From the NCBI GenBank assembly GCA_028285645.1, contig JANQOV010000068.1, forward strand, positions 24,733 through 88,732: DNA of 64,000 nucleotides, in the 5' to 3' direction. The translations under genes were made by a program, and so were the position numbers. The notes beneath the pieces are model-generated. The model did not search any database. It was not told the origin of the DNA and saw only the letters and a list, made by a program, of their open reading frames with translations. This document shows, piece after piece, positions 1-64,000 of this stretch. Each line of letters begins with the position of its first letter. Positions within the stretch are counted from its first letter, which is position 1. The stretch is from Hyphococcus sp. GTDB lineage: Bacteria; Pseudomonadota; Alphaproteobacteria; Caulobacterales; Parvularculaceae.

Positions 1-378
1 GTGCCTGTGGTGCGCGACACGGACCTGAAATCTCTGGCTGAAATCGAGCTTGAAATCGCAGACTATGGACGCCGCGCCCGCTCCGGCGATTTGAAGCTGG
101 AAGAGATGCAAGGTGGGACCTTCACCATTTCGAATGGCGGGATTTACGGCTCCCTGCTTTCTACGCCGATCCTCAACTTGCCGCAGTCCGGCATATTAGG
201 CATGCACCGCATTGAAAAACGCCCCGTCGTTATCGATGACGAAGTGGTTGTTCGGCCGATGATGTATCTGGCGCTTTCATATGACCATCGCATTGTCGAC
301 GGCAAAGGCGCCGTGACCTTCCTGGTGCGCGTTAAAGAAAATCTCGAAGATCCGCAGCGCCTGCTGCTCGATCTCTAA
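1..378 (+). CDS. odhB: Dihydrolipoyllysine succinyltransferase (2-oxoglutarate dehydrogenase E2), 3' part only
   Basis: The reading frame is open at the left window edge, so this is the C-terminal 125 residues of a longer protein. It is the catalytic core of an E2 acyltransferase, which moves succinyl from lipoamide to CoA in the TCA cycle. The active-site motif YDHRIVDG, with its catalytic His, lies about 30 residues from the C-terminus, and the protein ends in LLLDL as OdhB/SucB proteins typically do. The lpd gene follows after 10 bp, as in odhAB-lpd operons, which favours the oxoglutarate over the pyruvate complex. The GTG at position 1 is not a true start. Confidence 0.93.
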
Positions 379-388
379 GGAAAAATAA

Positions 389-1792
389 ATGTCGGAAAGT
401 TTTGACGTCGTCATTATCGGCGCCGGGCCGGGCGGCTATAATGCCGCGATCCGCGCCGGCCAGTTGGGCTTGAAAGCCGCCATCATCGAAAAACGCGAAA
501 CCAAAAAGCTCGGCGGCACTTGCCTTAACGTCGGCTGCATTCCGTCAAAAGCGCTTTTGCACGCATCGGAACTCTTTGAATCGGCGAACAAGGATTTTCC
601 GATGCTCGGCATCAAAACCGGCAAGGTTGCACTCGACCTTGAGGCGATGCTGAAACAAAAAGACGATGCTGTTGAGGGGCTCACCAAGGGCGTTGAGTTC
701 CTGATGAAGAAAAACAAGGTGGAAACATTTTTGGGCGCCGGGGAGATTATCGCGCCGGGCAAAGTCCGCGTTACCGGTGATCGGACCACGGAACTAAGCG
801 CAAAGCACATCGTCATCGCCACGGGATCGGAAGTCACGCCCTTGCCGGGTGTCGAGATCGATGAAGAAAAAATTGTCTCGTCAACAGGAGCCCTTTCGCT
901 GCCCGCCGTGCCGAAACATATGGTGGTGATTGGCGGCGGCGTAATCGGGCTTGAACTCGGTTCGGTCTGGCGGCGCCTTGGTGCGAAAGTAACGGTGGTC
1001 GAATTTCTCGACCGCATCCTGCCGACGATGGACGGGGAAGTTTCCAAGCAATTCCAGCGCATCCTTAAAAAGCAAGGCGTTGAGTTCAAGCTGTCGTCAA
1101 AGGTTACCGGCGCTGAAACGCTCAAAACAAAAGTCAAACTATCCATTGAGCCCTCTGCTGGCGGCGACGCGGAAACCATAGATGCTGACGCCGTTCTTGT
1201 GGCCATCGGCCGCCGTCCTTATACGGAAGGTCTTGGCCTAGAGACGGTTGGCATTAAGACTGACGGCCGCGGCTTCATCGAAACAGATCATTTCAGAACC
1301 AACATTGATGGCGTCTGGGCGATCGGCGATTGCACTACAGGGCCGATGCTTGCGCATAAAGCGGAAGAGGACGCTGTCGCCTGCATCGAACTCATTGCCG
1401 GCAAACCGGGTCATGTGGATTACAACAATGTTCCGAATATCGTTTACACCTATCCGGAAGTCGCCAGCGTCGGTAAAACCGAAGAAGAACTGAAAGACGC
1501 AGGCGTCGACTACAAGGTCGGCAAATTTCCTTTCGCCGCCAACAGCCGCGCCAAAACCAATCACCAAACGGACGGTTTTGTGAAGATCCTCGCTGACGCG
1601 ACAACCGATCGGCTGCTCGGCTGCCATATCATCGGTGTCGAGGCGGGCGAACTCATTGCTGAGGCCGTCAGCGTCATGGAATTTGGCGGCGCGTCGGAAG
1701 ACATCGCTCGCACCTGTCACGGCCACCCAACCCGCTCCGAGGCTGTGCGCCAGGCCGCCATGGGCGTTGAGGGCTGGACGATGCAGGCCTGA
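389..1792 (+). CDS. lpd: Dihydrolipoyl dehydrogenase (E3)
   Basis: This 467-residue FAD/NAD oxidoreductase reoxidises dihydrolipoamide for the 2-oxo acid dehydrogenase complexes. The N-terminal FAD site is GAGPGGY (residues 12-18). The redox disulfide is C45/C50 in GGTCLNVGCIPSK. The central NAD site is GGGVIGLELG, and the C-terminal His-Glu dyad lies in HGHPTRSE. Length is normal for the family. The start is preceded by AAGGAAAAATAA, which contains a good ribosome binding site, and the gene is 10 bp behind odhB, so the two are probably co-transcribed. Confidence 0.97.
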   Translation: MSESFDVVIIGAGPGGYNAAIRAGQLGLKAAIIEKRETKKLGGTCLNVGCIPSKALLHASELFESANKDFPMLGIKTGKVALDLEAMLKQKDDAVEGLTKGVEFLMKKNKVETFLGAGEIIAPGKVRVTGDRTTELSAKHIVIATGSEVTPLPGVEIDEEKIVSSTGALSLPAVPKHMVVIGGGVIGLELGSVWRRLGAKVTVVEFLDRILPTMDGEVSKQFQRILKKQGVEFKLSSKVTGAETLKTKVKLSIEPSAGGDAETIDADAVLVAIGRRPYTEGLGLETVGIKTDGRGFIETDHFRTNIDGVWAIGDCTTGPMLAHKAEEDAVACIELIAGKPGHVDYNNVPNIVYTYPEVASVGKTEEELKDAGVDYKVGKFPFAANSRAKTNHQTDGFVKILADATTDRLLGCHIIGVEAGELIAEAVSVMEFGGASEDIARTCHGHPTRSEAVRQAAMGVEGWTMQA

Positions 1793-1811
1793 CCGGCGGG
1801 GCAATGCGCCG

Positions 1812-2411
1812 GTGAGCGACGACATCGAACCCTCCAAAACACCGCTCACGGACATTATCGATGATATCGTTGATGACGCGGAAGACGGCGAACTGACGTT
1901 GGGTCATATTCTCGACGATCTTAACGACCGAAGCTACGGGCCATTGTTTTTTGTTCTGGGGCTGATCATTTTATTGCCCATCGGCGCCATTCCAGGCGTG
2001 CCGATTGTTATCGGCGCCGTCTTAATCATCCTTGCGGCGCAATTCGTCTTTGGCCTGCGTCACCCTTGGATGCCGGAGCGGTTTCGGCATTTGTCCGTAA
2101 GCGAAGAAAAGGCGCGCGACGCGCGCCAAAAGGTGGCGCCGTTTCTGAGGTTTATCGATCGCATTGTCGATACGCGGCTGACGTGGATTGTCTCCAAGCC
2201 CTTGCGCATATTTGCAGCGCTTTCGATCATTTTTTTGTCGCTCACCATGGTGCCGCTCGAAGTCATTCCCTTCGGGGTTGCGGCGCCGGGCGCCGCTGTC
2301 GTCGCATTTGGTCTTGCGATCACTGCGCGGGACGGGCTCTTGATGTTGATCGCCCTTGGTTTCGTCGGCGGCACTTTATATTTGCTTGCGCGGTTGATTG
2401 CGTTCTTTTGA
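1812..2411 (+). CDS. ExoD-family membrane protein
   Basis: A 199-residue protein with an acidic N-terminal segment (about residues 1-35), a Gly/Pro/Ile-rich hydrophobic stretch GPLFFVLGLIILLPIGAIPG, and three further hydrophobic segments towards the C-terminus. This arrangement matches the ExoD family, first linked to exopolysaccharide synthesis in rhizobia, whose biochemical role is unknown. I chose the GTG at 1812 because upstream codons overlap lpd and look like shadow sequence; the Shine-Dalgarno is weak. It follows lpd by 19 bp and may be read through from it. Confidence 0.8.
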   Translation: MSDDIEPSKTPLTDIIDDIVDDAEDGELTLGHILDDLNDRSYGPLFFVLGLIILLPIGAIPGVPIVIGAVLIILAAQFVFGLRHPWMPERFRHLSVSEEKARDARQKVAPFLRFIDRIVDTRLTWIVSKPLRIFAALSIIFLSLTMVPLEVIPFGVAAPGAAVVAFGLAITARDGLLMLIALGFVGGTLYLLARLIAFF

Positions 2412-2456
2412 CGAAGCTCTTAGTCAAATAACCGAATAGTGCGGACGGGAAAGTAG

Positions 2457-2720
2457 ATGATGCAACTCGGCATTACTGATTTCATCGGCTTTACCGGCGT
2501 TGCGTTGATTGTCGCGACATATTTCCTGCTGCAGATCGGCCGCATGGACGCGAGTAAACCGCTTTATCCAGCGCTTAATGGCGCCGGCGCTATTTTGATC
2601 CTAATTTCGCTCATGCACACATTCAACGCGGCTTCTTTCGTGATCGAACTGTTCTGGCTCGCCATATCGGCGATCGGGCTCGTCCGCGCCCTGATCGCCC
2701 GTTCAAAAAGCGGCGATTAG
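2457..2720 (+). CDS. Small three-helix membrane protein (CBU_0592-like)
   Basis: An 87-residue protein almost entirely composed of three hydrophobic helices (roughly residues 8-26, 40-56 and 60-80), with a short charged C-terminus. It resembles a small family of uncharacterised bacterial membrane proteins often annotated as CBU_0592-like or 'permease'. GGAAAG lies upstream of the ATG; the next codon is also ATG, so the start could be one codon later. A terminator follows directly. No function can be assigned. Confidence 0.75.
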   Translation: MMQLGITDFIGFTGVALIVATYFLLQIGRMDASKPLYPALNGAGAILILISLMHTFNAASFVIELFWLAISAIGLVRALIARSKSGD

Positions 2721-2750
2721 TCGCCGCGGCGGGCCGGGTGCCCGTTTTTT
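2710..2750 (+). terminator. Tandem hairpins with T-run
   Basis: A 7-bp hairpin GCGGCGA/TCGCCGC (2710-2716/2721-2727) overlaps the stop codon. A second, shorter one CGGGC/GCCCG (2730-2734/2740-2744) is followed by six T (2745-2750). The second looks like a rho-independent terminator for the odhB-lpd-ExoD run. Confidence 0.7.
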
Positions 2751-2855
2751 CGCCACATTCATCGTCTCGTTTAGGCGCAACAGGCGCGCGCTCGCACTGT
2801 CAAGCACTGGATTTGCGGCCAATTTCCGGAATAGAGTGCGCGCTATTTTATCGAC

Positions 2856-2895
2856 GCCTCGATTGTCAGCCTCGGGAAGGCGGCTGGTTCGAGGC
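2856..2895 (+). other. Nested hairpin in the leader of the peptide transporter
   Basis: GCCTCGA (2856-2862) pairs with TCGAGGC (2889-2895). Inside it CAGCC (2867-2871) pairs with GGCTG (2882-2886). It lies about 55 bp before the transporter start and has no T-run, so it may be an mRNA leader structure or a palindromic site. I recognise no known RNA family in it. Confidence 0.4.
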
Positions 2896-2950
2896 CATTA
2901 ACACAGCTTGCGCCGGTTGAAACCGGGCGCGGTGTGGCAGGGAGTGACTA

Positions 2951-4582
2951 ATGTTCTATCTCGTACTTGGCGGTGTTGCGCTCATCGGTCTGTTGATGAC
3001 GCTTTTTCAGATGCGCAATCACCCGAAGGGGCTCTTCATTCTGTTTTTCGCAGAGATGTGGGAGCGCTTTTCATATTACGGGATGCGCGCACTCCTTGTG
3101 CTCTATCTAACGCAACACTTCTTATTCAGCGAAACACAAGCCTACGGACTTTACGGCGCCTACACGACGCTTGTTTACATTCTCCCTGTGATCGGCGGCG
3201 TGTTGGCCGACCGTTATTTGGGGCAGCGGCGCGCTGTCATGATTGGCGCCGTTCTTCTTGTCGCCGGACACACGCTGATGGCGGTTGAAGGCGAGCAGGT
3301 AGCGCCGGGCGGAAGTCCAAATTCTCTTGTGCTCAACACGTTCTATATGGCGTTGGCGCTCATCATCATGGGCGTTGGATTTTTGAAAGCGAATATCTCG
3401 ACAATCGTTGGCGAACTCTACGCCAAGACTGACACGCGCCGAGACGGCGCGTTCACGCTGTTTTATGTGGGCATCAATCTCGGCGCCGCCTTTGGCGCTT
3501 TGCTCGCCGGCTATCTCGGTGAAACTTTCGGTTGGAAATATGGCTTCGGCTTGGCCGGCATTGGGATGTTGGCGGGGCTGATCGTTTTCTCCTGGGGCAA
3601 ACCTTTGCTGAAGGGCGCAGGGGAATCTCCGAACTTGGCGTTGCTTAAGGCCAAGCGCTTTGCAGGCCTTTCGACGGAGTGGTTGATTTATCTCGGTACG
3701 ATTATCGTCACCATATTTGTTTGGTGGGTGGTGCGCGATCAGCAGACCGTCAACACGCTCCTCATGGTCGCCGGCGCCTTAACGGTAGGCTACATCCTTT
3801 ACCGTTCAGTATTCACCCTGGAGCCCCATGCGCGCGATCGCATTTTCGCTGCAATGTTCCTGATCTCAATCCAGGTGTTGTTCTGGGCGTTGTTTGAGCA
3901 AACCGGATCGTCGCTCAACATCTATACCCGTGACGAGGTCGATCGAACAATTTTCGGCCAGGAGATCGTGACTTCTGTGTTCCAGTCAATCAACGCGATC
4001 TACATCATCCTGCTCGGCCCCTTGTTCGCGATGCTATGGGTGTGGATGGGCAAACGCGGCATAGAACCGACTGCGCCGCAGAAGTTTGGTCTTGGGGTCA
4101 TTCAGCTTGGGCTTGGATTTCTTGTCCTTGTCTGGGGCGCGAACGCAGCGGGCGCGGGCGCGTTAACGCCGGTGATCTTCATCTTCCTGATCTATCTCTT
4201 GCACACGACGGGCGAACTTTGTTTGTCGCCGGTGGGCTTGTCAGCGATGACGCGGCTGTCAACGCAGTCGATGGTGGGGCTAATCATGGGCACATGGTTC
4301 CTAGCGTCAGGCGCGGGTAACGCGGTTGCGGCGTTGATTGCGCAAGCGACGGCGGCGGAAGGGCCCAATGGCGAGAGCCTTGTATTGGAGGTTTATTCGA
4401 ATGTGGGCTGGCTTGCGGTCTGGGTCGGTATCGGTCTGATCGTGATATCGCCGGTGATCAATTATCTGATGCATCTGAAGACGCTTAAAGACGAGCATCC
4501 GCTTGCTGGCGAGAGCGAGATCGGCGAGCCAATGGGCCCTGGCGTCCACCCTGCCAGGAAAACGGAAAAGCCGGCCGAATAA
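2951..4582 (+). CDS. POT/PTR family proton-dependent oligopeptide transporter
   Basis: A 543-residue inner-membrane transporter of the major facilitator superfamily that imports di- and tripeptides with protons. The N-terminal signature EMWERFSYYGMR (around residue 35) carries the family's ExxER-type element. GGVLADRYLGQRR is the loop motif between helices 2 and 3. About 13-14 hydrophobic segments follow, then a hydrophilic, Pro-rich C-terminal tail. CAGGGAG, a good ribosome binding site, precedes the ATG. The gene stands alone between two terminators. Confidence 0.95.
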   Translation: MFYLVLGGVALIGLLMTLFQMRNHPKGLFILFFAEMWERFSYYGMRALLVLYLTQHFLFSETQAYGLYGAYTTLVYILPVIGGVLADRYLGQRRAVMIGAVLLVAGHTLMAVEGEQVAPGGSPNSLVLNTFYMALALIIMGVGFLKANISTIVGELYAKTDTRRDGAFTLFYVGINLGAAFGALLAGYLGETFGWKYGFGLAGIGMLAGLIVFSWGKPLLKGAGESPNLALLKAKRFAGLSTEWLIYLGTIIVTIFVWWVVRDQQTVNTLLMVAGALTVGYILYRSVFTLEPHARDRIFAAMFLISIQVLFWALFEQTGSSLNIYTRDEVDRTIFGQEIVTSVFQSINAIYIILLGPLFAMLWVWMGKRGIEPTAPQKFGLGVIQLGLGFLVLVWGANAAGAGALTPVIFIFLIYLLHTTGELCLSPVGLSAMTRLSTQSMVGLIMGTWFLASGAGNAVAALIAQATAAEGPNGESLVLEVYSNVGWLAVWVGIGLIVISPVINYLMHLKTLKDEHPLAGESEIGEPMGPGVHPARKTEKPAE

Positions 4583-4606
4583 ACATAGCGGCCCTTCAAG
4601 AACAAA

Positions 4607-4642
4607 CGCCCGGCGCAGTCGAACCGCCGGGCGTTTTGTTTT
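4607..4642 (+). terminator. Rho-independent terminator after the POT transporter
   Basis: A perfect 9-bp stem CGCCCGGCG/CGCCGGGCG (4607-4615/4625-4633) is followed by TTTTGTTTT. It separates the transporter from the next gene. Confidence 0.88.
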
Positions 4643-4673
4643 ACGATCATGGCTCCAATCGAGAGAGAAACCA

Positions 4674-5234
4674 ATGTCCAACAGACTGACCAAGATCGTA
4701 ACCCGCGGCGGCGACAAGGGCGAGACATCGCTAACTGACGGCAGCCGCGTTGCGAAAGACGATCCGCGCATCGAACTGATCGGCGATATCGATGAACTCA
4801 ACAGTTGGATCGGCGTCGTGCGCGCGCATGCGCCGGGTGAAGAAATCGATCGCGTACTCGAAGGCGTTCAGCATGACCTGTTTGACCTTGGCGGCGCGAT
4901 GTCGATGCCGGGGGCCCAGCTTTTGTCCGAGGCGCATGTGGCGCGGCTCGATGCTGCTGCGGGGGAACTCAATGAAGCGCTGCCGCCCTTGAAAGAATTC
5001 ATCCTGCCGGGCGGCGCGCCTTTATTGTCATGGCTACACATTGCGAGAACCGTCGCCCGGCGCGTTGAACGGGCGACTGTCACATTTTCTTCAAGCGCGC
5101 CAGAAGCGGCTATGGCGCTTCAATACCTCAATCGGCTTTCAGATTATTTGTTTATCGCTGCGCGTGCTGAGGCGCGTCGACTGGGTGTTGACGAAACGCT
5201 TTGGCGCAAGGAGATGAGTCTGTCAGGCGTGTAG
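4674..5234 (+). CDS. PduO-type ATP:cob(I)alamin adenosyltransferase
   Basis: A 186-residue protein converting cob(I)alamin and ATP to adenosylcobalamin. The N-terminal ATP-binding loop TRGGDKGETSLTDG (residues 9-22), the GDIDELNSWIG helix and the C-terminal RRVERATV/YLNRLSDYLF segment are typical of PduO/MMAB proteins. I chose the ATG at 4674 because GAGAGAGA precedes it and residue 1 then aligns with family members; the longer upstream frame runs through the terminator. It implies B12-dependent metabolism in this organism. Confidence 0.93.
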   Translation: MSNRLTKIVTRGGDKGETSLTDGSRVAKDDPRIELIGDIDELNSWIGVVRAHAPGEEIDRVLEGVQHDLFDLGGAMSMPGAQLLSEAHVARLDAAAGELNEALPPLKEFILPGGAPLLSWLHIARTVARRVERATVTFSSSAPEAAMALQYLNRLSDYLFIAARAEARRLGVDETLWRKEMSLSGV

Positions 5235-5274
5235 AATGCTGATGGCGCTTACCCCAATAACAAACAGCAAAATT

Positions 5275-5301
5275 GCGGCGGAACGTTCGCTGTTCCGCCG
5301 C
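5275..5301. terminator. Bidirectional terminator between convergent genes
   Basis: A perfect 10-bp inverted repeat GCGGCGGAAC/GTTCCGCCGC (5275-5284/5292-5301) has ATGTTTTG on the + side and AATTTTG on the - side. It sits between the adenosyltransferase (+) and the small protein gene (-). Confidence 0.75.
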
Positions 5302-5345
5302 ATGTTTTGAGTTAGGCTATTGGAAGAAAAAAGCGGTGTTTGCGA

Positions 5346-5495
5346 TTACTCGCTTGATGAAAGAACTTCGCCAGCGTCTTCCATTTGCTCGACGACGTCT
5401 ATCATCGGAACGTCATAAACGCCCGTATAGTCAAGAACCGACGCAACGCCGATCGCCGCCAACACCAACATAATCAACCAGATAAGAGCTTGCAT
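5346..5495 (-). CDS. Small membrane protein, 49 aa, unknown function
   Basis: The complementary strand carries a clean 49-codon frame beginning MQALIWLIMLVLAAIGVASV. A single hydrophobic helix (residues 3-20) is followed by an acidic tail (DYTGVYDVPMIDVVEQMEDA). AGAGGGTGGG lies about 6 bp before the ATG as a ribosome binding site, and a bidirectional hairpin follows the stop. Start, composition and terminator together make it likely real. I recognise no family. The short one-helix, acidic-tail design is seen in regulatory or stress-related small proteins, but that is only analogy. Confidence 0.65.
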   Translation of the reverse strand: MQALIWLIMLVLAAIGVASVLDYTGVYDVPMIDVVEQMEDAGEVLSSSE

Positions 5496-5600
5496 TTGGT
5501 TTTCCCACCCTCTGACTTTTACCCCGAAGCATGCAGACTAGCGAAAAATTTTGGGCATGGCTACAGCAGAATTACGTGCGCAGACCCGCAATCTGCGGTG

Positions 5601-6655
5601 TTATCGGCTGTTATTCGCCCAAACTACCGGCGGGTCCAGAAACGCCACCGGACTTTCAGCGCCATCCCTAGGCGCCAACAAAACGCCGAAATAGCCAATA
5701 TCAATGACAATGTTTTGGAGGGGCGCTGCGACTGTCAGGCGCGGGTGTAAGTTATGCGTTTTTCAGGTTGCGTGCCGCTTTGCCGGTCGCCCGCTTCCCT
5801 TTAGGCGTCGTTTAAGGGGAAACGGCGCTCTCGATTTCAACGCTTGCGGGAAATGGCGCCGCAGCCGCCATCGCCGCCAGGGCGACGACATTCAGCGAAG
5901 TAAGCTTGCGGGCGTTTTCGGCGTTAAAGCCGCACATCACGTCCCCATAGTCATGCCGTTTTCAGTTCGAAGGTCCTGGTGCTGACGTTTATAACTTCAT
6001 GGGCTTCCATGATGCACTGGCCAGGAATTCTGAATTCGTTAAAGGGCCGGTGATGCCGCCATTTCGGAAACGATCGAGCCTGTAAATCGTCATCGCATTA
6101 AGATCTGCGATATATTGATCCGCAAGGCGATCAATATACCGGACAAGATTGCGTGACGAGCTGCCGACTTTACCGCTGGTAAACCGCCTTTTCCGCGCTT
6201 TTTCCAGTGTATCGACGGCGCGGGCGCCTTCCGAAAATACGCTGGCGATTGCTTTTTCGGGCGACCCTGCCTGGGCCGATAACGCTGCTCAACATGACCA
6301 TCCGTGGGGGATCCAATCGGTCGCGCAGGATGGCGATGATGATGGTATTGACGACTTTAGTTCGTTCTGGAATGCGGGGGTTCGACCTCGACAAAACCGC
6401 TGATCTCGAGGACCTCAAGGGAGTCGCCGCACGCTTTCGAAATCGACTAAAATTCTGATTTTACCCACCGCTGCGCGACGCAGATTCCAATAGGGTGTGG
6501 TGCGCGCCGAAGTTCGCCATTCGCTTGATATCCGCCTTGATTCGGAGCGCTGAAACGTCGCCCTGAAGCGCACGCAGAAGAGCGTCCTAATCCGATTGAG
6601 CAGCAGCCTTTGTGGAAAGCAGAGCAGCGGCGGCCAAGGCGCGTGTGTAAGGCAT
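5601..6655 (-). pseudogene. Decayed M28-family (Zn aminopeptidase-type) peptidase gene
   Basis: On the - strand a gene begins at ATG 6655 with an ideal AAGGAG site and a signal-peptide-like start MPYTRALAAAALLS. It hits a TAG at 6589-6587, after which the same frame continues DALLRALQGDVSALRI...RMANFGAHHTL, ending at 6461. Further fragments follow in shifted frames: EVLEISGFVEVEPP and KVVNTIIIA...PPRMVMLSS (about 6420-6320), VFSEGARAVDTLEK...RNLVRYIDRLADQY...IYRLDRF (about 6240-6050), HHRPFNEF...IMEAHE, YGDVM...LNVVALAAMAAAAP (about 5955-5815) and GYFGV...ESPVAF (about 5700-5610). From memory, this order matches secreted M28 peptidases of about 540 residues. The stretch after MVMLSS that should carry the metal ligands appears largely deleted. 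At least one nonsense mutation and several frameshifts make it inactive. Confidence 0.8.
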
Positions 6656-6914
6656 TAATTTCTCCTTAACTTTCGCCAATTTCCGGCGCTTTTTGTCACA
6701 TTGGGCGGGGGCGGCTTCACAATAGCCGATGAACCCTTGCCGAGACCGATGCGTTGATGCAACATCGTTAACCGGAAATTGTCGCAAACCAGCAAATCCG
6801 GGAAAAAAGGCTGTATCTGTGGGCCTAAAAGCGGTACGAGGGTTTGAGATTTTAACCGGACGCCGCAATCACGGCTCTGGCCGTATATATTTGATCCACC
6901 TGAGGAGGGGAAAA

Positions 6915-8069
6915 ATGAAGCTCAAAACTACCTTGCTCGCGGCTGCTGCGTCGATGGCGATTGCGCCAGCGGCTCACGCCTATGAGGGCTTGTACGGCGC
7001 CATCGGCGCTGGCCTCAACTACATGCAGCCCGAACGCGACGTCAGCAATGACGGCATTACCGGCGCCGGACCGTTCGTTTTTGACAGCGCTGCAGATTAC
7101 GACAATGGCATCGCGATTTACACCGCGCTTGGCTATGCATGGGGCAACGGCTTCAGAAACGAGATCGAATTTTCCTACGGCAGTAATGACATCGACCAGA
7201 TTGATCCCGATGGTCTGGGTTTCAGCGGTTGGCCGGCTGGTTCGATTACAGGCGATACGTCAACCATCGCGGTGATGTTGAATACGATCTATGATTTCGA
7301 CGGTATGTCAGACCGCTTCACGCCATATATTGGCGGTGGTCTTGGTATCGCAAGCGTCGATCACGACATTGCCGGCTCCGTTTCCCCAGGCGCGCCAACG
7401 ACGCCAATGTCGATCACTTACGGTCCGGACACGCGCACGCTGGCTTATCAAGGTATTGCCGGCGTTGCCGTTGGTCTCGCTGAAGGCCTCGCACTTGATC
7501 TTTCCTATCGCTATTTCGGCACAAAGAAGCGTCAAGTTTCCGGTACGTTGAATGGCGCTGCGACAGCATTTGATGTCGGACACGCCGCGCACAGGCTGAT
7601 GGCCGGCTTGCGCTGGAACTTCGGCGCGGCGGCGCCGGTGGTGCAGTACAAAGATTGCTGGGACGGTTCGAGCGTTCCGGTTACGTCTGAGTGCCCGCCG
7701 CAATTGGTCGAGCAAGCTGCGGCTGTTGCAGATCCGATCAATTTCACGGTTTATTTTGACTATGATAAATCGAACCTGACGTCACAAGCGCAAACGCTGA
7801 TCCAAGAAGCAGCAAGCCGCGCGCTAGCAAACGACATTGAAACGGTCGTTGTTCAGGGCAACACGGATACGTCCGGCGGTTCTGCTTACAACCAGGCGCT
7901 TTCTGAGCGTCGCGCAGCGGTTGTCCGTGATGCGCTGATCGCTAATGGCGTTCCGGCGGATCGTATTCGTACGGACGCGCTCGGTGAGACCAATCTTGCC
8001 AAGCCGACTGCGGACGGCGTTCGTGAGCCGCTCAACCGCCGTTCGGACGTGACGATCACGTTTGAATAA
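6915..8069 (+). CDS. OmpA-family outer membrane protein (8-strand barrel plus peptidoglycan-binding domain)
   Basis: A 384-residue protein with a signal peptide ending APAAHA (residues 1-21). An OmpA-like beta-barrel follows (about 22-235; YEGLYGAIGAGLNYM, DRFTPYIGGGLG, ALDLSYRYFGTK, HRLMAGLRWNF). A short Cys-containing linker leads to a C-terminal OmpA/MotB domain (about 275-384; FTVYFDYDKSNLTSQA, VVQGNTDTSGG, NQALSERRA, NRRSDVTI) that binds peptidoglycan. The ATG at 6915 has the strong site GAGGAGGGG and begins the signal peptide; upstream in-frame codons do not look coding. A terminator follows. It likely tethers the outer membrane to the wall. Confidence 0.93.
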   Translation: MKLKTTLLAAAASMAIAPAAHAYEGLYGAIGAGLNYMQPERDVSNDGITGAGPFVFDSAADYDNGIAIYTALGYAWGNGFRNEIEFSYGSNDIDQIDPDGLGFSGWPAGSITGDTSTIAVMLNTIYDFDGMSDRFTPYIGGGLGIASVDHDIAGSVSPGAPTTPMSITYGPDTRTLAYQGIAGVAVGLAEGLALDLSYRYFGTKKRQVSGTLNGAATAFDVGHAAHRLMAGLRWNFGAAAPVVQYKDCWDGSSVPVTSECPPQLVEQAAAVADPINFTVYFDYDKSNLTSQAQTLIQEAASRALANDIETVVVQGNTDTSGGSAYNQALSERRAAVVRDALIANGVPADRIRTDALGETNLAKPTADGVREPLNRRSDVTITFE

Positions 8070-8094
8070 GCGCATCGAGCGAAACTAGTTACAA

Positions 8095-8125
8095 AACGGC
8101 GTGGAGCGATCCACGCCGTTTTTGT
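8095..8125 (+). terminator. Rho-independent terminator after the OmpA-family gene
   Basis: A perfect 11-bp stem AACGGCGTGGA/TCCACGCCGTT (8095-8105/8110-8120) with a GCGA tetraloop is followed by TTTTG. It is a textbook terminator for a highly expressed porin gene. Confidence 0.92.
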
Positions 8126-8189
8126 GTGTGCTTCAGTATAGCCAGTAACGCGTCTTCATCCCGTCCGGCATTGCGCTTAATTGCAAATT

Positions 8190-8813
8190 TTACGGTGCAT
8201 GCAACACCATGAACGCTGCGATGCCGTCGTCGATCTGTTTATCGATTGCACGGTCAAGGTCTTCAGGCTCAACGCCCATCAACAGCTTTGTGTGCAGCGG
8301 TTCCGTAATCAGCACGCCAAGTTGCCAGATCGCCTCTTTTGCGTCTTTGACCTTGAAAACACCCTTGTCGGCGAAGCGCTGCATGATCGGTGTAAACATA
8401 TCCACCATCCATTCGGGGCCGTGCTTTAAATACGCTTTGCCCAGCGAAGGGGTGCGCGCCGCTTCGAAAGCGGCGATCCTTCGCAGCGCCAAAGCCTCCG
8501 GGTGAAAAAGTCCTTTCACAACCGTGTGGCTGAGCTGTCGAATAAGCGCGACCGGCGGGAGGCTTGCCTCGATGTCCTCAATATTCACCGGAAGCAAGTT
8601 TTTGCAGGACTCCATGATCGCGGCGGCAAAAAGCTCTTCCTTTGATCGGAACCGATTGTAAACGGTGCGCTTTGATACGCCCGCCGTCAGCGCAATCTGA
8701 TCCATGCTCGCTGCGTCGAAGCCCTTTGCCAAAAAGGTTTCGCGCGCCGCCCTTACAATGGCGTCAGTCTTTCCATCGCTCCGCGCCGAAGCGTCAAGCG
8801 CTGTGTCTTGCAT
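8190..8813 (-). CDS. TetR/AcrR-family transcriptional regulator
   Basis: A 207-residue repressor-type regulator. The N-terminal helix-turn-helix spans about residues 15-60 (AIVRAARETFLAKGFDAASMDQIALTAG, then VSKRTVYNRFRSKEELF). The helical C-terminal ligand domain carries EDLDRAIDKQIDDGIAAFM near the end, as in AefR-like members. It is transcribed divergently from the penicillin-binding protein gene across about 110 bp, so the shared promoter region could hold its operator; no clear palindrome stands out. The ligand is unknown. Confidence 0.9.
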   Translation of the reverse strand: MQDTALDASARSDGKTDAIVRAARETFLAKGFDAASMDQIALTAGVSKRTVYNRFRSKEELFAAAIMESCKNLLPVNIEDIEASLPPVALIRQLSHTVVKGLFHPEALALRRIAAFEAARTPSLGKAYLKHGPEWMVDMFTPIMQRFADKGVFKVKDAKEAIWQLGVLITEPLHTKLLMGVEPEDLDRAIDKQIDDGIAAFMVLHAP

Positions 8814-8926
8814 CGAATTGCCCCATTTATTGCCGCCCTGACGATGAGCTTAGCGGAATTGGCCGTTAATTCGCAAACATGGGGAAAATCCGTCTTTTAC
8901 GTCCTGTTAACATTCGCCCGTGATGC

Positions 8927-10816
8927 ATGGGTTTCATGGGTCAGCTACGCGCATATCGAAAGAAAAAGCAGGGTCGCCGCCGCACCGCAGCGAAGCCCCT
9001 GCCGCTTCCCATGCGTATTATCGCAAATGTCGGCGTTTTTTGTCTCATGCTGTTGATTGGCCTGACGGCGCTTACGGCTCACTATGCGCGCGATCTCCCG
9101 GACACGCGAAGTCTGTGGCGCAACGACGACGCCAGGCGCATCACCTTGTTGTCGCAGGATGGCGCGCCGATCTCCATGCATGGCGCTTCTTCGGGCGAGC
9201 CGGTGCGGCTTGCAGAGCTCCCGCCGCATGTGAGCGCTGCGGTGCTCGCTGTTGAGGACAGAAATTTCTATCATCACGCGGGCTTTAACCTTCTGTCGAT
9301 CGGCCGCGCCATGCTCGTCAATGCGAAAGACGGCGCTGTTCGTCAGGGCGGCTCGACGATTACCCAGCAACTGGCCAAAAACCTGTTTTTGAATTCAGAC
9401 CGCACCATGAAGCGAAAGGCGCAAGAACTGTTGCTCGCCTTGTGGCTGGAACGGAAATTCACCAAGGATGAAATTCTCACGCTCTATCTTAACCGGGTCT
9501 ATTTCGGCGCCGGCGCTTACGGGATCGACGCAGCGAGCTATCGTTATTTTGACAAGTCAGCGCGCGGGCTTTCCGTGGGCGAAGCGGCGGTGCTCGCCGG
9601 CTTGTTGAAAGCGCCGTCGCGGCTTGCGCCTAACACCAACCCGCAAACCGCCGGACGCCGCGCGCGCCTGGTGATCGATCAGATGGTCGAGACTGGCGCG
9701 CTAACGCCTGAACAAGCGGTGCGCTGGATTGCCGAGCCGGTGCGATTGCGCGCCGAACCGCCCAATGCGGCACCTTATTTTGTCGATCATGTAATGCGTG
9801 AAGTTGATCGGCTTGCTGGCGAAGTGGATGCGGATTTGGTCGTGCGGACGACCTTTGACCGTGCGGCGCAAGAGGCTGCGGACACAGGACTGATCGCCGG
9901 TCTGTCGCAAGATGCAGCGCTCCTCAACGACGCTCAGGCGGCGGTCGTCATACTCGACCAAGAGGGCGCTGTCCGCGCCATGATTGGTGGGCGCGATTAT
10001 CGAGAAAGCCAGTTTAATCGCGCTGCACAGGCGCGCCGCCAGCCAGGCTCTGCATTCAAGCCGATTGTTTATCTTGCTGCTGTTAAGCGGGGCGCACGAT
10101 CAGATGACATTGTGCTGGATGCGCCGCTGACGATTGGCGAATGGTCGCCGCAAAATTATCGCCAGAAATATTTCGGCGAAGTGACGTTGCGGGAATCCCT
10201 GGCGCGATCGCTGAACAGCGCCGCCATTCGCGTTCAGGAGGCAACTGGCCGCGCCCATGTGCGCGCCACCGCAAATGCATTGGGCTTAACGGGACCGCTC
10301 AACCAGGGGCCGGCGCTTGCGCTTGGCGTTGATGCTATATCACCGCTTGAACTCGCGGGCGCTTATGCCGCGTTTGCAAATGGCGGCTATCGCGTCGAGC
10401 CGTTTTGCATCTTATCAATCGAGACCAGCGACGGGGCCGTAGTCTATCGGTCCACAGGTTCGATCAGAGACCATGCGGCATCGACGACGGAAATCGCTGA
10501 ACTGAATATGATGCTGAACGCCGTGACCGCGTGGGGCAGCGGTCAGGCGGCGCGTCTTGAAGGCCGTATGGTCTATGGAAAAACCGGCACTACCCAAAAC
10601 AGCCGCGACGCCTGGTTTGCCGGACATGCGGAAGGGCTGACCACGGTTGTCTGGCTCGGAAAAGACGACAATGCGCCGATGTTAGGCGTTGCGGGAGCAG
10701 GGGCGCCGGCGATTATCTGGCGCGAAGTGATGGCGCGCGCCCTGCCGCCGGCCTGGGTTTCATCCCTGAGCGGCGCCGACGGGGCTTTGCTGGAACTGAC
10801 GCAACCGGGCGGCTGA
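8927..10816 (+). CDS. Class A penicillin-binding protein (PBP1-type transglycosylase/transpeptidase)
   Basis: A 629-residue bifunctional peptidoglycan synthase. A basic cytoplasmic N-terminus and one TM helix (about residues 29-50) precede the GT51 transglycosylase domain: EDRNFYHHAG with catalytic E110, GGSTITQQLAKN, and RKAQELLLALWLERKF. The transpeptidase domain has SAFK (S375-K378), SLN (428-430) and KTG (552-554). It is shorter than E. coli PBP1a and I see no room for the OB-like domain. A second ATG lies three codons downstream. The neighbouring TetR gene is divergent. Confidence 0.94.
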   Translation: MGFMGQLRAYRKKKQGRRRTAAKPLPLPMRIIANVGVFCLMLLIGLTALTAHYARDLPDTRSLWRNDDARRITLLSQDGAPISMHGASSGEPVRLAELPPHVSAAVLAVEDRNFYHHAGFNLLSIGRAMLVNAKDGAVRQGGSTITQQLAKNLFLNSDRTMKRKAQELLLALWLERKFTKDEILTLYLNRVYFGAGAYGIDAASYRYFDKSARGLSVGEAAVLAGLLKAPSRLAPNTNPQTAGRRARLVIDQMVETGALTPEQAVRWIAEPVRLRAEPPNAAPYFVDHVMREVDRLAGEVDADLVVRTTFDRAAQEAADTGLIAGLSQDAALLNDAQAAVVILDQEGAVRAMIGGRDYRESQFNRAAQARRQPGSAFKPIVYLAAVKRGARSDDIVLDAPLTIGEWSPQNYRQKYFGEVTLRESLARSLNSAAIRVQEATGRAHVRATANALGLTGPLNQGPALALGVDAISPLELAGAYAAFANGGYRVEPFCILSIETSDGAVVYRSTGSIRDHAASTTEIAELNMMLNAVTAWGSGQAARLEGRMVYGKTGTTQNSRDAWFAGHAEGLTTVVWLGKDDNAPMLGVAGAGAPAIIWREVMARALPPAWVSSLSGADGALLELTQPGG

Positions 10817-10861
10817 ACGCGTCCTTGCATCGGAAAACTTGTTTATGGCGGAGGCGGCGTC

Positions 10862-11587
10862 CTAAGCGGCGACGCCGTAGGCAAACAGTCCCGGACCTTC
10901 TGATTTCAGCCAGTTCGCGGCGGCGCGTGGATCGACCCCGAGGTTTTTCAGGTCGCGCCAATAGGTCTTGGAGTGGTTCAAATGCACGAGATGCACGCAT
11001 TCATGGGCCGCCACATAGTCCAAAATCCAGGGCGGCGCCAAAATCAGGCGCCAAGAAAAAGACAACACGCCGTCAGACGAACATGATCCCCAGCGCGTCT
11101 GGGTGTCGCGAATGCGCAGCGCCGTGCGGTGTTTGCCGATGCGTGCGCTGTAGTGATCGACCCGCTCTGTTATCGCAGCACGCGCCTCACGCTTCAGCCA
11201 TTCGCACAGCCGGCGGTTTAAGTGCGCCGCATCGCCGCCGACAATGACGTGCGGCTCAGGCCTGTCAACATATCGTACCGGCGCCCGCGGACCACCCGCT
11301 TGGATGATCCGGCATTCGACGCCTCGATATGGAAACTTCATGGACTCCCGGAAAGGTTTAGCCCGCAGCTTTTCGTCGAGCTGCGTTTCAATCCACGACG
11401 CGCTTTCCTTTGCGAAAGCAATTGCTTCCGGCAGGGCGCGTTTCGACGGCGCGGTGACACAGATTTCCCCAGCCACTGCGTCAACCTTGATGATGAGTTT
11501 TTTCGCCCGGCGGTTGACGCGCGCCACCAGCGGCGCCGTTCGGTTGCCGAGATTGATTTCAGAACGCAGGATGTGGTCTATCGACAT
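10862..11587 (-). CDS. YgjP-like (DUF45/SprT-type) metal-dependent hydrolase
   Basis: A 241-residue protein with the zinc-binding HECVH motif, followed by HLNHSKTYW carrying the third ligand, and the preceding TQTRWGSCSSDG element that defines the YgjP/DUF45 family. It is predicted to be cytoplasmic, without signal peptide or membrane segment. Members are presumed metallopeptidases, but the substrate is unknown. It is convergent with the penicillin-binding protein gene (about 45 bp apart) and divergent from mutS. Confidence 0.88.
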   Translation of the reverse strand: MSIDHILRSEINLGNRTAPLVARVNRRAKKLIIKVDAVAGEICVTAPSKRALPEAIAFAKESASWIETQLDEKLRAKPFRESMKFPYRGVECRIIQAGGPRAPVRYVDRPEPHVIVGGDAAHLNRRLCEWLKREARAAITERVDHYSARIGKHRTALRIRDTQTRWGSCSSDGVLSFSWRLILAPPWILDYVAAHECVHLVHLNHSKTYWRDLKNLGVDPRAAANWLKSEGPGLFAYGVAA

Positions 11588-11670
11588 GAGTCTCGATAAC
11601 GAAAGTAGCGTATGTATCCTCGCTGGTTCGGGATTTAAGGCAAGGCTTGATTTTCTTGGGGACGGTCACC

Positions 11671-14388
11671 ATGGATGGCTCGCAAGGCGCGCCGACAAAA
11701 ATAAAAAAACCGTCAACCGGCGGCGCCACATCGACGCCGATGATGCGGCAATATCTGGCGATCAAGGAGCAAGCGGGCGACGCGCTCCTGTTCTATCGCA
11801 TGGGCGACTTTTACGAATTGTTTTTTGACGACGCGATCAAGGCGTCGCAAGCGCTCGACATCACGCTGACCAAACGCGGCAAGCATGGCGACGACGACAT
11901 CCCCATGTGCGGCGTGCCGTTTCATGCTTACGAGTCTTATCTCGCCAAGCTGATTAAGGCGGGCTTTAAGGTCGCGATTTGCGAGCAGATGGAAGATCCT
12001 GCGGAAGCCAAGAAGCGCGGCTCGAAATCTGTCGTGCGTCGGGATATCGTCCGCACCGTAACCCCCGGCACTATTACTGAAGACACGCTCCTTGATGCGC
12101 GCGCCAATAACTTCCTCGGCGCCGTTGCGATCATGGCGGATGGCGAAGAAATTTCTATCGCCTGGGCTGATGTTTCAACCGGCGAACTCTGGGTGCGGCC
12201 GACTTCGAAAGAAAAACTGCGCGGTGAGATTGCCGCATTGGGTTTGCGTGAAATTGTTGCGCCGGATGCTGACGATCGGTTCACCGAAATCATTGCGGAG
12301 ATCGAGCCTGGCGTTTCTATCACGCGTCAGCCGCTGACGACCTTCAGTTCAACACAAGGCAGCCGCCGACTTGAAGACGCCTTTGGCGTTCAATCGCTTG
12401 ACGCATTCGGGGCGTTTACGCGCGCTGATTGCGGGGCCCTGGGCGCGCTCCTTGCCTATATTGCATTAACGCAAGTTGGGCGCATGCCAGCCTTGCGCAG
12501 CCCGCGCCGATCTGAAGCTGGCGAGGCAATGATCATTGATGCGGTGACCCGCGCATCGCTTGAATTGTTGACCGCGCAAACCGGCGGGCGAAAAGGCTCA
12601 TTACTTTGGGCGATCGACCGCACCGTCACCGGCGCTGGCGCAAGGACGCTTGCGGCGCGCCTTTCGGCCCCGCTGACAAATGTCGACGCGATTAATCAGC
12701 GTTATGATGAAGTCGATTATTTTCTCGCTACAAATGAAATACGCAGGCAAGCAAGAGAGCGGCTCGCCAAAGCGCCGGACCTGGCGCGGGCGTTGTCGCG
12801 ATTGTCTTTAGGGCGGGGCGGTCCGCGCGATCTTGGCGCCGTTCGAGATGCGTTGATGGCGGGGCGCGAATTGGCGCGCCTTGTCAATGAACATAAATCC
12901 CTCTCAACACCGCCGCAAAATTTACGCGACGCGCTCGCCGCAATTGAGGGCGCAGAAGGCGAAGGCTTTGCCGGGCTCATCCGCGAACTGAAAACGGCGT
13001 TAACGCCCGAGGCGCCGCTATTGGCGCGCGATGGCGGCTTTATCGCGAAGGATTACGATCCGGGTCTTGATCAGGCGCGGCTGTTGCGTGACGAAAGCCG
13101 CCGCGTCATCGCGGGTCTTGAATCGAAATATCGTGATGAGACTGGCGTCAAACCGCTGAAGGTCAAGCACAATAATGTGCTGGGCTATTTTGTTGAAACG
13201 CCGCCTTCCCATGGCGACAAGCTTATGGCGCCGCCCCATGAGAGCACGTTCATTCATCGGCAAACGCTTGCGAGTGCCGTGCGGTTCACGACGCCGGAAC
13301 TTGCAGACCTCGACGCAAAGATCGCAAGGGCGCGCGACGAAGCGCTGGCGCGGGAATTGAAGCTCTTTGATCAACTCGTTGCCATGGTGCTGGAGGAGCA
13401 ACAGGCCTTAAGCGCAGCGGCGGACGCGCTGGCGGCGATCGATGTCGCTGCTGCGCTCGCGGAACTGGCGGGACAAGCCGATTATATGCGGCCGACCGTT
13501 TCCGATACCCGTGACTTTGAGATTGAAGGCGGCCGCCATCCGGTTGTTGAAAAAGCGCTGCAGGCGGCCGGCGAAGCGGAGTTCATCGCCAATGATTGCC
13601 GCCTGAGCGAAGCCGGGGAAACGCGGCTGTGGCTGATCACTGGTCCCAATATGGCGGGTAAATCAACATTCCTTCGCCAGAACGCGCTCGTCGCCATCCT
13701 CGCGCAGGCGGGCGCGTTTGTTCCTGCGAAGTCAGCGCATATTGGCGTAATTGATCGCGTCTTTTCGCGGGTTGGCGCCTCGGATGATTTGGCGAAAGGT
13801 CGCTCGACCTTCATGGTTGAAATGGTCGAGACGGCGGCGATACTTAATCAGGCGACGGATCGATCGCTGGTCGTACTCGATGAAATCGGTCGCGGCACGT
13901 CAACTTTTGACGGGTTATCGATCGCCTGGGCGGCGGTCGAACGCTTGCATGACGCAATTGGCTGCCGCGGCTTGTTCGCCACCCACTATCATGAATTAAC
14001 AGCGCTTGAAGGACAGCTGCCGCGTCTCGTCAATATGTCCATGAAGGTTCGGGAATGGAAGAGCGAAGTCATCTTCCTGCATGAGATCGCCGCCGGTCCC
14101 GCTGATCGGTCTTATGGTGTTGCGGTCGCACGGCTTGCGGGTTTGCCTCAGGCTGTTGTCGAACGCGCGGAAACTCTGTTGGCGATGCTTGAAGCGCAAA
14201 AGAGCGCCGGCGGCGGGCTTGACGAGCTGCCGCTGTTTGCGGCGACTGCGCCGACAAAACCAGATGAAGACCCGGCACCGGATGACGCGATCATGCAAGC
14301 GCTTGACGCCGTCGATCCCGACGCGTTGACGCCGCGGGAAGCGCTGGAAGCGCTTTATCACCTGAAATCGCTGACAAAATCAGCATGA
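11671..14388 (+). CDS. mutS: DNA mismatch repair protein MutS
   Basis: A 905-residue mismatch-recognition ATPase. The N-terminal mismatch-binding domain has GDFYELF, with F47 and E49 as the wedge residues. Connector, lever and clamp domains follow. The C-terminal ABC-type ATPase has GPNMAGKST (658-666), [12 protein letters not shown] and THYHEL. I chose the ATG at 11671; an in-frame TTG at 11647 would add eight residues. Its stop overlaps the glnD start by 4 bp (ATGA), so the two are translationally coupled. Confidence 0.97.
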
Positions 14389-17093
14389 CAACCCGCAAAA
14401 AAACCAGCGAGAACGAAAAACCTGCGGATCAGTTTGCTGAGGCGATTTCGAGCGCGTTTGCAAAGGAGCAGGCGGGTCAGGCCTACGGGCTGGTTGGCCA
14501 GGCCATCAAGAAAAATCTCGATGCGCAGTGCGAAGAAACCCTCAAAAACTTTGCCAGGGGCGATCGCATTTCCGCCCGTCTTTCAGAAGCCGTGGATGTT
14601 GTCCTCAAGACGCTGTTTGCGGCGATCGGCGAGGAGGGCGCTGTCGCGATCTGCGCGGTCGGGGGTTATGGACGTGCGGAGCTGGCTCCCTTTTCCGATA
14701 TCGATCTGTTGTTTTTGCATGAAAGCGGATCGGTCGACCAGGCGACGTCGATCTTAAATGCGATTCTCTATCCGCTCTGGGATTCCGGCCGCAAGATCGG
14801 CCATTCAGTGCATACGCCGCAATCGGCCGTCGCTTTTGCCCGCGAGGATATGGTCGGGCGCACGGCGTTTCTCGACGCGAGGTTTATCTGCGGCGACGCT
14901 GCATTGTTTGAGGATTTCGAAAAGCGGTACGATAAGCTCCGTAAAAAGACGAAACCGCAATTTGTCAAAGCAAAGCTCGACGAACAGGCGGCGCGCCAGA
15001 CCAAAGCAGGCGAGACCCGCTATATCACAGAGCCGGACATCAAAGAGGGCAAGGGCGGCCTAAGGGACCTGCAGACCATTCGCTGGATATACAAATATGT
15101 TTATGGCGGCGAAGTCGAAAACAGTGAGACCATCGCGAAAGTCATGAACGAAGCTGAGCGGCGGGACTTGCGCAAGGCGGAGCGGTTTTTGTGGGCGGTG
15201 CGCGCGCATATGCATGATTTGAAGGGGCGCGCCGAAGAGCGGTTGAGTTTTGATATGCAGCCGGCGGTGGCGGCGCGACTTGGTTATTCCGACCGGTCAG
15301 ACATGACCGCCGCCGAACGTCTGATGAAGCATTACTTTCTTACGAGCGTCGATGTCGGGCGGTTAACGCGGGTTCTTTGCGCGAAGTTGGAAGAGGAACG
15401 CGCCAAACGCTTGCCAAGGTTGCCCAAAGGTCTGCCGCGCAAGTTGCAGAAAGACGAAGCCGCCGGCAAACCGAACCTCAAGCTTCGCAATGGCCGGCTT
15501 GATTTTGAAAGCGCAGCGCGCGCCCGCCGGCAGCAGCGGGATTTATTCCGCTTGTTCCGCGCGTTTTCCAAAGAACCGAAATTCGACTTTCACCCAAAGG
15601 CTCTGGCGCTGGTCTCTGAAGCCTTGCCCCGCGTGACGTCAGATGTTCGTCGCGACCCGGTCGTGGCAAAGTTGTTTATGGCCATCCTTGCAGATTCAGC
15701 CGCGCCCGAGCGGACGCTGCGCATCATGGCAGAAACTGGATTGCTTGGAAAATACATCCCGGCGTTCGGGTCGATTGTCGGGCGTATTCAATATGGGCTC
15801 TATCGTCAGTTTACGATCGATGAGCATGTTTTGCGATCGGTTTCCTATGTGGATGACATCGCGAAGGGCGTGCTCAAAAAAGACCACCCGATCGCAAGTA
15901 GCATCCTTCAGGATACAGATAATATAGTTGTGTTCTATATTGCGGTGCTGCTGCACCAGTCGGGCTGGTCGCTCAAAGAAAACACGCCTGAATCCGTTGA
16001 GCGTCTGGTCATCCGGGTCGCCGGGCGCTTGGGGCTCGACGCAGATCAGGCAAAGCTTGTTGGATGGGCGTGCGCCCGTCACCTCTTGATGGTGCGCACA
16101 ACCGAGCGCCGTAATCTCACTGAAGTGAGAGCGATTGCGAATTTTGCCGAAAGCGTCGGCGACCGCGACCGTCTCGACCTACTGCTCGTGCTGTCGGTCT
16201 GTTATCTCCGCATTGTCGGCCAACATTCATGGGACGAATTTGCCAAGCGGCAATTGACGGAACTGTATGGCGCGAGCGCTGCATGGATGTCCGGCGGCGA
16301 AGTTGCGCTCGAAAAGCGCGCCGCCAAGCGCTTTGAGGCAGTGCGTGCGGAAACGGAATCTCGCCTTGCAGGGTGGGCCAAGAAAGACAGAGAAAGAGCG
16401 TTGTCGCGGATTACCGACACAATGCTGCGCTGTGTCGAGCCTGATCTCATCGTTCGCTTTGCAACGCTTATGAAGGCGGCGGAAGAAGACAAGACCGATG
16501 CCGCGGTGACGGTGACGCCGCGCGATTATGATCTTGAAGCGATTATCTACGCCAAAGACAGAATAGGTCTCTTGGGGGACTTGGCCGGCGCCTGCGCCGC
16601 CGCTGGCGTCAGCGTCAGATCGGTGCAGGCGTTGACGCTTGACGACAATATGGCGATCGACGTGTTCGTGTTGCAATCGCCTGACGGAACGCCGCTTGAT
16701 GATCCTGAAAAAATCGCCAGCGTTCACAAAAAACTCCTGCAGGCGGCGCGCAAGGCGCCGGAAAAGCCCTTGTTCTTAAAAAGGCGGTTTGGCGATCGCC
16801 GTGAAATCTTTGATGTTGAGCCGGCGGTCTGGATTGATGACGAGGCGTCTGACGAATGCGTTGTCATTGAAGCGGAAGGGCTTGATCGGCCGGGGCTGCT
16901 CCATGAACTTGCGTCAGCGTTTACCGACTTGAAGCTGACGATTTCCTCCGCCCATATCGCCACCTATGGGGAGCGCGCGGTCGACGCCTTTTATCTTAAC
17001 GAGGCTGATGGCGCCGCCGTCAAAGGTGCGCGGCGTCTTAAGCGAATTGAAAGCCGGCTCCTTAAGGTTCTCGCCTCTGGCGGCGACGCATAA
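14385..17093 (+). CDS. glnD: PII uridylyltransferase GlnD with a degenerate HD domain
   Basis: A 902-residue nitrogen sensor. The nucleotidyltransferase domain is intact: [19 protein letters not shown] with both aspartates (about residues 92-108). Two C-terminal ACT domains (about 718-790 and 824-900; [13 protein letters not shown] and [13 protein letters not shown]) sense glutamine. The central HD domain, which removes UMP from PII in characterised GlnD, is unusual. The expected HDIAKG motif reads [11 protein letters not shown] (H524, Q525), and the later LTVADIRA-type aspartate is replaced in [10 protein letters not shown]. The flanking FTIDEHVLR and RHLLM remain. I infer UMP transfer is kept and removal is lost or weakened. 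The gene overlaps mutS. Confidence 0.93.
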
Positions 17094-17156
17094 ACACCTT
17101 TATCGGTCACGAATCCGGCGCAAAAACGCCTCCTAAGTTGTTTAGGAACGAAGACG

Positions 17157-18761
17157 TTGAGCAATAACGTGTTCAAATCTCTGGCGACCGTAAGCGGCAT
17201 GACCATGCTCAGCCGCATTTTGGGGTTTGTGCGTCAAATATTGATCGCCGGCGTCATCGGCGCTGGCGGCAATCCGGTAGCAGACGCTTTTTGGGCTGCG
17301 TTTCGTCTGCCGAATATGTTTCGGCGGTTGTTTGCAGAGGGCGCGTTTCATGCCGCCTTCATTCCCCTCTTTCAGGGCAAACAGGTAAACGAAGGCGAGG
17401 CAGCGGCTAAAAAATTCGCCGAAGAAGTTTTAACGGCGCTGGTCTTTATCCTGACGCTCTTCACCGCGCTGGTTGAAATCGCGGCGCCGCTTTTTGTCTT
17501 CATGATCGCTTCGGGATTTCAGGACGATCCGGAGAAATTCTCGCTGACAACGCTCTATGCGCGGATCATGTTTCCGTATTTGATGTTGATGTCGCTGGTC
17601 GGCTTGTTGAGCGGCGTCTTAAATTCCGTTGGCCGTTTTGCGGCGTCGGCCGGCGCGCCACTGGCGCTCAACATTTGTCTGATCACCGCGATCCTCATCT
17701 TCGCCGATGCTGAAACGGAAGTGACCGGCATGGCGGCGGCCTGGGCCGTCTTTGCCGGCGGCGTTGTGCAACTGGCGATCCTCGCTTATGGCGCAGCGCG
17801 TCAGGGCTATTGGCTGAAACTGCGCATGCCGCGGCTGACGCCGGATGTGAAGCGTTTGTTCATTCTCGGCGCGCCGGGTTTCATCAGCGCCGGCGCTATT
17901 CAGATCAATCTGATCATCGGCACCAATATCGCGAGCCAGGAGCCGGGCGCTGTTTCCTGGTTGATGAACGCCGACCAGCTTTATCAATTGCCCTTGGCGG
18001 TGATCGGCATTGCGCTGGCGGTGGTGTTGTTGCCGATGTTGTCGCGGCGCGTGAAAGAGGGCGATGAAGTTGGCGCGGCGCGGGCGATTAACCGTTCGCT
18101 CGAAATTGCCGCGCTGTTGTGTTTCCCGGCGGCAGTCGCGTTCATCATAATCGGCGCGCCCATATGCGATGCGTTGTTTCGCGGCCTCGCCAGCGACGCG
18201 CTTTCGCTATTCGGTTCCAGCGGTTCTAAATTTACAGCGCACGATGTTGAGATGACGGGCGCGGCCTTAGCGATCTTCGGCTGGGGATTGCCGGCCTTTG
18301 TCTGGCATAAAATCTTTTCACCGGCGTTTTTTGCGCGCGAGGATACGCGAACGCCCATGAACTATGCGCTGATTGCGATCGCTGTGAATACGGGCCTCGC
18401 GCTCGCGCTGTTTCCTTTTTACGGATTTTTGAGTGTTGCCTTCGCAACCGTCGTTGCAACCTGGTTGCAGGTCGGCTTGCTGGCCCACAAGCTTTATAGG
18501 CGCGGGCAATTCAAGCCGAGCAGGCGTCTTGCGGAACGGCTGGTTAGAATTCTCGCGGCCGCGATCGGCCTCGGCGTTTATCTTCACTTTGTCATACAGT
18601 ATACGGATGTCATTGCCGACATTTTCTGGGATCGGACCTGGATCAGCGTGCTAGCGATTTCCGCCTGCGGGGTTGCGGTCTATGGGGCGTTCGCCTTTTT
18701 GCTTGGCGCCGCGCGGATCGACGACTACAAGACGCTGTTCAAGGGCAAGGCGCAGTCTTGA
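17157..18761 (+). CDS. murJ: Lipid II flippase MurJ (MviN)
   Basis: A 534-residue, 14-helix inner-membrane protein of the MOP superfamily that flips lipid II for peptidoglycan synthesis. The N-terminus SGMTMLSRILGFVRQILIAG and the following DAFWAAFRLPNMFRRLFAEG AF stretch are highly typical of MurJ. The start is TTG at 17157 with AGGAACG upstream; a GTG four codons later is possible. It lies 63 bp after glnD and 50 bp before trpS, all on the same strand. Confidence 0.96.
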   Translation: MSNNVFKSLATVSGMTMLSRILGFVRQILIAGVIGAGGNPVADAFWAAFRLPNMFRRLFAEGAFHAAFIPLFQGKQVNEGEAAAKKFAEEVLTALVFILTLFTALVEIAAPLFVFMIASGFQDDPEKFSLTTLYARIMFPYLMLMSLVGLLSGVLNSVGRFAASAGAPLALNICLITAILIFADAETEVTGMAAAWAVFAGGVVQLAILAYGAARQGYWLKLRMPRLTPDVKRLFILGAPGFISAGAIQINLIIGTNIASQEPGAVSWLMNADQLYQLPLAVIGIALAVVLLPMLSRRVKEGDEVGAARAINRSLEIAALLCFPAAVAFIIIGAPICDALFRGLASDALSLFGSSGSKFTAHDVEMTGAALAIFGWGLPAFVWHKIFSPAFFAREDTRTPMNYALIAIAVNTGLALALFPFYGFLSVAFATVVATWLQVGLLAHKLYRRGQFKPSRRLAERLVRILAAAIGLGVYLHFVIQYTDVIADIFWDRTWISVLAISACGVAVYGAFAFLLGAARIDDYKTLFKGKAQS

Positions 18762-18811
18762 AAACCCGCGTTGTCTCCTGCAAGGACGAGTAACTCTCGA
18801 AAGCGAGCCGA

Positions 18812-19828
18812 ATGACTGACTATTCCGGACCGATGCGCGTGCTTTCCGGCATTCAACCCTCCGGCGGCATGCATCTTGGCAATTATCTCGGCGCGATCCG
18901 CAAATTTGTGGACCTGCAGTCGGAATATGAATGCTATTATTGCGTCGTTGACATGCATGCGATCACGGTCTGGCAGGACCCGCAAAAGCTGCGCGAGCAG
19001 ACTTTTCATATCGCAGCAGCATTCCTGGCGGCGGGCGTTGATCCCAAACAGGCGGCGATTTTTCATCAGTCAGGCGTGCACGCCCATGCGGAGCTTGCCT
19101 GGATTTTCAACTGCGTCGCGCGCCTTGGCTGGCTCGACCGCATGACGCAGTTCAAGGATAAGGCGGGCAAGGACAAAGAGCGCGCCTCGGTTGGACTTTA
19201 CACCTATCCGGTGCTGCAGGCGGCGGACATCCTTGTTTATAAGGCAACACATGTTCCCGTGGGCGAGGATCAGAAGCAGCACCTTGAACTGTCGCGGGAC
19301 ATTGCTGGCAAGTTCAATCACGATTTTAAAGCGGAGAATTTTTTCCCGCTGCCGGAGCCGCTGATCAAAGGACCGGGCGCGCGCATCATGTCGCTTAAAA
19401 ACGGCGAAGCGAAAATGTCGAAATCCGATCCGTCGGAAAATTCGTGCATTTTCTTGATGGACGACGCTGATGCGATCACAAAAAAGATCAAGAAGGCAAA
19501 GACTGATCCCGAGCCTTTGCCATCGGAACCTGACGGCCTTAAAGGCCGGCCCGAAGCCGCAAATCTCGTTGGCATCTATTCGGCGCTGGCGAAGAAAACC
19601 GACGCTGACGTGCTTGCAGAATATGGCGGTCAGGGCTTTGGCGTGTTCAAGCCGGCGCTTGCGGACCTCGTGGTTGAAAAGATCGCGCCGATCGGCGAAG
19701 AGATGCGCCGCCTTGAGGCTGATCACGCTTATTTGCAAACCGTCTTGAGCGAGGGCGCCGGGCAGGCGGCTTCCATCGCCGATAAGGTCGTCAAGGACGT
19801 TAAGGAAATCATAGGGTTCCTTACTTGA
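18812..19828 (+). CDS. trpS: Tryptophanyl-tRNA synthetase
   Basis: A 338-residue class I aminoacyl-tRNA synthetase charging tRNA-Trp. The HIGH-type signature is [14 protein letters not shown] (about residues 13-26) and the KMSKS loop is [25 protein letters not shown], a conserved Trp-site segment, lies between them. Length is normal for bacterial TrpS. It closes the mutS-glnD-murJ-trpS run. A 7-bp inverted repeat TAAGGAA/TTCCTTA near the stop lacks a T-run. Confidence 0.97.
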
Positions 19829-20025
19829 ATGTGCATTTTTGGCGCTGCGCTGACAGTAGCGCATCGTCATCTATCCAAAGCCTCATAAACAAAGACCTGC
19901 CTTCGTTTGGCGCCGCTGTCGTCAATGCAGCTTGGTGTTAGGGCGGGAAACGCACTCCGTTTCGGCTTTCTTAACGCCTTGCGGCAAAGGTCATTTCGAC
20001 TAGTTTGCAACTCAGGTGTGAAGTA

Positions 20026-21102
20026 ATGACGGCGAAAGTCGATAAGACCATGGCGGAAACAAAGATCGACCCAACGCTGGTCTGGCGCAAGACGCGTCCG
20101 CTGGTCTCCGTCGTGGCGCCTTGCTACAACGAAATAGAGGCGCTCGATCTATTTGTTGAGGCGGTCGCCAAGGTGTTGATGCGCGCCAATTGTCCTTATG
20201 AGCTGGTGCTTGTCGATGACGGCAGCGCTGACGGCAGCCGTGAGCGGCTCGCCCATTGGGCAAAGCAGAAAAAAGAAATCAAAGCGGTCATTTTCTCACG
20301 CAATTTTGGCAAGGAGGCGGCGCTTTCCGCTGGCCTTGAGCACGCCAAGGGCGATGTCGTCATTGTCATGGATGTCGATCTCCAGGACCCGCCGGAGTTG
20401 ATCTTGGGCTTCCTCGAAAAGTGGCGTGAGGGCTATGACGTTGTCTATGGCGAGCGTTCCGACCGACAGTCCGACAGTTTCGCCAAGCGATACACCGCCA
20501 ACAAATTCTATGACCTGTTCAACAAAATAGCCGGTGTAAAAATTCCCGAAAACACCGGCGACTTTCGCCTTATGGACCGCAAAGTTGTGGACGCGATTAA
20601 CCAGCTGCCCGAGCGCTCACGCTTTATGAAAGGATTGTTCGCTTGGGTGGGATATCGCTCAACCGGCGTTCCTTATGCGCGACCGGAGCGTTCCGCAGGC
20701 GCCAGCAAGTTTAACTATTGGCGATTGTGGAACTTCGCTATCGACGGGTTTGTGAGTTTTTCGTCAGCGCCGCTCAGAGTTTGGAGTTATGTGGGTGCGG
20801 CGGTCGCTGCATTTTCCTTCATCTACGCTTCCGTGATCATTATTAGAACGATCATTACAGGCGTCGATGTACCTGGTTACGCCTCGCTCCTGACATTCAT
20901 CCTTTTTCTTGGGGGCATACAGATTATATCGATTGGCGTCCTCGGCGAATATATTTCGCGCCTCTTCATGGAAGCAAAACAGCGCCCGATTTATCTGGTC
21001 GATGAGATTTACTCGGCTGAGACATTCGCCCCTTCGCAAGCTGAGGCCGACGAGCAAGAAAAATTCGCGTCGTCTCAGAACGTCGCGGCGAAGAGTTCCT
21101 GA
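20026..21102 (+). CDS. GT2 glycosyltransferase, polyprenyl-phosphate type (GtrB/DPM1-like)
   Basis: A 358-residue family 2 glycosyltransferase. The catalytic domain has [22 protein letters not shown] and [11 protein letters not shown] (the DxD region). It is followed by two C-terminal TM helices (about residues 250-275 and 285-310) and the conserved [16 protein letters not shown], which matches GtrB/ArnC-like enzymes that load a sugar onto undecaprenyl phosphate. I chose the ATG at 20026, preceded by AGGTGTGA. It stands alone, so the sugar and the glycan made cannot be told. Confidence 0.9.
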
Positions 21103-21986
21103 TTGGGACCGAAGCCGGCGCGCTTCATGCCGTCAGAGTTCCATGAAAACGCAACTTCGCCCTGGCGCGAAACGGCGATTACGCCGCCGTCGCCGCCAAG
21201 CCGCGCCACATCCTTGATGAGGCCGGCGGCCGCGTCGCGTAAATGCGATCCTTGATAACGCACGCGAGACGCCACATCCTGGGCGCCGCCTGCAAGAATG
21301 AAATATTCGCCAAGCCCCGTGCAGGAGGCGGCGACCTGTTCATCAGCCCAAGTGCCGGACCCGACAAGCGGCGTATCGCCGACACGGCCTTCGAGTTTCC
21401 CAAAGACGCCGCCGGTCGATGTTGCCGCGGCCAGGCGCCCGTTCTTGTCAAGTGCGACCGCGCCGACGGTGCCGTGACCGAGTTCCGCTTGCGTCATCTC
21501 CTCGGGCAAAACGCCAACCGGCACCACATAATACGTCTCCGGATTATCGATAAATTTAAATCCGTGGTCTCTGCAGAAATTTTCGGCGCCCCGCCCCGTC
21601 AGCATCACATGCGGCGTTTGCTCCATCACGCAGCGCGCAGCGGAAATCGGGTTCTTCAAATGTTTGACCGCAGCGATAGAGCCGGCGTGTCGTAAGATAT
21701 GGCCGCCCGGCGCCTCCCCCAGACCGCTCGCCATGATCGATGCGTCAAGCTCCGCATAACCGGCTTTGTTTGGCGGCGCGCCCTTGCCGGCAATATAGAG
21801 CCCGGAGTCTTCCATCTCGCGGACCAATTCCTCGACAACGTCGATGGCGTGTCCATCGCCGGTCAGCATTTCCCGCCCGCGCTTTGCCAGCATCAACAAA
21901 TGCTCTTCAGCTTTGGAATAATCCCGGCCGGCGCGCGCGCCGGCGCCGCCATGGATTGCAAGCGCGACAGGAGCGGGTTTTGACAT
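21075..21986 (-). CDS. Isoaspartyl peptidase/L-asparaginase (plant type, Ntn hydrolase)
   Basis: A 303-residue precursor expected to self-cleave before T173 in [11 protein letters not shown], exposing the catalytic threonine. N-terminal IHGGAGA and the downstream [15 protein letters not shown] (substrate loop) and [11 protein letters not shown] are characteristic. The enzyme removes beta-aspartyl residues from degraded proteins and hydrolyses L-asparagine. The last 28 bp overlap the 3' end of the convergent glycosyltransferase gene. Confidence 0.93.
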
Positions 21987-22053
21987 GGCGCGGTTCCTCC
22001 TTCGGCGGCGATGAAAACTTCAATCCGCCTTTAGAGGGTGCGCCGCCCAAAGG

Positions 22054-22917
22054 CTATCGAAAAATGACCGTTTTGGCGTCGTTCAGGAGAATGCGCCGTT
22101 CTGCGAACCAGCGAACGGCCTGGGCGAGCGCGCGCCGCTCGACATCGCGGCCAATGCGGATGAGATCGCCGGGCGTCATAGAATGATCGACGCGCTCGGC
22201 TTCCTGTTCGATGATCGGGCCTTCATCAAGATCGGCGGTGACGAAATGCGCCGTCGCGCCAATGAGTTTTACGCCGCGGCGAAAAGCCTGATGATAAGGC
22301 TTAGCCCCTTTGAAGCTCGGCAAAAACGAATGATGGATGTTGATCACCCTGCCGGGCAGTTTCTCACAGAATTCATTGGACAAGACCTGCATGTAGCGCG
22401 CGAGCACGATAAGCTCGATATCCTGCTGTTTGACGATTTCCATTAGTGCGCGTTCCTGCTCCGGTTTTGTCTCAGGGGTTACCGGCAGATGATGAAACGG
22501 TACATTGTGGTGCACCGCGATTTTCTCCGCATCGCGATGATTGGAGACGATCGCGCAAATTGAAATGTTAAATTCCCGCCGCTCCATGCGATGCAAAAGG
22601 TCGATCAGGCAATGGTCGAACTTCGAGACCATCAGGATGGTGCGCAAGGGCTCCTTGGCGTCGTGGATTTTCCAGTCCATGTCGAAACGGCGCGCGATGG
22701 GCGAAAATCCAGCCGTGATTTCGTCGAGCCGCGCCGTTGCCCCAAGGTCAAATTCAACGCGCATGAAAAAGAGGCCGGTTTCCCGATCGGCGAATTGCGC
22801 GCTTTGTTCGATGTTGCAGCCGGTTTCGGTCAAATAGCCGGCAACCGCGGCGACAATCCCGAAATTATCGGGGCAGGAAAGTGTGAGGACCGGTGCGGGC
22901 GTCATCGTTTCAGTCAT
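22054..22917 (-). CDS. purU: Formyltetrahydrofolate deformylase
   Basis: A 287-residue enzyme that hydrolyses 10-formyl-THF to formate and THF, balancing one-carbon units. An N-terminal ACT domain (residues 9-85; LTLSCPDNFGIVAAVAGYL) precedes a formyltransferase-fold domain with NIHHSFLPSFKGAKPYHQA and GATAHFVTADLDEGPII, holding the catalytic Asn/His/Asp. Length is normal. Codirectional with the isoaspartyl peptidase gene about 70 bp downstream. Confidence 0.95.
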   Translation of the reverse strand: MTETMTPAPVLTLSCPDNFGIVAAVAGYLTETGCNIEQSAQFADRETGLFFMRVEFDLGATARLDEITAGFSPIARRFDMDWKIHDAKEPLRTILMVSKFDHCLIDLLHRMERREFNISICAIVSNHRDAEKIAVHHNVPFHHLPVTPETKPEQERALMEIVKQQDIELIVLARYMQVLSNEFCEKLPGRVINIHHSFLPSFKGAKPYHQAFRRGVKLIGATAHFVTADLDEGPIIEQEAERVDHSMTPGDLIRIGRDVERRALAQAVRWFAERRILLNDAKTVIFR

Positions 22918-23020
22918 GGGTTCTCCACCATTTCGAAAACCGGCGGCAAACCGTCGCCGCCTCTGGCCATTAGAGCTTCAAGCAACTATCAAGCCGAAAG
23001 GATAGACGAGGAGTTAACCA

Positions 23021-23746
23021 ATGGCGCAGCTTGCCCTGATCCGTCACGGTCAAAGCCAATGGAACCTGCAAAACCGCTTTACCGGCTGGGTCGATGTGGG
23101 ACTGACCGAGAGGGGCGTCGCGGAAGCCAAAAAGTCCGGCGTCCTCATGCGCGAGACCAGAATTGAGTTTTCAGCCTGCTACACCTCTGTCCAAAAACGC
23201 GCCATCAAGACGCTCTGGATCATGCTGGAAGAAATGGACCGCATGTGGCTGCCGGTTACCCGCGATTGGCGGCTTAACGAGCGCCACTATGGGGGGCTGA
23301 CCGGCCTTGATAAGGCGGAGACGGCCGAAAAACATGGGGCTGATCAGGTTAAGATATGGCGGCGCAGCTATGATACGCCGCCGCCGGAGATGGCCGTCGA
23401 CAGCGAGCACAATATGGCTGACGATCCGCGCTACAAGGCGCTTGGCGTTACGGTGCCGAGAACGGAATCGTTGAAACTAACGCTGGAGCGCGTGCTTCCC
23501 TGTTTCGAACAGGAAATTGCCCCGCGTCTTAAGGCTGAGCAATCGCTGATGATTGCAGCCCACGGAAATTCCCTAAGGGCGTTAGTGAAGCTGTTGCTCG
23601 ACGTGTCAGACGACAAAATCGTCCATCTGGAGATACCGACCGGCAATCCGCTGCTGTTCGATTTGAAGGGCGGATCATTGTCGCCGACTTCCGTGCGTTA
23701 TCTGGATGAAAACCGCGCGCAAGACATCCCGCCAATACCGGCCTAG
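23021..23746 (+). CDS. gpmA: 2,3-bisphosphoglycerate-dependent phosphoglycerate mutase
   Basis: A 241-residue glycolytic enzyme interconverting 3- and 2-phosphoglycerate. LIRHGQSQWN carries the phosphohistidine H9, followed by NRFTGWVDVGLTERG; RLNERHYGGLTG and IAAHGNSLRALV give the other catalytic Glu and His. GAGGAGTTAACC supplies the ribosome binding site. Convergent with zapA, 15 bp apart. Confidence 0.95.
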   Translation: MAQLALIRHGQSQWNLQNRFTGWVDVGLTERGVAEAKKSGVLMRETRIEFSACYTSVQKRAIKTLWIMLEEMDRMWLPVTRDWRLNERHYGGLTGLDKAETAEKHGADQVKIWRRSYDTPPPEMAVDSEHNMADDPRYKALGVTVPRTESLKLTLERVLPCFEQEIAPRLKAEQSLMIAAHGNSLRALVKLLLDVSDDKIVHLEIPTGNPLLFDLKGGSLSPTSVRYLDENRAQDIPPIPA

Positions 23747-23761
23747 CTAGGCTGCGCTGAA

Positions 23762-24091
23762 TTAAGCGCGCTCCAAACGCTCGGCCATTTCATTGACCCT
23801 TGAAACCGCGGCTTCGATGGCGCGGCTAGCGCCGCCAACCGTATCCTGGTCGAGCTCGTCGGCGGCGTTCTCAAGGGATTCAGCGCGCGCTCTTGCTTCA
23901 AACATCTCATCACAAACCGTCAGCGCGGCAAGCAGCATCAACCGCGCATCGCCAATTTGTCCGAGATCATCGGTAATCTCCGTCACTTGCCGGTCAAAGT
24001 AAGCAGCGAGCTCTTGCAGGCGCTGTTCCTGTCCGTCATCGCAGGTCACTTTGTAGTCGCGCCCATTCACCCGAATTTCAACCTGCGCCAT
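23762..24091 (-). CDS. zapA: Cell division protein ZapA
   Basis: A 109-residue FtsZ-ring-associated protein. The N-terminal globular part begins VEIRVNGRDYKVTCDDGQEQRL, and the long C-terminal coiled coil includes LGQIGDARLMLLAALTVCDE. It dimerises and cross-links FtsZ filaments. The coiled-coil gene upstream ends 4 bp before the zapA start, an arrangement common in alphaproteobacteria. I looked for a 6S RNA, often next to zapA, but there is no room downstream. Confidence 0.92.
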   Translation of the reverse strand: MAQVEIRVNGRDYKVTCDDGQEQRLQELAAYFDRQVTEITDDLGQIGDARLMLLAALTVCDEMFEARARAESLENAADELDQDTVGGASRAIEAAVSRVNEMAERLERA

Positions 24092-24095
24092 CTGG

Positions 24096-24329
24096 CTATT
24101 CCTTTTCCTTGTCGGCCGTTTCCGAAAGCAAGGACTTTAAGTCAGCAATTGACCTTGTAAGGCCGCGCGATGCTTCTGCCGCATGACCGCGCGCGGCGCG
24201 CGCATGGCGGCGCTCCGCTGCGATGTCGTCGCCCGTCGCCGATTGATCATGAAGCCGGCCTTCCAGTTTTGTTTCTAGGTTTTCAAGGGCGCTGGCGAGA
24301 TCTGCAACGGCGTTTTCGAGAACGGACAT
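24096..24329 (-). CDS. Short coiled-coil protein (DUF4164-like)
   Basis: A 77-residue, almost fully helical acidic protein beginning MSVLENAVADLASALENLETKLEG and ending LLSETADKEKE. The ATG at 24329 has AAGGAACC upstream; a longer in-frame start at 24425 would add a basic, unconserved-looking extension. It is 4 bp from zapA and divergent from tkt, the place where alphaproteobacteria usually carry a DUF4164 protein. A role with ZapA in division is inferred from position only. Confidence 0.75.
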   Translation of the reverse strand: MSVLENAVADLASALENLETKLEGRLHDQSATGDDIAAERRHARAARGHAAEASRGLTRSIADLKSLLSETADKEKE

Positions 24330-24553
24330 GCGTTGAGGTTCCTTCACAACCGGGACTTGACGCTCATCACTGTGGCGGGGCGAAGTGATTCTGTCCAGCG
24401 CCGCGCGCCGCGAATAAGTTTTCAACAGGCTCGGCCAAAACGCGGCAATCGCGCTCGCAGCGTCGCCTTACCCTTGACCGCCGCCTTGCCCCGATGCATG
24501 AAGCGCGCATTGTAATTCAGCGTTTTTGCCCGTGGATTGGGGATTTCCGCAAA

Positions 24554-26539
24554 ATGCACGCAATGGCCGATAAAGGCGTTGGCGACGACCAGATGGCGAA
24601 CGCGATTCGCGCTCTTTCAATGGACAGCGTTGAACGCGCAAAATCCGGCCACCCTGGCATGCCCATGGGTATGGCTGATGTCGCGACCGTCCTCTTTACA
24701 AAGGTCCTGAAATTTGACGCTGGCGATCCTGCCTGGCCGGACCGGGATCGATTTGTCCTTTCCGCGGGCCATGGCTCGATGCTGATTTATGCGCTGGCCT
24801 ATCTCCTTGGCTATGACGGGATGACCCTCGATCAGCTTAAAAATTTCCGCCAGCTTGGATCGAAAACCGCCGGTCATCCGGAATATGGTCATGCGCCGGG
24901 CGTTGAAACGACAACAGGCCCGCTCGGTCAAGGATTTGGCAATGCGGTGGGCATGGCCATTGCGGAGGCGCATCTTGCCGCGCGGTTCGGCGATGATCTC
25001 GTTAGTCATTACACTTATGTGCTCGTCGGCGACGGCTGCTTGATGGAAGGCGTCAGCCAGGAAGCGCTAAGCCTCGCGGGACATCTAAAACTGCGCAAGC
25101 TGATCGTCCTGTTTGACGATAATGACATTTCTATCGACGGACCGGTGTCGCTTTCGGATCGCACCGATCAACTAGAACGGTTCGCCGCCTCAGGATGGGC
25201 CACTGCAGCGATCGACGGTCACGATCCGCAAGCAATTGAACAGGCAATCGAAGAAGCAAAAAAATCCGACCGGCCGACATTGATCGCCTGCAAGACAACG
25301 ATCGGCAAAGGCGCGCCTTCGAAAGCTGGCAAGGCGGCGGCCCACGGCGCACCGCTCGGCGAGGAGGAAATTGCCGGCGCAAGGAAAGCCCTCGACTGGC
25401 CGCATGCGCCCTTTGAAATTCCTGACGATATTTTGTCCGCATGGCGTGAGGCTGGCGTTCAAGGGAGCCGTGATCGCGAGGCCTGGGAAGCACGGCTTGC
25501 AGCGAGCGCCCATTGTGAAGCGTTCAAAACCGCACTGGCGGGCGATTACGCGCAATCGCTTATACCTGCGATCCGCGAGCATAAACAAAAGCTCGTCGCC
25601 GAGCCGGTAAAAGTCGCAACGCGCAAGGCGTCGGAGCTGGCGCTCAGTGTTGTAAACGATGTTGTGCCGGAGACAATCGGCGGATCAGCCGACCTTACGG
25701 GCTCCAACAACACCAAGACCAAAGATCTTGGTATTCTTGATGCTGACAATTATGGCGGCCGCTATATGCATTACGGTATTCGCGAGCACGGCATGGCTGC
25801 GGCGATGAACGGCATGGCGCTCCATGGCGGCGTCGTTCCCTATGGCGGTACGTTTTTGGTGTTCGCTGATTATTGCCGGCCGTCCATTCGTCTTGCGGCG
25901 CTTATGGGGGTGCGGGTTGTGTTTGTGATGACCCACGACTCTATCGGACTTGGCGAAGACGGGCCGACCCACCAGCCGGTGGAGCATCTGGCGAGCCTAC
26001 GCGCTATGCCGAATTTGAATGTCTATCGGCCTTGTGATGCAGTCGAGACAGCCGAATGCTGGGAGCTCGCGCTTAAGAACATCGCAAGGCCGTCGCTGAT
26101 TGCGCTCACCCGGCAGGGTCTTGAACAGGCGCGGGTTGAACAAGATGATGATAACCTGTCTGCGCGCGGGGCTTATGTGATCGCGGATGTCGCCAATTAC
26201 GACGCGACCATCATCGCCACCGGCTCTGAAGTTGAAATTGCGCTCGCTGCAAGTCGTGCGCTTGCCGGGGAAAACATCAAAGCGCGTGTCGTATCTGCGC
26301 CTTCATTTGAATTATTCGCCCAACAGTCTGAATCCTATCGGCTGGAAGTCCTGGGCGAGAAACCGCGGGTCGGCGTCGAGGCTGGCGTCGCCCAAGGCTG
26401 GGACCAGTTTTTGCGGCTCAAAGACGAATTTGTCGGCATGACGAGCTTTGGCGCTTCTGCGCCCGCAAAGTATCTTTACGCACATTTTGGCATCACGGCG
26501 ACGGCGGTCGCTGACAAGGTAAAACAGTTGCTCGCCTAG
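24554..26539 (+). CDS. tkt: Transketolase
   Basis: A TPP-dependent enzyme of the pentose phosphate pathway, 661 residues from the ATG at 24554. The TPP/Mg site is [13 protein letters not shown], substrate residues include [11 protein letters not shown] near the N-terminus, and the pyrimidine-domain signature is [15 protein letters not shown]. The start is uncertain: ATG 24563 is three codons downstream, and an upstream in-frame start at 24494 looks unlikely. It opens the operon tkt-gap-lipoprotein-pgk-aldolase. Confidence 0.95.
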
Positions 26540-26549
26540 GAGAAAGTTC

Positions 26550-27560
26550 ATGGCTTTGAAAATTGCAATCAACGGCTTTGGCCGCATCGGTCGTCTGGCG
26601 CTTCGGTCCATCATCGAAACGGGCCGCAGAGGCGTGGACGTTGTCGCGATCAACGATCTGGGACCGGTCGAAACCAACGCGCATCTCGTTCAGTATGACA
26701 GCGTTCACGGCCGTTTCCCCAATGAAGTGAAAACGACCAGCGATACGATCGATGTTGGCGCAGGGCCGATCAAGGTCTTTTCCGAACGGGATCCGTCGCA
26801 ACTGCCTTGGGGCGATCTCGACGTCGATATCGTGTTTGAATGCACCGGCATATTTACGGCGCGCGACAAGGCGGCGATGCATCTTGATGCGGGCGCAAAG
26901 CGTGTTCTGGTTTCGGCGCCGGCCTCGGGCGCTGACAAAACCATCGTTTATGGCGTTAATCACGGCGCGCTGACGAAGGACGATCTCGTTGTTTCCAACG
27001 CCTCCTGCACGACGAACTGCCTGGCGCCGGTCGCCAAGGTGCTGCATGACGCGGTCGGCATTGAGCGCGGCTATATGACAACCATTCACGCTTATACGGG
27101 CGATCAGCCGACGCTTGATACGTTGCACAAAGACCTTTATCGCGCCCGCGGCGCAGCGACCAACATGATCCCGACCTCAACCGGCGCTGCTAAGGCTGTC
27201 GGTCTTGTTTTGCCCGACCTTAACGGCAAGCTTGACGGGTCTTCGATCCGCGTGCCGACAGCGAATGTGTCTGTGGTTGACCTTGTGTTTACGCCTAAGA
27301 AAGACACCACTGTTGAAGAGGTCAACAATGCGGTGGTCGAAGCGGCGAGCAGCGGTCCCTTAAAAGGCGTTCTTGGCGTCACCGATAAACCGCTGGTGTC
27401 GTCAGACTTCAATCATGATCCGCATTCGTCAAACTTCGCTTTGCCGCAAACGCAAATCCTCGAAGGCAAGCTGGTGCGGGTGCTTTCCTGGTATGACAAT
27501 GAGTGGGGCTTTTCGACCCGCATGACCGACACGGCGTTGGAGCTGGCGCGGCATATTTAA
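26550..27560 (+). CDS. gap: Glyceraldehyde-3-phosphate dehydrogenase
   Basis: A 336-residue NAD-dependent glycolytic enzyme. The Rossmann start is INGFGRIGRLALR, the catalytic Cys is C153 in NASCTTNCLAP, and the C-terminus has SWYDNEWGFSTRM. AGGAGAAAG lies upstream of the ATG, 10 bp after tkt, so it is clearly co-transcribed. Confidence 0.97.
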   Translation: MALKIAINGFGRIGRLALRSIIETGRRGVDVVAINDLGPVETNAHLVQYDSVHGRFPNEVKTTSDTIDVGAGPIKVFSERDPSQLPWGDLDVDIVFECTGIFTARDKAAMHLDAGAKRVLVSAPASGADKTIVYGVNHGALTKDDLVVSNASCTTNCLAPVAKVLHDAVGIERGYMTTIHAYTGDQPTLDTLHKDLYRARGAATNMIPTSTGAAKAVGLVLPDLNGKLDGSSIRVPTANVSVVDLVFTPKKDTTVEEVNNAVVEAASSGPLKGVLGVTDKPLVSSDFNHDPHSSNFALPQTQILEGKLVRVLSWYDNEWGFSTRMTDTALELARHI

Positions 27561-27579
27561 AAGACGGGAGCGCTCGAAG

Positions 27580-27951
27580 ATGCGCGTCTTAAAGGGTTTG
27601 GTTTTGGGGGCCTTTGCCGGCGTTGCAGCCTGTGCTGGATCGCCTGCTCCCGAGGCGGAAACGGCGCCCTATGTGGGGCGCTGGGCCGCCGATCCCGCCT
27701 GGTGCGCCAACAAGCCCGGCGAAACCGACGCGCTGCCCATCACCATCACTGAGACGGCGTTTTTAGGATACGAAAATGAGTGCGAGATGGACGTCGTCGC
27801 CACAGATGAGGCCGGCGTTTATAGCATTCGCCGGCAATGTGTCGGAGAGGGCGTTCCTTACGAGGACGATATTTCGGTTTCGATCAATAATGATCGAATG
27901 ACGCTGACGACGGCTGAGGGGCGTGAGACGGAGTTTTATAAGTGTGACTAG
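27580..27951 (+). CDS. Small putative lipoprotein inside the glycolytic operon
   Basis: A 123-residue protein with a lipoprotein-like start MRVLKGLVLGAFAGVAAC (Cys18 as likely lipidation site) and a mature domain beginning YVGRWAADPAWCANKPGE. The mature domain has four to five cysteines, so disulfides are possible. YVGRWA...ITITETAF recalls small secreted 'GRWA' domains of unknown role. It lies 19 bp after gap and 21 bp before pgk. An envelope protein is unexpected in this operon; I assign no function. Confidence 0.75.
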   Translation: MRVLKGLVLGAFAGVAACAGSPAPEAETAPYVGRWAADPAWCANKPGETDALPITITETAFLGYENECEMDVVATDEAGVYSIRRQCVGEGVPYEDDISVSINNDRMTLTTAEGRETEFYKCD

Positions 27952-27972
27952 AGTAAGCTGACGAACAAATTC

Positions 27973-29163
27973 ATGAGCCATCGCACTCTCGAAAAACTTG
28001 ATGTCGTTGGAAAGCGCGTTCTCGTCCGCGTTGATTTCAACGTGCCGATGCAGGACGGCGCCGTAAGCGATGCAACCCGCCTTCAACGCGCTTTGCCAAC
28101 CATCACCGAACTTGCCGACAAGGGCGCGAAAGTCATTCTCCTGTCGCACTTTGGCCGGCCGAAAGGAACGCTGGTGCGGGAGATGTCACTGCACCCGGTC
28201 GCTGCCGAACTCAGTAGGCTGCTTGATCGGGATGTCGCGTTTTCCGGCGATTGCGCTGGCGTTTTCGCCGAGAAGGCCGTCGGCGCCATGCGCGGCGGCG
28301 ATATTTTGCTCCTTGAGAATACGCGGTTTCACGCTGGTGAAGAGAAAAACGATCCTGACTTCGCCAAGGCGCTCTCCGCAAATGGCGACGCCTATGTGAA
28401 TGACGCGTTTTCAGCCGCGCATCGGGCGCACGCATCGACAGAAGGCTTGGCGCATCTCCTTCCCTCAGCGGCGGGGCGCGCCATGGAGCGCGAGCTCAAT
28501 TATTTAAAAGCAGCGCTTGCAGAGCCAAAGCGCCCTATGATGGCGGTGGTCGGCGGTGCGAAAGTCTCCACCAAGATTGAGCTTTTGTTGAACATTGTGG
28601 GCCGCGCCAATGTGCTCGCCGTTGGCGGCGGCATGGCGAATACATTTTTGTTCGCCAAAGGCGTTTCGGTCGGCAAGTCGCTTTGCGAACCGGACCTTGC
28701 CGACACAGCGCGGGAAATCATGGCGCAGGCGGAAAGCGCCGGCTGCGAGATTATTCTGCCGACGGACGTTGTTGTCGCCAAAGAGTTCAAGGAAGGCGCG
28801 AAACGCGAGGTTTTGCCCGCAGATAATGTTGCGGGCGACGATATGATCCTCGATTTGGGCCCCGATACGGTTGATCTGATCGCCGAACGGATCGAAGCGG
28901 CGAAAACGCTCGTCTGGAACGGCCCGCTCGGCGCCTTTGAGATCAAACCCTTTGACACGGCGACTGTTGAAGCGGCGCGGTTTGCCGCAAAACAGGTCAA
29001 AAAAAGCGATCTGGTCGCCGTCGCAGGCGGCGGCGATACGGTAGCGGCGCTGGCCCATGCCGGCGTCGTTGATCAATTCACCTATGTGTCGACCGCAGGC
29101 GGCGCATTTTTAGAATGGCTTGAAGGCAAAACATTGCCCGGCGTTGCGGCGCTGGAGGATTAA
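27973..29163 (+). CDS. pgk: Phosphoglycerate kinase
   Basis: A 396-residue glycolytic kinase. The N-domain signature [16 protein letters not shown] and LSHFGRPKG bind 3-phosphoglycerate. [12 protein letters not shown] and the C-terminal [12 protein letters not shown] loop bind the nucleotide. Length is normal. It is third among the metabolic genes of the tkt operon and 20 bp before the aldolase. Confidence 0.97.
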
Positions 29164-29183
29164 TCGGCGCTCGGGAGGTATCG

Positions 29184-30077
29184 ATGACGAATAAGGACAT
29201 GGCGGCGCAGGCTGCAAACAAAGACGGCTTTATCGCCGCGCTTGACCAATCGGGCGGGTCAACGCCAAAGGCGCTGAAGCTTTATGGTGTTGATGAAAGC
29301 GCCTGGTCGAATGACGAGGAGATGTTCGGCCTCATTCACAAAATGCGCGCGCGCATCATCAAATCGCCGGCGTTCACTGGTGACAAAGTGATGGGCGCGA
29401 TCCTCTTTGAACGGACCATGGACGGCGACATCGACGGCACGCCCACAGCACAATATCTGTGGGAAGAGCGCGGCGTCGTGCCGTTTTTAAAAGTCGACAA
29501 GGGCCTCGCGGATACAACCGACGGCGTCAAGCTCATGAAACCGATGCCTGACCTTGATGCGCTTTTGGAACGCGCCAAAGCCAAAGGCGTTTTCGGCACC
29601 AAGATGCGCTCGGTTGTGGATGCGGCAAATCCCGCGGGCGTTGCTGCAAACGTCGCGCAGCAATTTAAAGTCGGCAAACAAATTCTCGCCCATGACCTTG
29701 TGCCCATTCTCGAGCCGGAAGTGACGATTTCGATTGAAGACAAAGCCACGGCTGAAGATCTGGTGCTTGCCGAGATCACCAAGCAGCTTGATGGGCTGCC
29801 CGCCGGTAAGCAGATCATGTTGAAGCTGACGCTGCCTGACAAGCCGAACCACTATAAGTCGCTTATAGATGATCCGCGGGTGATGCGTGTCGTTGCGCTT
29901 TCCGGCGGCTATTCGCGCGAAGAAGCCAATGCAAAGCTCGCGCAAAACACCGGCATGATCGCAAGCTTCTCGCGCGCGCTTACCGAAGGCTTGTCGGCCG
30001 ACCAAAGCGATGAAGCTTTTGACGCCATGCTGGCGGATACCATCGACAGCATATTCAAGGCGTCCTGCGCAGGCTAA
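29184..30077 (+). CDS. fda: Class I fructose-bisphosphate aldolase
   Basis: A 297-residue Schiff-base aldolase of the bacterial Fda type. GFIAALDQSGGSTPKALKLYGV at the N-terminus, PFLKVDKGLA, FGTKMRSVV and the C-terminal VVALSGGYSREEAN are hallmarks of the family known from Staphylococcus. It cleaves fructose-1,6-bisphosphate without a metal. Many alphaproteobacteria use a class II enzyme at this place, so the class I type is noteworthy though not rare. GGGAGG precedes the start; a terminator closes the operon. Confidence 0.94.
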   Translation: MTNKDMAAQAANKDGFIAALDQSGGSTPKALKLYGVDESAWSNDEEMFGLIHKMRARIIKSPAFTGDKVMGAILFERTMDGDIDGTPTAQYLWEERGVVPFLKVDKGLADTTDGVKLMKPMPDLDALLERAKAKGVFGTKMRSVVDAANPAGVAANVAQQFKVGKQILAHDLVPILEPEVTISIEDKATAEDLVLAEITKQLDGLPAGKQIMLKLTLPDKPNHYKSLIDDPRVMRVVALSGGYSREEANAKLAQNTGMIASFSRALTEGLSADQSDEAFDAMLADTIDSIFKASCAG

Positions 30078-30121
30078 CGCGGCGGTGCGAGCCCTTGTCG
30101 TAAGGATGAACGATTGCGAGC

Positions 30122-30155
30122 CCCCCGAATGCATGCGTGTTCGGGGGTTTTGTTT
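30122..30155 (+). terminator. Rho-independent terminator closing the tkt-aldolase operon
   Basis: An 8-bp stem CCCCCGAA/TTCGGGGG (30122-30129/30140-30147) is followed by TTTTGTTTG. Confidence 0.9.
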
Positions 30156-30231
30156 GTCCTTGAATTTCCTGCAGCTTGGGGCGCCATGGTCTTTGTAAAC
30201 TAATCAGTGTAGTATTGTCGCGAACAAGATC

Positions 30232-31095
30232 GTGAGCCCAACCATGACAGAGACAACACCGCCCGCTGAAGTCCCGCCCGAACAGATTGAATGGATCAAC
30301 GGGTTTCCGACGCCGCCCTCGGAGCCAAACAAGCCGCTGCACGCCTTCATTTCGGTCATGCGCCTCCTGCGCAACAAAGAAGACACCCGTCAGGTGTTCG
30401 AAATCGTGCAGGCGCTGTCTTCTGGTTCCGCCAAAAAAACATTTCGGCGGTTTACAGATACCGACTACGGTCGGCGGGTTGTCGCCGAGCCCGTGAAGCT
30501 GGAAGAGATTTTGTCCAACCGTGAAGCGTTGCGCGCCATGCCTGAAGGCAGCCTTGGCCGGGTCTATCTTGACTTTATGGAGGGCGAAAACCTGACGCCG
30601 GACGGCTTGATCGACGCAGCGGAAGAAGCCGGTCTCGATTTTCGCGGCGAAACCCAGTTCGAAGAGTTTCGCCGATTGTTTTTGCATCTCGATGTCAGTC
30701 ATGACCTTTGGCACGTGTTGACCGGCTATGGCCGCGATGCGCTTGGCGAACTTTGCAATCTCGTCGTCACGCGGCGCATGTCCAAGAATAATGGTTTCCG
30801 CCTCATCGTGTTCATTGGCATGATCGCTCAGAAGCTCGAACGCCCCGGAACGCCAATCATCAAGGCCCTTAACGAAGCCGGCGAGATGAGCCGCGCCATG
30901 GCGTGGTTGCCGGCGATTGACATCGAAGAATTGCTGCCATTGCCGCTATCAGAAGTGCGCCGTAGGCTGAATATTTCAGAACCGGCGATCTATAATTTGG
31001 TGCCTGACGAGATCAAGGCGAGCCTTTTGAAACCCAAAATCAAGGAAACGCAAACCGAGCGCGAAACCGCAAACGACGGAGCGTTAGCTCACTAA
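30232..31095 (+). CDS. coq4: Coq4-family ubiquinone biosynthesis protein
   Basis: A 287-residue protein with the Coq4 zinc-type motif HDLWHVLTGYGRDALGE (HDxxH then Glu) at about residues 159-175, and FRRFTDTDYGRRV upstream. Coq4 acts in ubiquinone ring modification and complex organisation. The start is GTG 30232 or ATG 30244, neither with a strong ribosome binding site. It follows the operon terminator and precedes thiE by 52 bp. Presence suggests aerobic, ubiquinone-based respiration. Confidence 0.88.
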   Translation: MSPTMTETTPPAEVPPEQIEWINGFPTPPSEPNKPLHAFISVMRLLRNKEDTRQVFEIVQALSSGSAKKTFRRFTDTDYGRRVVAEPVKLEEILSNREALRAMPEGSLGRVYLDFMEGENLTPDGLIDAAEEAGLDFRGETQFEEFRRLFLHLDVSHDLWHVLTGYGRDALGELCNLVVTRRMSKNNGFRLIVFIGMIAQKLERPGTPIIKALNEAGEMSRAMAWLPAIDIEELLPLPLSEVRRRLNISEPAIYNLVPDEIKASLLKPKIKETQTERETANDGALAH

Positions 31096-31147
31096 CGTGC
31101 AGGCGCGGGTCTCGCCAACGACGCTTCGCCTGCCTATATAGCGCGCC

Positions 31148-31804
31148 ATGGATGCGCCCTGCCGACTTTATCTCATTACGCCGCCGCAGATCGAAGACGC
31201 CGCTGTGTTCAGCGACCAATTAAAAGCAGCGTTCGATGCAGGCGATGTCGCCTGCGTGCAATTAAGGCTGAAATCGCCCGACGGCGCATCTGCGCCTGAC
31301 GATGAAATCTTGCGCGTAGCGGAGGCCTTGGCGCCGCTCGCGAAAGCCCGCGACGTTGCTTTTTTGATCAATGACCGTCCCGACCTAGCGCTCAAGGCGG
31401 GCGCCGACGGCGTTCATGTGGGGCAGTCCGATGCGCCTTACGGTAAGGCGCGTGCGATGCTCGGGGATGACGCAACCATCGGCGTTACCTGTCACAATTC
31501 GAAACATCTTGGGCTCGATGCGGGCGAGGCGGGCGCTGACTACGTTGCCTTTGGCGCTTTCTTTCCAACCGATACGAAACAGACGCAGTATCGCGCAACG
31601 CCCGAATTGCTGGAATGGTGGTCCTTCGCGACCACGGTTCCGTCCGTTGCGATCGGCGGCGTAACGCCGGAAAATTGCGGCCCCCTCGTGCGCGCCGGGG
31701 CGGATTTTCTTGCTGTCTCTTCTGCGGTTTGGGCGCATCCCGAAGGGCCCGCCGCCGCCATTGCGGCCTTTGAAGCCGCCATCCTTAAGGCGCGGCGGCC
31801 TTAA
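31148..31804 (+). CDS. thiE: Thiamine-phosphate synthase
   Basis: A 218-residue TIM-barrel enzyme joining HMP-PP and the thiazole phosphate. CVQLRLKS, FLINDRPDLALKAGADGVHVGQSD, IGVTCHNS and AIGGVTPENC correspond to the family's conserved phosphate and Mg sites. No TPP riboswitch is visible upstream, unlike the gene at 63418. In-frame start at ATG 31148, just downstream of a TATATAGCGCGCC stretch. Confidence 0.92.
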   Translation: MDAPCRLYLITPPQIEDAAVFSDQLKAAFDAGDVACVQLRLKSPDGASAPDDEILRVAEALAPLAKARDVAFLINDRPDLALKAGADGVHVGQSDAPYGKARAMLGDDATIGVTCHNSKHLGLDAGEAGADYVAFGAFFPTDTKQTQYRATPELLEWWSFATTVPSVAIGGVTPENCGPLVRAGADFLAVSSAVWAHPEGPAAAIAAFEAAILKARRP

Positions 31805-31870
31805 CCAAAAAACGACCCCGCCCGGAACGCGGTTTGCAACGTTATCTCGCAACGGCAATCAACAGGCGGG

Positions 31871-32011
31871 ATGGCGATGGTGAACAAGTGGGTCCTTAGA
31901 GCGTCTTCAGCAGCGTTCGCCATTATGGCGTTCTCGCTTTCCTTACTGGCGGGCGCTAGCGCGGTCTATGTCGAGCATACGCCGCAATCGCTCGAAGCAG
32001 CGAGCCGCTGA
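31871..32011 (+). CDS. Small membrane or secreted protein, 46 aa
   Basis: A 46-codon frame MAMVNKWVLRASSAAFAIMA followed by FSLSLLAGASAVYVEHTPQS and a short tail. A basic start and one hydrophobic segment (about residues 11-33) suggest a membrane anchor or a signal peptide. AGGCGGG precedes ATG 31871 or, with better spacing, ATG 31877. It lies between thiE and the Sel1 protein, ending 13 bp before the latter's start, and is probably co-transcribed. No family recognised; a spurious frame cannot be excluded. Confidence 0.45.
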   Translation: MAMVNKWVLRASSAAFAIMAFSLSLLAGASAVYVEHTPQSLEAASR

Positions 32012-32024
32012 AAGCTTGGCGCGT

Positions 32025-33062
32025 ATGGATAAAATCCGCTACAAAATTGTCATGATGAGGATTTTGATCTTCGCCTTTATCGTGGCGATCAGCCTTCTTT
32101 CCCTGCAAGTGCGCGCTGAGGAAGCGACGGGAGACGCTTCCGCAGCGGCTGCGTTCGATTTGCTGCTTGCGGGTGAATACGAAAAAGCGCGGGCCATGGC
32201 GGCGCCGCTTGCTGAGGCTGGCGACGCTGATGCGCAACACCTCATGGGGTATCTCGACGAAAAAGGTTTGGGTGGGCCAAAAGATTTAGCAAGCGCCATC
32301 GCTTTTTACATGAAGTCCGCCGAGCAGGGGCAGCCCGACGCGCAATTTGCGCTCGGCGAGTTAGCGTATTTTGGGGATGGCGTCGTTCAGGACGATGAAA
32401 CCGCCGCCGGTTGGTTTGCGCTTGCGGAACGGCAAGGCCATGCGCGCGCGAAAATGCGGCTCGGCTACATGTACGCAAAGGGACTTGGGGTAGAGCCGGA
32501 CCAGCGCCGATCGCTGCAGCTCTTTGAAGAAGCAGCGAAACTTGGGGATGCGGAAGCGCAATACAATCTTGGCGTCGCTTATCTTACCGGCGACGGAACG
32601 GATCAGGACTACAAAAAGGCCGCCGCCTGGTTTGAGCAGGCTGGCGTTCAGGGCCATGCGGATTCCCAATACAATCTAGCTTTGATTTATGATGCTGGCC
32701 TTGCCGGCAAGAAGGACCCGGAAAAGACGCTTAAATGGATGACAGCCGCAGCGGACTCGGGGCTTACCGCCGCTTATGTGGCGCTTGGACTGATGACCCA
32801 TGGCGGCGTTACAGGCGATGAAGCGCCAAGCGCTGCTGATTGGTTTCAGCGGGCTGCAGACGCCGGCGATCCGCAAGGTCAGTTTCTTTACGCTGTCGCC
32901 CTGAAAGAGGGCGACGGCCGCGAAAAGGACCTTGCCGGCGCGATCATGTGGATTGATCGCTCGCTGGCGGCTGAAGAGGGCGGACTGGAACCCCAAACCC
33001 GCCAGGAAGCGGAAGCGTTACGCAGCCAAATCATTGCTGAGATGTCGAGCGCCGGGCAGTAA
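32025..33062 (+). CDS. Secreted Sel1-repeat protein
   Basis: A 345-residue protein with an N-terminal signal segment (MRILIFAFIVAISLLSLQVRA after a short basic extension) and about seven Sel1-like repeats of roughly 36 residues, for example GYMYAKGLGVEPDQRRSLQLF and GVAYLTGDGTDQDYKKAAAWF. Sel1 proteins act as periplasmic scaffolds for protein-protein contact. The start is ATG 32025 or ATG 32052; the latter begins the signal peptide directly. The exact partner is unknown. Confidence 0.85.
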   Translation: MDKIRYKIVMMRILIFAFIVAISLLSLQVRAEEATGDASAAAAFDLLLAGEYEKARAMAAPLAEAGDADAQHLMGYLDEKGLGGPKDLASAIAFYMKSAEQGQPDAQFALGELAYFGDGVVQDDETAAGWFALAERQGHARAKMRLGYMYAKGLGVEPDQRRSLQLFEEAAKLGDAEAQYNLGVAYLTGDGTDQDYKKAAAWFEQAGVQGHADSQYNLALIYDAGLAGKKDPEKTLKWMTAAADSGLTAAYVALGLMTHGGVTGDEAPSAADWFQRAADAGDPQGQFLYAVALKEGDGREKDLAGAIMWIDRSLAAEEGGLEPQTRQEAEALRSQIIAEMSSAGQ

Positions 33063-33126
33063 ACCGCGCTCATCACCCAAATAGATTCCTGTTTCGTTCT
33101 GTCGCGAACCGCGCCATGTTTCGCCC

Positions 33127-33630
33127 ATGAGTGAAGTGATTCGAATTCTTGGCGTCGATCCCGGATCGGCGGCGACGGGCTGGGGCGTCATCGATGTCGC
33201 CGGCGCGCGGCTGACCTACGTCGCTTCCGGCGTCATCCGACCCAAACGAAAGGCCGTTCGCGCAGAAAAATTGGCGCAAATATTCTCAGGGCTAAGCACC
33301 CTCATTGACGAATTCAAACCTAAGGAAGCTGCGGTCGAGGAGACCTTTGTCAACGCTTCCCCGCGGGATGCGCTGGTTCTTGGCGAGGCGCGGGGGATGG
33401 CGCTCGCTGCGCCGGCCCATTGCGGCTTGCCGGTGTTCGAATACGCCGCCAACAGCGTGAAAAAATCCGTGGTCGGACGGGGGCATGCTGACAAAACGCA
33501 AGTTGAGGCCATGGTGAAAGTCTTGCTGCCCAAGTGCGGCGCGCCGAAAGCCGATGAAGCGGATGCACTCGCTGTTGCGATTTGTCATGCGCATCATGGC
33601 GGCATGCGCAAATTGGAGGCGGCGTCATGA
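33127..33630 (+). CDS. ruvC: Holliday junction endonuclease RuvC
   Basis: A 167-residue resolvase with RNase H-like catalytic acids: D11 in ILGVDPGSAATG, the Glu pair in AAVEETFV, and D/D in PKADEADALAVAICH. It cleaves four-way junctions with RuvAB. Its stop overlaps the ruvA start (ATGA), showing tight coupling. Confidence 0.97.
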   Translation: MSEVIRILGVDPGSAATGWGVIDVAGARLTYVASGVIRPKRKAVRAEKLAQIFSGLSTLIDEFKPKEAAVEETFVNASPRDALVLGEARGMALAAPAHCGLPVFEYAANSVKKSVVGRGHADKTQVEAMVKVLLPKCGAPKADEADALAVAICHAHHGGMRKLEAAS

Positions 33631-34253
33631 TCGGGCGGCTCAAGGGAACGGTTGCGGGCGTCGGCGCAGACACAGCGCTCATCGATGTTAGCGGCGTCGG
33701 TTATGAAATTTTTGCCGCGCCGCGTCTCTTACAGAATTTAAACGCCGGCGATGAAACGACGGTTTCGATCGAGACCTATGTCCGCGAGGACATGATCAAA
33801 CTTTACGGGTTTGAAAATGACGCCGAGCGGCAGTGCTTTCGGCTGTTGCAGTCAGTGCAAGGCGTCGGCGCCAAACATGCGCTGTCGATTTTGCAAATCC
33901 TGCCGCCGGCGGCGTTGTACGACGCGGTCGCGGCGGAGGACGTCACGGCCATTTCCCGCGCCCATGGGGTCGGCAAGAAAATCGCCCAACGCATTGCAAC
34001 GGAACTGCAATCGAAAGTCGGCGCGCTTGCCGGCGCAACGGGCGAACCGTTGATCGTCGCGGCGCGCAAAACGGCGGCGGCAAAATCATCCGACCCGCAG
34101 CTTGCCGCCCGGGCTGACGCGGTCTCGGCGCTTGCCAATCTCGGTTATGACGGGGCCGAGGCGCGCCGCGCAGTCGCTAGCGCCGCTGAAGCCATGGACG
34201 CGCCCGGCGTTGAGGCGCTCATCAAGGCGGCGCTGAAGGAATTGGCGGCTTGA
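33627..34253 (+). CDS. ruvA: Holliday junction DNA helicase subunit RuvA
   Basis: A 208-residue junction-binding protein. The N-terminal OB domain begins MIGRLKGTVAGVG, the HhH region has QSVQGVGAKHALSIL and AHGVGKKIAQRIATEL, and the C-terminal domain III (LANLGYDGAEARRAV) contacts RuvB. The true start is ATG 33627 overlapping the ruvC stop; the longer upstream frame runs inside ruvC. Confidence 0.96.
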   Translation: MIGRLKGTVAGVGADTALIDVSGVGYEIFAAPRLLQNLNAGDETTVSIETYVREDMIKLYGFENDAERQCFRLLQSVQGVGAKHALSILQILPPAALYDAVAAEDVTAISRAHGVGKKIAQRIATELQSKVGALAGATGEPLIVAARKTAAAKSSDPQLAARADAVSALANLGYDGAEARRAVASAAEAMDAPGVEALIKAALKELAA

Positions 34254-34278
34254 GTTGAGATTTTTGTACGGATAGATA

Positions 34279-35319
34279 ATGGCTGAACCTGCATTCAACG
34301 ACGACCGCCTGATTGAGCCGGAGCGCAAGCCGGAGGACGCTGATGCTGCGTTGCGGCCGAAGCGCCTCGATGACTTCATCGGTCAACGTCAGGCCAAGGA
34401 CAATCTGCGGGTTTTCGTCGAAGCGGCGGTGAAGCGAGCAGAAGCGCTCGACCATGTGTTGTTTCACGGACCGCCGGGGCTTGGCAAAACCACATTAGCG
34501 CAAATCGTCGCCAACGAACTTGGCGTTAATTTCCGTTCGACCTCTGGACCGGTGATCACCAAGCCGGGTGATCTCGCGGCGCTGCTCACCAATCTGGAAG
34601 CGGGCGATGTTTTGTTCATTGACGAAATTCATCGCTTAACCCCCGCCGTTGAGGAAGTGCTGTACCCCGCCATGGAAGATTACGCGCTAGATTTAATGAT
34701 CGGTGAGGGGCCGGCGGCGCGCTCGGTGAAAATCGACTTGCCGCGCTTTACGCTGATTGGCGCAACGACCCGTTCGGGGCTTTTAGCGAAACCGTTGATG
34801 GACCGGTTCGGCATTCCGGTGCGACTTGAATTTTATTCCCATGGAGAGCTTTGCCGCATTGTCGCTCGCGGCGCCGAAAAACTCGTCGCGCCAATGTCTG
34901 AAGACGGCGCCCTTGAAATTGCTCGCCGCAGCCGCGGCACGCCGCGGGTCGCCGGGCGTTTGCTGCGCCGGGTGCGTGATGTGGCGACGGTCGAAGGGGC
35001 GGGCGAGATTGACCGGCAAGTGGCCGACAAGGCGCTCAAGCGTCTTGAGATCGACGGCCTTGGCCTTGACCCGCTCGACCGGCGCTATCTCCGGTTGATT
35101 GCGGAGCATTTTGGCGGCGGCCCGGTGGGCGTTGAAACCCTTGCCGCCTCGCTCGCTGAAGCCCGCGACGCTGTCGAAGATGTGGTTGAGCCTTTTCTTC
35201 TGCAATGCGGGCTTATTCAGCGCACGCCCCGGGGCCGCGTTTTATCGTCGACAGCCTGGAAACATTTGGGCCTTGCACCGCCAAAAGGCCCAAGCACGGA
35301 TTTGTTTGTCGAAAAATAG
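34279..35319 (+). CDS. ruvB: Holliday junction branch migration ATPase RuvB
   Basis: A 346-residue AAA+ motor. [12 protein letters not shown] starts the ATPase core, Walker A is [11 protein letters not shown], Walker B is LFIDEIHRL, and sensor/arginine finger segments include IGATTRSG and [19 protein letters not shown] winged-helix C-terminus ends in LGLAPPKG. 25 bp behind ruvA. Confidence 0.97.
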
Positions 35320-35376
35320 GCCGCTTCCGCGTCATGGTCGTGCGACGCAATCAAACAACGCATTCGGGGAGCGCTT

Positions 35377-35889
35377 ATGAAACGCACAGCACTGTTCTCG
35401 GTCTTGATCAGCACCTTCTTAATCGGATGCGCTTCGGCGGGCGAGGAGATTGACGTTAAAACCCTTGAAGCGGGCGAGGTTTCGCCGCCGGCAAAAATCG
35501 AAGCGCTGGCCTGGCTCGCTGGTCATTGGCAAGGCGAGGGACTTGGCGGAACCGTAACGGAACTAATCGCGCCCGCCGCCGGCGGTCAGATGATGGGCGC
35601 CTTTTCTTTCATCAAGGAAGATGCCGCGCCCGGCTTTTACGAATTTTATCTGTTCACTGAAGTTGACGACACAATCATCTTGAAGCTGAAGCATTTTTCG
35701 CCCGAGTTGGCCGGCTGGGAAGAAAAGGACGGGTATGTTGAATTTCCGCTTGTCGCTCTAGAAGAAAATGCCGCTTACTTTGGCGGACTTACCTATGTGA
35801 AGACCGGTCCTGATGAATTAAAGGCGGCGGTGCGCCTAGACGAAAACGAGACGGCGTATTTTTCCTACAAGCGTAAGCCGTTGGACTAA
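35377..35889 (+). CDS. Putative lipoprotein with DUF6265-like domain
   Basis: A 170-residue protein with a lipoprotein signal (MKRTALFSVLISTFLIGCAS, Cys18). Its mature domain has LAWLAGHWQGEGLGG and APAAGGQMMGAF, typical of the DUF6265 beta-rich family of unknown function. It is 57 bp after ruvB on the same strand. Probably outer membrane attached; no function known. Confidence 0.82.
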   Translation: MKRTALFSVLISTFLIGCASAGEEIDVKTLEAGEVSPPAKIEALAWLAGHWQGEGLGGTVTELIAPAAGGQMMGAFSFIKEDAAPGFYEFYLFTEVDDTIILKLKHFSPELAGWEEKDGYVEFPLVALEENAAYFGGLTYVKTGPDELKAAVRLDENETAYFSYKRKPLD

Positions 35890-35916
35890 CCGGTTCACTG
35901 TAATGCACCGTCAGCG

Positions 35917-37035
35917 TCAATCGACAGGCGCCGCATCGCGGCTAAGTTCGCCTTTTTCATTTGGTTTGAGGTTTTGCGGTGTGCCGAAATGATCAAGGCA
36001 AGCGCGGATCCGCCATTCGATGTCTTCCGGCGACCGACCATCAACCCGTACAGCGCCGATATTTTGGGCGCCGCAATGGTGGGCCAAAAACAGATTGTTA
36101 TTTGGCCACCAGTCATTGAGAAAAAGTTCGATAACGTTTTTCGGCCGCCAATGAAGGATGTTGGCGACGGCGGAACCGTGATCAGCGATCACGGTTTCCG
36201 TATAGCGGGCATGGGTCGCCGCTTTATCTGAAGACAAATCTTCCGGCCTTAAAACACGTCCGCCGAGTTTCGTTACAATGGTTGCGACAACTTCGCTTGG
36301 ATACTGGCGGGTCGCTGCTTCGCCGACAAAATCAAACCGGCCAAGATAAGTGATGCTGCCGGGCTCTGGCTCTGGCCTTACCGGCGCGAGTTTTGCGCGA
36401 TAAGCATCGACCTCCCGCTCAGTCCAATAAAGCAGCGGTGTTTGCTTGCGTAAGATTTTTGCGCGGCGAATGCATCGCCATTCGTCGGCGACAATGTAAT
36501 CAATATTTGCGCGCTTTAGGTCGCGGGCGACATAATCTTTTTTTGCAAGAAACGCAGGCAATAAAAGCGGCGCACCCAAAGGCTCCGCGCATAAGACCGT
36601 ACCCAGATAAGTTTGCACCCAGTCGCCATAGGTATAGGGATAATCGCACTCGACAATGACAGCTTCATCGATCACCGCAGCCTTCGCCTTTGGTCGCCGC
36701 AGTATTTCCAAGAGAGATGGCATGCGTACGCTGTAGGCTTGGTGCAGCGCACCATCGACCCACGCCATGCCGCTCGGCGAATAAAAAACATTGGCGCGCG
36801 TCTCAAATAGCGGCCGCGGCGTTTCAAATTCCACAAGCCGCTGCTCATGCATGCGCGTGGGACCGTCATAGTTAAGCGTATCGCCAAAATACTGAACCGC
36901 GACGCCGGCTTTCCTTCGCTGCGCCGACGCCGGCGTTCGCCGCAAAACACCCATCGCCGAGGCGGGGCCCAACGCCAATCCTTTTACGGTGTTGCGTAAT
37001 TTGACCGTCGGCTTGCGCCGATCCTGTAATTGCAT
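35917..37035 (-). CDS. GT61/DUF563-like glycosyltransferase
   Basis: A 372-residue cytoplasmic-looking protein. VIVECDYPYTYGDWVQTYLG in the middle and IADHGSAVANILHWRPKNVIEL near the C-terminus resemble the DUF563/GT61 core, where a conserved 'HGA.L.N' loop precedes the sugar-nucleotide site. The ATG at 37035 has GGGGGAG upstream; an earlier in-frame start at 37092 lacks one. It is divergent from ybgC and not part of the Tol operon. The sugar and acceptor are unknown; a surface polysaccharide role is an inference. Confidence 0.65.
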   Translation of the reverse strand: MQLQDRRKPTVKLRNTVKGLALGPASAMGVLRRTPASAQRRKAGVAVQYFGDTLNYDGPTRMHEQRLVEFETPRPLFETRANVFYSPSGMAWVDGALHQAYSVRMPSLLEILRRPKAKAAVIDEAVIVECDYPYTYGDWVQTYLGTVLCAEPLGAPLLLPAFLAKKDYVARDLKRANIDYIVADEWRCIRRAKILRKQTPLLYWTEREVDAYRAKLAPVRPEPEPGSITYLGRFDFVGEAATRQYPSEVVATIVTKLGGRVLRPEDLSSDKAATHARYTETVIADHGSAVANILHWRPKNVIELFLNDWWPNNNLFLAHHCGAQNIGAVRVDGRSPEDIEWRIRACLDHFGTPQNLKPNEKGELSRDAAPVD

Positions 37036-37114
37036 TGCTTCTCCCCCAACCCCATACTGCCTAGCAAGAAGCAAGCCACTAAAATAACGCACCGGGGATC
37101 GTTTTGGAAGTGTA

Positions 37115-37510
37115 ATGGCTATGGATTTTTTGTTTCCGGTGCGCGTTTATTACGAAGACACCGATTTTTCCGGCGTTGTTTATCACGCCGCCTATTTGAA
37201 GTTTTTTGAGCGGGGGCGGACCGAAGCGCTTCGCGCTTGCGGCGTGTCGCACACTGAGCTTTTGGCGCGAGACGAGCCGCTTGCTTTCGCCGTCAGAAAA
37301 ATGACCACGGAATGGCTAATCCCGGCGCGCATCGACAATCTGCTGGAAGTGCGCACCGCGTTTGTTTCCGTTAAAGGCGCGCGCATGACGCTGAATCAGG
37401 AAATCTGGCGCGATGAGGATTTGATCGCTCGCGCCGAAGTGGAGGCCGCCTGTATGTCGCTGTCAGGCCGCGCGCGGCGTCTTCCTCCTGATATATTGGA
37501 AAAATTTTGA
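37115..37510 (+). CDS. ybgC: YbgC-type acyl-CoA thioesterase
   Basis: A 131-residue hotdog-fold thioesterase with YYEDTDFSGVVYHAAYLKFFERGRTE, containing the catalytic Asp and the Tyr/His element. YbgC is normally the first gene of the tol-pal cluster and is thought to act on acyl-ACP or acyl-CoA at the membrane. Here an acyltransferase gene separates it from tolQ. Confidence 0.94.
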   Translation: MAMDFLFPVRVYYEDTDFSGVVYHAAYLKFFERGRTEALRACGVSHTELLARDEPLAFAVRKMTTEWLIPARIDNLLEVRTAFVSVKGARMTLNQEIWRDEDLIARAEVEAACMSLSGRARRLPPDILEKF

Positions 37511-37600
37511 GTCTCATTCTGCTACCGCAAGCCAGCTCGAAGGGGAATGTTAAGTCCTCGCCGCCAGAATTTGCGCATTTAGGCGAAGGACGTTCGATCG

Positions 37601-38716
37601 TTGACTACGAAGCGCGCTAAGAGGAACCCCCGCACTTTGGCTGCGGCCTGGGAAGAAAGCCGGGCCGCCGGCAATAATTTCGACGCCATCCGTCTGTTCG
37701 CCGCTGGGCTTGTGATTTTTTCTCATAGCTTTGAAATCACCACTGGGACCCGTGACACAGAGCCCTTGGAAGTTTTGTCCGGGCAAATCAGCCTCGGCGA
37801 ACTTGCTGTTTTGATCTTCTTTGTGGTGAGCGGTTTTTTGATCACCAAAAGCTGGCAAGCGGCGCCGCATTTGGGCGTCTTCTTGCGCAAGCGCGCCTTG
37901 CGTATTCTGCCGGCGCCTTTTGTTTGCGTCGGCTTGCTTGCGCTGGTTGCTGGTCCGATCCTTACCAACGCCCCGCTCGGCGAATATTTTTCCTCGCCGC
38001 TGTTGTGGGCGTTCCTCTTGAATGGCGTCTTCATCCATAGCGTCGGTTCTTTGCCGGGCGTCTTTGCTGATGCGCCCTTTCCTGCGACCGTCAACGCGCC
38101 GCTTTGGACGCTTGCGTTTGAAGCGGTTTGTTATGGGCTTGTTGCGGTGCTTGGGATCACTAGGCTCTTGAAACCGCTCGGCTGCGCGGTGGTTTTTTTG
38201 TTGTTGATCCTCATTGCCGATGGCGCGTGGACATTTTTTGGCGGCTCTGCCGGCGCCTTCCTGTTCAAGCTCTCTTTGCTTGGTCCTTCGTTTTTTGTGG
38301 GCGCAATGATGGCTCTTGCTGCCGACCGCATTGTCCTTGATGCGCGTTTGGCGGCGGCGGCCGCTGGCGTTCTTGTGATAGCGACATTGATGGGCGGTCT
38401 TGTCGTCGCCTTCGCTTTGGCGGGCGCTTATCTGACGCTTTATCTTGCCTTCGCGTCGCTTGGGTCTGTGCGCCATGCCGGCAGATTCGGCGACTTTTCC
38501 TATGGGCTCTATCTTTGGGGCTGGCCGGTGCAGCAGGTTGTGGAGCAGGCGCTCCCGGGCAGCGGCTGGGCCGTTAATTTCGCCATCGCCCTGCCGATTG
38601 CCCTTTGCCTTGCGGTCCTCAGCTGGCGGCTTGTCGAAAAACCAGCTTTGCGCCTCAAGGTTGTCAAACGCCAAAACAACGCCGCGCCGAGCGCTGCAGC
38701 GTCAGTGCGTTCTTAA
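37601..38716 (+). CDS. Acyltransferase-3 family membrane protein (OafA-like)
   Basis: A 371-residue protein with about ten TM helices. FDAIRLFAAGLVIFSHSFEI at residues 27-46 carries the family's R...H catalytic-type motif, and FGDFSYGLYLWGWPVQQ near the end is the conserved C-terminal element. Such enzymes O-acylate sugars of lipopolysaccharide, capsule or peptidoglycan. The start is TTG 37601 (AGGCGAAGGA upstream). It interrupts ybgC-tolQ on the same strand. The acceptor is unknown. Confidence 0.85.
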   Translation: MTTKRAKRNPRTLAAAWEESRAAGNNFDAIRLFAAGLVIFSHSFEITTGTRDTEPLEVLSGQISLGELAVLIFFVVSGFLITKSWQAAPHLGVFLRKRALRILPAPFVCVGLLALVAGPILTNAPLGEYFSSPLLWAFLLNGVFIHSVGSLPGVFADAPFPATVNAPLWTLAFEAVCYGLVAVLGITRLLKPLGCAVVFLLLILIADGAWTFFGGSAGAFLFKLSLLGPSFFVGAMMALAADRIVLDARLAAAAAGVLVIATLMGGLVVAFALAGAYLTLYLAFASLGSVRHAGRFGDFSYGLYLWGWPVQQVVEQALPGSGWAVNFAIALPIALCLAVLSWRLVEKPALRLKVVKRQNNAAPSAAASVRS

Positions 38717-39033
38717 GGCGCTTCGCTGAACCGCCGGTGGTCAGCGCAACTTGGCATTAAATCTTTGCAACGCCCCAAATGCCGGCTTTCAAAAGCCGCC
38801 AATTTGCCCGATTTCTGCGGCATAGGGGATTAAATCGAAGCCCCATCAGTGTTAACCATGGGTTCGCCAGCGCGCCGGCATGGTATGGCGCGATGAAGAA
38901 ATATTGCCCCTAGCCTGCTAATGGATTGGCGCTATAGGGCAAATGACGTTGAAGAAGAGCAAGGAAGCGTCGTTTTGGTTTTGTTTTGTGGCCCAATGAC
39001 AAAAGCCGGGCCCTATCAGGGGATATCGAGATA
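38717..39033 (+). other. 317-bp non-coding gap before tolQ
   Basis: No convincing gene. It holds a small inverted repeat GGCTTT/AAAGCC near 38780-38795 without a T-run and a TTAACCAT at 38852-38859, which resembles a CtrA half-site. The tolQ promoter is probably here, but no sigma70-like pair stands out. Confidence 0.5.
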
Positions 39034-39744
39034 ATGGAGACAGAAGTCGCAACAGCCGCAATCGGCGGTGAGTTCAGCCTTTGGAGCCTGTTTTTTCGCG
39101 CAGACCCCATTGTCAAAACCGTCATGGCCATCCTCGTCATCGCATCGGTCTGGTCGTGGGCGATCATTATCGACAAGTCGATGGTGTTCGGCCGGCTAAA
39201 GCGCAAGTCCAACCGGTTCGAAGATATGTTCTGGTCGGGCAAGCCGCTGGACGATCTTTACCGCAAACTGGGCGACAAGCCGGATCACCCGATGGCCCGC
39301 GTCTTCGCCGCCGCCATGGAAGAGTGGACGCGCTCAAAGGGAACGACGTCGAAAGACAATCTAGTGATCGGCGCCAAGGACCGCATCGACAAAATCTTGA
39401 ATGTCACGGTGGCGCGCGAGCTTGAAAAAGCCGAACGGCATCTCGGCGTCCTGGCGACGGTGGGGTCTGCTGCGCCCTTTGTCGGTCTCCTCGGCACCGT
39501 CTGGGGCATCATGAACGCCTTCCAGGCAATCGCGGTTACCAAGGACACCAATCTTGCGGTTGTTGCGCCTGGCATCGCCGAAGCGCTGTTTGCGACCGCT
39601 CTTGGTCTCTTAGCGGCGATCCCGGCGGTTGTTTTCTACAATCGCTATTCTGCATCTTTGAATTCTTTCGCTGTTCGCCTGCAGGGCTTTGCCGATGAAT
39701 TCTCGGCGATCCTCTCGCGGCAGTTTGACGAGAGGTCGCGCTAA
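39034..39744 (+). CDS. tolQ: TolQ, proton-channel subunit of the Tol-Pal system
   Basis: A 236-residue inner-membrane protein with three TM helices (about residues 26-47, 136-160 and 168-195). GSAAPFVGLLGTVWGIMNAF and AEALFATALGLLAAIPAVV are conserved in TolQ/ExbB/MotA. With TolR it energises TolA for outer membrane constriction. The ATG at 39034 has GGGGAT upstream; an earlier GTG at 38986 is less likely. Its stop overlaps the tolR start (TAATG). Confidence 0.96.
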   Translation: METEVATAAIGGEFSLWSLFFRADPIVKTVMAILVIASVWSWAIIIDKSMVFGRLKRKSNRFEDMFWSGKPLDDLYRKLGDKPDHPMARVFAAAMEEWTRSKGTTSKDNLVIGAKDRIDKILNVTVARELEKAERHLGVLATVGSAAPFVGLLGTVWGIMNAFQAIAVTKDTNLAVVAPGIAEALFATALGLLAAIPAVVFYNRYSASLNSFAVRLQGFADEFSAILSRQFDERSR

Positions 39745-40178
39745 TGGGCGCGCAGCTCAATCCCGGCGGCGGGCGTCATCAGCCCGGCCGTACACGGATG
39801 ATGGCGGAGATCAATGTGACGCCGTTTGTCGACGTCATGCTGGTCTTGCTCATCGTCTTTATGGTGGCGGCGCCGCTTTTAACCGTCGGCATTGAAGTCG
39901 ATACGCCTGAAACATCGGCGAACCCGCTGCAGGAAGCCGGCGAGCCGATTACCGTTTCGATCACCGCGGAAGGAACCATATTCGTTCAGGAAACGCCGAT
40001 CGAATATGAAAATCTCGTGTCGCATCTCGAGGCGATAGCCACCGCCGGATATGACCAGCGGATCTTCATCCGCGGCGACAAAAATCGCGCCTATGGCGAT
40101 ATCGCCCGCGTGATGGGCCGCATCAACGCCGCCGGGTTTACGCAGATCGGCCTTGTCACCGATCAGGAACTCGAATGA
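39744..40178 (+). CDS. tolR: TolR, stator subunit of the Tol-Pal system
   Basis: A 144-residue protein with one TM helix. MAEINVTPFVDVMLVLLIVF holds the essential membrane Asp, and the C-terminal periplasmic domain has YDQRIFIRGDKNRAYGDIARVM. Translationally coupled to tolQ by a one-base overlap. Confidence 0.96.
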   Translation: MGAQLNPGGGRHQPGRTRMMAEINVTPFVDVMLVLLIVFMVAAPLLTVGIEVDTPETSANPLQEAGEPITVSITAEGTIFVQETPIEYENLVSHLEAIATAGYDQRIFIRGDKNRAYGDIARVMGRINAAGFTQIGLVTDQELE

Positions 40179-40225
40179 GCCGTGGGCTCGCCTTAAGACG
40201 TTAGCCAAAGAAGGCCGCTTGTTTC

Positions 40226-41062
40226 ATGCGTTTCGGCTTTTTCTTCTCTCTGGTGCTTCATATCGCTGTGGCGACAGTTGCGTTCGTGCAATTGCCGGCA
40301 AGCTGGCGCCCGTCTGTTGAAGCCGAGCCCTATGTTCCGGTGGAACTCATCCGCCAGGCGGAGCTTGACCTTACCACCAGTATTCCCGCCGCCGCACCGG
40401 AGCCGGAACCCGAAGAAATTGAAGAACCTGATCTGCCGGAGCCGGAGATCGAAGAAACCCCGGCGCCGCCGGAGCAGGTCGAGCCGGAGCCCGCGCCTGT
40501 TGAGCCGGAGCCGGAAGCTGTTGAGGAAGAACCCGAACCCGAGCCTGAGCCGCCGGAAGAACCGCCCGTGGTTGAGCCGCAAGAAACGCAAACCGCTGAG
40601 CTAGATCTAGATGCGCTGTCCCAGTTGATCGACAGGGAACAAGACGAAGAACGCACAGAGGCCCCGCGCGAAGCGCCGTCAGAGACGACGGAAGTCGCTG
40701 AAACGCCAAGGCGCGCTGTGGGCGCAGGCGACCGCTTGACTGCGAGCGATGAAGCCAAAATGCGCGCTGCGGTCGAGCGTTGCTGGAATGCGAGCGCGAT
40801 CATTGGCGCGCCCGAGCCGGAAAAGCTAATCGTCACCCTTGAATTTGAGCTGCAGCCCGATGGAACGCTCACGTCGCCGCCGCGGGTGGCGAACGCCATG
40901 CAAATCAATCTATCAGGCAACCGGTTCTGGAAAGTCGCCGAGCAGGTCGCCGTGCGCGCAGTCGTTGCGTGTCAGCCATACGATTTCTTTCCTGCTGACC
41001 GGTATGCGGACTGGAAGGAATTTAGAGCCAATTTCGACCCGAGCCAGATGGTCGGGCGCTGA
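40226..41062 (+). CDS. tolA: TolA-like cell envelope protein
   Basis: A 278-residue protein with one N-terminal TM helix (MRFGFFFSLVLHIAVATVAF), a long Pro/Glu-rich acidic stretch (about residues 50-165) and a small C-terminal domain (about 185-278; DEAKMRAAVERCWN). The acidic Pro-Glu linker differs from the Ala/Lys-rich helix of enteric TolA, a pattern common in alphaproteobacteria. It links the TolQR motor to TolB/Pal across the periplasm. Confidence 0.9.
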   Translation: MRFGFFFSLVLHIAVATVAFVQLPASWRPSVEAEPYVPVELIRQAELDLTTSIPAAAPEPEPEEIEEPDLPEPEIEETPAPPEQVEPEPAPVEPEPEAVEEEPEPEPEPPEEPPVVEPQETQTAELDLDALSQLIDREQDEERTEAPREAPSETTEVAETPRRAVGAGDRLTASDEAKMRAAVERCWNASAIIGAPEPEKLIVTLEFELQPDGTLTSPPRVANAMQINLSGNRFWKVAEQVAVRAVVACQPYDFFPADRYADWKEFRANFDPSQMVGR

Positions 41063-41113
41063 TCAACCTCGTGCGTGAAGTAACCAAGCGGGGGCTTGAA
41101 AGAGAGTAGAAAG

Positions 41114-42448
41114 ATGAAACGGTTTTTTGCAATTCTCCTGACAGCCATGGCAGCGGCCTTTGCCAGCGCCGCCCAGGCCCGCGTCACCATCGACATTACC
41201 CAAGGCAATGTCGATCCGATGCCAATCGCGGTGCCCAACTTCATCGGCGGCGACGACAATGCAAGCGCCCTTGGGCGCGACATCACTGGCGTTTTGATGA
41301 GCAATCTTGACCGCTCGGGCTTGTTTCAAGTCATTGATCAGCGGGCCTATATCTACAATCGCGAGGAATTCGGCGTTAACACCCGCCCGCGTTTCGCGGA
41401 CTGGCGGATTATCAATGCACAAGTGCTTGTCGCCGGCGAGATCGAAGAACTGCCCGATGGCCGCATGCAGGTATCGACCCGCGTCTGGGACGTTTATGCA
41501 AACGAACAGCTCGGCGCCGTCGCCTTTAAGACGCCTGCTGACAATTGGCGCCGCGCCGCCCACAAGGTTGCTGACTTTGTCTACAAAACCCTGACCGGCG
41601 AAGAGGGATATTTCGATACACGCGTCGTTTTTGTGCACGAAACCGACGACAAACAAAACCGCACCAAACGGTTGATGATCATGGACCAGGACGGCGCAAA
41701 TCCCGTCCCGCTTACCGATGGCCTCAACTATCAGGTGCTGACGCCGCGCTTTTCACCCACCCAGCAGCAGATCACTTACATGGCGCTTTTCCAAAATCGT
41801 CCGGGTCAGGTCTATCTTTTCAATATCGAGACCGGCGAGCAGGAGCAGCTTGGCACCTTCCGCGGCATGACGTTTGCGCCGCGCTTTTCGCCCGACGGCA
41901 CCAAAGTGATCATGTCCATGGAGCGCAACGGCAATTCCGATGTGTTCAAAATGGATTTGGCGACAAGGCGTCTAACGCGGCTGACGGATAATCCGTCAAT
42001 CGATACGTCGCCGACCATGTCGCCCGACGGCCGGCGTATCGCCTTTACGTCCGACCGCGGCGGCTCCCAGCAGATTTATACGATGAACGCCGATGGCGGC
42101 GGCCAGAAGCGAATAACCTTCGGCGACGGTTTCTATCAGACGCCAGTGTGGAGCCCCCGCGGCGATCTCATCGCGTTTACCCGGCAATACAAAGGCCGGT
42201 TCTATATCGGCGTTATCCGGCCTGACGGTACTGGCGAACGGCTTTTGACGGAGAGTTTCCTCGACGAGGGGCCCACCTGGTCGCCCAATGGCCGGGTCAT
42301 CATGTTCTATCGCCAAACGCCGACCCGCCGTGACGGCTCAGGGGGCGATGCTTCCCTCTGGTCTGTTGACCTGACGGGCAGAAATTTAAGGCGAATTCGC
42401 ACCCCCGCAGGCGCTTCAGATCCAGCCTGGTCGCCGCTTTTGCCCTAA
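41114..42448 (+). CDS. tolB: TolB, periplasmic beta-propeller of the Tol-Pal system
   Basis: A 444-residue protein. A signal peptide (MKRFFAILLTAMAAAFASAAQA) precedes an N-terminal domain, then a PD40 beta-propeller with repeats such as PRFSPDGTKVIMSMERNGNSD and SPDGRRIAFTSDRGGSQQIY. It binds Pal and TolA. ATG 41114 begins the signal peptide; TTG 41096 is an unlikely alternative. 51 bp after tolA. Confidence 0.96.
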   Translation: MKRFFAILLTAMAAAFASAAQARVTIDITQGNVDPMPIAVPNFIGGDDNASALGRDITGVLMSNLDRSGLFQVIDQRAYIYNREEFGVNTRPRFADWRIINAQVLVAGEIEELPDGRMQVSTRVWDVYANEQLGAVAFKTPADNWRRAAHKVADFVYKTLTGEEGYFDTRVVFVHETDDKQNRTKRLMIMDQDGANPVPLTDGLNYQVLTPRFSPTQQQITYMALFQNRPGQVYLFNIETGEQEQLGTFRGMTFAPRFSPDGTKVIMSMERNGNSDVFKMDLATRRLTRLTDNPSIDTSPTMSPDGRRIAFTSDRGGSQQIYTMNADGGGQKRITFGDGFYQTPVWSPRGDLIAFTRQYKGRFYIGVIRPDGTGERLLTESFLDEGPTWSPNGRVIMFYRQTPTRRDGSGGDASLWSVDLTGRNLRRIRTPAGASDPAWSPLLP

Positions 42449-42712
42449 AACCCCAGTAAAACAGGGAGATTCGTAACGGAAAATTCATTCTCGGGCCGGA
42501 ACAGCCGTTCTTGATTGCGCCCGCGGCTAAGGTTACGACTCTCCTATTGGTTAAATTTTAGGATTTGACCGACACGGTACGGAAACAAAGCAATGATAGG
42601 TGTTTTAAGTCGATCGGCGCTTTAGACAGTTCAATAGAGGGGCTTAATAGCGGGGGCGCGCTCGCAAAAGTCCAATAATATCCCAGCGTTTGGGGAAGTG
42701 GAGCAGGAAAAA

Positions 42713-43222
42713 ATGAGCACGAAGTTTTTGAAAATTGCAGGGGCAGTGGCGTCTTTGGCGCTCATTTCCGCATGCGCAAGCAGCACAGGCCCGGACATTG
42801 ACACAACAGCGGGTGCGGATACTGGCGCTGGATCAGGGCCTGTGGGCGCTGTGCCTGGCAGCCAGGAGGATCTGGAGCAGTCCGCAGGGCATCGGGTTTT
42901 CTTTGCTTATAACCAATATACCTTGACCCCGCAGGCGCAGGCGACGCTTTCTCGGCAGGCGGCCTGGCTGAAAGAATATCCGGAAACCCGGATCGTCTTG
43001 GCCGGCAACTGCGACGAGCGCGGCACGCGCGAATACAACCTTGCGCTCGGCGCCCGCCGCGCTGAAGCGGCACGGGCCTATCTGAGCAGCCTCGGCGTCG
43101 ACTCGTCACGGATCACGACGGTTTCCTACGGCAAAGAGCGCCCGCTTGATCCGCGTTCGACGGAAGAAGCCTGGTCGCTGAACCGCAATGCAACGACGAC
43201 GATTTCTTCGGTCGGCTCTTAA
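42713..43222 (+). CDS. pal: Peptidoglycan-associated lipoprotein Pal
   Basis: A 169-residue outer-membrane lipoprotein. The lipobox is LISAC (Cys near residue 21). The OmpA-type domain (about 60-169) has RVFFAYNQYTLTPQAQ, LAGNCDERGTREYNLALGARRAEA and SYGKERPLDP, with the meso-DAP-binding Asp/Arg. ATG 42713 follows GGAGCAGGA. A 264-bp gap after tolB suggests its own promoter. Confidence 0.96.
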   Translation: MSTKFLKIAGAVASLALISACASSTGPDIDTTAGADTGAGSGPVGAVPGSQEDLEQSAGHRVFFAYNQYTLTPQAQATLSRQAAWLKEYPETRIVLAGNCDERGTREYNLALGARRAEAARAYLSSLGVDSSRITTVSYGKERPLDPRSTEEAWSLNRNATTTISSVGS

Positions 43223-43247
43223 TCGCTGACCGATTTGGACTTTAGAG

Positions 43248-43288
43248 GGCGCGCTGTTTTCGCGAAGAGCAGCGCGCCTTTCTTTTTT
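43248..43288 (+). terminator. Rho-independent terminator after pal
   Basis: A 9-bp stem GGCGCGCTG/CAGCGCGCC (43248-43256/43270-43278) is followed by TTTCTTTTTT. Confidence 0.9.
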
Positions 43289-43432
43289 GGGGCGTTAGTC
43301 CCTTTATCGCCATGGTTTCGCCGCAGGCAGGCGTTTATTGAACTACGCGGGAGAGTAGCGCCCCGTGCAAATGGCGCTAAAATAACCCTTTCTGGCGGCG
43401 TCATGGCCGGCAGCGTTGAAGGATGAAGTGAT

Positions 43433-44275
43433 ATGCGTGTGAAGAAAATTCTTGTCACCCTGGCGGGCGCGGCTGCGGTCGCAATGGCCGGACCTGCAAT
43501 TGCCGGGACGAAACAGGACGTGCGGGATCTGCAGGCGCGTGTTGCGGAGCTTGAACAAAGCGTTCCCGCTGGAGCTGCGGCGACGGTCCGCATCGGCGAA
43601 CTTGAACGGCACATTCAGGACCTTACCGGGCAAATCGAAGAACTGCGCTTTCAACTTGATCAAGCCAATGCGCGGCTGAACGCGGTTACGGCGGCGCTTT
43701 CTGGCGAAGCGCCGATTGGCGGCGCAACGGCGCCGGGCTTGCCGCCGACAACCGGCGGGCCGGTTGATCTTACAACAGGTGATCCGATTGCGGATCAAAT
43801 CACGCGCGAGGCGTCGCCCGGCGGCGCTAATGCCGTTGCTGGCGCCGCAGGCGCGGCGCCTGAGATCGCCAGCGACATCGCGCTGCCGCTCGATCCGGAT
43901 GCGGCGTTTGATTACGCCTCAAGCTTTCTCCTGCAGGGCGATTACGCGCGCGCCAAGCAGGCCTTTGCGCTTTACGCAGAAGCGTTTCCGAACCATCCGC
44001 GCACCCCTGACGCCAAATTCCGGCTCGGTGAAATTCATCTCGCCCTTAGCGAAAACGCAGCGGCGGCTGACGTCTTCATCGCGCATATTCGCGAATATCC
44101 GAACGATCCGCGTGCTGCGGAGGCTTATTTGAAACTTGGCACCGCCTTTTCCCGGCTTGACCGTCCACAAGAGGCGTGCACGGTCTTTAAGTCTATGCAG
44201 GCCAAGTTTCCCAATGCGGCAAGACCAGTGGTCGATCGCGCCAATCTCGAAATGGCGCGCATCGATTGTCAGTAG
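43433..44275 (+). CDS. cpoB: CpoB (YbgF), periplasmic TPR protein
   Basis: A 280-residue protein with a signal peptide (MRVKKILVTLAGAAAVAMA...AIAG), an N-terminal coiled coil (about 25-85; TKQDVRDLQARVAELEQ) for trimerisation, a Gly/Ala/Pro-rich linker, and C-terminal TPR repeats (about 155-280; SFLLQGDYARAKQAFALYAEAF). CpoB coordinates peptidoglycan synthesis with Tol-driven outer membrane constriction. It lies after the pal terminator. Confidence 0.93.
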   Translation: MRVKKILVTLAGAAAVAMAGPAIAGTKQDVRDLQARVAELEQSVPAGAAATVRIGELERHIQDLTGQIEELRFQLDQANARLNAVTAALSGEAPIGGATAPGLPPTTGGPVDLTTGDPIADQITREASPGGANAVAGAAGAAPEIASDIALPLDPDAAFDYASSFLLQGDYARAKQAFALYAEAFPNHPRTPDAKFRLGEIHLALSENAAAADVFIAHIREYPNDPRAAEAYLKLGTAFSRLDRPQEACTVFKSMQAKFPNAARPVVDRANLEMARIDCQ

Positions 44276-44281
44276 GAAGCG

Positions 44282-45607
44282 TTGACGGCGCCGTCGCTCG
44301 CAACACGTGTTGGTCTTGAAGAGTTTGTAGCGCGCTGCGATGCGCTCGGCGTTCCGTCGCGATTTGCCATTGCTGTTTCCGGCGGGCGCGATTCCATGGC
44401 GTTGGCGGCGCTTGCAGCGCTATATTCAGAAAAGGCAGGCGCTGAAGTTCTTGCGCTTACCGTCGATCATGGATTGCGGGCGGGATCGGCTGAAGAGGCG
44501 CAAGATGTCGCCGGCTGGTGCGAGGCTTTAGGGCTTGCCCACGAGACGCTTCTTTGGGAAGGCAAAAAACCGACAAGCGGCGTGCAGGCGGCGGCGCGCC
44601 ATTCGCGTTATCGACTTCTCGCGGAAGCGTGCGAGGCCCGCGGCGTTGATGCGCTCCTGACGGCGCATACCGCAGACGATCAGGCGGAAACGGTTCTGAT
44701 GCGCCTTGCCCGCGGCGGCGGCGTCCGGGGCTTAAGCGGTATGGCGGCGGAAACATTGATCGCAGCGGGCGGCGGCGCGCCGATCAGGCTGTTGCGGCCG
44801 CTGCTCAACTTTTCCCGCGCGCGCATGACCGCAACGGTTGAAGCGGCGGGCGTTTTATTTATCGATGATCCGTCTAATGAGGATACGGGCTTTGAACGCA
44901 TTCGTATGCGCAAGCTTCTGGCCGAGCTTGAGGCGCAAGGCGATCTGACAAAAGACGCGCTCGTGCAAACCGCCGTGAAGATGCAAAAGACGCGGGCGCT
45001 TCTGGAGGAAAGAGAACTTGCATTGTTCGAGCGCGCGGACGGCGCCTTTTTCGAATGGGGCGGCGCGCGATTAGACATGCAAAGGACATTGCCCGAACTG
45101 ACCGACCCCGCCATCGGCTCGCTTACCACCCGCATCTTACAGGCCGTCGCTGGCGCCCCCCATCGCGCTGACGAAGAGGCGGCGTCAGCAGCATTGCATG
45201 ATGTCATCCACACAGGCGCGGCAACCCTCGGCGGCGTTTTGATGAAACTTCGGAAAGATCAAATCTGGTTTGTTCGAGAGCCGGCGGCGGTGTTTGGCCG
45301 CGAAGGGGTTGCGCCGCTCGCGCCAAAGATGCTGGAGCCCGGCGCGCGCCTTTTGTTCGATCGCCGGTTTGTGATCGAGAACAAAGGGGCCGAAGCGCTA
45401 GAGATTTGCCCATTGGGACGAGACCGGTCGCAGGACGTGTCAGTCGGATTAGAAGGGCCTAAGGAAGCGCTGTGGACGTTGCCTGGCGTCTTTCGCGGCA
45501 GCGAGCTCATTGGCGTAGGCGGCCTCGGCGCGGTGCTGGGAGGTCCGGAATGCGCCATAAAAGCCCTTCCGGAACAGCAGTTTCGCCTTCCGATCATTAG
45601 ATTTTAG
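44282..45607 (+). CDS. tilS: tRNA(Ile)-lysidine synthase
   Basis: A 441-residue PP-loop ATPase that makes lysidine at the AUA-decoding tRNA anticodon. The P-loop is AVSGGRDSMAL (about residues 36-46), with VDHGLRAGS and TAHTADDQAETVLMRLARG as further conserved segments. The start is TTG 44282, six bases after the cpoB stop. The tilS-ftsH order is common. Confidence 0.93.
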   Translation: MTAPSLATRVGLEEFVARCDALGVPSRFAIAVSGGRDSMALAALAALYSEKAGAEVLALTVDHGLRAGSAEEAQDVAGWCEALGLAHETLLWEGKKPTSGVQAAARHSRYRLLAEACEARGVDALLTAHTADDQAETVLMRLARGGGVRGLSGMAAETLIAAGGGAPIRLLRPLLNFSRARMTATVEAAGVLFIDDPSNEDTGFERIRMRKLLAELEAQGDLTKDALVQTAVKMQKTRALLEERELALFERADGAFFEWGGARLDMQRTLPELTDPAIGSLTTRILQAVAGAPHRADEEAASAALHDVIHTGAATLGGVLMKLRKDQIWFVREPAAVFGREGVAPLAPKMLEPGARLLFDRRFVIENKGAEALEICPLGRDRSQDVSVGLEGPKEALWTLPGVFRGSELIGVGGLGAVLGGPECAIKALPEQQFRLPIIRF

Positions 45608-45730
45608 TAGAAATGAAGAAATTTCCCGCCGGTTTGTGGCGCGGGGCTTTCTTAACGCCTATCTACTAATCTCTCAGCGCATACTGTGCGTATGGAATAA
45701 GTCTGCCTGCCTGTCAGCAAAGGACCAATA

Positions 45731-47656
45731 ATGAACGGACGCAATTTCCTGATCTGGGGCCTCGTGATCGTGTTTTTCGTGGTTGCGCTGCAACTGGTGG
45801 AGTTCTCCACCCCCGGCCCGCAGCCCCAGGAACTGAATTACTCCGAATTCGCAGCCCGTATCGACAATGGCGATATTCGCACCGCCCAGATCGACCGTAC
45901 GGAAGTCTCTGGCCAGCTCAAGGAAGGCGGCGAATATGTCACCACCATTCCTGAAAATGGTCAGGCGGCGATTGCGGACAGGCTCGACGCTGCAGGCGTC
46001 CAGACCCAGATCAAAGCGGAAGAAGAACTGCCGATTCTGGTGCAGCTTCTGTTCAACATCCTGCCGCTGATTTTCTTCCTGGCGCTGTTCTTTTTTGTCA
46101 TGCGCCAGATGCAGGGCGCCGGCGGCAAGGCCATGGGCTTTGGCAAGTCCCGGGCGAAATTGCTCACCGAACGTCAGGGGCGCGTTACCTTTGACGACGT
46201 CGCCGGCATCGACGAGGCAAAGGAAGAGCTCGAAGAAATCGTCGAGTACCTGAAAGACCCGATGAAGTTTCAGCGCCTCGGCGGCAAGATCCCGAAAGGC
46301 GCGCTGCTGGTCGGCCCTCCCGGCACAGGTAAAACATTGCTCGCTCGCGCCATTGCCGGCGAAGCTAATGTGCCGTTCTTCACGATTTCGGGTTCCGACT
46401 TTGTTGAAATGTTTGTCGGCGTTGGCGCGTCCCGCGTCCGCGACATGTTCGACCAGGCGAAAAAGAACGCGCCGTGCACCATCTTCATTGATGAGATTGA
46501 CGCAGTGGGCCGCCATCGCGGCGCAGGTCTCGGCGGCGGCAATGACGAACGCGAGCAGACTTTGAACCAGCTCCTGGTCGAGATGGACGGCTTTGAAGCC
46601 AATGAAGGCATTATTCTGATCGCCGCCACCAACCGTCCGGACGTTCTTGATCCTGCGCTGTTGCGCCCGGGCCGTTTCGACCGTCAGGTGGTTGTTCCGA
46701 ACCCTGACGTTGTCGGCCGTGAGAAAATCTTGCAGGTTCACATCAAGAAAGTGCCGTTGGCGCCCGATGTTGTGGTCCGCACCATTGCGCGGGGCACGCC
46801 CGGCTTTTCCGGCGCTGATCTTGCCAATCTCGTGAACGAAGCAGCGCTCTTGGCGGCGCGGCGCGGCAAGCGGTTTGTCACCGCAAAAGAATTTGACGAC
46901 GCCAAGGACAAGGTCCTCATGGGTGCTGAGCGCCGCTCCATGGTGATGACAGAGGATGAAAAGCAGCTCACCGCCTATCACGAGGCGGGTCATGCGCTGG
47001 TCGGACTTTCCGTGCCGGGCAACGATCCGGTGCACAAGGCGACCATCATTCCGCGAGGGCGCGCCCTTGGCATGGTGCAGTATCTGCCAGAGCGCGACCG
47101 CTATTCCATGAGCCTTGAGCAGATGAAGGCGCGCATCGCAATGGCCATGGGCGGGCGTGTGGCCGAAGAACTCAAGTTCGGCAAGGAGAAAGTCACCTCC
47201 GGCGCCCAGCAGGATATCGAGCAAGCAACCAAGATCGCCCGGGCGATGGTCACCCAATATGGCCTTTCCGAAAAACTTGGGCCCATCGCTTATGCGGAAG
47301 ATGAGGGCGAGGTGTTCCTCGGCCAGTCCATCGCTCGCTCAAAGACGATCTCCGGCGATACCGCCAAACTTATCGAAGATGAAATCAAGCGGTTCGTGAC
47401 GGATGGATTTGACAAGGCAAAAGAAGTGCTAACAACGCGCAGAGATGCGTGGGAAGCGCTTTCGCAGGCGCTTTTGGAATATGAAACGCTGACCGGCGAA
47501 GAAATCGACAAAATCATCGCTGGCGAAACCATCACCCGCGATGATCCCACCGATACGGAGGATCACACGCCGCCAAGCTCCGTTCCCACAGCCGGCGCAA
47601 CTGCGACGGACGACAAGCCGAAAGGAACTGGCGGCATGGAGCCGAGCCCGGCTTGA
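45731..47656 (+). CDS. ftsH: ATP-dependent zinc metalloprotease FtsH
   Basis: A 641-residue membrane AAA+ protease. TM helices are at about 7-26 and 103-122, bracketing a periplasmic domain. Walker A is GPPGTGKT (195-202), Walker [11 protein letters not shown], and the zinc site HEAGH (417-421). The flexible C-terminus ends in Thr/Pro/Gly-rich sequence. It degrades membrane and regulatory proteins. AAAGGACC precedes the ATG; a 123-bp gap separates it from tilS. Confidence 0.98.
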
Positions 47657-47673
47657 TATTAGGGATTAGGTAT

Positions 47674-47713
47674 TTGGGGATTAGAGTGGCGGATGGCGAC
47701 GACTAATCCCCAA
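47674..47713. repeat. Palindromic repeat spanning the folP start
   Basis: TTGGGGATTAG (47674-47684) and CTAATCCCCAA (47703-47713) form a perfect 11-bp inverted repeat with the folP ATG (47693) in the loop. Just upstream ATTAGGGATTAGG continues the GGATTAG theme. The repeat encodes residues about 4-7 of the annotated FolP, suggesting an inserted repeat that became part of the gene start. Confidence 0.7.
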
Positions 47714-48523
47714 TCACAAACCCCCGAACCCTCCCTCATGGGCATCGTCAATGTCACGCCAGATTCGTTTTCCGATGGCGGACAATTCAGCAATGCGGCG
47801 GCGGCGATCGAGCACGGATTAAGGCTCGCGGAAGAAGGCGCTGACATTCTCGACATCGGCGGGGAGTCTACACGGCCGGGCGCTGAGCCTGTCCCGGTCG
47901 ATGAAGAATTGCGCCGCGTCCTGCCGGTCATCGAAGGTTTGGCGGCGAAGTCCAAAACGCAACTCTCAATCGACACCCGCAAGCCGAAAGTAGCGCGCGC
48001 CGCTGTCGAAGCAGGGGCTGCCATCTGGAATGATGTTTCTGCACTGACGTTTGACGAAACAAGCGTTGAAGCGGCGGCGTCGATGGCTTGCGATGTCGTG
48101 CTGATGCACGCGCAGGGATCGCCTAAGACCATGCAGGATGATCCGGCCTATGTTGATGTGGTTGCTGAAGTGACGGCCTATCTCGCTGCACGGGTAGAAC
48201 TATGCGTCGCCGCCGGCATCGCACGGGAACGGCTGATCGTCGATCCGGGGATCGGGTTTGGCAAAACGCTGGCGCACAATTTATCCTTAATGGCGTATCT
48301 TGATCAGCTGGCGCGGCTTGATTGCCGGGTGCTGCTGGGCGCGTCGCGCAAGCGCTTTATTGGGGCTCTCGACGGGGAAGGCCCGGCTAAGGAGCGTCTT
48401 GGCGGCTCTATCGCCGCCGCCTTGGAGGGCTGGCGGCGAGGCGCTTCGATTTTAAGGGTTCACGATGTTGCGGCGACCCGGCAGGCCTTAAATATCGCCG
48501 CCGCCATCAAAAAAATGGCATAA
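47693..48523 (+). CDS. folP: Dihydropteroate synthase
   Basis: A 276-residue TIM-barrel folate enzyme and the sulfonamide target. MGIVNVTPDSFSDGG (16-30), DIGGESTRPGAEPV, SIDTRKPKVA, DPGIGFGKT and LGASRKRFIG are the conserved pterin and pABA loops. The first 15 residues (MATTNPQSQTPEPSL) are low-complexity and encoded by a palindromic repeat. The only nearby alternative, ATG 47738, would remove the residues before the first strand, so I keep ATG 47693. Confidence 0.95.
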   Translation: MATTNPQSQTPEPSLMGIVNVTPDSFSDGGQFSNAAAAIEHGLRLAEEGADILDIGGESTRPGAEPVPVDEELRRVLPVIEGLAAKSKTQLSIDTRKPKVARAAVEAGAAIWNDVSALTFDETSVEAAASMACDVVLMHAQGSPKTMQDDPAYVDVVAEVTAYLAARVELCVAAGIARERLIVDPGIGFGKTLAHNLSLMAYLDQLARLDCRVLLGASRKRFIGALDGEGPAKERLGGSIAAALEGWRRGASILRVHDVAATRQALNIAAAIKKMA

Positions 48524-48591
48524 TTCAGTTAAACACTTGCTTTCCTTTGTGGTCTACTCTTTGAACGGGGCGTAGCAGTTTCGGGGACGCG

Positions 48592-49962
48592 ATGCGGGGC
48601 GACGACCAGTTGAGCGGAAAACGAGAGATCTTCGGCACCGACGGCGTGCGCGGGCTCGCCAATGCCGGCGCGATGACGCCGGACGCGATTTTGCGCCTCG
48701 GCATGGCGGTCGGCCGGGTCTTCAAAAACGGTCAACACAGGCACCGGGTGGTGATCGGCAAGGACACGCGCCTTTCCGGCTATATGATCGAGCCGGCGCT
48801 GACCGCGGGCTTTGCCGCATCGGGCATGGATGTTTTTCTCTTGGGTCCCTTGCCAACGCCGGCCATGGCGATGCTCACGCGGTCCTTGCGCGCTGATCTT
48901 GGCGTCATGATCTCCGCGTCCCATAATCCGTATCATGACAATGGCGTTAAATTTTTCGGCCCCGACGGTTTTAAACTGTCTGACGAGACAGAACTCGAAA
49001 TTGAACGGCTGATGCAGGACGATCCTGATGTTGGCCTTGCGCCATCGCTTGAGCTCGGTCGCGTTAAGCGCATTGAAGACGCTGGCGCGCGTTATATAGA
49101 ATTTGCAAAAGCAGCGTTCCCGCGCGCCTTATCGCTTGAAGGATTGCGCGTCGTAATCGATTGCGCCAACGGCGCCGGCTACAAAGTTGCGCCAACCGTC
49201 TTGTGGGAGCTTGGCGCCGATGTAAAGCCGATCGGCGTTGAGCCGAATGGTTTCAATATCAACCGGGCCTGCGGCTCGACATCGCCTAAGCAAATGCAGG
49301 ATGCGGTGCGTGAATATCGCGCCGACATCGGCGTTGCGCTTGATGGCGACGCTGATCGCGTCATCATATGCGACGAAAAAGGCGCAATTGTCGATGGCGA
49401 CCAGATATTGGCGGTGATTGCGCAGTTCTGGAAAAAGCGCGATCGCTTAAAGGGCGGCGGCGTGGCGGCGACCGTCATGTCGAATATGGGCCTTGAAAGG
49501 TTCTTGCAAAGCGAAGGCTTAACGCTGGAGCGCACTAAGGTCGGCGACCGCTATGTGGTCGAAACCATGCGCGCCAAGGGCATGAATATCGGCGGCGAGC
49601 CCTCCGGTCATGTGATCTTGAGCGATTTTGCAACAACTGGCGATGGTCTTGTGACAGCGCTGCAAGTCTTGGCGGTGATTGCGTCTGAAGGCCGCCGCGT
49701 CAGCGATGTCTGCAACAAATTCGAACCCTTCCCGCAACTCCTTGAGAACGTCCGGTTTAACGGCGGCGACCCTCTGGAAGATGCGGGCGTTAAAGCGGCG
49801 ATCAAGGCCGGCGAGGCGCAGCTTGGCGAAAAAGGACGTTTGGTCATCCGCAAATCCGGCACCGAGCCGTTGATTCGCGTGATGGGCGAGGGCAAAGACG
49901 CGAGCGCGGTGAAAGCCGTTGTTGCGACGATCTGCGACGCGGTGAAAGATGCGAAGGCGTAA
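48592..49962 (+). CDS. glmM: Phosphoglucosamine mutase
   Basis: A 456-residue enzyme converting glucosamine-6-P to glucosamine-1-P for UDP-GlcNAc. GTDGVRG near the N-terminus, the phosphoserine loop [13 protein letters not shown] (S110), the metal loop DGDADRVI and the C-terminal [12 protein letters not shown] are all present. ATG 48592 follows GGGGACGCG; TTG 48610 would be a shorter start. ftsH-folP-glmM order is conserved in many proteobacteria. Confidence 0.97.
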
Positions 49963-50018
49963 TCTGTTAAAGGCGTAGCGCAGAGTCTCTGCATCAAACA
50001 GCTTTTTGATGCCTTCCT

Positions 50019-50101
50019 CGTCATCCTGACGGAAGTCAGGATCCAGAGCGGCGACCTCAGTGCATAACGGCTCTGGATCCCAAATTGAATTTGGGATGAC
50101 G
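50019..50101. repeat. Intergenic nested palindrome (REP-like element A)
   Basis: Outer arms CGTCATCC (50019-50026) and GGATGACG (50094-50101), inner arms GGATCCAG (50039-50046) and CTGGATCC (50083-50090). Small hairpins CCTGAC/GTCAGG and CCAAATT/AATTTGG sit within the arms. The GTCATCC...GGATCCAG layout is typical of alphaproteobacterial interspersed palindromes. A related layout occurs at 59913-60058. Confidence 0.75.
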
Positions 50102-50188
50102 GCGTTGTTAGCAGGCAAGCGCCAAACGCGCGCAACGTTGATGTTAGGCGGCGCATGAAATCTGTCCGGTGACATCAACCAAAGAAAA

Positions 50189-50226
50189 CCCGCCGGCGAA
50201 TGGTTCCGCCGGCGGGCTTGTTTTTC
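50189..50226. terminator. Bidirectional terminator between glmM and the basic secreted protein gene
   Basis: A perfect 10-bp stem CCCGCCGGCG/CGCCGGCGGG (50189-50198/50207-50216) has CTTGTTTTTCT on the + side and TTTTCTTT on the - side, serving both converging transcripts. Confidence 0.88.
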
Positions 50227-50249
50227 TGTTTTGAAAAAGCTTCTGTGGG

Positions 50250-50717
50250 TTAGGTCAGCACCCGAACTCTTGCGCGCGGTGAACAGGCGCGATTGGCGAT
50301 GCGATGCATCCGGCGCACTGATACATAATTCGCTTCCGGTCCCCGTGCTCTGACGGTGCAGACCAGCCTGCGCTTGCCGCGACGGTTATAGCGAATTTCT
50401 TCGGTGAGGACGATGCGCGCACGATAGCGGGTGTCAAACACTTGCCGGTTCACAACGCGGCTGCGATAGCCGTTTGAGCGGCCTCTGTAATAGGCGTCGC
50501 GATAGCGATAATCGTCGCCAACCCGAACCGAGATGCTTAGTCCCGAATTCCTCTTCGCGCCGGAACGATGGTAGCGGTCTCGTTCGTAACAATCATCGTA
50601 TCGGCTATCGCAATAGGCAGACTTTGCGCTGCGATCCTGGTCCGCATAGGCGCTTGAAACGCCAAGCGCTAGCAGTCCGGCGGCGCCCGCAGCAATAGCT
50701 TGAAAGAGAGATTTCAT
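50250..50717 (-). CDS. Secreted Arg/Tyr-rich basic protein, unknown function
   Basis: A 155-residue protein with a signal peptide MKSLFQAIAAGAAGLLALGVSSAYA. The mature part is rich in Arg, Tyr, Ser and Asp (YCDSRYDDCYERDRYHRSG, DDYRYRDAYYRGRSNGYRSR) and ends in a basic region RRMHRIANRACSPRARVRVLT. Four Cys could form disulfides. Similar small secreted basic proteins are common in Caulobacter-like bacteria but uncharacterised. ATG 50717 starts the signal peptide. Confidence 0.75.
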   Translation of the reverse strand: MKSLFQAIAAGAAGLLALGVSSAYADQDRSAKSAYCDSRYDDCYERDRYHRSGAKRNSGLSISVRVGDDYRYRDAYYRGRSNGYRSRVVNRQVFDTRYRARIVLTEEIRYNRRGKRRLVCTVRARGPEANYVSVRRMHRIANRACSPRARVRVLT

Positions 50718-50946
50718 CTGGAGGTCTCCGTGCTTGCCCCAGCCGGATTTCCATGAACCACAAGATGACAATTGATTGCGGCGAGATTGGCGCCAATTGC
50801 CGTCCAATTCGCGTCACAATTATGAACGGGCACACGTTGCCGTGAGTGAATTTGTAACAGTTGCACAAAACTACACGGGAAAACTTGCGCGCCGGATATG
50901 AAGCTTTTGTCGGACGAAGGCCGGCTCAGGCGCGCGAACAAAAATT

Positions 50947-51168
50947 CTAATGCGGGTCGTTTCGGCGGCGATGACCGCACTCGCCAGTCTGGCCGGTGCT
51001 GACCGTCACGAAGGCTGATGTCAAAATCAGAAAAACGCCAAAGCCGAATAGCAACCAGGCGGCGCCGGCGTCAGCGCCAAGTCTGAACGCTGCTTCCCGA
51101 AAAAGAAGCGTCAATAACGCGCCGATGCAGCTGATCAGGCCGACCCAAAGCAATCCATTTGCGGTCAT
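50947..51168 (-). CDS. Small two-helix membrane protein, 73 aa
   Basis: A 73-residue protein from ATG 51168, preceded by the strong site GGAGGGG. It has two hydrophobic helices (about residues 5-22 and 32-56, with LLFGFGVFLILTSAFVTV) joined by a short loop, and a hydrophilic C-terminus containing Cys and HRRR. An upstream in-frame extension is unlikely given the ribosome site. No family recognised. Confidence 0.6.
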   Translation of the reverse strand: MTANGLLWVGLISCIGALLTLLFREAAFRLGADAGAAWLLFGFGVFLILTSAFVTVSTGQTGECGHRRRNDPH

Positions 51169-51297
51169 GGGGCTTTTCCCCTCCGTCTCGTTGAATTTTC
51201 CTCCGTCTAATGAGCAATGAGGGCGCAATCTTGATGGCTTCGCGGCGATTTCACGGAAAGTTGATTACGCTTCATAAAGGCGCGTAGACTTGAGGCC

Positions 51298-52101
51298 ATG
51301 AAAGGCCGTGTTCTCATTATTGCAGGCTCGGACCCCTCAGGCGGGGCTGGCGTTCAGGCGGATATCAAAACCGTAACAGCGCTTGGCGGTTATGCAGCAG
51401 CGGCGATTACAGCGCTTACGGTGCAGAACACCAAGGGCGTCACTGACATTGTCCCGACCGCGCCGGAGATTATTGCTGCGCAGATCCGCGCCGTTCTCTC
51501 CGACATCGGCGCTGACGCCATCAAGATCGGGATGATTGGTGATGCGGAAGCGGCGAAGACCATTGCCTACGTCCTAAGCGATCATGCGTCTTCAATCCCG
51601 ATCATTCTTGATCCAGTGCTGGTTGCGACATCGGGCGATCCGCTTGCGGGCGAAGGCGTTGCCGGCGTGATCCTTGAAAAACTGACGCCGCTGGCGGCGG
51701 TGGTGACGCCCAACAGCGAAGAGGCTGCAGCGCTTACAGGGCTTGCCGTTTCTGATCGCGACAGCATGATTGAAGCGGGCAAAGCGTTGATCGAACGCGG
51801 GGCGAAGGCTGCGCTGGTCAAAGGCGGACATTTAAGCGGCGAAGTTGTCGAAGACGCACTTGTCGCCGCCGACGGCGTTCGGGTGTTTTCAAGCCCGCGC
51901 CTTGAAACGACATCAACCCATGGCACTGGCTGCACGCTTGCTTCGGCAATTGCCATTGGGCTTGCGCAAGGGCTTGCGTTGCAGGCGGCGGTGAAGCGCG
52001 CTGTCGCTTACGTGCATCTTGCCATCAAAACCGCGCCGGGCTTTGGCGAAGGCGCAGGGCCGCTCAATCATGCTCATAGCGTTAAGCCCTTTGGCGAATA
52101 G
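51298..52101 (+). CDS. thiD: Hydroxymethylpyrimidine/phosphomethylpyrimidine kinase
   Basis: A 267-residue ribokinase-fold enzyme phosphorylating HMP and HMP-P for thiamine synthesis and salvage. IIAGSDPSGGAGVQADIKT, ALTVQNTKGV, DPVLVATSGDPL and STHGTGCTLASAIA (anion hole) define ThiD. No TPP riboswitch precedes it. With thiE at 31148 it shows thiamine assembly from pyrimidine and thiazole. Confidence 0.95.
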   Translation: MKGRVLIIAGSDPSGGAGVQADIKTVTALGGYAAAAITALTVQNTKGVTDIVPTAPEIIAAQIRAVLSDIGADAIKIGMIGDAEAAKTIAYVLSDHASSIPIILDPVLVATSGDPLAGEGVAGVILEKLTPLAAVVTPNSEEAAALTGLAVSDRDSMIEAGKALIERGAKAALVKGGHLSGEVVEDALVAADGVRVFSSPRLETTSTHGTGCTLASAIAIGLAQGLALQAAVKRAVAYVHLAIKTAPGFGEGAGPLNHAHSVKPFGE

Positions 52102-52177
52102 CCAAATCTGTGCACGTTGGAGGAGCGGCAGCGCCGTGGTACGGTTAACCTGCAATTGCTGACTGGGGAGTAAGCAA

Positions 52178-52738
52178 ATGAAGTCCACGATAATCTTTAG
52201 CCTGTTCGCCGCCGCCTTGCTCGCAAGCGGTTGTGAAACAACGATACCCGCGAGTGATTCTGAATTTCCGTTGGTGCGGATTAGCGCTGTGAATGAAGGC
52301 AACCGGATCATCGCGTCGAGTGATCCTGCTGAAGTGCTATCAACGGATTTGACATGCGGGCCTATGACGGAACTCGGCTTGAATGTCTTTGTCTTGCGCA
52401 GATTTCCAACCCGCCTGTTGCTCACCGTTGGCGATTCGGGCGGCGTTGCTATGGCGCGCGCGATTGTTGGCGGCGGAAGGGTGTCGAATGTAACGCCGGC
52501 CGATGCTGTCGTAAGGCCCGGAGAAGGATCGGGCGACACCACCGTCATCGAAAAGTTCTACGACCGCAGCGACCCGCGCACCGGCCAGGCCATTACATTT
52601 GACGTAGAACCGACGAGCGGTACTTCGCGGGGCCCGAATACGGTATTCGTCAATGCCGTGGGCGCTGACTTCAGCGGCAACGGCCACTCATCCTCGCGGC
52701 CTCATATCGGAACGCAAGAGGGGTTGTGCGGCGGTTAA
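52178..52738 (+). CDS. Putative lipoprotein, unknown function
   Basis: A 186-residue protein with a lipoprotein signal (MKSTIIFSLFAAALLASGC, Cys19). The mature domain is beta-rich, with VGDSGGVAMARAIVGGGR, a long Ser/Thr/Gly-rich C-terminus and few charged helices. GGGGAG precedes the ATG. No family recognised. It is followed by the PhzF gene on the same strand after 116 bp. Confidence 0.7.
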   Translation: MKSTIIFSLFAAALLASGCETTIPASDSEFPLVRISAVNEGNRIIASSDPAEVLSTDLTCGPMTELGLNVFVLRRFPTRLLLTVGDSGGVAMARAIVGGGRVSNVTPADAVVRPGEGSGDTTVIEKFYDRSDPRTGQAITFDVEPTSGTSRGPNTVFVNAVGADFSGNGHSSSRPHIGTQEGLCGG

Positions 52739-52854
52739 CCGCTAAGGCCCGCGCCTATTCATCGGCTTAGTATTTTTCGCTTGTCTTCTCCTGCTTTGAG
52801 GCGGAAGAACGCGGCGCAGGATCATGGGCGACGCCTGCGCCAGGAGAGCAAAAA

Positions 52855-53742
52855 ATGAAACACTATGACTTTGAAACCTGGGATGTGTTCACGGCGGAGC
52901 GGTTCGCCGGCAACCAGTTGGCGGTGCTGATGGATGCGGAAGGGCTCGGAACCGATGAAATGCAAACCATCGCCCGGGAGTTTAATTTCGCTGAAACGTC
53001 TTTTGTGTTGCCGCCAGAGGACCCCAATCATACGGCGCGGGTGAGAATTTTCACGCCTGCTTATGAAATGCCTTACGCGGGGCACCCGACTGTGGGAACG
53101 GCGATCGCTGTCGCGAAGGCGCGCGGGCTTTCCGGCGGGCTTACCCTTGAACTCAATGCAGGGCTGTTTCCCGTTGAGACAAATTTCGATGGCGCGGCGC
53201 CCTTCGCGCAGTTTCAAAACCCCAATGCGCCGCGAGAGACCGGCGATGCGCCGTCTGCTGACCTTATCGAAGCAGCGCTTAGCCTTCCTGAAGGGTCAAT
53301 TGATCGCGGCCAACACAAACCGCGGCGCCTGGGCGCCGGCGTTGATTATGTGTGCGCGCGGGCGCCGCTGGACGTGGTGGCAAAGGCCAAAGTCAACAGC
53401 GCAGATTGGGGCGCCATGGGCCTAGAGAACATTGTTGGCGTTTATCTTTATGCGGATGGCGGGACATCGCCTGATGTTGATTGGCATGTGCGGATGTTCG
53501 CCCCTGACGCCGGCGTCTTTGAAGACGCTGCAACGGGCTCAGCAGCGGCGACGTTTCCGGGACAAGTCGCGCTGAGTGAAACCCTGAATGACGGCGTTCA
53601 CCGCTGGAAGATCGAACAGGGCATTGAAATGGGCCGGCCGGCATTGATTGAGGTTGAGTTTGAAACCAAGGACAGCGTTGTTGAATCGGTGCGGATTGGC
53701 GGCGCTGCAGCATTGGTGATGCGCGGTCAGATCGTCGTTTGA
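52855..53742 (+). CDS. PhzF-family isomerase/epimerase-like protein
   Basis: A 295-residue protein of the diaminopimelate-epimerase-like fold. DVFTAERFAGNQLAV, NFAETSFV with catalytic E47, EMPYAGHPTVGTA and FEDAATGSAAATFPG are the PhzF signatures. Members catalyse isomerisation of small acids; the substrate here is unknown and no phenazine genes are present. AGGAGAGC precedes the ATG. Its 3' end overlaps the convergent DMT gene by 16 bp. Confidence 0.92.
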   Translation: MKHYDFETWDVFTAERFAGNQLAVLMDAEGLGTDEMQTIAREFNFAETSFVLPPEDPNHTARVRIFTPAYEMPYAGHPTVGTAIAVAKARGLSGGLTLELNAGLFPVETNFDGAAPFAQFQNPNAPRETGDAPSADLIEAALSLPEGSIDRGQHKPRRLGAGVDYVCARAPLDVVAKAKVNSADWGAMGLENIVGVYLYADGGTSPDVDWHVRMFAPDAGVFEDAATGSAAATFPGQVALSETLNDGVHRWKIEQGIEMGRPALIEVEFETKDSVVESVRIGGAAALVMRGQIVV

Positions 53743-54737
53743 TTGTCTGGCTTAACAGTGGTCGGCGCGGTTGGACGCTGCGAACCCTGGCGCTGACTGA
53801 TGGCGACGCCGGCAAGGATAACCGCGAGCGCGATAAAAGACGATGCCGCAAGGCGTTCATGAAAAATAAGCGCGCCCATGGCGACCGCCCAGATCGGCGT
53901 TAAGTAATTCGCCAGGGCCATAAATCCCGCATTCACCCGTTGAATAAGAATAACGATAATAATGCCGGCAAGACCCGTCGGCCCAAGGCCAAGACCGATG
54001 ACATTTAGTACGCCTGTAAGCGACCACGCGCTGACATTTAAGTCTGTCGCCAGCAGTATCGGCGTTGAGAAAATAGCAGCGCAAAGCAATGTCCCGGCGG
54101 TGAAGACGCGCGGCTTGATGAGCGGCGCCTTGCGGGTAAGGACCGCAAAGATTGCATAGCACAGGGTTGCAAACAGCATTGCCGCCTGTGGGATAAGCGC
54201 GGCGTTTTGGGCAAGCCCGACAACTTCAGGCCCCATCAACATGAGAACGCCGACAAGGCCCAAAAGGAAGCCGATCATTTTTCGGGGCCCGAGGGACTCG
54301 CCAACCAGGAAATAAGCGAGCACCACCGTCCATATCGGCATGAACGCCATGTAAATGCCCGCAAGGCCGCTTTCGACGAATTGCTGCGCCCAGGGAAAGA
54401 TGAAGAATGGTGTTACATAACCAATGACGCCGAGCAGGATCATCCAGCGCCACTCAACGTTAAGCGTTTGGCTGCCTGAGGTTGAATCAATCAGCGGCGG
54501 GAAACGGCGTCCGGCGTGCCGCATGATCACGTAGAGAAAAGCTGCGCCGACCCACAGCCTTCCTACGGTCACCACAGCCGGCGGAATGGTCTCAACTGCG
54601 CCGCGGATCATCGTGAACGAAAACCCGCCAAGCGCCACGAGCAATAAAAGCAACGCCCAGTCCGTTAACTGTGCGGGCGTGTGAGAAGAAGTGGCGGGTG
54701 TTGCCAAAACCTGGTCTTTCGAAAGAGCGGATATCAC
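53727..54737 (-). CDS. EamA/DMT-superfamily transporter
   Basis: A 336-residue inner-membrane protein with about ten TM helices in two EamA repeats (roughly residues 27-165 and 175-315), each with the pattern seen in drug/metabolite exporters, for example NAGFMALANYLTPIWAVAMGAL. The start is GTG 54737. Substrate unknown. It is divergent from serC. Confidence 0.88.
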   Translation of the reverse strand: MISALSKDQVLATPATSSHTPAQLTDWALLLLLVALGGFSFTMIRGAVETIPPAVVTVGRLWVGAAFLYVIMRHAGRRFPPLIDSTSGSQTLNVEWRWMILLGVIGYVTPFFIFPWAQQFVESGLAGIYMAFMPIWTVVLAYFLVGESLGPRKMIGFLLGLVGVLMLMGPEVVGLAQNAALIPQAAMLFATLCYAIFAVLTRKAPLIKPRVFTAGTLLCAAIFSTPILLATDLNVSAWSLTGVLNVIGLGLGPTGLAGIIIVILIQRVNAGFMALANYLTPIWAVAMGALIFHERLAASSFIALAVILAGVAISQRQGSQRPTAPTTVKPDNQTTI

Positions 54738-54922
54738 CGCGAGTAACGTCGTATGCTCCTTAGGCGACGAAATCCCATTGGACTACCTGAAAATCGCGGT
54801 TAATCGAATCTTGCGCCGAGGCGCTAGTGTTCACGCTAATTCATCGCTTTGGAAAACGCCGCTGAGCGCTTTCTGCTCCGGCGCGATATTCCTGCTTTCT
54901 TGGGCGGTCACAAATCTTTCCC

Positions 54923-54951
54923 TTGACGATGGCGCCGGTATTGCGAATAGA
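54923..54951 (+). promoter_or_regulatory. Predicted sigma70-type promoter of serC
   Basis: TTGACG (54923-54928), a 17-bp spacer and AATAGA (54946-54951) form a plausible -35/-10 pair, placing the transcript start near 54957, at the edge of the structured leader. Confidence 0.45.
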
Positions 54952-54954
54952 GCG

Positions 54955-55001
54955 GTTGGGCCACGCACCCCCAACGGTGCGCGCGCCATCTGTAAGGATG
55001 G
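54955..55001 (+). promoter_or_regulatory. Structured leader RNA of serC (switch-like, SD-sequestering)
   Basis: CGCACC (54964-54969) pairs with GGTGCG (54976-54981), and its loop CCCAAC (54970-54975) is exactly complementary to GTTGGG at 54955-54960, allowing a pseudoknot or an alternative hairpin. A second hairpin CCATC/GATGG (54986-54990/54997-55001) covers the AAGGA ribosome site. Alphaproteobacteria are known to have a conserved serC RNA element; whether this is it needs a covariance search. Confidence 0.55.
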
Positions 55002-55009
55002 GATACATT

Positions 55010-56167
55010 ATGACTGTTTCAAAACCGGCGACGCGCCCTGCGCGCGCGCATTTTTCTTCCGGCCCTTGCGCCAAGCGCCCTGGCTGGTCTCCTGAAAATC
55101 TGGCAACGGCGCCGCTTGGGCGATCGCACCGCTCAAAGCTCGGCAAGGCGCGCCTAAAAGCTGCGATTGATCGCACGCGGGCGATGCTGGAAGTGCCCGA
55201 GGATTATCGCATCGGCATTGTACCGGCATCGGACACTGGCGCCGTTGAAATGGCCATGTGGTCGATGTTGGGTGCGCGTCCGGTCGATATGCTTGCCTGG
55301 GAGAGCTTTGGGCAAGGTTGGGTGACTGACGCCGTCAAGCAACTTGAGCTCGACGCGCGCGTCCTTGACGCCCCATACGGTGAAATTGCCGATCTGGCGG
55401 CGGTCGATCCTTCACATGATGTTGTCTTTACCTGGAACGGCACAACCTCAGGCGTGCGCGTGCCAAATGCGGACTGGATTTCGGATGACCGCGAAGGTGT
55501 CGTGATTTGTGACGCAACCTCGGCGGTTTTTGCGCAGGCGATCGACTGGTCAAAGCTCGATGTCGTTACCTTCTCATGGCAAAAGGTTATGGGCGGGGAA
55601 GCCGCTCACGGGATGCTCATCTTAAGTCCGCGCGCCGTCGAGCGCCTTGAGACTTATGCGCCGCCGCGGCCTTTGCCGAAGCTTTTCCGTCTTACAAAGA
55701 ACGGCAAGCTCATCGAAGGGGTGTTTGAAGGCGCGACCATCAACACGCCGTCTATGCTGTGCGTTGAAGACTATATTGACGCGCTCAAATGGGCGCAGAG
55801 CGTCGGTGGGCTTGAGGGCCTGCAATCCCGCGCCGAAGAAAACCTTGCAACGCTTAGCGAATGGGTTGAGCGCACGGAATGGGTCGAGTTTTTATGCGCC
55901 GACCCTGCGATCCGCTCGAATACCTCCGTATGCCTTAAAATTGTCGATGCGGGATTTGCCGCCCTTGATGAAGCAGAGCAGCGCGCCTTCGTAAAACGCA
56001 TGACGGCGCTTCTCGAAAACGAAGAAGCTGCGTTTGACATTGGCGGCTATCGCGATGCGCCGCCGGGTCTCCGCATCTGGTGCGGCGCTACCATTGAACG
56101 CGACGACGTTGAAGCGCTGACGCCCTGGCTCGACTGGGCGTTCGAAGAGGCAAGGGCGAGCGCTTGA
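55010..56167 (+). CDS. serC: Phosphoserine aminotransferase
   Basis: A 385-residue PLP enzyme making phosphoserine from phosphohydroxypyruvate. [12 protein letters not shown] at the N-terminus, [14 protein letters not shown], and the PLP lysine in [15 protein letters not shown] are typical of the long alphaproteobacterial SerC type. ATG 55010 with AAGGAT upstream is chosen; the frame extends to 54923 without coding character. It is 76 bp before serA. Confidence 0.95.
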
Positions 56168-56243
56168 GTTTGGCGCTCGCCAACTCCCGCCCATTCCAGA
56201 CACGCTTTATTTTCTAAACCGATCAACAAACGGAAGACAAAAA

Positions 56244-57824
56244 ATGCCCAAAGTTCTCATCTCTGACGCGCTAAGCGAAACCGCCGCCGACATTTTCAGA
56301 GACCGCGGCGTCGATGTCGATTACGAGCCCGGACTTGGCAAAGACAGGGACCGCCTCCTGTCGGTCATCGGCGATTATGACGGGCTTGCGGTACGCTCGG
56401 CCACCAAAGCGACGGAAGCTGTCATCGCCGCCGGCAAGAACCTTAAAGTCATCGGCCGCGCCGGCATTGGCGTTGACAATATCGATATTCCGTCCGCTAC
56501 GGCGGCGGGAATCGTGGTCATGAACACGCCCTATGGCAACGCCATCACCACCGCCGAGCACGCCATCGCCATGATGTTCGCGCTGGTGCGAAAAATTCCG
56601 CAGGCCAATCAATCGACTCACGCAGGCAAATGGGAAAAGTCGGCCTTTATGGGCGCTGAGGTTTTTGGGAAGACCCTTGGCGTTATCGGCTGCGGTAATA
56701 TCGGCTCTATCGTCGCCGAGCGCGGCGTTGGTCTTAAGATGCGCGTCATCGCCTTTGATCCGTTTTTAACGGATAGCCGCGCTGTCGAGCTCGGCGTTGA
56801 GAAGGTCGACCTGGATACGCTGTTGGCGCGCGCCGACATTGTCACGCTGCACACGCCGCTTACCGATCAGACCCGAGACATTCTAGGCCGCGAAAACATC
56901 GGCAAGCTGAAGCACGGCGCCTATGTCATCAACTGCGCCCGCGGCGGCCTGGTTGACGAAGAGGCGCTTAAAGACGCGCTCGACGAAGGCAAGATCGCCG
57001 GCGCCGGCATCGACGTATTTGCAAAAGAACCGGCGACGGAGCACCCGCTGTTCGGTCACCCGGCTGTGGTTGCAACGCCGCATCTTGGCGCCTCGACGCG
57101 GGAAGCGCAGGAAAATGTCGCCATCCAGATCGCCGAACAGATGGCTGAATTTCTGACCCGCGGCGCTGTATCGAATGCGCTCAACATGCCGTCGATCACC
57201 GCTGAGGAAGCACCGCGGCTCAAGCCCTTCATTGCGCTTGCGGAAGACCTTGGGGCGTTCGCCGGCCAGCTTACGGAAACGTCGATCTCGGCAATTGAAG
57301 TGAGCTATGCGGGCGCTGTCGCCAAGCTCAACACCAAGCCGTTGACCGCAGCCGCCGTCGCAGGCGTCTTAAAGCCGATGTTATCTGAAGTGAATGTGGT
57401 CAACGCGCCGGTCATTGCCAAAGACCGCGGCATCGCTATAGCCGAAACCTATCGCGACAGCGCGGACAGCTATGAAAGCGTCATCCGTTTACGGATTGTT
57501 ACTGAGCGCGACGACCGCACGGTATCCGGCGCCCTGTTTGGCCCGGCGCCGAAGATCGTCGAAATCAAGGGCGTTGAGATGGAAGCCGGCTTTGCGCCGC
57601 ACATGCTCTATACGACCAATGACGACAAGCCGGGCTTTATCGGCGCGCTTGGCGCAGCGCTTGGCGAAAGCAACATGAATATCGGTGCGTTTAACCTTGG
57701 GCGCTCGGCGCCGGGCGCGGAAGCAATCGCATTGGTCGCCGTTGACGATCCTGTTACCGACGAGCTTTTGGAAAAAGTGCGGGCGATTTCCCATGTCCGC
57801 CAGGCAAAGGCGCTGACGTTTTAG
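56244..57824 (+). CDS. serA: D-3-phosphoglycerate dehydrogenase (long form with ACT)
   Basis: A 526-residue enzyme, first step of serine synthesis. The substrate/NAD region has IGRAGIGVDNID, LGVIGCGNIGSIVAERG and NCARGGLVDEEAL, with catalytic His in ATPHLGAST. An intervening domain (about 310-450) and a C-terminal ACT domain (about 455-526; TTNDDKPGFIGALGAALGE) allow serine feedback. Probably co-transcribed with serC. Confidence 0.97.
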   Translation: MPKVLISDALSETAADIFRDRGVDVDYEPGLGKDRDRLLSVIGDYDGLAVRSATKATEAVIAAGKNLKVIGRAGIGVDNIDIPSATAAGIVVMNTPYGNAITTAEHAIAMMFALVRKIPQANQSTHAGKWEKSAFMGAEVFGKTLGVIGCGNIGSIVAERGVGLKMRVIAFDPFLTDSRAVELGVEKVDLDTLLARADIVTLHTPLTDQTRDILGRENIGKLKHGAYVINCARGGLVDEEALKDALDEGKIAGAGIDVFAKEPATEHPLFGHPAVVATPHLGASTREAQENVAIQIAEQMAEFLTRGAVSNALNMPSITAEEAPRLKPFIALAEDLGAFAGQLTETSISAIEVSYAGAVAKLNTKPLTAAAVAGVLKPMLSEVNVVNAPVIAKDRGIAIAETYRDSADSYESVIRLRIVTERDDRTVSGALFGPAPKIVEIKGVEMEAGFAPHMLYTTNDDKPGFIGALGAALGESNMNIGAFNLGRSAPGAEAIALVAVDDPVTDELLEKVRAISHVRQAKALTF

Positions 57825-57872
57825 GGGCTGTGCTGTTCTTTGTGCTTGCGGGTTAATTAGTCAGCATCGCCG

Positions 57873-58637
57873 TCAAACGTGATTCCACCAGGCAACGTCT
57901 GAATAGGAGCGCAGGTCAAGTTCGTGGGTCCAGACCGAGCGATGTTGGCTAGCAATATGAAAATACGTCTCCGCCATTTTTTCCGGCTGCAGCAGACCGT
58001 CTTCAGCGCCCTTTGTCTCCCGTAGCTTTTTGAACAGCTCAGGGCCAAGCATCTTGCCGAGGGTGTCAGGGGCGTCAACGGCGCCGTCGACCAGGATATG
58101 CGCCACATGAATGCCCTTGGGCGCAAATTCTGCGTTTAAAGTTTGGCAAAGCATGCGCCGCCCGCCCATGGCCGCAGCATGGGAATGTTGTCCGGCGTTT
58201 CCGCGCACCGCCGCCGTTGCTGAGGTGACAAGGATTTTGCCGCCGCCGCGTTCTTCCATCAGGGGACAAACTGTTTTGGCGAGCCGGAAAAGCCCGAAGG
58301 TTGCAAGCCGCCAGCCCATTTCAAAAGCGCGCATGCTGGTGTCGGCAAGGACGCGGTCGCCAATTTGCGCGCCGAGATTGTAGATCACCACCTCGATGGG
58401 CCCGATTTCCTTTTCAACAAATGCAACGCGGTCCTCAATGGCGTTCTCGTCAACGGCGTTCATTAAGAACCCGGTCGCGTCGCCGCCTTCGTCTTTGATG
58501 ATATCCACAAGCGCGTTGAGGCCCGCTTCGTCGCTGCGGCGGCATAAGACCGCGTGATAGCCCTCGCGGGCGAATTTGCGGCCAACCGTGCCGCCAATCC
58601 CGGCGCCGGCCCCCATCACAAAGCAAACAGGTTTCAT
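57873..58637 (-). CDS. SDR-fold protein lacking the catalytic Tyr-Lys pair
   Basis: A 254-residue Rossmann protein. The cofactor site is GAGAGIGGTVGRKFA and YNLGAQIG corresponds to the NAG-type motif. SATAAVRG carries the usual Ser, but where YxxxK is expected the sequence is SHAAAMGGRRMLCQ, without Tyr or Lys. KGIHVAHILVDGAVD follows as in atypical SDRs that also lack the Tyr. It may bind NAD(P) without classical dehydrogenase activity. Divergent from the HxlR regulator, which may control it. Confidence 0.85.
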   Translation of the reverse strand: MKPVCFVMGAGAGIGGTVGRKFAREGYHAVLCRRSDEAGLNALVDIIKDEGGDATGFLMNAVDENAIEDRVAFVEKEIGPIEVVIYNLGAQIGDRVLADTSMRAFEMGWRLATFGLFRLAKTVCPLMEERGGGKILVTSATAAVRGNAGQHSHAAAMGGRRMLCQTLNAEFAPKGIHVAHILVDGAVDAPDTLGKMLGPELFKKLRETKGAEDGLLQPEKMAETYFHIASQHRSVWTHELDLRSYSDVAWWNHV

Positions 58638-58666
58638 CGGTCAGGCTCCAAAACCACATTTCAAAT

Positions 58667-58711
58667 AGTTGCAATTTAAAACCAATAGCGTTATTAGTTG
58701 CAAAACGCAAC
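58667..58711. promoter_or_regulatory. Candidate HxlR operator repeats
   Basis: AGTTGCAA occurs at 58667-58674 and again at 58696-58703, 29 bp apart. The second is part of GTTGC-N5-GCAAC (58697-58701/58707-58711). It lies in the AT-rich divergent spacer between the SDR-like gene and the HxlR gene, the expected place for an autoregulated operator. Confidence 0.5.
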
Positions 58712-58749
58712 TTTTTTGTCAGCCCCATGGACACCGAGGAAAAGCATTC

Positions 58750-59265
58750 GTGAAGCGCCACACGCAACACTGCCCCATTGCCGGCATGCTCAATATTGTC
58801 GGCGACCGCTGGACCTGGCTTGTCATCCGCGAGGCCTTTTATGGCGCATCGCGGTTCCATGAATTCGAACGCAACACCGGCATCGCCAAGAACCTGCTTG
58901 CGGACCGGCTTGCCTTGCTGGTTGACGAGGGCGTTTTTGAAAAGCGCGATATCGGCGACCGCGGCACGCGCTACGCCTACGAACTAACGGACAAAGGCAA
59001 AGCCATGCAGCCCGTTCTGATCGCCATGCTGCAATGGAGCAACGACCATATTTACGGGGCCGGCCGCGAGCTTGTGCAAGTGGTTGAACGCAAGACCAAC
59101 AAACCACTGCAAAAATTTCAACCGACAACAAAAAGCGGGAAACGCCTTGCGTGGTCTGATCTCGCCATCACACCGGGGCCGGCCGCCAGCAAAGCGGTGC
59201 GTAAGCGCCTTTCGCAAATTCCCACTGAAGCTGGCGGACCGCAGCAACGCAAGCATGCTTCTTGA
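58750..59265 (+). CDS. HxlR-family transcriptional regulator
   Basis: A 171-residue winged-helix regulator. HCPIAGMLNIVGDRWTWLVIREAF and FHEFERNTGIAKNLLADRL are the HxlR core, with the wing in RDIGDRGTRYAYELTDKG. The start is GTG 58750 with GAGGAAAAG upstream. It has an extended C-terminus rich in Lys/Arg/Pro. Genes on both sides (SDR-like, DsbA-like isomerase) may be its targets. Confidence 0.88.
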   Translation: MKRHTQHCPIAGMLNIVGDRWTWLVIREAFYGASRFHEFERNTGIAKNLLADRLALLVDEGVFEKRDIGDRGTRYAYELTDKGKAMQPVLIAMLQWSNDHIYGAGRELVQVVERKTNKPLQKFQPTTKSGKRLAWSDLAITPGPAASKAVRKRLSQIPTEAGGPQQRKHAS

Positions 59266-59282
59266 CCAACTGAGGAGACACC

Positions 59283-59882
59283 ATGACCAAGACCATCGAC
59301 TTCATTTTTGATTTCGCCAGCCCTAATGGCTATCTCGCGCACAAAGTGCTTGTCGACATTGCCGCTGAAAAAGGCGCCGACATCAACATCATTCCCTGCC
59401 TGCTTGGCGGCATTTTCAAGGAGACAGGAAACCAGGCGCCAATGGTTGCGTTCGGCAATATCCCTAAAAAGATGGCGTATGAAATGCTTGAAATGCAGCG
59501 TTATATTCAAAAGCACGGACTTCCGTTCAAGATGAACCCCAACTTTCCCATTAACACGGTCCTCCTGATGCGCGGGCACATCGCTGCGCAAAAGCTTGGG
59601 CTCGCCGACGCCTATATCGCCGCCGTGTCAAAGGCCATGTGGGAGGAAGAAAAGAACATGGGTGATGCGGGCGTCGTGGCCGAGGTTTTGACCGCTGCTG
59701 GTTTGCCGGCGGATGAGATTTTGGCGGCCGTACAAACTGACGCCATCAAAGACAAACTGAAAGAAAACACAGCGAATGCGGTTGAGCGCGGCGCCTTTGG
59801 CGTGCCGACATTCTTTGTCGGCGACGAGATGTTTTTCGGCAAGGACCGTCTGGCGCAAGTTGAAGAGGCGTTGGGGGATTAG
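59283..59882 (+). CDS. DsbA-like protein, 2-hydroxychromene-2-carboxylate isomerase family
   Basis: A 199-residue thioredoxin-fold protein. IDFIFDFASPNGYLAHKVL has Ser13 at the glutathione-activating position, and AFGVPTFFVGDEMFFGKDRL is the conserved C-terminal element. Homologues use glutathione to isomerise aromatic breakdown products; here no degradation cluster is nearby. GAGGAGAC precedes the ATG, 17 bp after the HxlR gene, so the two are likely one operon. Confidence 0.88.
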   Translation: MTKTIDFIFDFASPNGYLAHKVLVDIAAEKGADINIIPCLLGGIFKETGNQAPMVAFGNIPKKMAYEMLEMQRYIQKHGLPFKMNPNFPINTVLLMRGHIAAQKLGLADAYIAAVSKAMWEEEKNMGDAGVVAEVLTAAGLPADEILAAVQTDAIKDKLKENTANAVERGAFGVPTFFVGDEMFFGKDRLAQVEEALGD

Positions 59883-59912
59883 TTTCTCCCGTGCTTTCGA
59901 AACGCTCGGCCA

Positions 59913-60058
59913 TCATCCCGTGTGCTGTGCAGCACAAAGTGATGCGCTGCTAACACGGGATCTCCCTAAGGACGACTGAGGTGGCGACGGGAGATCCCGG
60001 CTCTAACAAGCATTTGCCAACCACGGTCGCGCTTGGATGCTTGTAACGGCCGGGATGA
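59913..60058. repeat. Intergenic nested palindrome (REP-like element B)
   Basis: Outer arms TCATCCCG (59913-59920) and CGGGATGA (60051-60058), inner arms GGGATCTCCC (59957-59966) and GGGAGATCCC (59989-59998), plus AAGCAT/ATGCTT in the right half. It fills the gap between the isomerase and the next gene. The outer TCATCC/GGATGA arms are shared with element A at 50019. Confidence 0.75.
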
Positions 60059-60088
60059 CAGTGTCGGGTATAGGGCTCGAGTTTTGGC

Positions 60089-60643
60089 CTACCCATCCCC
60101 CTCAGAGCGCTTCTTATAAATCCCTGTGAACCAGTCGCCCCATTCATCCGTCTCCGCATTAAATTGCTGGAAATACTGACGAACGGTGCCGTCCTCCTGT
60201 AAGGTCCATGTGCCGCGGAAGGGCGCTGACGTTCCATTGTGATAGCGAATGTCGCCTTCGAGCACCATTTCGCCTGCGTCATTAAGGCCGCCGGCATAGT
60301 CGATGACTGCGCCGCGCGACACCCAGACCTGTCGGTATTTCTCTAGGCCCGGATCATAGAAGTTGTAACTCTGGCCGGTGACGCCCTGCACATTCGTCCA
60401 TTTTTCCAACAGCAGGCAGCCATATTCCTCTTTGGAAATGATGTTCTCGCCGGCCTTGGCGCCAGCCGCATCGAAAACTTCCCAATCCCCGAGCCAGAAA
60501 TCGAATGCGCGATACGGCGCAGCATCGCATGGGTTCGGCGGCGGGGTTTGCGCGGCGGCGCTTTGCGCATCAGCGGCGGTTTCTTGCGCCGTGGCGCAGG
60601 ACGCAGTCATCGCGGCGGTTGCGATAAGCGCGAGCTTCTTCAT
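60089..60643 (-). CDS. Secreted DUF1579-like protein
   Basis: A 184-residue protein with a signal or lipoprotein start (MKKLALIATAAMTASCATAQ, possible lipobox Cys16) and an Ala/Pro/Gln linker. The beta-rich domain YRAFDFWLGDWEVFDAAG and YNFYDPGLEKYRQVWV resembles DUF1579/lipocalin-like proteins of unknown function. Convergent with the isomerase gene across element B. Confidence 0.78.
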   Translation of the reverse strand: MKKLALIATAAMTASCATAQETAADAQSAAAQTPPPNPCDAAPYRAFDFWLGDWEVFDAAGAKAGENIISKEEYGCLLLEKWTNVQGVTGQSYNFYDPGLEKYRQVWVSRGAVIDYAGGLNDAGEMVLEGDIRYHNGTSAPFRGTWTLQEDGTVRQYFQQFNAETDEWGDWFTGIYKKRSEGDG

Positions 60644-60811
60644 GGGGCCCTCCCGGATTGACCGACGCCCACGGCGATGCGAGGGCGCTCCCTTACTAAT
60701 GACAATTTAGGGCGGTGTCGCCTCAATGACGCGCCATCGCGCCCCCTTGTTTGACGTGGGACGCAATAAGCCTAAGGTGCGCTGCAACATCCGTTATCGT
60801 GGAGAGACTAT

Positions 60812-62104
60812 ATGGCCGACGTGGCCGTGATCGGCGCGCAATGGGGCGACGAGGGCAAGGGCAAAATTGTCGATTGGCTGTCGGCGCGGGCTGACGTGGT
60901 GGTGCGCTTTCAGGGCGGCCACAACGCCGGTCATACGCTGGTGATCGACGGTGAAACCTACAAACTTTCGCTGTTGCCGTCGGGCGTCATACGTCCTGGT
61001 TGCATTGGCGTGATCGGTTCTGGCGTGGTGGTTGACCCCTTTGCGCTGCTTGCTGAGATCGATCGGCTTGCTGGCCAAGGCGTTGCGATCACGCCGGACA
61101 ATCTCGTCATCGCAGAAAACGCAACACTGATCCTGCCAGTGCATCAGGAGCTTGACGCGCTGCGCGAAGGCGCCGCCAGCGGTGTTAAGATCGGCACCAC
61201 CAAACGCGGCATAGGACCCGCTTACGAAGACAAAGCCGGGCGCCGGGCGTTGCGCATTGTTGACCTCAAAAACCCCGAGCGTCTGACCGAAAAGATTGAA
61301 AACCTCCTTGTACATCATAATGCGTTGCGTCGCGGTTTTGGCGCTGCGGATGTTGATGTAGGCGCGCTCAGCGCTGCGCTGATCGAGGTTGCATCAAAAA
61401 TCGCGCCCTTTGCGCAACCGGTATGGCGGGTGCTCGACGAAGCGCACAAGGCGGGCAAACGGATTTTGTTTGAAGGCGCGCAAGGGGTGCTGTTGGATGT
61501 GGATCATGGCACTTACCCTTATGTGACGTCATCGAATACGGTCGCTGGCCAGGCGGCGACCGGCTCAGGCCTCGGCCCCCGCGCCGTCAATTACGTTCTC
61601 GGCATTGTTAAGGCCTATACGACACGAGTGGGCGAGGGGCCGTTCCCCACAGAGCTAAATGATGATGTTGGGCGCCGTCTTGGTGAGCGTGGCCATGAAT
61701 TTGGCACGGTGACTGGGCGACAGCGGCGCTGCGGTTGGTTTGATGCGGCGCTGGTGCGCCAGTCCCTTAAAATCGCCGGCGTCGACGGGATTGCGCTCAC
61801 CAAGCTCGACGTGCTTGACGGATTTGACGAACTCAATGTCTGCGTTGGCTACAAGATTGACGGCGAGCGGTTTGATTACTTGCCCGCGGGCGCTGACAAT
61901 CAGGCGGCGGCGGAGCCTGTCTATGAAACGCTTCCCGGCTGGTCGGGATCGACGGAAAATGCGCGGAGCTGGGCGGATTTACCGGCCGAGGCCGTGAAAT
62001 ATGTCCGCCGCATCGAGGAGCTCATCGAAACGCCGGTGGCGTTGGTCTCAACCAGCCCTGAGCGCGATGATGTGATTTTGATGCGCGATCCCTTTCAGGA
62101 CTGA
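60812..62104 (+). CDS. purA: Adenylosuccinate synthetase
   Basis: A 430-residue GTP-dependent enzyme of AMP synthesis. [18 protein letters not shown] (P-loop, catalytic Asp), [10 protein letters not shown] with catalytic His, [36 protein letters not shown] and [13 protein letters not shown] are all conserved. GTGGAGAGA precedes the ATG. Length is normal. Confidence 0.98.
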
Positions 62105-62133
62105 GCGTATTACCGCGTGGTGCGAGCGGTAGC

Positions 62134-62475
62134 TCAGTGGGCGGTCGAGAAGAAGACAAGCAGCGTCATATCTTCGTCGATTTCGAAAAACGAATGCTCT
62201 TCTGTGGCGCTCACATAAAGGATTGACCCCGGGCCGACCACGCGAATGTCCTCGCCAATGCGCACCCGCGCCTTGCCCTCGAGGACGTAGTAAACCTCGT
62301 CTTCATTGTGCGGCCCCTGCAGGTCCTGCGCGCCCGCCGCAAGATGATAGAGCCCAAGCGAAAGGGCGGGCACGCGTAAAAACTCCTGATAGTGCGCCGG
62401 CTTCTCCGGCAGGTTCGCCACGAGTTCCTTGATATCGAACCCTTGCCAGTCCGGCTGATCCCCCTTTTCCGTCAT
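62134..62475 (-). CDS. Small cupin-domain protein
   Basis: A 113-residue single cupin barrel. GPHNEDEVYYVLEGKARVRIGED is the first metal-binding motif (H, E, E), and GSILYVSATEEHSFFEI holds the second (H). A short N-terminal extension precedes it. The function of such stand-alone cupins varies; no substrate can be deduced. Convergent with purA. Confidence 0.85.
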   Translation of the reverse strand: MTEKGDQPDWQGFDIKELVANLPEKPAHYQEFLRVPALSLGLYHLAAGAQDLQGPHNEDEVYYVLEGKARVRIGEDIRVVGPGSILYVSATEEHSFFEIDEDMTLLVFFSTAH

Positions 62476-62577
62476 CGTCTCACACCCTTTTGAAGCTGTT
62501 GGTATTGTCCGCGCGCTATTGTTTCCATAGAGCTTGCAATATTATCAATGATCCTAATCAAATAAACTCAAGATGTA

Positions 62578-63063
62578 ATGGTAAAGCCCATGGCCGCGAC
62601 GAAACGCCTTAAGGATTTCCTCCTTCCCGCCATTCTTGTGATTGGCGTTGCCGCATTCGCCATTGCCGGGCGCACGTCTGCGACCGACGCCGAATATACC
62701 TATGAAGGCGAGCCGGAAGTCGTTGCGGCGACTTTTTCGTCAGCATGGTGTTCCGCCTGCAAGGTGCTGGAGCCGCGCCTTGCGAAGGTCATTCCAGACT
62801 TTGCCGGCAAGCCAGTAAAATTCGTTGAGCTTGATTTCACGTTTGGTCAACGCGCGGAAATTAAAGAGCTTGCTGAGCGAGAAGGGCTTGGGGACGTCTA
62901 TCCGCGCTTTGAAGGCGCTACGGGCTTTACGCTGCTCGTCGATGCAGAGACGGGCGAGATTATTGATATGCTGACAGTCGAGCATTCAAAAGAAGCGATG
63001 CGAACCGTCATTGCACAGACAATTGCCCTGGCGTCCCGCGCTGAAACGTCCAAAAACCCCTAA
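62578..63063 (+). CDS. Membrane-anchored thioredoxin-like protein
   Basis: A 161-residue protein with one N-terminal TM segment or signal (about residues 14-30, DFLLPAILVIGVAAFAIAG) and a thioredoxin-like domain with the active site WCSAC (residues 59-63). The fold continues with KFVELDFTFGQ and a TLLVDAETGEII strand. Ser replaces the usual Gly-Pro residues between the cysteines. The start is uncertain: ATG 62578 or ATG 62590; ribosome site weak. Probably a periplasmic thiol protein. Confidence 0.8.
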   Translation: MVKPMAATKRLKDFLLPAILVIGVAAFAIAGRTSATDAEYTYEGEPEVVAATFSSAWCSACKVLEPRLAKVIPDFAGKPVKFVELDFTFGQRAEIKELAEREGLGDVYPRFEGATGFTLLVDAETGEIIDMLTVEHSKEAMRTVIAQTIALASRAETSKNP

Positions 63064-63140
63064 AATTGTGAATTACTTTCACGCAAGCGGGCGCCGATTT
63101 TTCTTGAAATCGCAGTAGAATTGGTCCAAGCTTTTTTCTG

Positions 63141-63323
63141 TTCCGAGGGGCGTCCCGCCTGTCGCCAATGAACGACAGCTCGTGCGACGCGCACCTTCAA
63201 GGTCTGCCCGACAAACTCGATAAAGGGCGACCGACAAGCAATGCGCGCCAGGGAGCAATGGGCAAATGGGACTGAGATGAACCCTTCGAACCTGATCCGG
63301 GTCATGCCGGCGCAGGGACGGAG
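63141..63323 (+). promoter_or_regulatory. TPP riboswitch (THI-box) aptamer with long P3
   Basis: The 3' half contains CTGAGATGAACCC (63272 on), CCTGATCC and CATGCCGGCGCAGGGA, the most conserved TPP-binding core. The 5' half is GGGGCGTCCC (63147-63156), whose GTCCC pairs with GGGAC (63268-63272) as P2; P1 is TTCCG/CGGAG (63141-63145/63319-63323). The P3 arm is long (about 110 nt). It controls the lipoprotein gene at 63418. Confidence 0.88.
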
Positions 63324-63369
63324 CGATTGGGGCGCGGCATTCCGCAAAGGTGTTGCGTTTCAAAGTCGA

Positions 63370-63414
63370 TTTCCTCATCGCCGGATCCCAAAGGCTTAAG
63401 CTGCGGTGAGGAGA
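63370..63414 (+). promoter_or_regulatory. Shine-Dalgarno-sequestering hairpin (riboswitch expression platform)
   Basis: TTTCCTCATCG (63370-63380) can pair over 11 bp, with two G-U wobbles, with CGGTGAGGAGA (63404-63414), which contains the ribosome binding site GAGGAG of the gene starting at 63418. No T-run follows, so control is likely translational. Confidence 0.72.
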
Positions 63415-63417
63415 CCG

Positions 63418-64000
63418 ATGCCATTGTCAGGTTGCGTTAGGGTCAAATTAATAGAGAACCGTCACGGCTTCCGCCGTGTACGGTGTTTTTTGCTTTCCGC
63501 CATCCTGGCTGCTTTGAGCGCGGCCTGTGCGTCTCATGCGCAAGAAGGCGGCCAAGCCGGAAACAGCACTGAGGTAGCGGATGGCCCCTGCGCTGAGCAG
63601 GCCCATGACGGCGCCGACTATGTGGTCTGCCGCTTTCAGCCCGGCGCTGATATGCGGCTCTTTCTCAACAATGAAGCCGGCGAGCCTTACAAGCATTTCA
63701 ACTGGGTAAACGAGGCGCTTTCGGGCGCCGGCGAGCGCCTTGTCTTCGCCATGAACGCCGGCATGTATCACGAAGATAGATCGCCCGTGGGCTATTATCG
63801 CGGGGCCGGCAAAGACGTAACGCCTATCAACGACAATAACGGCCCCGGCAACTTTCACTTAAAGCCAAACGGGATTTTCTTCATTTTGGAAAACGGTTTT
63901 GCAGGCGTCGAGGAAACGAGTGTTTTCTTGATGACGAAGCGCCCGCCGCCGGCTTACGCCACCCAATCGGGCCCGATGTTAGTGATTGATGGGAGTTTGC
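63418..64000 (+). CDS. Phosphodiester glycosidase/DUF2233-like lipoprotein, 3' end outside window
   Basis: The frame from ATG 63418 is open to the window end (194 residues seen). GAGGAGA is the ribosome site. A basic start (NRHGFRRVR) precedes a lipoprotein signal FLLSAILAALSAAC. The domain has YVVCRFQPGADMRLF, LVFAMNAGMYHEDRSPVGYY and GPGNFHLKPNGIFF, matching the NAGPA/DUF2233 fold that cleaves GlcNAc-phosphodiesters or related links. It sits behind a TPP riboswitch. A direct thiamine role is not known for this family. Confidence 0.83.
   Translation, partial: MPLSGCVRVKLIENRHGFRRVRCFLLSAILAALSAACASHAQEGGQAGNSTEVADGPCAEQAHDGADYVVCRFQPGADMRLFLNNEAGEPYKHFNWVNEALSGAGERLVFAMNAGMYHEDRSPVGYYRGAGKDVTPINDNNGPGNFHLKPNGIFFILENGFAGVEETSVFLMTKRPPPAYATQSGPMLVIDGSL

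Follow-up and report, generated by a model that had tools for sequence, protein, structure and literature searches.

TPP riboswitches are textbook cis-acting vitamin sensors, and the one found near the end of the DNA analysed here (the window, a stretch of 64,000 nucleotides) raises the question of which gene, if any, it serves. A preliminary description had placed a THI box upstream of a NAGPA-like gene, and this THI box is real: the Rfam model RF00059 matches the forward strand at 63240-63336 with 49.7 bits (E 9e-9), and a covariance model of the full element, built from 31 sequences of which the window element is one, gives 183.9 bits. The RF00059 score is nevertheless lower than the gathering score of 54.3, which was curated for aptamers with a short P3, because the model puts the 5' half of the aptamer in the wrong place. 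As 49.7 bits fall short of that threshold, a scan of the whole window at the gathering score misses the THI box; a default Rfam threshold can thus hide an aptamer carrying an insert. The element is a variant of the TPP riboswitch and not a plain member of RF00059, since it scores below the cut-off with its 5' half misaligned. The sole RNA family above cut-off in the window is the serC leader RNA (RF00517, 54954-55006, forward strand, 50.3 bits).

In the alignment of relatives, the aptamer begins with GTTCCGAGGGGCGTCCC at 63140 and extends to 63324 on the forward strand, comprising a complete TPP core and a structured insert of ~110 nt in the P3 arm. The order P1 (GTTCCG/CGGAGC), P2, P3 (GTCCC/GGGAC), insert, CTGAGA and P4/P5 follows from the alignment, the covariance model and the RF00059 core match. 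The THI-box core letters of J2/3, P4 and P5 are kept, and the pairs of P1-P3 are formed in all or nearly all of the 31 sequences. Counted over P1, P2, P3, the insert helices and P4/P5, 97.7% of the alignment cells are paired, a value that falls to ~45% once the partners are slid by one column; seven pairs show double changes against 2.6 in shuffles, in a test that ignores shared ancestry.

The conserved P3 insert (63157-63267, forward strand) consists of a hairpin TGTCG/CGACA, a helix GCTC/GAGC, a helix GACGCGCA/TGCGCGCC and a variable tip. The GCTC/GAGC helix carries compensatory changes at three of its four pairs and reads GTTC/GAAC in several genomes. Loci L036, L037, L039, L040, L049, L051, L057 and L058 share an additional small hairpin of CATACTAACAAGGTTAG type on the 3' side of the insert. 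The 5' half of the aptamer can also fold differently. RNAalifold prefers a competing hairpin at 63150-63192 (forward strand), in which GCGTC (63150-63154) pairs with GACGC and TGTCG with CGACA, and which excludes P2 and P3. Both folds are near-isoenergetic (mean difference 0.4, sd 3.7 kcal/mol over 31 sequences with enforced pairs, energies that leave out ligand and tertiary contacts), and the 5' half by itself takes the competing fold in most sequences.

The element appears to have its own promoter at 63104-63132 on the forward strand, with TTGAAA (63104-63109), a 17-nt spacer and CAAGCT (63127-63132). CTTG is present 36-37 nt ahead of P1 in 33 of 33 loci and CANNNT follows after the 17-nt spacer in nearly all of them, and from a promoter conserved at such a fixed distance transcription should begin at P1. 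The support is comparative, since a generic sigma-70 consensus scan finds no promoter at 63104-63132. A possible intrinsic terminator (63458-63491, forward strand, stem ACCGTCACGGC/GCCGTGTACGGT followed by GTTTTTT) lies within a predicted N-terminal coding region; I rejected it as a conserved 3' end: beyond the window, only a few relatives have similar hairpins, and some terminator-like sites should arise by chance.

Behind the aptamer stands a second conserved hairpin, H2 (63365-63419, forward strand), with 16 pairs and the loop palindromes GGATCC and GCTTAAGC. It is present in 31 loci, at 2-85 nt from the aptamer; one of these (G031) was added to the alignment by eye after a regular expression had missed it. 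H2 was not found in G002 and G029. Together with the loop palindrome, 97.2% of its cells are paired, and nine pairs show double changes against 3.7 in shuffles, ancestry being ignored here too. The idea that H2 is a dispersed palindromic repeat was rejected, as it occurs in a single copy in the genome. Three candidate partners were rejected as well: pairing of the H2 loop GGATC with GATCC of the aptamer shows no covariation in the alignments read, pairing of the 5' arm with the 3' strand of P3 does not hold in a subclade with GAGCGAGC, and trans targets of the 5' arm share no initiation region in the loci read, although matches to GCGATGAGGAAA are commoner than those to the reversed pattern.

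An 11-bp hairpin hiding a ribosome site had been proposed at this position. The hairpin exists and covers a Shine-Dalgarno-like GAGGAG (63408-63413, forward strand, inside the 3' arm), but it is longer than was stated. The 3' arm is purine-rich in all loci with H2, and it drifts between A and G, while the 5' arm, UUUCCUCAUCGC, is nearly invariant. This disfavours masking of a ribosome site as the point of H2, for which the opposite pattern is expected; part of the asymmetry arises because U tolerates both A and G.

The loop of H2 shows a further regularity. Of the 15 distinct forms of its octamer, 6 are perfect palindromes (against a shuffled mean of 1.4, fraction 0.0002), and an unbiased scan of all aptamer and H2 columns ranks the octamer's two inner position pairs highest for covariation; one of these joins adjacent letters, which are unable to pair within a single molecule. 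Where the octamer departs from a palindrome, the change is in most cases G-U (8 of 13 distinct departures, p 0.0003), and this speaks for contact between RNA molecules more than for a DNA dyad. All of these loop tests ignore shared ancestry. The self-duplex energies of the loop are barely better than shuffled (mean z -0.6). The second self-complementary motif in the loop, GGATCC at ~63383-63388 (A2 columns 19-24), reads GGGCCC or AGGCCT in relatives and also shows covariation of adjacent letters.

Does H2 serve the gene behind it? In the window this is the 5' part of a gene for a NAGPA phosphodiester-glycosidase-like secreted protein (PF09992; 63418-64000, forward strand), within which the contig ends. 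The assignment holds: the fragment scores 27.1 bits in Pfam at a cut-off of 25, and a full-length relative 71.7 bits. With regard to the lipobox [LVI][ASTVI][GAS]C, the window has ALSAAC, with a serine at -3; the relatives G011 (LAGC) and G013 (IVGC) fit.

The strongest rival to the reading preferred below is an ordinary cis TPP riboswitch leader, in which H2 would mask the ribosome site of whichever gene comes next, the cargo being replaceable and usually an envelope or secreted protein; in the window, translation of NAGPA would be repressed when TPP is plentiful. I regard this as a serious possibility, short of a probable one. GAGGAG within H2 lies 4 nt ahead of the ATG at 63418, and the NAGPA frame runs without a stop as far back as H2 in several loci. 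The next gene is co-directional in about 20 loci, where the first gene is NAGPA in nine (G000, G004, G005, G006, G007, G011, G012, G014 and G023) and another envelope gene in about nine, namely an OMP barrel (G008, G019, G026), a DUF4136-like protein (G009, G017, G044) or a small secreted protein (G020, G025, G027). Against this explanation, the next gene is clearly convergent in seven loci across three genera, so that no co-directional gene is nearby to be controlled there, and yet H2 is intact in six of the seven. These convergent genes encode Trans_reg_C (winged-helix)/TPR (G003), an SSF symporter (G022), an amine oxidase (G029), YkuD (G032) and a DsrE family protein (G015, G018 and G047, Pfam-tested for G015). 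Moreover, no start codon 3' of H2 is conserved in relatives, and the arm with the Shine-Dalgarno-like letters is the less conserved one.

In about 19 loci a NAGPA gene lies at some place in the interval from the element to thiC, which makes it a common neighbour of the element and not its fixed target. The proposal of the preliminary description that the riboswitch exists to control this gene is therefore not borne out, and thiamine control of NAGPA as a conserved function is rejected as a general rule by gene order. That the riboswitch of relatives does not belong to this gene, an outcome which that description had itself named as counting against its proposal, largely holds. Its translational platform survives in the window, where GAGGAG in H2 adjoins the ATG, and fails in the relatives, where no start codon is kept. 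Translational control of NAGPA in the window genome is possible, but it is not the conserved feature; evolution seems to preserve the RNA itself.

The end of the window is exactly the end of its contig (C156). At the end of another contig, C9 (L004 11532-11768), the 3' part of a NAGPA gene is found, whose encoded C-terminal part is 77% identical to relative G013. Since the NAGPA gene is split over these two contig ends, the contigs very probably adjoin, and thiC would then follow within a few kb of the window's end. The order would then be long-P3 riboswitch, NAGPA, an amidohydrolase-like gene on the opposite strand, a second TPP riboswitch, a membrane protein gene and thiC. This second riboswitch, of ordinary form and with 63.2 bits, is the one other TPP match in the assembly and lies ahead of thiC on C9. 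The membrane protein gene (MDDLKDILLDGEEVLWSGKP..., L004 9022-9543) stands between the ordinary riboswitch and thiC, and several relatives have homologues at the same place. The suspicion that a thiamine operon continues beyond the window is thus half confirmed: thiC is nearby past the contig end, yet under its own riboswitch, and the first gene behind the element is variable or convergent and not one for thiamine synthesis or transport. For a role in the salvage of thiamine phosphates nothing speaks except closeness to thiC. Open reading frames with typical ThiE and ThiD sequence are located at 31148 and 51298, and that these lack a visible riboswitch is confirmed, the stretch 30500-52500 being free of RNA family matches.

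Wherever the element and thiC are on one contig, the element lies upstream on the same strand, at about 0.5-7 kb. A tandem arrangement is seen in locus L035 (G002), where ~0.5 kb and no gene separate the long-P3 element from the ordinary thiC riboswitch; H2 is missing from this locus. Two TPP riboswitches also occur in locus L066 (G045), from a genome that does not belong to the long-P3 group; the first of them has a short P3 and is accompanied by an H2-like hairpin ahead of the membrane protein gene, which possibly resembles the ancestral arrangement. The element could be conceived as a duplicated thi riboswitch that a rearrangement left before thiC and that now drifts as a leader with little function. 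The position upstream of thiC on the same strand, and the thiC riboswitch within 0.5 kb in one genome, would agree with this. However, the promoter, the insert and H2 show strong conservation and compensatory changes in several genera, and the architecture differs from that of ordinary thiC aptamers, so that I consider a leftover improbable. The least credible explanation is a variant aptamer with a changed ligand, such as a thiamine precursor or analogue, as the unusual insert and adjacent genes without a link to thiamine synthesis might suggest, but against which the retained core letters of J2/3, P4 and P5 speak.

The long form is found in 32 of 62 genomes of the Parvularculaceae, a family of marine bacteria, at 147-190 bits with the covariance model made here, all other matches of this model within the family having at most 78 bits. 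Two further genomes (G029 and G037) have the same element with a longer insert, measuring 276-278 nt in loci L059 and L063 against about 97-149 nt elsewhere. Samples of 398 genomes from the order and 385 from the class yielded no match outside the family (E 1e-18), which sets a bound on restriction to the family and does not prove it. A 23-base pattern searched in 84,980 genomes returned 31 records, several of which may overlap family genomes already counted; they include Marinicaulis, Amphiplicatus, Parvularculaceae MAGs and MAGs labelled only Alphaproteobacteria. At least one TPP match is present in 93 of 100 relatives, and two in most genomes of the window's genus, where the weaker of the two sits between a thioredoxin-like gene and thiC. 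This thioredoxin-like gene, usually adjoined by purA, precedes the element in every long-form locus. Among the open-access papers searched, none describes a bacterial TPP riboswitch of such form, and none mentions Parvularcula along with a riboswitch.

Comparison shows the aptamer architecture, the promoter, H2 and the absence of a fixed target gene. The reading that I favour, with a probability of roughly 0.48, is that of a clade-specific TPP-sensing RNA that works largely independently of the downstream gene, probably through H2. Stand-alone action seems most likely because the aptamer and H2 persist whichever gene follows, convergent genes included. What a stand-alone RNA should have, its own promoter and no dependent cis gene, is found by comparison (promoter in 33 of 33 loci, convergent gene in 7). 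Against this reading, the co-directional gene in ~20 loci and the frames open to H2 fit an ordinary leader, no consistent terminator ends the RNA, and no convincing conserved target of the H2 5' arm came out of a search.

TPP binding, switching and an action of H2 are what I infer for this RNA. Its transcription would begin at P1, from a promoter of its own, and it would have a normal TPP-binding core with a long and conserved P3 insert. In the emerging RNA, the 5' half may fold into the hairpin that precludes P2 and P3; with TPP the balance would shift to the aptamer fold, P3 being rebuilt with use of the insert, and the state of the aptamer would be relayed to the conserved H2 hairpin behind. 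The RNA would for the most part regulate on its own by way of H2, perhaps as a dimer formed via the palindromic loop, and a leader role for NAGPA in the window genome would be only incidental. A more specific form of this proposal, in which a stand-alone TPP RNA dimerises via the H2 loop, has its switch built into the P3 arm and lets the ligand control the effector hairpin or dimer instead of a cis gene, is unlikely to hold in full. If the favoured reading is true, a family-wide TPP RNA that has a conserved structural insert but lacks a fixed gene would extend riboswitch-controlled RNAs to TPP, and would be a compact system in which to study an aptamer that functions with no gene behind it; the cultured Marinicaulis flavus and Amphiplicatus metriothermophilus make the element testable.

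With the TPP riboswitches of RF00059 the element shares the THI-box core, the P1-P5 layout and the promoter-proximal 5' position, whereas it differs in its score below the Rfam cut-off, the structured P3 insert, the lack of P3a, the competing 5' hairpin and the lack of a fixed thiamine gene. Fungal TPP aptamers have an extended P3 that is variable in sequence and length (PMC5882874); a long P3 is thus common to both, but the insert described here is conserved in sequence with compensatory changes. Rli55 and EutX are ncRNAs controlled by a B12 riboswitch, and SreA is a dual-function SAM riboswitch that acts in trans (PMC8079631). As in these systems, the riboswitch would belong to an RNA acting independently of a cis gene and located close to a metabolically related locus; ligands and hosts are different. 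Functional RNA dimers formed via palindromic loops have been reviewed, for example the kissing loops of the retroviral DIS (PMC7357161), with which H2 has the self-complementary loop in common, although its putative dimer is suggested by covariation.
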